A DNA stretch of 32,515 nucleotides from positions 1 to 32,515 of the forward strand of contig JAENXG010000002.1 of assembly GCA_016649675.1 (NCBI GenBank), given 5' to 3'. Source of the DNA: Methyloceanibacter sp. GTDB lineage: Bacteria; Pseudomonadota; Alphaproteobacteria; Rhizobiales; Methyloligellaceae. A program made the translations under genes and the position numbers. This document shows positions 1 through 32,515 of this stretch, one piece after another. Each line of letters opens with the position of its first letter. The stretch's first letter is position 1. The notes under the pieces are model-generated. The model made no database searches. It was not told where the DNA came from and saw only the letters and a list, made by a program, of their open reading frames with translations.

Positions 1-63
1 ATCGTATGGGAAGCGCTCGATCCGGCCCATTGGCATTTGCGCAACAGTGGTCCGCTGTTTTGA
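1..63 (+). CDS. 3' end of an unidentified protein gene (partial)
   Basis: Frame 1 is open from the window edge to a TGA at the 63rd base and gives a 20-residue C-terminus ending in HLRNSGPLF. The residue mix (Trp, His, Pro, Asp) looks coding rather than random. It is followed by a possible promoter and a terminator-bounded RNA, so a gene end here is sensible. I do not recognise the family, and 20 residues are too few to assign a function. It could also be a chance open frame. Confidence 0.35.
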   Translation: MVWEALDPAHWHLRNSGPLF

Positions 64-117
64 ATCGCGCCCCTGCACAATGTTGAAGCCTGGCGCGGGG
101 CTAGGCTAGCTTTGCAT

Positions 118-318
118 CACAAATGGGGGACGGGGCTGGGGGGCCTAGTTACCTGGAACGAACGGCAGAGCTTAGAGGGATCTGAAGCAACACCGAACTT
201 AAGGCTCAGGAACACGATGGGGGGGCGAGCTGAAGCCCGCTGTTAAAGGCCATGCCTTTGGCGCTCGGCTCGTTTCGCAGGGAAGACCGGCCCGGTCCAT
301 CCGGGCCGGTTCTTTTTT
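118..318 (+). ncRNA. candidate small RNA of about 200 nt ending in a strong terminator
   Basis: The roughly 320 bases between the first gene end and the kinase gene hold no convincing reading frame. TTGAAG (from base 83), 17 bases, then CTAGCT (from 106) is a passable sigma-70 promoter that would start RNA near 118. The transcript would end at a perfect 10-bp hairpin with a U-tract. Internal pairing is visible: GAGCTTA can pair with TAAGGCTC around an internal loop, and AAAGGC-CAT-GCCTTT is a small hairpin. I do not recognise conserved motifs of RNase P, SRP RNA, tmRNA or common riboswitches. A 3' UTR of the upstream gene is the main alternative. The boundaries are inferred. Confidence 0.4.
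286..318 (+). terminator. rho-independent terminator
   Basis: ACCGGCCCGG / CCGGGCCGGT forms a perfect 10-bp stem around a 5-base loop and is followed by TCTTTTTT on the plus strand. This is a textbook intrinsic terminator reading rightward. It closes the transcript upstream and lies before the convergent kinase gene. Confidence 0.85.
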
Positions 319-325
319 GTCCAGG

Positions 326-371
326 GCATGATCTTCGAAAAGTGGGCACCGGTTTTCCGAAAAGATCATGC
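326..371. repeat. dispersed palindromic repeat of Hyphomicrobiales type
   Basis: GCATGATCT at one end is the exact reverse complement of AGATCATGC at the other, with an inner CGAAAA...TTTTC pairing around GTGGGCACCGG. I recognise the pattern (GATCATGC arms around a CGAAAA/CCGGTT core) as a very common intergenic palindrome in Bradyrhizobium- and Rhizobium-type genomes. It sits between a rightward RNA terminator and the end of a leftward gene, a convergent gap. No protein-coding content. Confidence 0.65.
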
Positions 372-385
372 TCAAAAATAGTCTT

Positions 386-1258
386 CTACAGTCCGAGCTT
401 CGCGAGCGTCCGATCGATCCCGGCAAGATAGGCTCGCCCGAACAGCCTCACATGCACGAGCGTCGGGTAGAGATTGTAGATGTCGCAGCGAAGCTCGTGA
501 AAACCGGGCTCGAGCGGCAATAGAGCCTCATAGGTCTCGAAGAAGGCCTTGCCGAACGTCCCGAACATCGTGGTGAAGGCAAGCTCGATCTCTGCATGGC
601 CGCAATAGATGGCGGGATCCACGAACCCCGCGATCCTTCCTCCGCTGACCAGCACGTTCCCGGTCCACAGATCCCCATGCAGCAGGCTCGGGAAGGCGGG
701 CTCGATGAGATAATCGTCGATCCGCTCGGCCAGTCGCTCGACGCGGGCGTACAGCTGAGCCGGCAGGTTTCCCTCCGCATGCGCCCTCTCGGCCATGGCC
801 ATGAGGCGATGGTCCCGGAAGAAGGGCACCCAGCGCGACGTCTCAGGGTTTGGTTGGGGAAGCGGTCCGATCTGCGTATCGCGCGCATAGCCGAATCGCG
901 CTTTGGGACTTGCATGGAGCTTGGCGATCAGCTCCGCGGCGTGACGCTCGACGCTGTCGGTGATGGCGCCGCCGTCGTTGTCGATGAAGTCCATGACGAG
1001 GAGGTTGGCGTCGGCATAATGGACATGCGGGACGGGGAGCTCCGAATGGCGCGCAAGCTCGCCGAGCATATAGGCCTCAAGCTCAAGCCCTGAGGTGCGG
1101 CCAGAACCTGCGTGCCGCGCCTTGACCGCCAAGCGCCGCCCGTCGGCAAGACACAGCTTGAGCCCGGTGAGGCCGAAGCCCACGGGGAGGGGGCTCGTCT
1201 CGACGGCGCGCGCGTCCAGCACCTCTTCAAGCCGCGACTTGAGCTCGTTGTCACCCAT
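386..1258 (-). CDS. fructosamine kinase family protein
   Basis: A 290-residue kinase-fold protein of the fructosamine-3-kinase/aminoglycoside phosphotransferase superfamily, close to the usual family length. Seen: an N-lobe with a Lys around residue 47 (LAVKAR), a Glu-containing helix (LELEAYML), the catalytic loop HGDLWTGN (His194, Asp196, Asn201) and the metal-binding DPA (Asp214). HGDLWTGN is typical of FN3K-like proteins, which in family members phosphorylate ketosamines of glycated proteins or small amines so that the adduct falls off. The bacterial substrate is usually unknown. I chose the internal ATG beginning MGDNELKS over the upstream in-frame codon because the extra 11 residues would run into the divergent promoter region. 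Divergently oriented from the metallophosphoesterase gene. Confidence 0.85.
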   Translation of the reverse strand: MGDNELKSRLEEVLDARAVETSPLPVGFGLTGLKLCLADGRRLAVKARHAGSGRTSGLELEAYMLGELARHSELPVPHVHYADANLLVMDFIDNDGGAITDSVERHAAELIAKLHASPKARFGYARDTQIGPLPQPNPETSRWVPFFRDHRLMAMAERAHAEGNLPAQLYARVERLAERIDDYLIEPAFPSLLHGDLWTGNVLVSGGRIAGFVDPAIYCGHAEIELAFTTMFGTFGKAFFETYEALLPLEPGFHELRCDIYNLYPTLVHVRLFGRAYLAGIDRTLAKLGL

Positions 1259-1284
1259 CACGCCGCCGTTAACCCACACCGCCA

Positions 1285-1302
1285 ATGTCACAAGGCTGAA
1301 AC
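1285..1302 (+). promoter_or_regulatory. possible Pho box ahead of the metallophosphoesterase-glycosyltransferase pair
   Basis: ATGTCAC-AAGG-CTGAAAC resembles the PhoB direct repeat (CTGTCAT-N4-CTGTCAT type) with 5/7 matches in the first heptamer and partial matches in the second. TTTAAG follows 8 bases later, in the place of a -10 element, as in PhoB-activated promoters that lack a -35. It lies 72 bases before the chosen start of the phosphoesterase. Low-information motif, so suggestive only. Confidence 0.3.
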
Positions 1303-1373
1303 AAAATCACTTTAAGTCCGGGCGCATCGTATTGAAAACATGGGACGAAGACGACGTGCAGCATGAACCCGGG

Positions 1374-2162
1374 ATGAGGCGTTACCGCGCACTATTCATC
1401 TCGGACCTGCATTTAGGCACCAAGGCCTGCCAAGCCGAAGCCTTCCTCGATTTCCTGCGTTGCCACGACGCGTCCCACATCTACCTCATCGGCGACATCG
1501 TCGACTTCTGGCGCATCAGGCGCGGCATTTACTGGCCACAGTCCCATAACGACGTGCTGCAGAAGCTCCTGCGCAAGGCCCGCAAGGGAACCGACCTCGT
1601 CCTCATTCCCGGCAATCACGACGAGGCGCTGCGGGACTATTGCGGGGTGAGGTTCGGCGGCATCGCCATCGAGCGCAACACCATCCATGTCGGCGCCGAC
1701 GGCAGGCGTTATCTCGTCATGCACGGCGATGAGTTCGACGTCGTGGTGCGCTATGCCAAATGGCTCGCCCTTCTCGGCGACTGGAGTTACGAGCTCGCGC
1801 TTTGGGCGAACACGCATTTCAACGTCTTACGCCGCTGGCTCGGCATGCCCTACTGGTCGCTCTCGGCCTATCTCAAGCACAAGGTCAAGCGGGCGGTGAA
1901 CTATATCGGCGAGTTCGAGATGGCCCTTTCCCAAGAGGCGCGCCGTCACGGGGCGCAAGGCGTGATCTGCGGCCATATCCATCATGCCGCCATGCGCCAG
2001 GTCGGCGACGTGATCTACATCAATACCGGCGATTGGGTCGAAAGCTGCACGGCAGTGGCCGAGACCGAGGAGGGGGTTTTCGAGATCGTCCGCTGGACGC
2101 ACCCGCCCGAGGGCATGAGCAGGCCAGAGCCGCTTGTCGAGGAGTTCGAGGCTGCCGCCTGA
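1374..2162 (+). CDS. LpxH-like metallophosphoesterase (UDP-2,3-diacylglucosamine diphosphatase family)
   Basis: A 262-residue calcineurin-type phosphoesterase. All metal-site blocks are present in order: SDLHLG (Asp11, His13), GDIVDFW (Asp41), GNHDE (Asn81, His82), HGDEFD (His117) and GHIHH (His201, His203). GDIVDFW and the Trp/Tyr-rich insert around residues 128-160 resemble the LpxH branch, which cleaves UDP-2,3-diacylglucosamine to lipid X. However, many alphaproteobacteria use LpxI for that step, so a different phospholipid- or nucleotide-linked substrate is possible. The ATG giving MRRYRALFISDLH was chosen; GTG or TTG codons 18 and 42 bases upstream are alternatives. The stop overlaps the start of the glycosyltransferase by one base (TGATG), so the two are translationally coupled. 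Confidence 0.8.
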   Translation: MRRYRALFISDLHLGTKACQAEAFLDFLRCHDASHIYLIGDIVDFWRIRRGIYWPQSHNDVLQKLLRKARKGTDLVLIPGNHDEALRDYCGVRFGGIAIERNTIHVGADGRRYLVMHGDEFDVVVRYAKWLALLGDWSYELALWANTHFNVLRRWLGMPYWSLSAYLKHKVKRAVNYIGEFEMALSQEARRHGAQGVICGHIHHAAMRQVGDVIYINTGDWVESCTAVAETEEGVFEIVRWTHPPEGMSRPEPLVEEFEAAA

Positions 2163-3388
2163 TGCGGGTGCTCGTCGCGACCGATGCCTGGCACCCTCAG
2201 GTGAATGGGGTTGTGCGGACCTATGAGCGCCTCGCTCAGGAGGCGCCGAAGCTCGGCTTCGAGGTCAGCTTCCTTGCGCCCTCGCTGTTCCGCACGCTGC
2301 CTTGCCCGACCTATCCCGAGATCAGGCTGGCGCTCGCGAGCCCGGGGGCGATCGCGCGCCACATCGAGCAAATGCGTCCTGATTTCATCCACATCGCCAC
2401 GGAGGGACCGATCGGGCTCATGACCAGGCGCTATTGCCGCAAGACGAGGCGACCCTTCACCACGAGCTATCACACCCGCTTCCCGGAATATGTCTCGGCT
2501 CGCCTGCCGGTGCCCGAGGCTTGGTGCTATGCCTTGCAGCGCCGGTTCCATAACGCTTCCGCCGGCACCTTCGTCGCGGCGCCGTCGGTCGCGGCCGAAC
2601 TCAAGGCGCGCGGCTTCGAGCGGCTGATGCTGTGGTCGCGCGGAGTCGATACCGAGCTGTTCCGGCCGAGGCCTGTGCGGCTGTTCGGCGAAGGGCCCGT
2701 CTTTCTCTATGTCGGCCGCATCGCGGTGGAGAAGAACATCAAGGCCTTTCTCGATCTCCCCCTTCCCGGCCGCAAAGTCCTGGTCGGCAGCGGCCCGCAA
2801 ACTGCCGAGCTCGAGCGCCTCTATCCCGAGGCGTTGTTTGCCGGTTCGAAGCACGGCGAGGATCTGGCGCAAGCTTACGCCTCGGCCGACGTCTTTGTGT
2901 TTCCGAGCCTGACCGACACGTTCGGCCTCGTGCTGCTCGAGGCGCTCGCCTGCGGCGTGCCCGTGGCCGCCTACCCAGCGAGCGGGCCAAGAGACGTACT
3001 CACCGATCCGCGCGTGGGCGTGCTCAGCGCCGATCTGAGGGAGGCGGCGCTAAGGGCGCTCGATCTCGACCCGGACGCGGCTCGAGCGCATGCGCTCCTC
3101 TATAGCTGGGAGAATTCGGCGAGGCAGTTCATGGAGAATATGCTGATCGCCCACAATATGGGCTTGCCCGATAAAAGGGCACGCTTTCGGCGCTGGCGGC
3201 AGAAGCGAACAGAGCAAAGAAAGCAAAAGAAAACGGCCCGGTTGGGGGGAAACCGGGCCGTCTCATTCTCATACGTCACTTTGGGGGACGCTTTGGGGGA
3301 AATCGCGTCCTCCTTGAGATGGTTAGCGACCTCTGCGGTGTCAAGAGGGGGAGCGCAAAGTCTCCGCATTCTTTCGCTAAGCCGCTAG
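2162..3388 (+). CDS. GT4-type glycosyltransferase with an overprinted C-terminal tail
   Basis: A 408-residue GT-B retaining glycosyltransferase. The N-terminal Rossmann part starts MRVLVATDAWHPQVNGVVRTYE, whose glycine/Asn-rich loop contacts the acceptor. The C-terminal part has the nucleotide-sugar motif TDTFGLVLLEALACG near residues 250-265, with Asp in place of the first Glu of the EX7E pattern. Family relatives beside LpxH-like phosphoesterases glycosylate diacylglycerol in rhizobia and agrobacteria under phosphate limitation; that role here is inference. The recognisable domain ends around SWENSARQFMENM (near residue 325). The remaining roughly 80 residues are basic, then low-complexity, and lie over a minus-strand terminator, so this tail is probably not conserved. 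The upstream part of the track ORF before base 2162 is a shadow of the phosphoesterase. Confidence 0.8.
   Translation: MRVLVATDAWHPQVNGVVRTYERLAQEAPKLGFEVSFLAPSLFRTLPCPTYPEIRLALASPGAIARHIEQMRPDFIHIATEGPIGLMTRRYCRKTRRPFTTSYHTRFPEYVSARLPVPEAWCYALQRRFHNASAGTFVAAPSVAAELKARGFERLMLWSRGVDTELFRPRPVRLFGEGPVFLYVGRIAVEKNIKAFLDLPLPGRKVLVGSGPQTAELERLYPEALFAGSKHGEDLAQAYASADVFVFPSLTDTFGLVLLEALACGVPVAAYPASGPRDVLTDPRVGVLSADLREAALRALDLDPDAARAHALLYSWENSARQFMENMLIAHNMGLPDKRARFRRWRQKRTEQRKQKKTARLGGNRAVSFSYVTLGDALGEIASSLRWLATSAVSRGGAQSLRILSLSR
3215..3261 (-). terminator. minus-strand rho-independent terminator inside the glycosyltransferase 3' end
   Basis: ACGGCCCGGTT / AACCGGGCCGT is a perfect 11-bp stem with a 7-base loop. 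On the minus strand it is followed by TTTTCTTTTGCTTTC, a strong U-tract; on the plus strand the following bases are CTCATTCTC, a poor one. It therefore stops leftward transcription coming from cheZ or from a small RNA promoter downstream of cheZ. Confidence 0.8.
3222..3310 (-). ncRNA. candidate trans-acting small RNA with UCCCCC motifs
   Basis: Downstream of the cheZ stop, the minus strand has CTTGAC (3345-3340), an alphaproteobacterial -35, and 17 bases later CCATCT as a weak -10. This predicts RNA from about 3310 to the U-tract near 3222, roughly 88 nt. The RNA would carry TTTCCCCCAAAG, GTCCCCCAAAG and, in the terminator loop, TTTCCCCCCAA. C-rich unpaired stretches of this sort in small RNAs often pair with Shine-Dalgarno regions. 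The alternative is the long 3' UTR of cheZ. A second locus near 27.1 kb shows the same motif next to a terminator. Confidence 0.45.
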
Positions 3389-3408
3389 AACGATTCAATA
3401 AATTCGTT

Positions 3409-4350
3409 TCAGCCGAACAGCGCCGCCCGCTTGACGGCGTGCAGCTTGGCAAGCGTCAAGGGCTCCGGCCGCTCGAAGGCCTCGCCGGCGGGGGAGCCGG
3501 GGGCATGGCGCGCCGCTTTCCATGTGGGCGCCCGGTCGGCCACCGCTTGCGCTTCAAACCCGACCGGGCTTGGCGCCTTTGTTTCGCGCTCGCTCAGCAT
3601 GTGATCGACGTCGTCTTGCCTCAGCCCTTCGCCTTTGCGCTGAGGTCCGTTCAACAGGCGCTCGCCGTCGCGTCCCGCCGCTTCTGCGAATGCCTCCATC
3701 CGCGCGGCGATGTCGTCGATCTTGAAGGCGATATCGTCGACGCCCCAGATCTCGATCATGGCGTTGATGCGCTGCTCGATGAAGCGGAGTGCCCGCACCA
3801 CTTTGCCGGTTCGCTGCCCGGTGATGTCCTGGAACGAGCAGGCGGTGTAGATGTCCGTGGCGCGCTGGTCGATCCGGTCGCAGAGCTCGATCTCGGTGCC
3901 GCGCTCGCGCAGGGTCCAGGCGACCTCCTGGATCTCCTCGGCGGCCTGCAGAATGTCCGAGGTTGCCCTCTCGGTCGCCTCGACGATGTGATCGAGCTCT
4001 TCGGTGGCGCTGATGAGCTGCTTGTCGAAGTGCTGCGGCGGCCTGATCTGTGCGATCTCGCGCCGCGTGCGCGCAATCGCCTCGCTCATTTCGACGAGAT
4101 CGGCAAAGACATTCCCCGGCGGCGCTTGTCGCTGCGGCTTGAGCACCGCGGTCTCGAGTTTGGCGATGGCCTCGAGCAGCATGTCGGTTTCGGCAGTCCG
4201 GTTGCGGCGGGCATATTCGGCGAGGAACCAGCGTCCGCGCGGGAAGGCGCTCAGCGCGGATTCGAGCGCAGCATAGTCCGTGGCCAGCCCGGATCGAGGC
4301 GGAGCTTCGGGCTGGGCTGGGAGTGTGCCGTCTGCGGCGCGTTCCGGCAT
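3409..4350 (-). CDS. cheZ: CheZ-like protein phosphatase
   Basis: A 313-residue mostly helical protein with the CheZ signature SFQDITGQR at residues 172-180. Asp175 and Gln179 match the spacing of the catalytic Asp143/Gln147 pair of Escherichia coli CheZ, which removes phosphate from CheY. The long amphipathic helices at residues 85-160 fit the CheZ four-helix bundle dimer. The protein is about 100 residues longer than the enterobacterial one, with a disordered Pro/Glu-rich C-terminus ending LAKLHAVKRAALFG, possibly the response-regulator tether. No other chemotaxis gene is adjacent. The start codon has no obvious Shine-Dalgarno sequence. Divergent from the MFS transporter with 72 bases between them. 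Confidence 0.8.
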   Translation of the reverse strand: MPERAADGTLPAQPEAPPRSGLATDYAALESALSAFPRGRWFLAEYARRNRTAETDMLLEAIAKLETAVLKPQRQAPPGNVFADLVEMSEAIARTRREIAQIRPPQHFDKQLISATEELDHIVEATERATSDILQAAEEIQEVAWTLRERGTEIELCDRIDQRATDIYTACSFQDITGQRTGKVVRALRFIEQRINAMIEIWGVDDIAFKIDDIAARMEAFAEAAGRDGERLLNGPQRKGEGLRQDDVDHMLSERETKAPSPVGFEAQAVADRAPTWKAARHAPGSPAGEAFERPEPLTLAKLHAVKRAALFG

Positions 4351-4422
4351 GGTGGCAAGGCTAGCGTGATTCGGGGTAAGGGCCGAGTGTAGAGGGGAAC
4401 GACTAGGGATTCGTTAACCTCC

Positions 4423-5649
4423 ATGACCGAGCTGGCGCAAGCGCGCGTCCCGTTTCCTTCCTTCGCCTTGCGGCTCGGCTTCCTCTACGCCGCTCTGTTT
4501 CTGGTGGTGGGCTGCTATCTCCCATACCTGCCGGTCTGGCTCCATTGGCGGAACCTCGATGCCGACGAGATCGCCGGGCTTCTCGCCACCCCGCTCTTCA
4601 TCCGCATCCTGTTCACGCCGGCCATCAGCTTCGCCGCCGACCTCTTGGGGGGCCGGCGCGCGATCCTCATCGCTCTCGCTTGGGGGTCACTCGCCTCCTT
4701 CCTACTGCTGTGGGCGGCTGACGGTTTCTGGCAGATGCTCCTCGCCACGGTTCTGCTTGCCATCAACTGGACCACGATCATGCCGCTGATCGAGACGGTG
4801 GCGGTGGCGGGCATCAGAAGCGGCGCGGTCGATTATGGCAAAGTGAGGCTGTGGGGCTCGCTCAGCTTCATCGTGGCAAGCCTGGGCTCGGGCCTTCTCA
4901 TCGGCACGCTCGGGGCTGGCACGGTCCTGCCGCTGCTCGTTGCGGGAACGGCGGCGATGGTTCTTGGCGCCCATCTCTTGCCGCGTGAGGTTGCGGGTCG
5001 CGGCCCTCTCGCCCCGGCAAGGCCCCGCCGCATCAGGCTCGCCGACGCGTTCGACCTCGTGCGCGCGCCGCTCTTCCTGCTGTTTCTTCTGGCGGCGAGC
5101 ATGGTCCAGGCCAGTCACGCGCTGTATTACAGCTTCGGCAGTCTGTATTGGCGGGCGCAAGGCATTCCCGACGGCGCCATCGGCGCGCTCTGGTCGGTGG
5201 GCGTCGTCGCCGAGATCGCGCTCTTTGCCGCTTCGGGACGAGTCATCGCGTCGATCGGCACGGCAAGGCTGCTGATGCTCGCCGGGCTCGCGGCAACCTT
5301 GCGCTGGGGCCTCATGGCGGTCGATCCGCCTCTATGGGCAACGGCGATGCTGCAGACGCTCCATGCCATGAGCTTCGGCGCCGCTCATCTCGCTTCCATT
5401 CATTTCATGACCCATGCCGTGCCGGAGGATCGCGCCGCCACCGCCCAAGGCCTTTATGCCGCCGTTGTCGCAGGCCTCGTGCTGGGCGGCGCCACCATCG
5501 CCTCCGGCCCGCTCTATCGGACATTTGGCGGTGAAGCTTACGCCGCCATGGCCTGCCTTGCGCTTATCGGGGCGGGCAGCGCCTTTCTCCTCATGCGGCG
5601 CTGGCGCGGCGGACTGGTCGTGGGAGCGGCCGAGCCGCCCACCGCGTAG
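4423..5649 (+). CDS. MFS transporter of the HcaT / phenylpropionate permease-like group
   Basis: A 408-residue inner-membrane protein with about 12 hydrophobic segments arranged as two six-helix halves; the basic loop around residues 188-205 is the central cytoplasmic loop. The sequences LRLGFLYAALFLVVGCYLPYLPVWL at the start and VDYGKVRLWGSLSFI after helix 4 are characteristic of the HcaT/nucleoside-proton-symporter-like MFS_1-like group. Substrate cannot be told from sequence: aromatic acid transporters, sugar permeases and uncharacterised members share these blocks. TTAACC lies a few bases upstream of the ATG, with no clear Shine-Dalgarno. It is followed by a 125-base gap before a separately initiated secreted protein, so it is probably monocistronic. 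Confidence 0.8.
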   Translation: MTELAQARVPFPSFALRLGFLYAALFLVVGCYLPYLPVWLHWRNLDADEIAGLLATPLFIRILFTPAISFAADLLGGRRAILIALAWGSLASFLLLWAADGFWQMLLATVLLAINWTTIMPLIETVAVAGIRSGAVDYGKVRLWGSLSFIVASLGSGLLIGTLGAGTVLPLLVAGTAAMVLGAHLLPREVAGRGPLAPARPRRIRLADAFDLVRAPLFLLFLLAASMVQASHALYYSFGSLYWRAQGIPDGAIGALWSVGVVAEIALFAASGRVIASIGTARLLMLAGLAATLRWGLMAVDPPLWATAMLQTLHAMSFGAAHLASIHFMTHAVPEDRAATAQGLYAAVVAGLVLGGATIASGPLYRTFGGEAYAAMACLALIGAGSAFLLMRRWRGGLVVGAAEPPTA

Positions 5650-5774
5650 GGTCGCCCACGACTTTTTGGCCGCAGTTTGATCGTTGATCCTTCTCAAGGC
5701 AGGGAGTGATCAGGGCGATATAGTTGCGGTCCACAATGCGAGACGGCCCTGAAGGGGCCTTCAAGGAGGATGCG

Positions 5775-6398
5775 ATGCGGATGCTCCAGAAATTGGCGCT
5801 TGCGAGCGGCTTGGCGGTTGCTGCCGCCGCATTTCCGGCTATGGCGCAGCAGGGCCAGCAGCAAATGCCCATGATGGGCCAGGGCACTGGCGGCATGATG
5901 GGCCAGGGCGCAGGCGGAATGATGGGCCAGGGCGCAGACGGAATGATGGGTCAGGGCGGACCCGGCATGATGAACCAGGGCATGATGGGCGGCTGCCCGA
6001 TGATGGGAGGCATGATGGGTCGCGGCATGGGGATGGGCGGCATGATGGGCCCGATGACGGGGATGATGATGGGCTCCGGCCCAATGATGGAAGGCGGGCT
6101 GGCTTATCAGAAGGCCGAGCTTGCCATCACCGAGGACCAGACCGCGGCGTGGGATAGCTACGCGGCCGCCGTCAAGGCGCGCGGTACGGTCATGCAGGGC
6201 ATGCATGCCGACATGATACAGGCGATGCAAACCGGGAGCGCGGCAGCGCGCATGGACGCTCACATCAAAGCTATGGAGAGCATTGTCGAGAGCCTGAAGG
6301 CACTGAAGCCCGCGACGGAAGCTCTCTATGCCGTACTCACCGACGAGCAGAAGAAGAAGGCCGATCAATTGCTGGGCGGCGGTTGCGGCATGATGTGA
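5775..6398 (+). CDS. secreted methionine-rich protein with Spy/LTXXQ-like C-terminus
   Basis: 207 residues. The start was placed at the ATG 5 bases after a perfect AAGGAGG, not at the longer track start. A classical signal peptide (MRMLQKLALASGLAVAAAAFPAMAQ) gives export with cleavage after AMA. Residues about 33-112 are Met-Gly-Gln repeats (MMGQGAGG units), then more MMG runs with one Cys. The C-terminal 95 residues are helical with AITEDQTAAWDSYAAAV and VLTDEQKKKADQLL, the Spy/CpxP-type LTxxQ motif repeated twice. Methionine-rich periplasmic segments commonly bind Cu(I) or Ag(I), and Spy-like domains chaperone unfolded proteins. A periplasmic copper-handling or chaperone role is inference. 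A GGCCC/GGGCC hairpin lies just before the ribosome binding site. Confidence 0.75.
   Translation: MRMLQKLALASGLAVAAAAFPAMAQQGQQQMPMMGQGTGGMMGQGAGGMMGQGADGMMGQGGPGMMNQGMMGGCPMMGGMMGRGMGMGGMMGPMTGMMMGSGPMMEGGLAYQKAELAITEDQTAAWDSYAAAVKARGTVMQGMHADMIQAMQTGSAAARMDAHIKAMESIVESLKALKPATEALYAVLTDEQKKKADQLLGGGCGMM
5871..5966 (+). repeat. four tandem 24-base units coding Met-Met-Gly-Gln repeats
   Basis: Four consecutive 24-base units of the form ATGATGGGCCAGGGC + 9 variable bases encode MMGQG-xxG. The first three share ATGATGGGCCAGGGC exactly and differ in the last codons. A fifth partial unit (ATGATGAACCAGGGC) follows. This is an intragenic minisatellite that could change the number of methionine pairs by slippage. 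Confidence 0.85.
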
Positions 6399-6415
6399 GC
6401 GGCGCACGGACCTCG

Positions 6416-6802
6416 ATGAGCTACCATTTCTCCAAGCGGCTTAATCTCCCCTTCGACCAGGCGGTGACGGGCGTGATCGAAGCGCTGAAGCGCGAGGGCT
6501 TTGGTGTGCTCACCGATATCGACGTTAGAGCGACGCTCAAAGCGAAGCTCGGCGAGGATTTTCGTCCCTATAGGATTCTCGGCGCCTGCAACCCCCTCCT
6601 TGCGCATCGCGCATTGCAGCTCGAGGACAAGATCGGCACCATGCTCCCCTGTAACGTCGTGGTGCAGGAGCATCCAGGTGCCGGTGTCGAAGTTTCAGCC
6701 GTCGATCCGGTGGCCTCCATGCAGGCGATCGAGAATCCCGGCCTCGCTGAGGTGGCGAACGAGGTCCGAGCCAAGCTCAAAAGGGTCGTGGAAGGTTTGT
6801 AG
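6416..6802 (+). CDS. DUF302 domain protein
   Basis: 128 residues starting MSYHFSKRLNLPFDQAVTGVIEALKREGFGVLTDIDV. The block DIDVRATLKAKLGEDFRPYRILGACNP followed by GTMLPCNVVVQE is diagnostic of the DUF302 family, small homodimeric proteins often found beside copper, sulfur or methionine-rich periplasmic proteins. The conserved Cys in GACNP and in LPCNV are both present. No signal peptide, so cytoplasmic here. It begins 17 bases after the stop of the Met-rich protein, so co-transcription is likely. Function is unknown in the family; a link to metal or redox stress is inferred from context only. The next gene is convergent, 11 bases away. Confidence 0.8.
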   Translation: MSYHFSKRLNLPFDQAVTGVIEALKREGFGVLTDIDVRATLKAKLGEDFRPYRILGACNPLLAHRALQLEDKIGTMLPCNVVVQEHPGAGVEVSAVDPVASMQAIENPGLAEVANEVRAKLKRVVEGL

Positions 6803-6813
6803 GGGCTGCGCGC

Positions 6814-7839
6814 TCAGCCCCAAAGCTCGGGGAGCGGTGGGGAGACGAGGCCTGCCGCATAGGTCAGCCCAGGCACCCGGTCGCGCGCAAGGAGCAGCGG
6901 GCCGTCGAGATCGACCCAATCGGCATCTTGGGCGAGGAGGAGCGCAGGCGCCATGGCGAGCGAGGTGGCGACCATCGAGCCCACCATGATCTTCAGCCCG
7001 AGCGCGCGGGCCTGCGCCACAGTGAGAAGCGCCTCGGTCAGTCCGCCGGTCTTGTCGAGCTTGATGTTCACCGCATCGTAACGTGAGGCGATCGCCGGGA
7101 GCGAGGCGCGGTCATGCACCGACTCGTCGGCACAGATCGGAACAATCCTCTCGATGTGCTCCAAAAGTTCGTCGCTGCCGGCGGGGAGGGGTTGCTCGAC
7201 AAGTTCGACGCCTGACGCCGCCGCGGCAGCAAGAAGCGATTCAAGATCATTCGGTTGCCACGCCTCGTTGGCATCGGCGATGAGCCGGGCCTGAGGCGCC
7301 GCATGGCGCACGGCGGCCAGGCGCGCCTCGTCGCCATCGCCGTCAAGCTTGAGCTTGAGGAGCGGATGGGCGCTCGCCTCGCGCGCCCGCGCCGCCATCA
7401 CCTCGGGGCTTCCTAGCGAGATGGTGAACGCCGTCGGCACGGGATGAAGGGGCCCGAGTCCCGCAAGCGCCGCGGCGCGGCGCCCCGATCGCTTAGCCTC
7501 CAGGTCCCACAGCGCGCAATCGAGAGCGTTGCGAGCGGCGCCGGCCGGAAGGAGCGAAAGTAGCTCGACCCGGCTCAAGCCGTGGGCAATCGCGCCAGCG
7601 CAAGCCTCGATGGACGCGACCACCCCCTCGACGTTCTCCCCATAGCGCCCGTACGGAACGCACTCGCCGCGACCGGTGTGGAGGCCGTCGCTGATCGCGG
7701 CCACCACCACCACCGCCTCATGCTTTGAGCCGCGCGAGATGGTGAAAACGCCCGTGATCGGCCAGCGCTCGACGCGCACGGCAAGGCCGAGGCGCCCATT
7801 GGCTCCTTCTCCGTTAAGCCCATCCTCAGCCGCTCCCAT
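6814..7839 (-). CDS. enolase-superfamily epimerase (dipeptide epimerase / N-acetyl-D-Glu racemase DgcA type)
   Basis: 341 residues, muconate-lactonizing subgroup of the enolase superfamily. Catalytic parts are all in place: the KxK base on strand two (LLKLKLDGD, Lys162 and Lys164), metal ligands Asp189 (IADANEAW), Glu215 (VEQPLP) and Asp238 (CADES), and the opposite-face Lys260 (VNIKLDKTGG). The N-terminal capping domain contains RGECVPYGRYGE. This pattern fits L-Ala-D/L-Glu epimerases of murein peptide recycling; the alphaproteobacterial branch is also annotated as DgcA, a racemase of D-glutamate degradation. The usual DgcN partner is not adjacent, so the choice between the two is open. It stands alone on its strand and is divergent from the lipid transport operon. 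Confidence 0.85.
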   Translation of the reverse strand: MGAAEDGLNGEGANGRLGLAVRVERWPITGVFTISRGSKHEAVVVVAAISDGLHTGRGECVPYGRYGENVEGVVASIEACAGAIAHGLSRVELLSLLPAGAARNALDCALWDLEAKRSGRRAAALAGLGPLHPVPTAFTISLGSPEVMAARAREASAHPLLKLKLDGDGDEARLAAVRHAAPQARLIADANEAWQPNDLESLLAAAAASGVELVEQPLPAGSDELLEHIERIVPICADESVHDRASLPAIASRYDAVNIKLDKTGGLTEALLTVAQARALGLKIMVGSMVATSLAMAPALLLAQDADWVDLDGPLLLARDRVPGLTYAAGLVSPPLPELWG

Positions 7840-7934
7840 GACGCCTTTCTTTCTCCGGGTTTTTCGTTCAAAAACAGAGCGCTTCCGAAGGCTTCAAATC
7901 CTTTCGTGTCAATTCCAGCAAGCTAAGCCGTTCC

Positions 7935-9113
7935 ATGCTCAAGCGCGACCATCAGATTGTCCTGCCGACGCAAGCCCGCGCGCCGGGCTTCCGCGTCGAG
8001 TTGCGCGGCACGACCTTCCGCCTGATCGCGACCGGCGCCTGGACCGTCGCCGAGGCCACCAAGCTCGACAGCGCCCTGAAGCGCCTGCGTGTGCCCATTC
8101 CGCCCACACCCGACTTCACCGGCGAAATGGACATTGCCGGCATCGCCGAGATCGACACCGCCGGCGCGCTGCTGTTGCAGCGGACCGCTGCCGCGTGGGA
8201 GACGAGCGGCTTGCGCACCCGCTACGCCGGAGCGACGGAGGCCTTCCGCATCCTCATCGAGGAGGTTCAGCGCCGCAGCGGTGCCGAGCGGCCGAAGCTC
8301 GAGAAGCCAAACCCGCTGACGCAATTTGCCGAGGACATGACCAAGGCGGTGACGGGCGTCTGGCGCGATGCCGTGCAGCTCACCGCTTTCCTCGGCGAGG
8401 TCACCACCGCTTTTGCGCGAATGATCAGGCAGCCTTGGCGCTTTCGCACCACCTCCTTCATTCATCATCTCGACCACGCCGGCTTCCGGGCGGTGCCGAT
8501 CATCTCGCTCATCTGCTTCCTGATCGGCGCCGTGGTGATGCAGCAGGGCGTGGTCCAGCTCAAGCCGTTCGGGGCAGAGCCGTTCGCCGTCAACATGGTC
8601 GCCATTCTTGCGCTGCGCGAGGTCGGCATCCTGCTCACCGCCATCATGGTGGCCGGCCGTTCGGGCTCCGCCTTCACCGCCGAGATCGGCTCGATGAAGA
8701 TGCGCGAGGAGATCGACGCCATGCGCACCCTCGGCATCGATCCGATGGATACGCTCGTGCTGCCGCGCGTGCTGGCGCTGGTGGTGGCGCTTCCGCTGCT
8801 CACCTTTATCGGCGACCTGATGGGCCTCGCCGGCGGTGGCCTTATGGCGTTCGCCGTGCTCGGCCTCGATGCCACGAACTATCTCGACAAGCTGCACGAG
8901 GCGATCGACTTCCAGCACTTCATGGCCGGCATGATCAAGGCGCCCTTCGCCGCCGTGATCATCGGCCTGGTCGGCTGCCTGGAAGGCCTCAAAGTCGAGG
9001 GCAGCGCCGAATCGCTCGGCACGCACGTGACCAGCGCCGTGGTCAAAGCGATCTTCCTGGTGATAATTTTGGACGCCATCTTTGCCATGTTCCTGTCGGG
9101 GATCGGGGTGTGA
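7935..9113 (+). CDS. mlaE: MlaE-type ABC permease fused to an N-terminal STAS (MlaB-like) domain
   Basis: 392 residues. Residues 1-115 form a STAS-like domain (RVELRGTTFRLIATGAWTV; EIDTAGALLLQR where MlaB has its conserved loop), and residues about 150-392 form the MlaE permease with five or so membrane helices and the signature EVGILLTAIMVAGRSGSAFTAEIGSM plus EEIDAMRTLGIDP. In Escherichia coli MlaB and MlaE are separate; the fusion is common in alphaproteobacteria. The complex moves phospholipid between the inner membrane and a periplasmic MCE ring, maintaining outer-membrane lipid asymmetry. First gene of a four-gene operon; the ATPase start overlaps its stop. Confidence 0.92.
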   Translation: MLKRDHQIVLPTQARAPGFRVELRGTTFRLIATGAWTVAEATKLDSALKRLRVPIPPTPDFTGEMDIAGIAEIDTAGALLLQRTAAAWETSGLRTRYAGATEAFRILIEEVQRRSGAERPKLEKPNPLTQFAEDMTKAVTGVWRDAVQLTAFLGEVTTAFARMIRQPWRFRTTSFIHHLDHAGFRAVPIISLICFLIGAVVMQQGVVQLKPFGAEPFAVNMVAILALREVGILLTAIMVAGRSGSAFTAEIGSMKMREEIDAMRTLGIDPMDTLVLPRVLALVVALPLLTFIGDLMGLAGGGLMAFAVLGLDATNYLDKLHEAIDFQHFMAGMIKAPFAAVIIGLVGCLEGLKVEGSAESLGTHVTSAVVKAIFLVIILDAIFAMFLSGIGV

Positions 9114-9910
9114 TCGTCGATAACGGACGAGAGGTTGTGATCCGCGTGCGCGGGCTCGCCAAGAGCTTCGGCAGCCATCAGATTTGGGACGGGCTCAGTC
9201 TCGACGTCTATCGCGGCGAGATCCTCGCCATCGTCGGCGGCTCGGGCCAGGGCAAGTCGGTGCTGATGCGCGTGATCACCGGCCTCGTGAAGCCGGACGC
9301 CGGCGATGTCGGGCTATTCGGGCAAAACGCCAAGACGCTGTCGCCGCAGGATCGTCTCGAGATCGAGAAGCGCTGGGGCATCCTCTTCCAGGACGGTGCG
9401 CTGTTCTCCTCGCTCACCGTGCTGCAGAACATCCAGGTGCCGATGCGCGAGCATCTCGAGCTGCCGCAGGCGATGATGGACGATCTCGCCTTCCTCAAGC
9501 TCACCATGGTGGGCCTGCCCCCCAACGCCGCCCACAAATTCCCCTCGGAGCTCTCCGGCGGCATGCGCAAGCGGGCAGGGCTTGCCCGCGCGCTCGCGCT
9601 CGACCCTGAGATCGTGTTCCTGGACGAGCCTACCGCGGGCCTCGATCCGATCGGAGCGTCGGATTTCGACCACCTGATTCGCAAGCTGCAGCAGACACTT
9701 GGCCTGACGGTCTATATGGTGACCCACGACCTTGATACGATCTTCACCGTGTGCGACAGGGTAGCCGTGCTTGCCGACAAGAAGATCGTACGGACGGGCT
9801 CGCCGACCGAGCTGCAGCGCCACCCCAACCACCCGTGGATCAAGGAATATTTCTGCGGCGAGCGGGCGCGGGCGGCCTCGCCGGGTGAACAGCCGAAGAT
9901 ACCCGCCTGA
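9110..9910 (+). CDS. mlaF: MlaF-type ABC ATPase
   Basis: 266 residues, the cytoplasmic ATPase of the lipid transporter. Walker A is GGSGQGKS (residues 43-50 or so), the Q-loop sits in ILFQDGALFSSLTV, the signature is LSGGMRKRAGLARA, Walker B is VFLDEPTAGLDP and the H-loop is VTHD. LFQDGALFSSLTV and SGGMRKRAGLARA are typical of MlaF rather than of other ABC importers. The GTG start overlaps the permease stop (GTGTGA arrangement), indicating translational coupling. The track ORF beginning 1.4 kb earlier is the out-of-frame shadow of the permease and was trimmed. Confidence 0.93.
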   Translation: MIVDNGREVVIRVRGLAKSFGSHQIWDGLSLDVYRGEILAIVGGSGQGKSVLMRVITGLVKPDAGDVGLFGQNAKTLSPQDRLEIEKRWGILFQDGALFSSLTVLQNIQVPMREHLELPQAMMDDLAFLKLTMVGLPPNAAHKFPSELSGGMRKRAGLARALALDPEIVFLDEPTAGLDPIGASDFDHLIRKLQQTLGLTVYMVTHDLDTIFTVCDRVAVLADKKIVRTGSPTELQRHPNHPWIKEYFCGERARAASPGEQPKIPA

Positions 9911-9939
9911 TGCTTGTTTAGTCCTGAGGAACCGGTCGG

Positions 9940-10776
9940 ATGGAAACCAAAGCCAACTACCTGATGATCGGCGGCTTCGTGCTCGGCGTGCTCGCGCTCG
10001 CCTTCGTCTTCGTGTTCTGGATGAGCAATTTCGCCGGAGGCGGCAAGCGCTACTACATCGTCTTCCAGAGCTCGGTGGCGGGGTTGACCACGGGCTCGAG
10101 CGTCGGCTTCAACGGCATCAAGGTCGGCGAGGTGCAGTCCTTCGCGCTCGATCCCGAAGACGCGCGCAAGGTCCAGGTCTTGATCAGCGTCGGCGACGCC
10201 ACGCCGGTACGCCAGAATTCCCGCGGGAGCATCCAGTCCATGGGCCTGACCGGCGGCAGCGGCGTGCAGATCAGCCCGGGCACGCCGGACTCGCCCTTCC
10301 TGGTCGCGACCGCCGAAGACCCGATCCCGACCATCAAGGCCGATTCCGGCGGAGGCCAGGGCCTGTTCGATGCCGCGCCGGCGATGATGAACAATGCCAA
10401 CGCGCTCCTGACCAAGCTGAACGACCTCGTCGCCGAGAACCAGGATTCGATCCACACGACGGTGACCAATGTCGAGCAGTTCACCACCATGCTGAACGCC
10501 AAGAAGGACGACATCGGCCTTGCCATCGGCGACGTGAAAGATGGCGCCGAGAACTTCAAGACCTTGTCGGGCAAGCTCCAAGTCTCTCTCGGGGACAACA
10601 TGGACGGGCTCACCCGCCAGGCCAAGGATAGCCTCCAGGAATTCGGGAATTTCATGCGCGAGGGACGGCGCACGGCGGTAACGCTGAACCGGATTCTGGA
10701 GAAGCTAGAGGCTGATCCAAAAGGCTTTTTGCTTGGTGGAAACCAAGTTCCGGAATACACTCCAAAAGGACAATAG
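9940..10776 (+). CDS. mlaD: MlaD-type MCE domain protein
   Basis: 278 residues. One N-terminal membrane anchor (YLMIGGFVLGVLALAFVFVFWM, residues 7-28) is followed by a single MCE domain (about 37-115: YYIVFQSSVAGLTTGSSVGFNGIKVGEV). After that come helical segments up to residue 265, with VRQNSRGSIQSMGLTGGSGVQI being the usual second half of the MCE fold. MlaD forms a hexameric ring in the periplasm bound to MlaE. The helical tail is longer than in Escherichia coli MlaD (about 183 residues) and could extend the channel as in longer MCE proteins. It begins 29 bases after mlaF with AGTCCTGAGGAACC upstream as a Shine-Dalgarno-like site. Confidence 0.92.
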   Translation: METKANYLMIGGFVLGVLALAFVFVFWMSNFAGGGKRYYIVFQSSVAGLTTGSSVGFNGIKVGEVQSFALDPEDARKVQVLISVGDATPVRQNSRGSIQSMGLTGGSGVQISPGTPDSPFLVATAEDPIPTIKADSGGGQGLFDAAPAMMNNANALLTKLNDLVAENQDSIHTTVTNVEQFTTMLNAKKDDIGLAIGDVKDGAENFKTLSGKLQVSLGDNMDGLTRQAKDSLQEFGNFMREGRRTAVTLNRILEKLEADPKGFLLGGNQVPEYTPKGQ

Positions 10777-10825
10777 GGCACCCTCGAGGGAATGGGGCGT
10801 GTCTCCTAACAGGGGGCGATCGGAC

Positions 10826-11413
10826 ATGTCGCGATCCGCGCCAATGCTCGCTGCAGGCTTGCTTTGCCTGGGCCTGCTCGGCTGCGCGTTGGCTTCCACA
10901 AGACCGCCGACCACTTACGATCTCGTCGCACCGCGTTCCTTCGCCGGCACCGCGCGGCCCGCGCCGTGGCAGCTCGTGGTTTACGAGCCGACCGCCGTGC
11001 ACGCGCTCGAGACGGACCGTCTCATGGTGCGCCCGAGCGCCGACCAGGTTTCCTACTACAAGGGCATCGCCTGGAGCGACCGGCTGCCGCGCCTCGTGCA
11101 GGCGCGCATCATCGAGACCTTCCAGAATTCCGGCGCGGTCAAGGCCGTCAGCGCCTCCAACGGCCAATACGCTCTCGCCACCGAGTTGCGCTCCTTCCAG
11201 ATCGATGTGTCCAGCGGCAAGGCCAACGCCGAGATCGAGATCTTTGCCCGGCTGATCAATGTGAGCTCGGGCAAGGTGGTGGCCACCAAGGGTTTCAGTG
11301 CCCGCGTGCCGGCGACGACCGATAGTCCGAACGATGCCGTTGCCGCTCTGAACCAGGCCTTCACCGAGGTGCTGCAAGACACCACCGCCTGGGTCGCCTC
11401 GCGCCGCGTCTAG
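10826..11413 (+). CDS. ABC-type transport auxiliary lipoprotein (PqiC/YmbA-like)
   Basis: 195 residues. MSRSAPMLAAGLLCLGLLGC carries a lipobox (LLGC), predicting lipidation at Cys20. The mature part has TYDLVAP and VYEPTAVHALETDRLMVRPSADQVSYYKGIAWSDRLPRLVQARI, the conserved core of the auxiliary lipoprotein family that partners with MCE transporters (PqiC for PqiAB). It probably anchors the MCE channel at the outer membrane. The internal ATG was selected over the track start because it begins the signal peptide and is preceded by GGGGGCGATCGG. Last gene of the operon; no MlaC or MlaA homologue is nearby, and a BIME-like palindrome lies after the stop. Confidence 0.85.
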   Translation: MSRSAPMLAAGLLCLGLLGCALASTRPPTTYDLVAPRSFAGTARPAPWQLVVYEPTAVHALETDRLMVRPSADQVSYYKGIAWSDRLPRLVQARIIETFQNSGAVKAVSASNGQYALATELRSFQIDVSSGKANAEIEIFARLINVSSGKVVATKGFSARVPATTDSPNDAVAALNQAFTEVLQDTTAWVASRRV

Positions 11414-11437
11414 CCGCGCAAATCGTCTCTCATGACG

Positions 11438-11523
11438 CGTCATGCCCGGTCTTGTGCCGGGCATCCACGAATTTCTATCCAAGCACCAAAACGTGGATGG
11501 CCGGGACAAGCCCGGCCATAACG
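11438..11523. repeat. BIME-like double palindrome, copy 1
   Basis: Two inverted hairpin units, CGTCATGCCCGG...CCGGGCATCCACGA and CGTGGATGGCCGGGACAAGCCCGGCCATAACG, face each other across a short spacer; the whole element is itself an imperfect palindrome. Two further copies occur in this window with different spacers. It fills the gap between the lipid transport operon and the convergent repeat-protein gene. Such elements in enterobacteria bind gyrase/IHF or stabilise mRNA ends. Confidence 0.85.
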
Positions 11524-11631
11524 GGTGACTGTGTCTTTGGCTCAAGAGCCGCGGCTTGGAAATACTTGGCCCCCGCCCTCCTTTTCAGGGGAGGACAGGG
11601 GCCCAAGGCTGGGGGAGCCTAAACCTATTGG

Positions 11632-14600
11632 TTAGCGCAGGCGACCGCTCGCATGCGCCAGCAGAAGATAGACGCGTCCGTTCTCTGAGGTCAGGTAGCT
11701 CTGCAGCATCCTGCCGTCGGGATCGGACTGCTCGGCGTCTCCGAGCAACCGCTCGAAATCGCCGATATAGCGGTCCACGGTCACGCGAAACTCGCCCTCG
11801 CGATCGTAGCGGCGGGAGATCTCGTCGAACGTCGTCTGGCCGTCGAGGCTGTAGATGTGACGCCCAAGCACGCCGCGCTCGCCGGCCCTGAACCGCTGCC
11901 AGACCTCGGCCGCGGTACGGTGGTCGATGGCGCGCGCGATCTCATCGAGGCGCAGCTGGCCGTTCGGGCTTGCCGCCTGCACTGGCGCGGCGCGGGTGCC
12001 GAAGCCCTGGCCGCCGGCCGCGTAGCCCTGGTCGGGCTCAGGTGCGCGGGGGAGAAGATCCCCGCCGCCCCAAGCACCGCCGCGCGGGGCCTGCGGAGCA
12101 CCCGAAAGCTGTTGGGCGAGACCGCCCGCGACCTGGCCGAGATCGCCACCGTCCTGGCCCTGAACAGGGCGGCCTCTCGCGTCGAAATGCGGTAGTGGCG
12201 GCAGGTCGAATTGTCCTGCGGCGGGCCTCGCCTCCTCGGCGCGTGGCGGGAAGGAAGCCGGGCGCGCAACAGGCGGCAGGTCGTATTGGGCGGAAGGCCT
12301 TGCCTCAACCCGTGGCATCGCAGGCGGCCGGTAGGGATCCGGCGCGTTGGCTTGTATGGCGGCGAGTTGCGTAGCCGTACCTTGCGTCGCCGCCCGGGTT
12401 AGCGCGGGGGTGATCGCCTCGATCTCTTTCAGCTGGTCGGTCATCGCCTTGCGGATTGCCGCCGTAGCTTGCGCGGTATGCTCCGGCAGCGCTTCCATGC
12501 GCCGCTGCATGTCCTGGCGCATACCGTCGAGATCGGTCGCCGTCTGCTTGGCGGCCTCGCGCATGCCGCGCGAGGTGTTGTCGAACTGGCCGCGCATCTG
12601 CTCGAGCTGCCGGCCGATCTGGGTGATAATCGTCTCGAAGCTGCCTTTGAGATCGGTGACCGCGCGCGCGGTGTGGGCCTGCGCCTCCTCGCGCAGACGC
12701 TCAATCTGGGCAAGCGCCTGCTGCGCCTGGCCGGCCGTGTCGCGGGCAAGCGCGCTGCCAACCTGCTTCGCCCGCGCCTCCGCGCCCGACATGGCGTTCT
12801 CGAGCATGCCCGCGTAGGAGCGCATCATGTTGTCGAGGTCTTTCGCCTTGGTGTTGACCGTATGCAGGAGCGCGATGATCGCCTGATGCCGGCCCTCGAG
12901 GATCGAGTCGATCTTGGTGTTTGACGAATCGAGCGCCTTGGCGGCGGTGAGGATGGCTTGGCCCTGGTTCTCGAAACGCTGGGTGAGCCCGTGGATCTGC
13001 TCGAGCAGCCCGCGGGAGACGTCGCGCAGCGTCTGGGTCTGGCTCGTCAGGATGGTGACGGCCTCCTTCGACTGCGCGCCGACCTGATCGGCGGTCTGGC
13101 GGATCATCGCCGAGTTGTTGGCGAGCACCTGGTTGAGCTGGGCGGTCTGCTTGCCGAAGGTCGCCTCGGTCGCGCGCGCGTGCTCGCCGAGCATCCTGTC
13201 GGTCTCGGCGGTGCGCTGGCTGAAGGTGGAGTCGATCGCCTTGAGCCGCTCGGCGAGCGCCATGATGACCGCCTGGGCGCGCTCGGTCATGGTCTTGTCG
13301 AGGGTGCCGGTCTGCTGGCTGATGGCGGTCTCGAGAGACCGCACGCGCTGGAGCAGGGAGTTGGTGAAGCCCTCGGCACGTTCGGCGAGGGACTTGTCGA
13401 GCGCCATGGTGCCCTGATTGATCGCCGTGATGAACTGGGCCGTGCGGTCATGCAGCGACTTGTCCAGCAGCGAGGCGCGCTGATCGAGTGCCGCGGCGAA
13501 GGCGCCGGTGCGGTCGATAAGCTGCTTGTCGAGGAGCAACGCGCGCTGGTCGACCATGGCGTTGAAGCCGCCGGTGCGGTCGATCAGCGTCTTGTCGAGC
13601 ATGGCGGCGCCTTGGCCGATCGCGTTGGCAAGGGCGTTGGTCCGCTCCTGCAATGTCCTGTCGAGCACCACGGCGCCCTGCGAGACGAGGCCGGTGAACG
13701 CCTCGGTGCGGTCGCGGAGCGCCTTGTCGAGCTGGCCGGCGCCCTGGCCGACCTGGGCCACGAACGCCTCGGTGCGATCCTTCAGCGTCTTGTCGAGGAT
13801 CACGGCACCTTGGCCGATCGTATTCGTCAGCGCGTCGATCGTATTCGTCAGCGCGTCGGTGCGCTGTCTCAGGGTGTTGTCGAGGGCCGCGGCGCCCTGG
13901 CCAATCGAGACCGTCAGCGCCTCGGTCCGCTGTTTCAGGGTGTTGTCGAACAATACCGCCCCTTGCGAGACGAGGCCGGTGAAGGCCTCGGTGCGGTCCT
14001 TGAGCGTCTTCTCGAGCACCACCGCGCCCTGAGCGACGGAGGCATTCAACGCCTCGGTGCTGTCTTTCAGCGTCTTGTCGAGGGCCGCGGCGCCCTGGCC
14101 AATCGAGACCGTCAGCGCCTCGGTCCGCTGTTTCAGGGTGTTGTCGAACAACACCGCCCCTTGCGAGACGAGGCCGGTGAAGGCCTCGGTGCGGTCCTTC
14201 ATCGTCTTGTCGAGCCCAGCCGTGCCTTGGCCGATTGAGGCGGCGAAGGTCTCGGTGCGCTCCTTTAGCGTCTTGTCGAGGAGGATGGCGCCTTGCGCGA
14301 CGGAGGTCTCGAGCCCCTTGATGCGGGTGGCGAGCGAGGTCTGCAGGGCCTCGGTGCGCTCCTTCATGGTCTTGTCGAGGGAGGTGGTCCGCTGCACCAC
14401 GACGCTTTCGAGCGCCGCGAGGTTCTGCGTCGCCCCTTCGATCACCTGAGAGAGGCGCCCCTGTTCCTTGCTCAAGCGCTCGAGCAGACCGGGCACGGCC
14501 TCGGTGACCCGGGCCTGGGCCTTGTGCACCTGCTCGGCGGCCTCGCTCGAGCGGCTCACGAGAAGCTCAGTGAGTTGCAGGCCGCGTTCGGCAAGCTTCT

Positions 14601-15666
14601 TGTCGATCGTGCTCGACGCGGTGGAGATATCGCGGGCGACTTGCGCGCCTACGCCCTTCAGCGCCTCGCTGACCCGCACGCTGTTATTGGCAAGCGCCTC
14701 GCGCTCGGTGGCAAGCTCGCTGATCAGGTTCCTGACGCGAAGCTCGTTTTCGCCGTAGGACCGCTCGAGCGCCGCGACCTCGCTGTGCACCATGGCCTCG
14801 AGCTCGCTCGCCCGCCCGATGGCGCGTGAGATGCCGTCGTTCATCGCCGCCACCTGACGGCGGATGGTCTGCCCGACCGAGGCGACCGACTGTTCGGCAA
14901 GCTTGTCCGGCTCGGCGAGCCTGACCGCGACCTCGGTCATGGCCGAGGCCATCAGGCGGAGCTCCTGAGCGCGCCAGACAAGGAGTGCCAGGAACCAGAA
15001 AATGACGATAGGGACGAGGATGGCGACGGCCGCGGTGAGCGCCGAGGCGCTGCCGGCTAGGCCCGAGACGCCGCCCGCAGCAACCTGAGCCGAGATGAGC
15101 CCGAAGGCAAAGAAGCCGCCGATGATGAACCAGGCGACGGATGTGGCCAGCGCGATGAGGAACGGCGTCCGCGACGGCCTTTGCTGGAGGGCGAAGATCA
15201 GCCCGCCAATCGAGGGGAGGTCGTCGTTGGCCGGGGCAGACAATCTCCGCTGCGGGGGTGGACCGGCCGGGCGCCGCGTCCGCGTGAATTGCCGCGGGGG
15301 AGGCGGAGTGCCGGCCCCTGGCGCCACCTCGGCGAACTCGAGCGGCGGCTTCGCCTCCTCGGGCTGCTGCTGCAGCGGCTTCGGCTCTTCGCGTTTTGGG
15401 TCGGCGAACGCCTCGCGTTTTGGGTCGGCGAACGCGGCCTCGCGCGCTTTCTGCTCGCCGCCGCCGCCATCGCGCTTCCGCTGCTCGGCTTTCAGCCGCT
15501 CGGCCAAAGTGGTTCGCTTTGGAATATCGATGCCTCGGTCGAGGATCGGGGCATCGCCCGACTTTTCCTCCCGTGCCCGGGTCATCGCTTCAAGAGGATT
15601 TGGACTCTGGTCCTTGGCTCCCGGCACTGCTGTCCCAGACGGCGACTTCGCTTGCTCTTGCGCCAT
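11632..15666 (-). CDS. giant apolipoprotein-like repeat protein, growth-pole-ring (GPR)-like
   Basis: 1344 residues. Residues 1-160 are charged and Pro-rich (with AFADPKRE repeated twice), two membrane helices lie near 169-190 and 210-231, then coiled coil to about 1130. A core of about sixteen 22-residue repeats of the type LDKTLKDRTEAFxxxxxQGAxx lies near residues 430-820. A Pro-rich linker (about 1135-1235) precedes a conserved-looking C-terminal domain (LRLDEIARAIDHRTAAEVWQRFRAGERGVLG). The 22-mer (2 x 11) periodicity, N-terminal anchor and size class match the Agrobacterium growth-pole-ring protein, which forms a ring at the growing pole and organises peptidoglycan synthesis; that one is longer (about 2,100 residues). 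Start supported by GAGGA 7 bases upstream of the ATG. Homology is by architecture and is not proven. Confidence 0.7.
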   Translation of the reverse strand: MAQEQAKSPSGTAVPGAKDQSPNPLEAMTRAREEKSGDAPILDRGIDIPKRTTLAERLKAEQRKRDGGGGEQKAREAAFADPKREAFADPKREEPKPLQQQPEEAKPPLEFAEVAPGAGTPPPPRQFTRTRRPAGPPPQRRLSAPANDDLPSIGGLIFALQQRPSRTPFLIALATSVAWFIIGGFFAFGLISAQVAAGGVSGLAGSASALTAAVAILVPIVIFWFLALLVWRAQELRLMASAMTEVAVRLAEPDKLAEQSVASVGQTIRRQVAAMNDGISRAIGRASELEAMVHSEVAALERSYGENELRVRNLISELATEREALANNSVRVSEALKGVGAQVARDISTASSTIDKKLAERGLQLTELLVSRSSEAAEQVHKAQARVTEAVPGLLERLSKEQGRLSQVIEGATQNLAALESVVVQRTTSLDKTMKERTEALQTSLATRIKGLETSVAQGAILLDKTLKERTETFAASIGQGTAGLDKTMKDRTEAFTGLVSQGAVLFDNTLKQRTEALTVSIGQGAAALDKTLKDSTEALNASVAQGAVVLEKTLKDRTEAFTGLVSQGAVLFDNTLKQRTEALTVSIGQGAAALDNTLRQRTDALTNTIDALTNTIGQGAVILDKTLKDRTEAFVAQVGQGAGQLDKALRDRTEAFTGLVSQGAVVLDRTLQERTNALANAIGQGAAMLDKTLIDRTGGFNAMVDQRALLLDKQLIDRTGAFAAALDQRASLLDKSLHDRTAQFITAINQGTMALDKSLAERAEGFTNSLLQRVRSLETAISQQTGTLDKTMTERAQAVIMALAERLKAIDSTFSQRTAETDRMLGEHARATEATFGKQTAQLNQVLANNSAMIRQTADQVGAQSKEAVTILTSQTQTLRDVSRGLLEQIHGLTQRFENQGQAILTAAKALDSSNTKIDSILEGRHQAIIALLHTVNTKAKDLDNMMRSYAGMLENAMSGAEARAKQVGSALARDTAGQAQQALAQIERLREEAQAHTARAVTDLKGSFETIITQIGRQLEQMRGQFDNTSRGMREAAKQTATDLDGMRQDMQRRMEALPEHTAQATAAIRKAMTDQLKEIEAITPALTRAATQGTATQLAAIQANAPDPYRPPAMPRVEARPSAQYDLPPVARPASFPPRAEEARPAAGQFDLPPLPHFDARGRPVQGQDGGDLGQVAGGLAQQLSGAPQAPRGGAWGGGDLLPRAPEPDQGYAAGGQGFGTRAAPVQAASPNGQLRLDEIARAIDHRTAAEVWQRFRAGERGVLGRHIYSLDGQTTFDEISRRYDREGEFRVTVDRYIGDFERLLGDAEQSDPDGRMLQSYLTSENGRVYLLLAHASGRLR
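13190..14380 (-). repeat. 66-base tandem repeats coding 22-residue units
   Basis: About sixteen 66-base units in the repeat-protein gene. Two half units of 33 bases (LETSVAQGAIL and LETAISQQTGT) and one unit enlarged by 21 bases break the series. Bases 13877-14001 and 14075-14199 are identical over 125 bases except for one, with an offset of exactly 198 = 3 x 66, indicating a recent three-unit duplication or gene conversion. The periodicity belongs to the protein; it is not a CRISPR. Confidence 0.85.
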
Positions 15667-16084
15667 AACGCGTTCCTCGCACCGACGAAACTATATGAGA
15701 GAATGTGCGCGCCCTATACCCCAACCCCGCAAGCGGCGCGTAGCGTAAGCGGGCACCGCGCTAGCTCCCGGAAGAGTCTATCCGGAAGGGCCCCCGACGC
15801 ATTCCCCCTCTGCCTTCATCGTTAACGAATTTTTAGGGCTAAAAAAAGTTTAATCGGCAGGTATGGTTTACGCGCCATAAGACTTTAATTTTGCTGGCAG
15901 ATTCTGGTGCCCAGAGGGTGCGAATTGCGTAAGAAGGGATGCCTTGGTTGCAGGAAGGTAACGGTTGCGCCGCTTAAGGCCATCACAAAATCGCCTCGCC
16001 TCCTTCTGCACTGCACCCAAAAAGCGTCCCAATCGGACGTGAGGACTAGGCGCCCGATACGGACAAATCGAGGGGGAGAACTTC
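15667..16084. other. divergent intergenic region between repeat protein and Hpt gene
   Basis: 418 bases without a credible gene. It becomes AT-rich in the middle (GTTAACGAATTTTTAGGGCTAAAAAAAG), unlike the flanks. TTAA-CGAATTT-TTAG at 15822 is a CtrA-type site with one mismatch, in keeping with a polar-growth gene on one side and a phosphorelay gene on the other. CTATATGAG close to the repeat-protein start is AT-rich on both strands. The Hpt gene is preceded by GAGGGGGAGAAC, a good ribosome binding site. Promoter positions are not certain. Confidence 0.4.
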
Positions 16085-16477
16085 ATGGCGAGTGAAATGG
16101 CGGCGGCATGGATCGAAAGCGGGCCCCAAGGGCGGAAGGGGTCCGTGCGACCCGTCGATCTCGTCTACCTGTCGCGCTTCACCCTCGGCGAGCGCGCGCT
16201 CGAGCGCGAGGTGCTCGAGCTCTTCTGCACGCAGTCGCTCGTCTATCTCGAGCGGCTTAGCGGGGCGCAGTCCGACAAGGACTGGAAAGACGCAGCCCAT
16301 TCGCTCAAAGGATCGGCGCGGGCCATCGGCGCCTGGCGCACAGCGGAGGCTGCCGAACGCGCCGAGGCGCTCTCGGGCGACGCCTTGGCCAATTCCCGGG
16401 CTCGCAGCATAAGCGAGGTCGAAACCTCGTTGAGCGAGGCCAACACCTATATCGGCTCGCTGCTCATGGACAGCTGA
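16085..16477 (+). CDS. Hpt (histidine phosphotransfer) domain protein
   Basis: 130 residues, essentially one Hpt four-helix bundle. The phosphorylated histidine is His72 in AAHSLKGSARAIGA, which keeps the HxLKGxxxxxG consensus. Lengths and spacing of the helices (FTLGERALEREVLELFCTQSLVYLERL before, RTAEAAERAEALS after) are normal for the family. Hpt proteins shuttle phosphate between hybrid kinases and response regulators. CckA in this window is a hybrid kinase, but its dedicated phosphotransferase in alphaproteobacteria is ChpT, which is a different fold, so no pairing is claimed. It starts after a clear GGGGGAGAAC site. The next gene is 171 bases downstream. Confidence 0.85.
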   Translation: MASEMAAAWIESGPQGRKGSVRPVDLVYLSRFTLGERALEREVLELFCTQSLVYLERLSGAQSDKDWKDAAHSLKGSARAIGAWRTAEAAERAEALSGDALANSRARSISEVETSLSEANTYIGSLLMDS

Positions 16478-16489
16478 CGCGCGGACCCG

Positions 16490-16513
16490 AATAAAAAGCG
16501 CCGCGAAGGCGCT
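16490..16513 (-). terminator. hairpin with minus-strand U-tract between Hpt and ferredoxin genes
   Basis: AGCGCC-GCGAA-GGCGCT forms a 6-bp stem; on the minus strand it is followed by TTTTTATT. Both neighbouring genes read rightward, where the hairpin lacks a U-tract, so it either ends an antisense or small RNA coming from 16516-16640 (which holds an 8-bp CTCGCGCC/GGCGCGAG hairpin) or is a weak bidirectional terminator for the Hpt gene. Confidence 0.5.
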
Positions 16514-16648
16514 GGAGTCTCACTTTCAATTGCCCTATAGAGCACGGGCCGCGAGCGGGCACTCCTTCTCGCGCCTACACCTTTCGGGCGCGAGTGTCAG
16601 CCTCTGCCCGGTCCCCAAGATTGGACGACAGCTCAGCCCGCCAATGTC

Positions 16649-18006
<1,358 letters not shown>

Positions 18007-18055
18007 CGCCTCGCGTCGTTGGTCGTCTGGTTTCGCGGCCGTGAAACCCCTCACG

Positions 18056-18144
18056 AGTCATGGCCGGGCATGTCCCGGCCATCCACGTCTTTCACCTTGG
18101 CGAGGTCTTAATCGTGGATGCCCGCGACAAGCGCGGGCATGACG
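18056..18144. repeat. BIME-like double palindrome, copy 2
   Basis: Same organisation as copy 1: GTCATGGCCGGGCATGTCCCGGCCATCCACG, a spacer, then CGTGGATGCCCGCGACAAGCGCGGGCATGACG. The second hairpin has compensated changes (CCCGCG/CGCGGG), so pairing is preserved. It fills the gap between the reductase gene and the convergent methyltransferase gene. Confidence 0.85.
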
Positions 18145-18179
18145 AATTCGATGATCTAGCTGGTGCTTAACGCGCGCTG

Positions 18180-19190
18180 TCAGGCCAGCGAGCGGTAGAG
18201 CGAGATCTCGTAGGGGCTGAACAGCTTCACCTTGATGCGCTCCTGCAGGGGCAGCTCGAGACGCTGGAACACGCCGCTCTCGTCAATGAGATCGGTCGCC
18301 ACCGGATCGATGAGGATGAGATAGAGCCGGCGCGGCCGCTTGCGGTAGGAGACGACGAGGTTATGCAACACCTCGGCGAACACCTCCCGCGCGAACGGGT
18401 TGAAGAAGTAGTGGACGGACTCGCCCTCGGGCGGCCCGAGCGCGCTCGCATCATCGAGCACGCATTCGACCGTGCGGCATTTCATGCGGCTGCGCGGGAA
18501 CTGGGCGATGTTCATTATGGCGTCGTCGTGCAGCTCCTCGGCGAACTCGATGCCGCCGATGGCGGCGAAGGGGTGCTCTGAGGCGAGCAGCAGCACGCGC
18601 CCCTTGCCCGCGCCGTAATCGACGAAGGTCAGCCGCGAGAGATCGTAATCGATTGAGGCGAGCGTCCAGGCGAACAGGGCGCAGGGCGTCGGCCGGTAGT
18701 CGTGCCCATATTGCCGATTTTCGCCGCGGATGGTCAGGCCCGCGAGCGCCACGTGGTCCTTGGTCGGCACGAAGAAGAGCGACTCGGTGTGGCGGTCGAG
18801 CACGCGCTCATGCAGGCGGATGAGATATTCGCGGTAGTCGTGCCGCAGCCGCTCGGGACGCGTGAGATCCTTGAGCATGGCGCCCGTGCGCTCGAGCTCG
18901 GGCAAGACATTGTCGCGGCCGATCTCGACGGCGCGCGCGATCCCGACCTTGCTCGCGGCGACCGCGGTCGCGGTTCGATTTTTCGTCTTGTCGGCAAGAC
19001 GCGCCACGCGCTCAGCGGCACGGTCGTTGGTCGCGGCGGCGGGGGCTGCCTTGCGGCCAACCATCTTCGACCACGCTTCGCGGCTTGCGGCGAGCGCGTT
19101 CGTTGCGAGGTCTTTGACGCGCCGGCGCGACGGTGCGATGGGCTGCGATCCCGCCTTATCCGACCTGTGGGGTACGACCGACATGGACAA
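18180..19190 (-). CDS. class I SAM-dependent methyltransferase-like protein
   Basis: 336 residues. A Lys/Ala-rich N-terminal region (1-110) without clear domain precedes a Rossmann methyltransferase fold. Motif I is FVDYGAGKGRVLLLAS (residues 199-214), with the following acidic end of strand two in GGIEFAEEL and motif IV-like YFFNPF (ESVHYFFNPF). The NPF in place of the usual DPP or NPPY hints at a substrate other than DNA or N6-adenine. The target is unknown. The chosen start uses the first in-frame Met; a second Met two codons later is equally possible. Divergent from the sigma/anti-sigma pair. The basic N-terminus could bind RNA or membrane, but that is speculation. Confidence 0.6.
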   Translation of the reverse strand: MSMSVVPHRSDKAGSQPIAPSRRRVKDLATNALAASREAWSKMVGRKAAPAAATNDRAAERVARLADKTKNRTATAVAASKVGIARAVEIGRDNVLPELERTGAMLKDLTRPERLRHDYREYLIRLHERVLDRHTESLFFVPTKDHVALAGLTIRGENRQYGHDYRPTPCALFAWTLASIDYDLSRLTFVDYGAGKGRVLLLASEHPFAAIGGIEFAEELHDDAIMNIAQFPRSRMKCRTVECVLDDASALGPPEGESVHYFFNPFAREVFAEVLHNLVVSYRKRPRRLYLILIDPVATDLIDESGVFQRLELPLQERIKVKLFSPYEISLYRSLA

Positions 19191-19359
19191 TTATCCCCGC
19201 GCTTGCGCAAAGATTGGGCAGCTTGCCGCCCAAAGCAAGCGCTTTTTGCCAGCCGCTTCAAGGGCGCCAGGCTTGGTCCCCCCAAATATGCTATCCTTTT
19301 GATTCGCGTGGGGTGTTTCCGCGCGGCCAGCACTCACCCAAGCGGCGGGGGACGACTAG

Positions 19360-19923
19360 GTGCAGGCAGAGGAATTCCACGAATCTATACGGCCCGGCCT
19401 CATTGCCATGCTGCCGCGGCTGAAGCGCTTTGCCGACCTGATGGTGGGCGCGCGCAAGGAAGGTACCGCACTCCTTGGCCGGGCGCTTCAACGCATGCTC
19501 GCCGAGCAGCACCGCTACCAGCGGGGCACGGCGCTCGATCGCTGGGCCTTCGCCGAGCTCTATCGGCATTGGCTGAACGAGCTGCGCGGCCACGCCGATC
19601 CCATGGGCCAGGCGAAGACCGACGATGCGAGCTTCGAGCGTCTCTTCCGCAAAGAGGGGGGTGCGGAGGTCGACGCGCTGACAGCGAGCTTCCTCGGCAA
19701 TTTGCCGCCGCAGCAGCGCCTGACCCTGCTCCTCGTCTATGGCGAGAGATTCGACCACATCGATGCGGGGCGCGTGCTCGATGTTCCAGCCGACACGATC
19801 GGGGTACGTCTCGTCCGCATCAGCGCCACTCTCGCCGACCGGCTGAGCGCGCGCGGGCAAATGCTGCCGGGCGCCACGATCGAGACGCTCTACCCGGAAG
19901 GGCCTAGCAAGGGACTATCATGA
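19360..19923 (+). CDS. ECF-like sigma factor with degenerate region 2
   Basis: 187 residues. The C-terminal half is a good sigma region 4: FLGNLPPQQRLTLLLVYGERFDHIDAGRVLDVPADTIGVRLVRISATLADRL follows the helix-turn-helix pattern that reads a -35 element. The N-terminal part aligns in outline with region 2 (LPRLKRFADLM...LDRWAFAELYRHWLNELR), but the acidic DLVQE segment of region 2.2 that contacts core RNA polymerase is replaced by TALLGRALQRM. It starts with GTG 7 bases after GGGGGA. Its stop overlaps the anti-sigma start (ATGA), so the pair is co-translated. The degenerate region could mean altered core affinity or a regulator that no longer acts as sigma. Confidence 0.7.
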   Translation: MQAEEFHESIRPGLIAMLPRLKRFADLMVGARKEGTALLGRALQRMLAEQHRYQRGTALDRWAFAELYRHWLNELRGHADPMGQAKTDDASFERLFRKEGGAEVDALTASFLGNLPPQQRLTLLLVYGERFDHIDAGRVLDVPADTIGVRLVRISATLADRLSARGQMLPGATIETLYPEGPSKGLS

Positions 19924-20834
19924 CCGAACTCAGCGACGAACTGCTCGTGGCCTATGTCGACGGACAGCTGGCACGCAAACAGACCCGCGCGGTGGAGAAG
20001 GTGCTTGCGCAAGACGACGTCATCGCGCGGCGTGTCGATGCGCTGAAGGACGCCCACGGCCGGCTCGAGGCAGCCTTCGAGGCCATCCTCGCCGGCGAAG
20101 AGATCGACGTCTCGGCGAAGTCTGGTCCGCAACGCCCCGGAGTGTTCATCGAGTGGGCGACCGCGGCGAAGGTTGCGCTTGCCGGCGCGGGCCTCGCCGC
20201 CGCGCTCGTTCTGGCGATCGCCGGCTATGGCTGGCCGCTCGTCATGCCCGAGCTCGCCCGCCATCCTTCCGGCGCGACCGATCCGGACACTGTGGGCAGC
20301 CTCCCACCCTCATGGCAGGAGGAGGCCGCACGCGCGCAAGCACTTCTCGGCCGCGCAAGCTTGGAGGTTGGCCTTGAGAGCCAGGGCAATCACGACCTCA
20401 TCGCCTTCCAGCTCGGCCAGGCGATCGGGCCTGGCCTCAAGCTTCCCGATCTTCAGCCCCAAGGGTTCCGCTTCGTGCGGGCCCAGCTTTTGCGCGCAGG
20501 CGAGGAGCCTCTGGCGCAACTCTTATATCTCGGCACGAGCGGCGCGCCCCTTGCGCTCTACGCAAAGAAAGGTGGGGAAGGGAGCGGCGCCGTCTTCAAG
20601 CAATATGGCACGATCGGAAGCGTGGCGTGGTCGGAAGACGGTATCGCCTATCTCCTTGCCGGAGAGGGCGACCAAGCAAGCTTGATGCAGCTTGCTGCGC
20701 GCATCGCACAGGAACCGCAGGCGCCCGCCGCATCCGAAGCGGCATCGCACCCGGCACCTCGGCTCTCGGACCCGCAGAGCCCGTCTTACTCTCCGCTGCC
20801 AAAGCCTCTGACCGAACCCACGCCGGCACCTTAG
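19920..20834 (+). CDS. membrane anti-sigma factor (RsiW-like, no zinc motif)
   Basis: 304 residues. The N-terminal part (MTELSDELLVAYVDGQLARKQTRAVEKVLAQDDVIARRVDALKDAHGRL) matches the cytoplasmic anti-sigma helix bundle but has no HxxxCxxC zinc motif. One transmembrane helix lies near 78-105 (AKVALAGAGLAAALVLAIAGYGWPLV). The periplasmic part (about 106-270) has alternating strands, with FRFVRAQLLRAGEEPLAQLLYL and YGTIGSVAWSEDGIAYLLAGE typical of alphaproteobacterial anti-sigma partners, then a Pro/Ser/Thr-rich tail. It overlaps the sigma gene by 4 bases. Regulated proteolysis or sensing in the periplasm is known for the family; the signal here is unknown. Convergent with the following lipoprotein gene. 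Confidence 0.7.
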   Translation: MTELSDELLVAYVDGQLARKQTRAVEKVLAQDDVIARRVDALKDAHGRLEAAFEAILAGEEIDVSAKSGPQRPGVFIEWATAAKVALAGAGLAAALVLAIAGYGWPLVMPELARHPSGATDPDTVGSLPPSWQEEAARAQALLGRASLEVGLESQGNHDLIAFQLGQAIGPGLKLPDLQPQGFRFVRAQLLRAGEEPLAQLLYLGTSGAPLALYAKKGGEGSGAVFKQYGTIGSVAWSEDGIAYLLAGEGDQASLMQLAARIAQEPQAPAASEAASHPAPRLSDPQSPSYSPLPKPLTEPTPAP

Positions 20835-20850
20835 CCGCGAACGGCGGCGC

Positions 20851-21294
20851 TCACCGCGCCATGCGCGCCGAGGGCGTGTAGTCCCCGGCGAGAAAGCGGT
20901 TGAGGTCGAGCCTGATCGCTGCGGTGCGCTCTTTGTTGCAGTAGTTGAGGTCGTCCTTGATGGTGTCGAACACCGACTGGCGGGTGTAGTCGTAGGCGCG
21001 CGCGATCTTCGGTATCTGCTCGGGCGGTATGCCTGAGCGCGCTTCGGCCGCGAGGAAGTCGGATCGGAGCTGATCGGGATTGAAGACGAAGCCGCAATGG
21101 GTCGCCCGCGCCGAGGTCCACCCCACCTGCATCGGCCTCGCCAGAGGATCCTCGGGCGCCACGGTGCGGGCCTCGATCTCCGTGGACGCGCCTTCTTTAT
21201 TCCTGAGCTTGCCCACGCTGCTGCATGCCGACAGAGCAACGAGGAGCGCCGCGGCAAATGCCGCATAGACCGCGATCTTTGAGGTCCCTCCCAT
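20851..21294 (-). CDS. putative lipoprotein, function unknown
   Basis: 147 residues. The start MGGTSKIAVYAAFAAALLVALSAC has a hydrophobic core and a lipobox LSAC, predicting lipid attachment at Cys24. The mature region includes THCGFVFNPDQLRSDFLAAEARSGIPPEQIPKIARAYDYTRQSVFDTIKDDLNYC, a helical stretch with two Cys that could pair. I do not recognise the family, although similar small lipoproteins occur in Hyphomicrobiales. No good Shine-Dalgarno is visible. It lies just downstream (on its own strand) of a minus-strand terminator, so it should have its own promoter in the 65 bases between. Confidence 0.65.
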   Translation of the reverse strand: MGGTSKIAVYAAFAAALLVALSACSSVGKLRNKEGASTEIEARTVAPEDPLARPMQVGWTSARATHCGFVFNPDQLRSDFLAAEARSGIPPEQIPKIARAYDYTRQSVFDTIKDDLNYCNKERTAAIRLDLNRFLAGDYTPSARMAR

Positions 21295-21358
21295 GGCGGG
21301 GCGATCTTATCGGTCGCGCGCCGGGAGCTAAAGGGGCGATAACGGGCTGAAACGGGCG

Positions 21359-21401
21359 CTAAAAACAGGAAAGGCGGAGCTTTGCGGCCCCGCCTCCCTG
21401 T
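21359..21401 (-). terminator. long minus-strand rho-independent terminator
   Basis: On the minus strand ACAGGGAGGCGGGGCC-GCAAA-GCTCCGCCTTTCCTGT is followed by TTTTTAG. Positions that are A-C mismatches on the plus strand become G-U wobble pairs on the minus strand, giving a helix of about 13 pairs or more. That strand bias shows which strand is transcribed. No annotated gene ends here on the minus strand. Confidence 0.75.
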
Positions 21402-21667
21402 ACGATGTCGGCCTCACGCCCGTTCGGGACGATCAGTCGGCGCTCGCCGAGACCTTTCGGTCTCTGGACCACGCGCTCGGCTCCATGGTTGCCCATGCAG
21501 CGGCGGCGTGACCCGACCTCGGTCCTTATTTAGCGTCGCGTTGCTACGACGTGGTTCCCGCCCTGGCCGGGCTGGAGCCTGATCAGCGGTGGCATGCGCG
21601 GCGCAAAGTACCCTGTCGGTTCCGCCTCACGGTATTGCGGCGGTGCCGCCAGACCGCGGCACTTTGC
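21365..21667 (-). ncRNA. candidate structured RNA on the minus strand
   Basis: Upstream of the terminator, the minus strand folds into successive hairpins: GAGACC-GAAA-GGTCTC (21464-21449) and CATGG-GCAA-CCATG (21497-21484), both with GNRA tetraloops only on this strand; CGTCG/CGACG (21551-21534); and a GCAAAGT...ACTTTGC outer stem (21667-21603) enclosing two GC-rich hairpins. I looked for signature motifs of RNase P RNA, SRP RNA, tmRNA and cobalamin riboswitch and found none. A conserved RNA of unknown kind or a decayed one are both possible. The 5' end and promoter are not resolved. Short frames such as MPPLIRLQPGQGGNHVVATRR lie inside it. Confidence 0.4.
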
Positions 21668-22076
21668 ACTTGCTCATTCCTCCGCCTTTAGCCGCCCATG
21701 GCAATGGACGACATTGGGCTTGCCTTGCCCCGTGAGCTTCACGTCTGCTTCCGATGCCGCCGGATTTCTCCACCGGCACTTTCCACAACCGCTCCAGTCA
21801 CAAACCAAGCATACATGAGCAAGCGCGAGGCGCATGGGGGAAGGAGAGGCTTATCCCCGCTATCCACCGCTCTGGTGGCGACGTGAGGAACTGGAGCGGG
21901 GGATGCCATCGCCTGGGTCCGTTGCCGCAGGCTCAATCCCGTCCTTGGCGCAAAGGGCCCGAGGGGAACGCGCTTGCTGGATGAAGCGCTTCCCATGGCC
22001 TCGAAGATGGTTAAACTAACGCCTTCGCGCGAGTGGGTTTCTGCGCGTTCCTGGCGGCGTTTTCCCGGGTAGATCC
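21668..22076. other. intergenic region without a recognised gene
   Basis: Roughly 410 bases between the candidate RNA and the next gene. Small frames exist on both strands (for example one ending PWPRRWLN on the plus strand, and MASPAPVPHVATRAVDS on the minus strand), but none has a recognisable domain together with a good ribosome binding site. Base composition is less skewed than in coding DNA nearby. It may hold promoters or decayed coding sequence; I see nothing firm. Confidence 0.4.
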
Positions 22077-22913
22077 ATGCGTGCTGTGGGCAACCACCGT
22101 GGCGCCCGCACGATCAGTCTAGCGTTGGTTGCGGGTTTGGTCGCGTTCGAGGCTGTTCTCGTGCTTTTCGCGGGAGCGGTCGGGATTCCCGGTCTCTATC
22201 TCGTCCGCTTCGCGGATGGCAGAGATGGCGCGCCGCAAGCGCAAATCGCCAAAGCGAACGATGACGGCGGCGAGAGCGTGGTCGCCAAGCTTCCCGAAGT
22301 TGAGAGCATGCCGAAACCGGCCCCTTCGGCGGCGAAGGCGGAGGACGCACCCGTTCCGGCCGGGGAGCCTCGGCTCGACGGTCTGGCAGACGAGCCGTCC
22401 TGGGATCGGGAGCACGCCGAACCCTCCGAGCATAAGTCCTTCGCCGCAGATTCTGCGGGGAGGGAAGTGCTCCCTTGGGCCGCGACCGAACCTGTGCCGC
22501 TCGAGGGGCCGGTCGACGCGACGGCCTCACTGGCCAAGCCAGCCGAACCGGCAGCGCCTGAAGCGCCGCACCCTGCGCTACCGCCTGCGCAGCTTCCGGC
22601 GAGCGCCGATGTCGAGGGTTGGGTGAAGGCGAAGGCCACCGAGATCAAGGGCGAGGATCGCGGCCGGCCGCTGTTCCATTTCGAGCTCTGGCTCGAGCCT
22701 CCCGAGGAGATGAAGCAACTTCTCGCCGCCGTCACCTACGATTTCAACACGCCCGCGGTGATGCCCCAGTCGCAAATCTCGAGCGAGCAGAAGACGGGGT
22801 TCCGCATCAGCGCCGGCGGGTTGACCTGCGCCGACAAGATCACGGTCACGCTCAAATTCAAGGACGGCCGCTCGCAGCAGGTCGCGGTCGACGGTTGCCG
22901 GCTCTTAGGCTGA
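22077..22913 (+). CDS. membrane-anchored protein with a YEATS-like C-terminal domain
   Basis: 278 residues. One N-terminal transmembrane helix (about 14-40: ISLALVAGLVAFEAVLVLFAGAVGIPGLYLV) is followed by a disordered Ala/Pro/Glu-rich linker to about residue 180. A compact C-terminal domain then reads PLFHFELWLEPPEEMKQLLAAVTYDFNTPAV...GFRISAGGLTCADKITVTLKFKDGRSQQVAVDG. The layout VxYxx(N/H)...FxI...(G)...ItVTLKFKDG resembles the prokaryotic YEATS-type beta-sandwich (pYEATS), described by Aravind's group as a sensory or binding module. Two Cys (TCADK and DGCRL) could form a disulfide if the domain is periplasmic. The N-in orientation implies a periplasmic C-terminus. The match is from memory of the family and must be tested. 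Confidence 0.5.
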   Translation: MRAVGNHRGARTISLALVAGLVAFEAVLVLFAGAVGIPGLYLVRFADGRDGAPQAQIAKANDDGGESVVAKLPEVESMPKPAPSAAKAEDAPVPAGEPRLDGLADEPSWDREHAEPSEHKSFAADSAGREVLPWAATEPVPLEGPVDATASLAKPAEPAAPEAPHPALPPAQLPASADVEGWVKAKATEIKGEDRGRPLFHFELWLEPPEEMKQLLAAVTYDFNTPAVMPQSQISSEQKTGFRISAGGLTCADKITVTLKFKDGRSQQVAVDGCRLLG

Positions 22914-22938
22914 GCGTTCTCTTAAGCTAACACGCCGC

Positions 22939-23925
22939 TCAGCGCACGCCCGCGACCTCGGCGACAAGCTCGCGGAAGCGTGGCCTCTGAACCTCGATAT
23001 AGGGAAGCGGCCGGCACACATCGATGGCCGCGATGCCGATCCGTGTGGTCAGCGCCCCGTTGAACAAGCCTTCGCCGAGGCGCGCGGAGAGCTTGGCCGT
23101 CAACCCGTGGCCGATCATCTGCTGGATGACGTCGTCCCCGAGCGCAATGCCGCCGGTCAGGACGATATGGGTCACCACCATGCGCGCGAGCTTGAGCAGC
23201 GACAGCGTGCCGGGCCGTGCTCCATAAAGCGTGGCGAGCCGGCGCAGCATGCGCAAATTCTCGGTGCCCACGAACAGCATGTCGATCAGCGCGCCCGGGC
23301 TCACCGCCGTCACCACCGACACGCGCTTGGCCGACGCCGCCACGATGCCGCGCGCGAAGGGATCGAGCGGGGCGACCAGCGTGCGCTCGGTAAGCCGCAA
23401 CAGCTCGGCGGCATCCATGATGTCGTGCTCATGCTCGGCAAGCCGCGCCAATCCCCAGGCGAGGTCCTTGCGTCCGCCATAGAGGCGCTTCAGCCGCGCG
23501 GCGACATCGACGGCAAGCGGCTTGTCGTTCTGGCGTGCGGCGCTGTCCGCCTCGTGCCTGATCTTGCCGAGACGCCCGAGGCGCGCGAGCCCCGCCGCCT
23601 CGCGGAGAATGATCATCAGAAGCGCGAAAAGAACGAGACCTAACAGACCGACGGCTGCCCAGCCGATCCAGTCGTCCCGTGCGATCAGCGACAGCGCCCA
23701 GTCGTAGAGCCAGAGCGAGGCGGCGAGGCTTATGAGTCCGCCAAGGGCGCCCATGAGGATGGTTCCCCAGCGCAGCCCGCGGCCGAGGTCAGGCATGGTG
23801 CGCACCCACGGCACGGGCAGTTCAGCGGACTCCGTGGCAAGCGGTACCGGCAAAACCGGCGGCTCGAACAGCTCGACGTCTTCCACCCTGAAGGCGGTGG
23901 GCTTGCGGTGCTTCGTCTTGCTCAT
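22939..23925 (-). CDS. ycjF: YcjF-family membrane protein (UPF0283/DUF697)
   Basis: 328 residues. Two transmembrane helices in the first third (about 50-75 and 87-110), then LARLGRLGKIRHEADSAARQND and a helical core with VSPGALIDMLFVGTENLRMLRRLATLYGARPGTLSLLKLARMVVTHIVLTGG, characteristic of YcjF/DUF697. Family role is not settled; it occurs with the YcjX GTPase, and in enterobacteria the pair belongs to the phage-shock (psp) regulon, suggesting membrane-stress work. Its start overlaps the ycjX stop by 4 bases (ATGA), so the two are translationally coupled. Length is near the family norm of about 350. Confidence 0.85.
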   Translation of the reverse strand: MSKTKHRKPTAFRVEDVELFEPPVLPVPLATESAELPVPWVRTMPDLGRGLRWGTILMGALGGLISLAASLWLYDWALSLIARDDWIGWAAVGLLGLVLFALLMIILREAAGLARLGRLGKIRHEADSAARQNDKPLAVDVAARLKRLYGGRKDLAWGLARLAEHEHDIMDAAELLRLTERTLVAPLDPFARGIVAASAKRVSVVTAVSPGALIDMLFVGTENLRMLRRLATLYGARPGTLSLLKLARMVVTHIVLTGGIALGDDVIQQMIGHGLTAKLSARLGEGLFNGALTTRIGIAAIDVCRPLPYIEVQRPRFRELVAEVAGVR

Positions 23926-25379
23926 GCGAGGCGATCTCCGATCAGCGCCTCGATGGCGCGGTCGAGCCGGATATTTGGGAAGGGCGCGAAGCCACCGGAA
24001 GGTAGCAGGACAGGATTAGGCGGACGGAAGCGCACGAAGCGCATCTCGCCCTCCTCGGTGTGCCAGCCTTTCAGCGCCGCCTCCGGATCGGCAGGAAGGT
24101 CGCCGGGGAAGATGGCGAACTCCTCATTGCCGTCGAAAGTGCGTCTGCCGATGGTCTCGCCGGGAAGCGGATAGCCGACGATGCAAGGAAGCTTCTCGCC
24201 GTTCCGCCTGGCCTCGCCTTCGCGGGTCGCGCGCACGGCGGCAAGCGCCAGCACCTTCATTTCGGCGCCGGCATAACGCGCCCGCGCCATGGCCCTGCCG
24301 GTGAGCTTGGCAAGAATCGCCTCGAGCCGGTCATGGCTTTGATGATGGAGATGATCGGCCTTGGTGGCGGCGAGCACGATGCGGTCGATGCGCGGGCTGA
24401 ACAGGCTCGACCACAGGCTGTTGGCGCCGGTCCTGAAACATTCGAGGATCTCAGTCATGGCGCGTTCGAGGTCGCTCACTGCCGCCTGTCCGCCATTCAG
24501 CGCCGTGAGCACGTCGATGAGCACGATCTGGCGGTCGAGCCTGGCGAAATGATCGCGGAAGAAGGGCCGCGCCACATGGGTCTTATAGGCTTCGTAGCGC
24601 CGCTCCATCATCGTCCACAGTGAGCCGCGCGGGAAACTCGTTTCTTCCTTCGCATCGAGGGGCGCAAAGGTCAGCGCCGGCGAGCCGGCAAGATCGCCCG
24701 GCATGAGGAAGCGGCCGGGTGGAAGTGTCGAGAGAGCGTAAGGGTCGGCGCGGGTCTCGCGCAGATAAGCCTTGAACTGATTGGAGAGCGTTTCCGAAAG
24801 TGCTTCGTCGGCAGGGTCCGCGGGATGGACCAGGCTAAGCGATGCATGCCACGCCTTGGCGGCTTTCTTGCGGCCCGGCGTCCGGCTCTGCTCGATCGCG
24901 CTGCGTGACCACTCGGCGTAGTCGAGGCGGAGCAGCGGCAGATCGAGGAGCCACTCGCCGGGGTAGTCGACGATATCGATATGCAGCCGCTCGCGGCCGA
25001 GCTGCCGCTTCCAGAATCTCGCCGTGGCATATTCGACCGTGAGCCGGAGCTGACTGATGCGCCGCGTGCTGTCGGGCCAGCTCGGCGGAGCGGCGGTGAG
25101 GTCGGCGAGATGCTTCTCATATTCGAAGCGGGGCACGGCGTCGTCGGGCTGCGGCTCCAGATAGACGCGCAAGATGCGGCCTTGCGCGGCGGCATTGAAG
25201 AAGGGAAGTCGCCCATCGGCGATGAGATTGTGCACCAGAGCGGTGATGAATACCGTCTTGCCTGAGCGGGCGAGCCCGGTCACGCCGAGCCTCACGGTGG
25301 GGGTCACGAGATCGGAGGCGAAGTCGCCGATATTGCGGAAGGCGTCGCCGATGCCTTGGGTATAGGTGAAGATCGGCAC
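23922..25379 (-). CDS. ycjX: YcjX-family P-loop GTPase (DUF463)
   Basis: 485 residues, family norm about 465-490. The start MPIFTYTQGIGDAFRNIGDFASDLVTPTVRLGVTGLARSGKTVFITALVHNLI holds the P-loop GLARSGKT (35-42) and the family-specific lead-in. IDIVDYPGEWLLDLPLL is the switch region (DxPG), and LAATKADHLH is the guanine-specificity motif (TKAD). YcjX proteins are Ras-like GTPases found with YcjF and linked with phage-shock or membrane stress. The start codon is GTG; an ATG alternative is not nearby. It is divergent from dksA, with 330 bases between, and it leads the two-gene ycjX-ycjF operon. Confidence 0.9.
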   Translation of the reverse strand: MPIFTYTQGIGDAFRNIGDFASDLVTPTVRLGVTGLARSGKTVFITALVHNLIADGRLPFFNAAAQGRILRVYLEPQPDDAVPRFEYEKHLADLTAAPPSWPDSTRRISQLRLTVEYATARFWKRQLGRERLHIDIVDYPGEWLLDLPLLRLDYAEWSRSAIEQSRTPGRKKAAKAWHASLSLVHPADPADEALSETLSNQFKAYLRETRADPYALSTLPPGRFLMPGDLAGSPALTFAPLDAKEETSFPRGSLWTMMERRYEAYKTHVARPFFRDHFARLDRQIVLIDVLTALNGGQAAVSDLERAMTEILECFRTGANSLWSSLFSPRIDRIVLAATKADHLHHQSHDRLEAILAKLTGRAMARARYAGAEMKVLALAAVRATREGEARRNGEKLPCIVGYPLPGETIGRRTFDGNEEFAIFPGDLPADPEAALKGWHTEEGEMRFVRFRPPNPVLLPSGGFAPFPNIRLDRAIEALIGDRLA

Positions 25380-25600
25380 GCCTCGACACGTCCTTTGCGC
25401 TCTGGCCCCCGCGCCAAGCGCCTCTTAGCGCGGCTGAGCCGGCGGCGAAAGAGTTGAGCATTGGGTGCCCCACGCGCCCGAGCAGGCGATCGCTGCCCAA
25501 AAACTGGGCTCGGCCAGTCGCCGTCGCGTGCCGCAAATATGACGGATTTGCAATCATCCCAGTCCTGATGCTTCGCGCCTTTGTCAAGCGCGTCTGCTGT

Positions 25601-25629
25601 CTTGACTTGTCGACTCGCTTCCGTAAATA
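25601..25629 (+). promoter_or_regulatory. sigma-70 promoter of dksA
   Basis: CTTGAC, then 17 bases, then TAAATA matches the alphaproteobacterial housekeeping consensus closely and would start RNA about 74 bases before dksA. A 13-base palindrome, GGTCTTTAAGACC, lies just before the ribosome binding site (AGAGG) and could affect initiation. The rest of the 330-base ycjX-dksA gap holds nothing else that I recognise. Confidence 0.6.
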
Positions 25630-25709
25630 CGTGGCTGCCCGGTGGAGATCGCTAACCACGCGTGAGCCGGTCAAGGGGAGCAGGGTCTTTAAGACCAAAG
25701 AGGAAACGG

Positions 25710-26150
25710 ATGCGTCTGGAAACGACCATGCGGGCCAAACAAAGAATCCCCGACGACTATCGGCCATCGGAGGACGAACCTTTCATGAGCGAGCGCCAGC
25801 GGGCCTATTTCCGCCGGAAGCTGCTCAGTTGGCGGGACGAGATTCTCCGCTCGACCAAAGAGACGCTGCAGCACCTGCACGACGATTCGGCGCAACATGC
25901 CGATATCGCCGACCGGGCGACCTCCGAGACCGAGCGCGCGCTCGAGCTTAGGGCCCGCGACCGCCAACGCAAGCTGATCGCCAAAATCGATGCCGCTCTG
26001 GTGCGTCTCGACGACGGCACTTATGGCTATTGCGAGGAGACCGGCGAGCCGATTGGCCTGAAGCGGCTCGATGCGCGCCCGATCGCCACGCTCAGCGTCG
26101 AGGCGCAAGAGCGCCACGAGCAGCGCGAGCGCGTCTACCGCGACGAGTAG
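25710..26150 (+). CDS. dksA: RNA polymerase-binding protein DksA (one-cysteine alphaproteobacterial form)
   Basis: 146 residues. YRPSEDEPFMSERQRAYFRRKLLSWRDEIL starts the coiled coil that reaches the secondary channel of RNA polymerase, and the globular end is YGYCEETGEPIGLKRLDARPIATLSVEAQERHEQRERVYRDE. In four-Cys DksA this region binds zinc; here only the first Cys remains, the usual situation in alphaproteobacteria. DksA potentiates (p)ppGpp effects at stringent promoters. I chose the ATG that follows AGAGGAAACGG rather than the longer track start; a second ATG 18 bases on is possible. Preceded by a good promoter. It is convergent with the dipeptidase gene across a BIME-like repeat. Confidence 0.93.
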   Translation: MRLETTMRAKQRIPDDYRPSEDEPFMSERQRAYFRRKLLSWRDEILRSTKETLQHLHDDSAQHADIADRATSETERALELRARDRQRKLIAKIDAALVRLDDGTYGYCEETGEPIGLKRLDARPIATLSVEAQERHEQRERVYRDE

Positions 26151-26171
26151 GTCAGGCATTAGAGCAGTCCT

Positions 26172-26259
26172 CGTCATGGCCGGGCTTGTCCCGGCCGTCT
26201 ACGTCTTCGATCCTGCGCTGGAAATTCGTGGATGCCCGGGACTGCGCCCGGGCATGACG
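26172..26259. repeat. BIME-like double palindrome, copy 3
   Basis: CGTCATGGCCGGGCTTGTCCCGGCCGTCTACG, a 25-base spacer, and CGTGGATGCCCGGGACTGCGCCCGGGCATGACG. Same design as the copies at 11.4 and 18.1 kb, again between two convergent genes (dksA and the dipeptidase). Sequence of the spacer differs between copies while the hairpins are kept. Confidence 0.85.
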
Positions 26260-26282
26260 CTTCGATTTAGGTGGATTTCTTC

Positions 26283-27071
26283 CTAGTCCTTGGACTCCCG
26301 CGGCTCGATCGGGAAATCGAAGATCGTCTCGGGGTAGGGCTCGGGCTGTAACGTAAAGTGCCACCATTCCTTCGGGTAGTTCTTGAAGCCGTGCGCCTGC
26401 ATGGCCTCGACCAGCGCGGCCCGGTTCTCCCGCTCCTCCTTGCTCAGCCCCAATGCCGCCGTGTTCGCCTTCACGTCGAAGCAGTCGAAGCTCGTGCCCA
26501 TGGGGAGGCTGCCGTCAGGCGCTTCCGACTTTTGCGGCGCCGTGCAGGTCCGGGGCTTGCCGTCGTCAGGTGCCGACTGGGTTTTGGCGCCGGCGTCGAG
26601 CGGGACGAGCGTAAGGTCCATAGTGGCGCCGCGGGAATGGCCTGAGCGGGTGGCGATGTAATCGGGAAACAGCGCGCCCTTTGCGAGATTGGGGTAGTAG
26701 ACGGTCTTCGCCTGAGGGTCGTCGGGCTTTTTCGCCCAATCCACGAACGCTGCCACGGCACGCGCGGGCCGGTAGCAATCATAGACCTTAAGCGTGAGTC
26801 CCTTGGCGCGGACGTCCGCCTGCACGCTCTTCAAGGCCTCGGCGGCTTGCCGCACCAGCACACATTCCGGCGCCTCGTAGCCAGGCACCTTCGCGCCCGT
26901 GAAGTTGTTGGCGCCCGCATAGCGCATGTCCTGCACAACCGTGGAATCGATGTCGCGCAAATAGACGAAGTCCTTCGGCATCTCGGAGGCGTCGGCGGGG
27001 GTGGCCGCAAGGTAGAGAGAGCCGGCAAGGATGAATGGCGCGAGGCTGATACAACGAGGCAAGCGCTTCAT
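26283..27071 (-). CDS. secreted D-alanyl-D-alanine dipeptidase (VanX/DdpX family)
   Basis: 262 residues. A signal peptide (MKRLPRCISLAPFILAGSLYLAATPADAS) directs export. Catalytic features of VanX-type zinc dipeptidases are complete: SGHSRGATMD gives zinc ligands His145 and Asp152, EWWH gives Glu235 and the ligand His238, and YDCYRPA has the transition-state Arg101. These enzymes cut D-Ala-D-Ala. In non-resistant bacteria they salvage it from peptidoglycan turnover rather than confer glycopeptide resistance, and no VanH/VanA homologue is here. An insert around residues 160-200 with three Cys (TCTAPQ, FDCF) is longer than in VanX itself. The internal ATG with CTGGAG 7 bases upstream was selected; the longer track start would add residues that are not signal-like. 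Confidence 0.85.
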   Translation of the reverse strand: MKRLPRCISLAPFILAGSLYLAATPADASEMPKDFVYLRDIDSTVVQDMRYAGANNFTGAKVPGYEAPECVLVRQAAEALKSVQADVRAKGLTLKVYDCYRPARAVAAFVDWAKKPDDPQAKTVYYPNLAKGALFPDYIATRSGHSRGATMDLTLVPLDAGAKTQSAPDDGKPRTCTAPQKSEAPDGSLPMGTSFDCFDVKANTAALGLSKEERENRAALVEAMQAHGFKNYPKEWWHFTLQPEPYPETIFDFPIEPRESKD

Positions 27072-27112
27072 GTGAGCTCCAGCGGGTGGTCGCCCGGCTC
27101 CCCAGCGTCCGA

Positions 27113-27143
27113 TAAAAAAACTCCCCGCTGGAGGGCGGGGAGT
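27113..27143 (-). terminator. minus-strand rho-independent terminator
   Basis: ACTCCCCGC / GCGGGGAGT is a 9-bp stem with a 6-base loop (CCCTCC) on the minus strand, directly followed by TTTTTTTA. It lies 42 bases before the dipeptidase gene and about 240 bases after the FliO-like stop, so it ends either a long 3' UTR or a separate small RNA. Confidence 0.85.
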
Positions 27144-27327
27144 GGAGAGTTTTGGGGGACTGACATGACTGGCCGAAGCCAGTCGGTGTCGGACCATTAG
27201 CAGGGAACTGCCGGCGCGCTTATGGCATGAGGGGTAAGATTACCGGCGTCACCTCACACCCGCCCCAACAACACAGGGCAACCACAAGCTCGGAGGAATT
27301 GTTTACCCCAACTTGCTGCCGGCCACA
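27114..27327 (-). ncRNA. candidate small RNA between the FliO-like and dipeptidase genes
   Basis: On the minus strand CTTGAC (27362-27357) is a consensus -35, with a poor -10 17 bases later (ATCAGT). The predicted RNA of at most about 210 nt ends at the strong terminator. Its 3' part has a GACTGGC-TTC-GGCCAGTC hairpin followed by an unpaired GTCAGTCCCCCAAAACTC, echoing the UCCCCCAAA motif of the RNA candidate at 3.2 kb. It could equally be the 3' UTR of the FliO-like gene. No frame with a good ribosome binding site is visible. Confidence 0.4.
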
Positions 27328-27381
27328 AGCAAAACTGATGTGGCATTTTGGCTACAGTCAAGCCAAAAACGCCGCCAAATT

Positions 27382-27738
27382 CTAGGTTTTGCTGAAATCG
27401 GGCACCGGCCTGGTCTCGCTCTTGGCGATGATCACGTCCTCGAGCGGCGGCTCAAGATGCGGGCGTCCCTTGATGCCCGTCTCGATCACCATGTCGACCG
27501 GGCCGCCGGTGATGATGAGGTGCTCCACGTCGTCGCGGCGCACGAGGATGAGCTTGCGGCGCGCATCGACAGAGGCCGTCTCCACCACCCCAAGCCTGCG
27601 GTCGCGCGGCCGGAGAAAGCCGTGAGCGCTTGGGCGGCCTGTGACGAAGGTGCGGAAGGCCCAGACCATGAGCGCGACGAGCGCGACCACGAACAGAATG
27701 GTCGCGATGGCGAGGATGATGGTGTTGGGGTCGGGCAT
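27382..27738 (-). CDS. FliO-like flagellar biosynthesis protein
   Basis: 118 residues. One N-terminal transmembrane helix (about 8-31: IILAIATILFVVALVALMVWAF) is followed by a small cytoplasmic SH3-like domain RLGVVETASVDARRKLILVRRDDVEHLIITGGPVDMVIETGI, which is the FliO pattern (LEVVESxxLDxRRxLxLVRVGxxxxLLGxxxxxxxLI). FliO supports assembly of FliP in the flagellar export gate. No other export gene is next to it, as is usual when this gene sits by cckA in the order. The ATG gives MPDPNTIIL; an upstream TTG is an alternative start. A perfect CtrA-type site lies 28 bases ahead of the ATG. Confidence 0.7.
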   Translation of the reverse strand: MPDPNTIILAIATILFVVALVALMVWAFRTFVTGRPSAHGFLRPRDRRLGVVETASVDARRKLILVRRDDVEHLIITGGPVDMVIETGIKGRPHLEPPLEDVIIAKSETRPVPDFSKT

Positions 27739-27765
27739 GGACGAACGTTTCCTACTCAATCCGTC

Positions 27766-27780
27766 TTAACAGCTCATTAA
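27766..27780. promoter_or_regulatory. CtrA-type binding site between the FliO-like gene and cckA
   Basis: TTAA-CAGCTCA-TTAA followed by CC is an exact TTAA-N7-TTAA(C) CtrA box. It is 28 bases ahead of the FliO-like start and 134 bases before the start of cckA, within the shared divergent promoter. CtrA is the response regulator controlled by CckA, so the layout would allow feedback. Confidence 0.6.
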
Positions 27781-27913
27781 CCACGCGGGGCCGGTACGAA
27801 TAAGGCTGCGGGCGAGGAGGCCCAAGGAGGCGGAGGTCCTAAGGCCGCATAGGCTTGACCGCCTTCCCGTGACAATGTCCCGCAAGACAATTCGAATCGG
27901 GTAATTTGCGCCC

Positions 27914-30463
27914 ATGACCGATATCGATGCGCCGATGCGCTACGCCTCGCCCGCCGCCGATAGTACTGAGCGCGATGGCAGCGTAGGCCTTGTGGTGCTT
28001 CTCGCGCTCGCCCTGGCGATCGCCGCCGTGGGCCTTGCCATGGTGTCGCGCGAGATGGCCGAGCCCTTCGTGCTCGCCATCCTTGCCGGGCTTGCCGTAG
28101 TGGGCGTGTTCTGCCTGTTCGCCGGCGCCGTCGGCATCCTCCATTTCGGCCAGAGGCACGCCCGCAACGACATCACCAAGGCCTTCGTCGACAATCTGCC
28201 GCAAGGGGCGCTGATCGCCGACGGCACGGGCCGCGTGCTTTACGCCAACGAAGCCTATCGCGACCTGCTCGGGCTCGATCCCGAAGCAAGCGTGCCGGCG
28301 CCCGACCGCGCCTTTGCCGGCAACACCCATCTCGCCGAAGCCATTTTCCGGCTGGCGCGCGCGAGCCAGCAGGGCCGCAGCCTGAAAGAGGAGTTCCGCC
28401 TGCCTCCTGCCGGAGAGGGGGAGGACGATGCGGGGCTTGCTCCGCGCTGGTTCCGCATCTCGGTTCAGCCCATGCCGCCCGACCCGCGCTCCGGACGGAA
28501 GGGTGCGCTTGTCGTGTGGCTTGTCGATGAGATCACCCAAGACCGCGCGCGCGAGGAGGCGAGCTTCGCCAAGGTGCAAGCGGCGATCGTCTATCTCGAC
28601 AGCGCACCGGCCGGCTTCTTCACCGCCGACGCCGACAGCAATATCGAATATCTGAACGCAACGCTCGCCCAGTGGCTTGGGCTCGACCTCTCCGAGGTCG
28701 CCAACCGGCCGCTTAAGCTCGAGCAGATCATGTCGCCGAACAGCGCGGCGCTGATCGCCCGTGCCGGCCGCGGCCACGCGCAAGGCGTGACCAAGCGTTT
28801 CGACATCGACCTGGTCAAGGCCGACGGCACGAGCCTCCCCGTGCGCATCCTGCACCGGCTCCCCCGCGCCGGCGGCAGTGGCGGCCTGGCCCATGCGCTC
28901 GTCATCAACCGGGGGCCGGGAGAAGCCGAGGAGGCGGGCGCGGCGGAGCTCCGCTTTGCCCGGCTCTTCCATTCGGCGCCCATCGCCATTGCCACCATCA
29001 ACGCCCAAGGCGCCATCAGCGCCACCAATGCCGCTTTCTTGCGCCTGTTCAGCGCCGCCGCCGACGAGGGCCGCAAGGTGAGCCTCGAAAGCCTGGTCGA
29101 GCCAGAGAGCCATCAGGCACTGCGCCAGGCCCTTGACGCGGCCATTGCGAGGCAAGGCCTGATCGAGCCCGTCGACATCGCCTTTGCCGGCGACCGGGAG
29201 CGGAGCGGCAGGATCTATCTCAGCCCCATCGAGCAGACCGAGGGTGATAACGAGGCGGCCATCGCCTACGCCATCGATACGACCGAGCAGCGCGCGCTCG
29301 AGATGCAGATCGCGCAAGGGCAGAAGATGCAGGCGATCGGCCAGCTCGCCGGCGGCATCGCGCACGACTTCAACAATATGCTGACGGCGATCATCGGCTT
29401 CTCCGATTTCCTCCTGATGAACCACCGTCCGACCGATCCTGCCTTCCAGGACATCATGAATATCAAGCAGAACGCGAATCGTGCCGCCGGGCTCGTGCGC
29501 CAGCTGCTCGCCTTCTCGCGTCAGCAGACCTTGCGGCCGCAGGTGCTTCAGCTCGGCGACGTGCTCTCCGAGCTCTCCATCCTGCTTGGGCGGCTGCTCG
29601 GCGAGAACATCGAGCTCACTCTGGACCAGGCCCGCGACCTCTGGTCGGTCAAGGCCGATCTCCACCAGTTCGAGCAGGTCATCCTCAATCTTGCCGTCAA
29701 TTCCCGCGACGCCATGCCCGAAGGCGGCAAGCTCGTCATCCGCACCGCCAATGTCAGCGAGCGCGAATCGCGCGAGCTCGGCCAGCGCCACATACCGCCA
29801 GGCGAGTATGTGCTGATCGAGGTGCGCGACTCGGGCACCGGCATGAGTGCCGAGGTCAAGGAGAAGATCTTCGAGCCGTTCTTCTCAACCAAGGAGATCG
29901 GTCGGGGCACCGGACTTGGCCTTTCCACCGTCTACGGCATCGTCAAGCAGACGGGCGGCTACATCTTCGCCGAGAGCGAGGAGGGGCAAGGCACGACCAT
30001 GCGGGTCTACCTGCCGCGCTATATCGAGACCGCGCGTGAGGTGGAGCAGAGCCGGATCGAGCGCCGTCCTCCCGAGAAGCCGAAGGACTTGACCGGACGC
30101 GGTACCGTGCTGCTCGTCGAGGACGAGGACGCGGTCAGGAGCTTCGCCGCCCGCGCGCTCGGCCAGCGCGGCTATCATGTGCTCGAGGCGACCACCGGCG
30201 CCGAGGCGCTCGATGTCTTCAACAACTACGAAGGCGAGGTCGACCTCGTGGTCAGCGACGTGGTGATGCCGGAGATGGACGGCCCGACCTTGATGCAGGA
30301 ACTCCGCCGCAAGCGCCCGGACCTCAAGATCATCTTCATCTCCGGCTACGCCGAGGACTCCTTCCGCCGGCATTTGGCCGAGAACGAGGACTTCATGTTT
30401 CTGCAGAAGCCGTTCGATCTCAAGGAGCTGGCGGCCGCGGTCAAGGCGGCCTTGCAGGGCTAG
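27914..30463 (+). CDS. cckA: cell-cycle hybrid sensor kinase CckA
   Basis: 849 residues. Two transmembrane helices (about 24-44 and 50-75), then three PAS-like segments (about 90-215, 225-335, 345-455). The HisKA domain has phospho-acceptor His484 in AGGIAHDFNNMLTAI, the ATPase domain has NSRDAM, DSGTGM and GTGLGLSTVYGIV (N, G1, G2 boxes), and the C-terminal receiver has phospho-acceptor Asp782 in VVSDVVMPEMDG. This is the full CckA architecture, and LAGGIAHDFNNMLTAIIGFSDFLL is closely conserved. CckA works through ChpT to phosphorylate CtrA and CpdR, switching to phosphatase when bound to c-di-GMP. The start is the ATG of MTDIDAPMRYAS. A CtrA box lies in its promoter region. The following 229 bases carry only weak hairpins. 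Confidence 0.96.
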   Translation: MTDIDAPMRYASPAADSTERDGSVGLVVLLALALAIAAVGLAMVSREMAEPFVLAILAGLAVVGVFCLFAGAVGILHFGQRHARNDITKAFVDNLPQGALIADGTGRVLYANEAYRDLLGLDPEASVPAPDRAFAGNTHLAEAIFRLARASQQGRSLKEEFRLPPAGEGEDDAGLAPRWFRISVQPMPPDPRSGRKGALVVWLVDEITQDRAREEASFAKVQAAIVYLDSAPAGFFTADADSNIEYLNATLAQWLGLDLSEVANRPLKLEQIMSPNSAALIARAGRGHAQGVTKRFDIDLVKADGTSLPVRILHRLPRAGGSGGLAHALVINRGPGEAEEAGAAELRFARLFHSAPIAIATINAQGAISATNAAFLRLFSAAADEGRKVSLESLVEPESHQALRQALDAAIARQGLIEPVDIAFAGDRERSGRIYLSPIEQTEGDNEAAIAYAIDTTEQRALEMQIAQGQKMQAIGQLAGGIAHDFNNMLTAIIGFSDFLLMNHRPTDPAFQDIMNIKQNANRAAGLVRQLLAFSRQQTLRPQVLQLGDVLSELSILLGRLLGENIELTLDQARDLWSVKADLHQFEQVILNLAVNSRDAMPEGGKLVIRTANVSERESRELGQRHIPPGEYVLIEVRDSGTGMSAEVKEKIFEPFFSTKEIGRGTGLGLSTVYGIVKQTGGYIFAESEEGQGTTMRVYLPRYIETAREVEQSRIERRPPEKPKDLTGRGTVLLVEDEDAVRSFAARALGQRGYHVLEATTGAEALDVFNNYEGEVDLVVSDVVMPEMDGPTLMQELRRKRPDLKIIFISGYAEDSFRRHLAENEDFMFLQKPFDLKELAAAVKAALQG

Positions 30464-30692
30464 CGCCCGGACGGCACGCGAGAGCGGACCCCCCGCAAAA
30501 GGCGCGCACATCTCGTATCGATCGCCCTGCAAGAAAAAGCCGTAGGGCGAAAGCGCAAGTCCATGGAAAGCGATTTCTCTGACCGGCCTCCGGCGTCACC
30601 GGCGGGGTGGCTTTAGGGTTTGCCTTCCGCCCGGTTCGCGTCTACACGCGGGGCGTTAAACGAAAAGCCAGAAGCGCCAGCATCGGAGCCCG

Positions 30693-31961
30693 TTGCGCGT
30701 GCCGGATTACGAGATCGTGCCGCCGGAAGAAGCCGGCCAGCCCACAAGAAGACGCCGCGTCAAACCGCGCATGCCGGCCTTCACCATCGAGCGCTATGGC
30801 GGCCGGCTGATCTATTTCTGGTTCGGCATGCGCTTCGGCGTACTGATGAAGCTGTTCAAGCGTGGCCGCTACAGCTTCACGCTGAATTGCATCCCCGACA
30901 CGCTGTTATTGTTCCTCTGGGTGCCGTGGAACTCGGTGCTCTATTGGATCTCCGAGGCGAAATACCGGAGGCGCGCCGAGCGCGTGCCCCTCGACCAGCC
31001 GCCCATCTTCGTCATCGGCCATTGGCGCACCGGGACGACGCTGCTGCACGACCTGTTCTCGACCGATCCGAACCTTGCCTACCCCACCACCTATGAGTGC
31101 TTCTTCCCGCACCACTTTCTTCTGACCGAGGGCACGCTGCCTAAGGTGATGAAAGTGCTCCTGCCGAAGAAGCGCCCCCAGGACGACGTGCCCGTGGGCT
31201 TCGATCGCCCGCAGGAGGAAGAGTTCGGCATGATGATACTGGGCGAGGGGACGCCCTACATCACCCATGCCTGGCCGCGTTTTGGCCCCGCCGACAGCGA
31301 CTATCTCGACTTCAAGGGCCTGTCCGACGCCGCCAAGAGGAAATGGGCCGACGCCTATATGTGGCTCTACCGGCGCCTTGTGCTCAAGCATGGCGGCAAG
31401 CGGCTGGTGATGAAGACGCCGGCCAATGCCGCGCGGCTCAAGCTCTTGACCAAGCTCTTCCCCGACGCGCGCTACGTCTATCTCGCGCGGAACCCGCTCG
31501 ACGTGTTTCCCTCGACGGTGAAGCTCTGGCGCGCGCTCTATTCGACCCAAGGCCTGCACAATCCGCCGCATCTCGATCCCTGGCTCGACGACTATGTGCT
31601 CGACATGTTCGCGCGCCTCACCGAGGACTATGAGGAGGATCGCCACCTCATCCCGAAGGGGCACCTCGTCGAGTTCCGCTACGAGGACTTCGTCAAGGAC
31701 CCGATCGTCAACATGCGCGACATCTATGCGCGCCTCGACATTGGCGGCTTCGAGCAGGCGGAAGCGCCGATGCGCGCGTTTCTCGGCGACCGCGCCGAGC
31801 ACCGCGTCTCGTCCTATCAGCTGCCGGAGCCGCTCAAGCGCAAGGTCATCGCGCGGCTGAAACCCTATATCGATCGATTCGGCTATCGCGCGGCGGTCGA
31901 GGCCAAGCCCGCGGCGCGGCCAGCGGCCAAGGCTCAGGTCAGCGAGCCGGAACGCTTCTAG
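30693..31961 (+). CDS. sulfotransferase family protein
   Basis: 422 residues. The PAPS-binding P-loop is PIFVIGHWRTGTTLLHDLF (about residues 104-122), with RTGTT taking the 5'-phosphosulfate motif role. FPDARYVYLARNPLDVFPS, later in the chain, holds the 3'-phosphate-binding Arg and Ser. LVEFRYEDFVKDP is the typical downstream block. The N-terminal third (FGMRFGVLMKLF, LLLFLWVPWNSVLYWI) is hydrophobic and may attach to the membrane. The substrate (lipid, sugar or other) cannot be inferred. The start is uncertain: TTG at 30693 follows GGAG by 4 bases, GTG at 30699 by 10, and an ATG is 26 codons in. The C-terminal end is Ala/Pro-rich and probably disordered. Confidence 0.85.
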   Translation: MRVPDYEIVPPEEAGQPTRRRRVKPRMPAFTIERYGGRLIYFWFGMRFGVLMKLFKRGRYSFTLNCIPDTLLLFLWVPWNSVLYWISEAKYRRRAERVPLDQPPIFVIGHWRTGTTLLHDLFSTDPNLAYPTTYECFFPHHFLLTEGTLPKVMKVLLPKKRPQDDVPVGFDRPQEEEFGMMILGEGTPYITHAWPRFGPADSDYLDFKGLSDAAKRKWADAYMWLYRRLVLKHGGKRLVMKTPANAARLKLLTKLFPDARYVYLARNPLDVFPSTVKLWRALYSTQGLHNPPHLDPWLDDYVLDMFARLTEDYEEDRHLIPKGHLVEFRYEDFVKDPIVNMRDIYARLDIGGFEQAEAPMRAFLGDRAEHRVSSYQLPEPLKRKVIARLKPYIDRFGYRAAVEAKPAARPAAKAQVSEPERF

Positions 31962-32011
31962 CGGTCACGCAGCGTGATTCGCGGGAGGCTCGGCCTTGCC
32001 GCAGGCCCAGG

Positions 32012-32197
32012 TCAGATTCCGGCAAAAAGCACGATCCACGAGGCGGGCCAGATAGCGCCCCACGCGATCGCCTTGGCGAAGCTCGGCCCACAGCCATCGA
32101 GGCCGACGCATTGGGACGAGCGCCACCAAATCTGGAAGAGGACGGTGAGCAGTGCCATCCCGAGATAGAAGCTGAGCCAGGGGCGGTCTTTGAGCAT
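32012..32197 (-). CDS. small membrane protein, function unknown
   Basis: 61 residues with two predicted transmembrane helices: SFYLGMALLTVLFQIWW and FAKAIAWGAIWPASWIVLFAG. Between them is a loop RSSQCVGLDGCGPS containing two Cys and small residues. The start MLKDRPWLSF was chosen, with AAGGATC 10 bases upstream; the track start is 21 codons earlier. I do not recognise a family. It is convergent with the sulfotransferase gene and divergent from the SOS-type promoter, which is about 140 bases away. The hydrophobicity profile suggests a genuine small protein. Confidence 0.55.
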   Translation of the reverse strand: MLKDRPWLSFYLGMALLTVLFQIWWRSSQCVGLDGCGPSFAKAIAWGAIWPASWIVLFAGI

Positions 32198-32337
32198 GGC
32201 GTCGTGATCCTTCGAGCAGCCCATCTCTGCGGTTGCGCTTAGGGACATGGGCAACCTCATCCCACAGCATAGTCATGATTGATGCGACATTAAAGCAGGC
32301 CGATTTCTGCGCTTTGCCAGGGGGGGGCCGATGGAAA

Positions 32338-32373
32338 GAACATATTGCGAACAGAGAACAAAAGGGGTACAGT
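32338..32373 (+). promoter_or_regulatory. LexA-regulated promoter (SOS box overlapping -35)
   Basis: GAAC-ATATTGC-GAAC (32338-32352) is an exact alphaproteobacterial SOS box (GAAC-N7-GAAC). It overlaps a promoter: TTGCGA (32345) and TACAGT (32368) are spaced 17 bases. LexA bound there would cover the -35. RNA would begin near 32380, about 105 bases before the ATG at 32484. A short frame (MPPFRAPAFREPWQ...) after the promoter could be a leader. Confidence 0.55.
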
Positions 32374-32483
32374 TACGAGATGCCGCCCTTCCGTGCGCCC
32401 GCCTTTCGGGAGCCCTGGCAACGGGTGGCGCCGGGAGCATCATTTGCCACCCCATGCGGGCTCGTGAAATAAGGGAGAAGGCC

Positions 32484-32515
32484 ATGTTGAACGTCGCGCT
32501 GCGCCTCGTCGAAGG
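32484..32515 (+). CDS. start of a gene cut by the window edge, probably SOS-regulated
   Basis: ATGTTGAACGTCGC encodes MLNVALRLVE and follows AAGGGAGAAGGCC, a good ribosome binding site. The SOS-type promoter lies about 110 bases upstream with no other gene between, so DNA-damage control is plausible. Ten residues are not enough to name it. Confidence 0.45.
   Translation, partial: MLNVALRLVE

Follow-up and report, generated by a model that had tools for sequence, protein, structure and literature searches.

GOLLD and ROOL, two large structured RNAs with many helices, often reside on phages or mobile elements. Cryo-EM structures are available for both of them and for OLE (PMC12286853). Among alphaproteobacterial trans-acting RNAs, EcpR1 (PMC4414408) and CcnA (PMC8959179) act on the cell cycle, while an AbiF-type system includes a phage-encoded RNA (PMC12373285). 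Single-copy RNAs as large and complex as the one described here are seldom conserved throughout a bacterial family, and the handful of known examples—RNase P RNA, tmRNA, 6S RNA, and OLE—proved important. How does a newly recognized locus in Methyloceanibacter compare with these systems? We analyzed a 32,515-nucleotide stretch of a Methyloceanibacter sp. genome (GCA_016649675.1, contig JAENXG010000002.1, positions 1 to 32515; hereafter the window), which carries on its minus strand a large structured RNA gene (Table 1).

The first-pass annotation of the window had described 21359-21667 as a gene-free region encoding a selected, structured RNA on the minus strand, with two GNRA hairpins, an outer GCAAAGT/ACTTTGC stem, and a terminator. 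No credible open reading frame (ORF) was found in this interval, and a search for a conserved ORF within the chromosomal RNAs found none. Both hairpins, with GAAA and GCAA loops, are indeed there, the outer stem pairs 21661-21667 with 21603-21609, and the terminator occupies 21366-21400 plus a T run. The interval was, however, too short at its 5′ end, such that the 5′ third of the RNA (P1–P4) had been missed. DNA searches recovered the intergenic region from a further 15 genomes of the genus (72-88% identity) and from two of a sister genus (69-71%), and the conserved block extends to ~21801 for the RNA and to ~21870 on the promoter side. Folding gives z = -4.0 for the complete 442-nt RNA (0 of 100 shuffles as good); for the original interval it gives z = -3.2 on the minus strand and z = -3.4 on the plus strand. 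Because both strands beat shuffles, the choice of strand needed comparative data. Among the non-Watson–Crick cells of hand-built minus-strand structures for aligned relatives, there were 103 G-U versus 5 A-C in one sub-alignment (A2) and 132 versus 17 in another (A3). This excess identifies the minus strand as the RNA and upholds the annotation's argument from G-U pairs. A sigma-70 scanner found no canonical promoter for the RNA.

Table 1. Features of the RNA gene and its upstream region (positions in the window)
Feature	Position	Strand	Remark
Conserved upstream element GTGGATAGCGGGGATAAG	21850..21867	-	Two tandem DnaA-box-like 9-mers (CTATCCACC, TTATCCCCG)
Tentative -10 element TATGCT	21808..21813	-	Aligns with similar hexamers in relatives; weak
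Whole RNA	21360..21801	-	~442 nt; 5′ end placed from the conservation boundary
5′ domain closed by P1 (GUGA/UCAC)	21732..21801	-	U-A to C-G change in relatives
P2 hairpin GGGC-AAGGCAA-GCCC	21716..21730	-	
P3 hairpin	21690..21713	-	Loop UUGCC complementary to P2 loop GGCAA
P4	21679-21686 with 21585-21592 (span 21585..21686)	-	Encloses P5/P6 domain
P5 (+ P6)	21658-21668 with 21602-21613 (span 21602..21668)	-	Contains GCAAAGT/ACTTTGC stem
Pseudoknot	21653-21657 (GCGGU; mostly ACGGU in relatives) with 21629-21633 (ACCGU), P6 loop	-	
Hairpin H-a GG.UCC.GCCC-GGCCA-GGGC.GGA.CC	21553..21579	-	Strong covariation across family
Most conserved core: H-b CGUCGU-AGCAAC-GCGACG, then NNAAAYAAG	21525..21552	-	Common to phage RNAs
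H-d	21506-21514 with 21466-21474 (span 21466..21514)	-	Hand comparison of L012, L017, L018
GCAA tetraloop hairpin CATGG-GCAA-CCATG	Inside 21483-21498	-	Carried by H-d
GAAA tetraloop hairpin AGAGACC-GAAA-GGTCTC (GAGACC-GAAA-GGUCUC)	21449..21465	-	
3′ domain with hairpin CGUCCCGAACGGGCG (21417-21431)	21402..21448	-	
Terminator, intrinsic	21362..21400	-	Counterpart hairpins in relatives

Which bacteria carry this RNA? Covariance model R3 found exactly one copy in each of 29 of 30 Methyloligellaceae genomes, including all 17 of high quality; the sole genome with no match is 80% complete. The hosts are Methyloceanibacter, Methyloligella, and MAGs labeled Hyphomicrobiales or Hyphomicrobiaceae, which we read together as the family Methyloligellaceae. 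The 5′ model, R1, gives weak matches in further genera of the family; at those loci an independent model, R2, matches immediately downstream and in the same orientation. In family loci, the P2–P3 pair is followed on the same strand by the H-a/H-b core and then, in the loci that were read by eye, by a terminator-like hairpin 3′ of the RNA. Convincing matches in an order-wide sample (398 genomes) were confined to family members, the class sample added one distant alphaproteobacterial MAG (L110) in which P2, P3, H-a, the core, and a hydrophobic ORF described below all occur together, and the phylum sample held no convincing member. An ORF at 1871-2788 of L110, which by its sequence appears to resemble an IS1595-type transposase, adjoins this distant copy. 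Other families (L050, L051, L103-L109, and L111) and the phylum sample (L196) gave weak R1 or R3 matches, which were treated as chance because they were not credibly accompanied by the other half of the RNA or lay in coding sequence. Among 399 Pseudomonadota genomes searched by pattern, only the window matched, and pattern matches in Pantoea, Phycisphaeraceae, Prevotella, Thermoguttaceae, Sphingomonas, and Caenimonas had no convincing support from R1 or R2.

We then asked whether the proposed structure covaries among relatives. Structures were written by hand on two sub-alignments, A2 (5′ core) and A3 (3′ half), and the pairs were then counted; RNAalifold missed H-d owing to a misalignment and cannot draw the pseudoknot, and both were added by hand before counting. 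The 47 pairs of A2 are paired in 96.7% of cells, and 17 of them contain double changes against 7.1 expected, a number reached by 0 of 500 shuffles. For the 55 pairs of A3 (89.8% paired), we counted 39 double-change cells against 16.9 expected (0 of 500 shuffles), and 13 pairs with double changes against 8.9 expected (6 of 500 shuffles). Sliding the partners by 1-3 columns lowered pairing to ~33-44% in both, a control that flatters because the structures were partly derived from the same sequences, so that more weight rests on the double changes and on the comparison with shuffles. This covariation, a check the annotation itself had proposed, supports a selected RNA on the minus strand. Double changes affect 9 of the 11 pairs of P5. 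All cells of the five-pair pseudoknot are paired (100%), with U-A to C-G replacements in two species and three pairs that never vary, while H-b is nearly invariant and thus carries no covariation information. Counterparts of the GAAA hairpin in relatives read GGGGCC/GGUCCC and GAGAUC-GCAA-GAUCUC.

The loops of P2 (GGCAA) and P3 (UUGCC) are kept in most members, and in the distant L110 they are replaced by GAGAU and AUCUC, which are complementary again with a two-base register shift on the P2 side. A kissing-loop contact between P2 and P3 is therefore probable, with L110 as the main sequence behind it; we estimate that such complementarity would arise by chance a few percent of the time. The segment AAAGGCGGAG (21679-21690, after P3) is also complementary to the terminator arm CUCCGCCUUU (21366-21378), a possible alternative pairing, and similar complementarity occurs in several other genera.

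What lies upstream of the RNA? In the loci examined (e.g., L044, L064, and L073), arrays of DnaA-box-like 9-mers are arranged in tandem with a 9-bp period, and perfect TTATCCACA boxes occur in some genera. An origin of replication was considered on account of these boxes and rejected. In the complete genome G014, GC skew places the origin at ~1.3-1.4 Mb and the RNA lies at 0.39 Mb; with the skew minimum ~1 Mb away, the DnaA-like sites do not simply mark oriC. They suggest that transcription of the RNA may be tied to replication or to the level of DnaA.

Could the RNA be a known one in disguise? Its size, single copy, and family-wide conservation would be compatible with a diverged housekeeping RNA (RNase P RNA, tmRNA, 6S RNA, or SRP RNA). 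Three of these four are contradicted by the presence of the genuine RNA elsewhere: RNase P RNA on another contig of the same genome (RF00010, 304 bits), alpha_tmRNA in 8 of 8 relatives, with ARAGORN finding no tmRNA in the region, and 6S RNA (RF00013) in 12 of 12 relatives. The window's own genome yielded no tmRNA match, most likely because it is a fragmented MAG, and SRP RNA had no Rfam match in the region itself. Reading the core as tmRNA-like (GCA ACG CGA CGN TAA) was abandoned, as the stop is not conserved. One relative, G005, holds a second, partial alpha-tmRNA match (C1:2938150-2938481, 118.9 bits) beside its full one. Rfam 15 gave no match in the window and nothing meaningful at E<=10, its only match among the relatives was one tRNA in a flank, and the phage members described below had no match, in line with the annotation's view that the RNA lies outside the known classes, now extended to permissive thresholds and several family members. 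A housekeeping copy is thus exceedingly improbable, and the RNA very likely represents a new family among the large structured noncoding RNAs. Another alternative is a riboswitch-like, cis-acting leader or attenuator that would act through the terminator on a downstream same-strand gene, namely a putative lipoprotein gene here (20851-21294) and malonyl-CoA decarboxylase elsewhere. The terminator does lie ~66 nt upstream of 20851-21294, in many relatives a gene on the same strand follows at a distance of some hundred bases (some such gene is present in most loci), and the 5′ segment noted above could pair with the terminator arm. However, this potential antiterminator pairing is absent from L006 and L018, the RNA is rather long (442 nt) to be a leader, and riboswitches keep functionally related targets, whereas the type of downstream gene here differs between genera. 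Neighbors in Methyloceanibacter and Methyloligella are genes for YcjX (DUF463)/DUF697 and an uncharacterized divergent gene, in several other genera they encode malonyl-CoA decarboxylase or acyl-CoA synthetase, and in another genus the neighbor is an unassigned ORF. These varied contexts, together with the terminator-like hairpin, favor a separate RNA gene that is probably trans-acting; a leader is improbable as the general explanation, although the RNA may play such a role in single genera. Comparison of sequences establishes the minus-strand RNA itself, its strand, its fold, its distribution, and its change of neighbors.

A further alternative places the origin of the RNA in phages. An initial H-b pattern, which did not demand the loop AGCAA, found viral contigs, five of them with an identical AGCAA loop; a stricter second pattern found eight viral contigs (L115, L117, L120, L121, L122, L125, L126, and L127) with the 22-nt core GTCGTAGCAACGYGACGNTAAA. 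In all nine loci with this core (these eight and L110), a hydrophobic ORF of 27-28 codons, such as MIDLQIRVKVDLKGIVKPLLAVLLLLIR, starts 55-67 nt after the core. In the viral contigs it is 28 codons long and its distance from the core is ~61-67 nt; it has no PHROG match, and its differences are distributed over codon positions as 196/118/158, compatible with coding. Where viral flanks were readable, one flank held a Q-like antiterminator or an unassigned family and the second held endolysin or other lysis genes, and the RNA was encoded on the strand opposite to these genes; L121 has other neighbors. The chromosomal RNA could accordingly be a relic or a domesticated moron, with an original prophage role alongside a small membrane-like peptide, as the shared core and the combination of P2, P3, H-a, core, and ORF in L110 would suggest. 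Yet R1 matched no viral contig and only L110 (15.1 bits), so that with the viral contigs the core alone is shared; a viral scan for P2/P3 sequence likewise found nothing, and INPHARED phages and PLSDB plasmids gave no match. The surroundings of the chromosomal RNA showed no phage genes, and Methyloligellaceae lack such an ORF. We regard a phage-derived element as unlikely, while common descent of the chromosomal RNA with phage RNAs carrying the same core may be inferred. A tentative picture is that of two lifestyles, one as a prophage moron in which the RNA is accompanied by a membrane-like peptide of 28 residues, close to antiterminator and lysis genes, the other chromosomal, DnaA-linked, and peptide-free in Methyloligellaceae. 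Five other viral contigs (L113, L114, L118, L119, and L123) carry a different recurrent element, CGTCGTAAA..GGGGCGCGACGGAAAACAAGAGCCCC, just after a gene; this element might fold into an H-type pseudoknot (GGGGC with GCCCC).

The reading we prefer, with a probability of roughly 60%, is that 21360-21801 on the minus strand is a single-copy, stand-alone, family-wide gene for a trans-acting structured RNA whose core serves as a partner site. The gene ends in a terminator of its own and is preceded by conserved sequence, and its product is made up of hairpin domains, a pseudoknot, and the probable P2–P3 loop–loop contact. The RNA would act in trans across Methyloligellaceae. Its core hairpin, CGUCGU-AGCAAC-GCGACG, and the AAAYAAG tail would form a putative site at which a protein or the ribosome binds, with the remaining fold presenting the hairpin to it; a protein- or ribosome-binding RNA is our best guess. 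The upstream DnaA-box-like sites could link its transcription to replication or DnaA level. Its function is directly testable, given a consensus, boundaries, a pseudoknot, a near-invariant core, cultured hosts (Methyloceanibacter and Methyloligella), and phage relatives with a peptide.

Among the systems introduced above, the AbiF-type system resembles the viral loci in that an RNA and a small protein are encoded together on phages, but the RNA here has no Rfam match and is linked to a hydrophobic peptide of 28 residues without a PHROG match. EcpR1 and CcnA are likewise chromosomal alphaproteobacterial noncoding RNAs, and the DnaA-like sites might suggest a comparable tie to the cell cycle; the Methyloceanibacter RNA nevertheless has a large multidomain fold with a pseudoknot and no recognizable relation to either. 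With GOLLD, ROOL, and OLE it shares a length of hundreds of nucleotides, many helices, and a function that is unknown or partly known, whereas it is smaller, has no Rfam match to any of them, and is confined to one alphaproteobacterial family and a few viral contigs. Although RNase P RNA, alpha tmRNA, and 6S RNA are all located elsewhere in these genomes, the RNA resembles these three in being chromosomal, conserved, structured, and essentially single copy.
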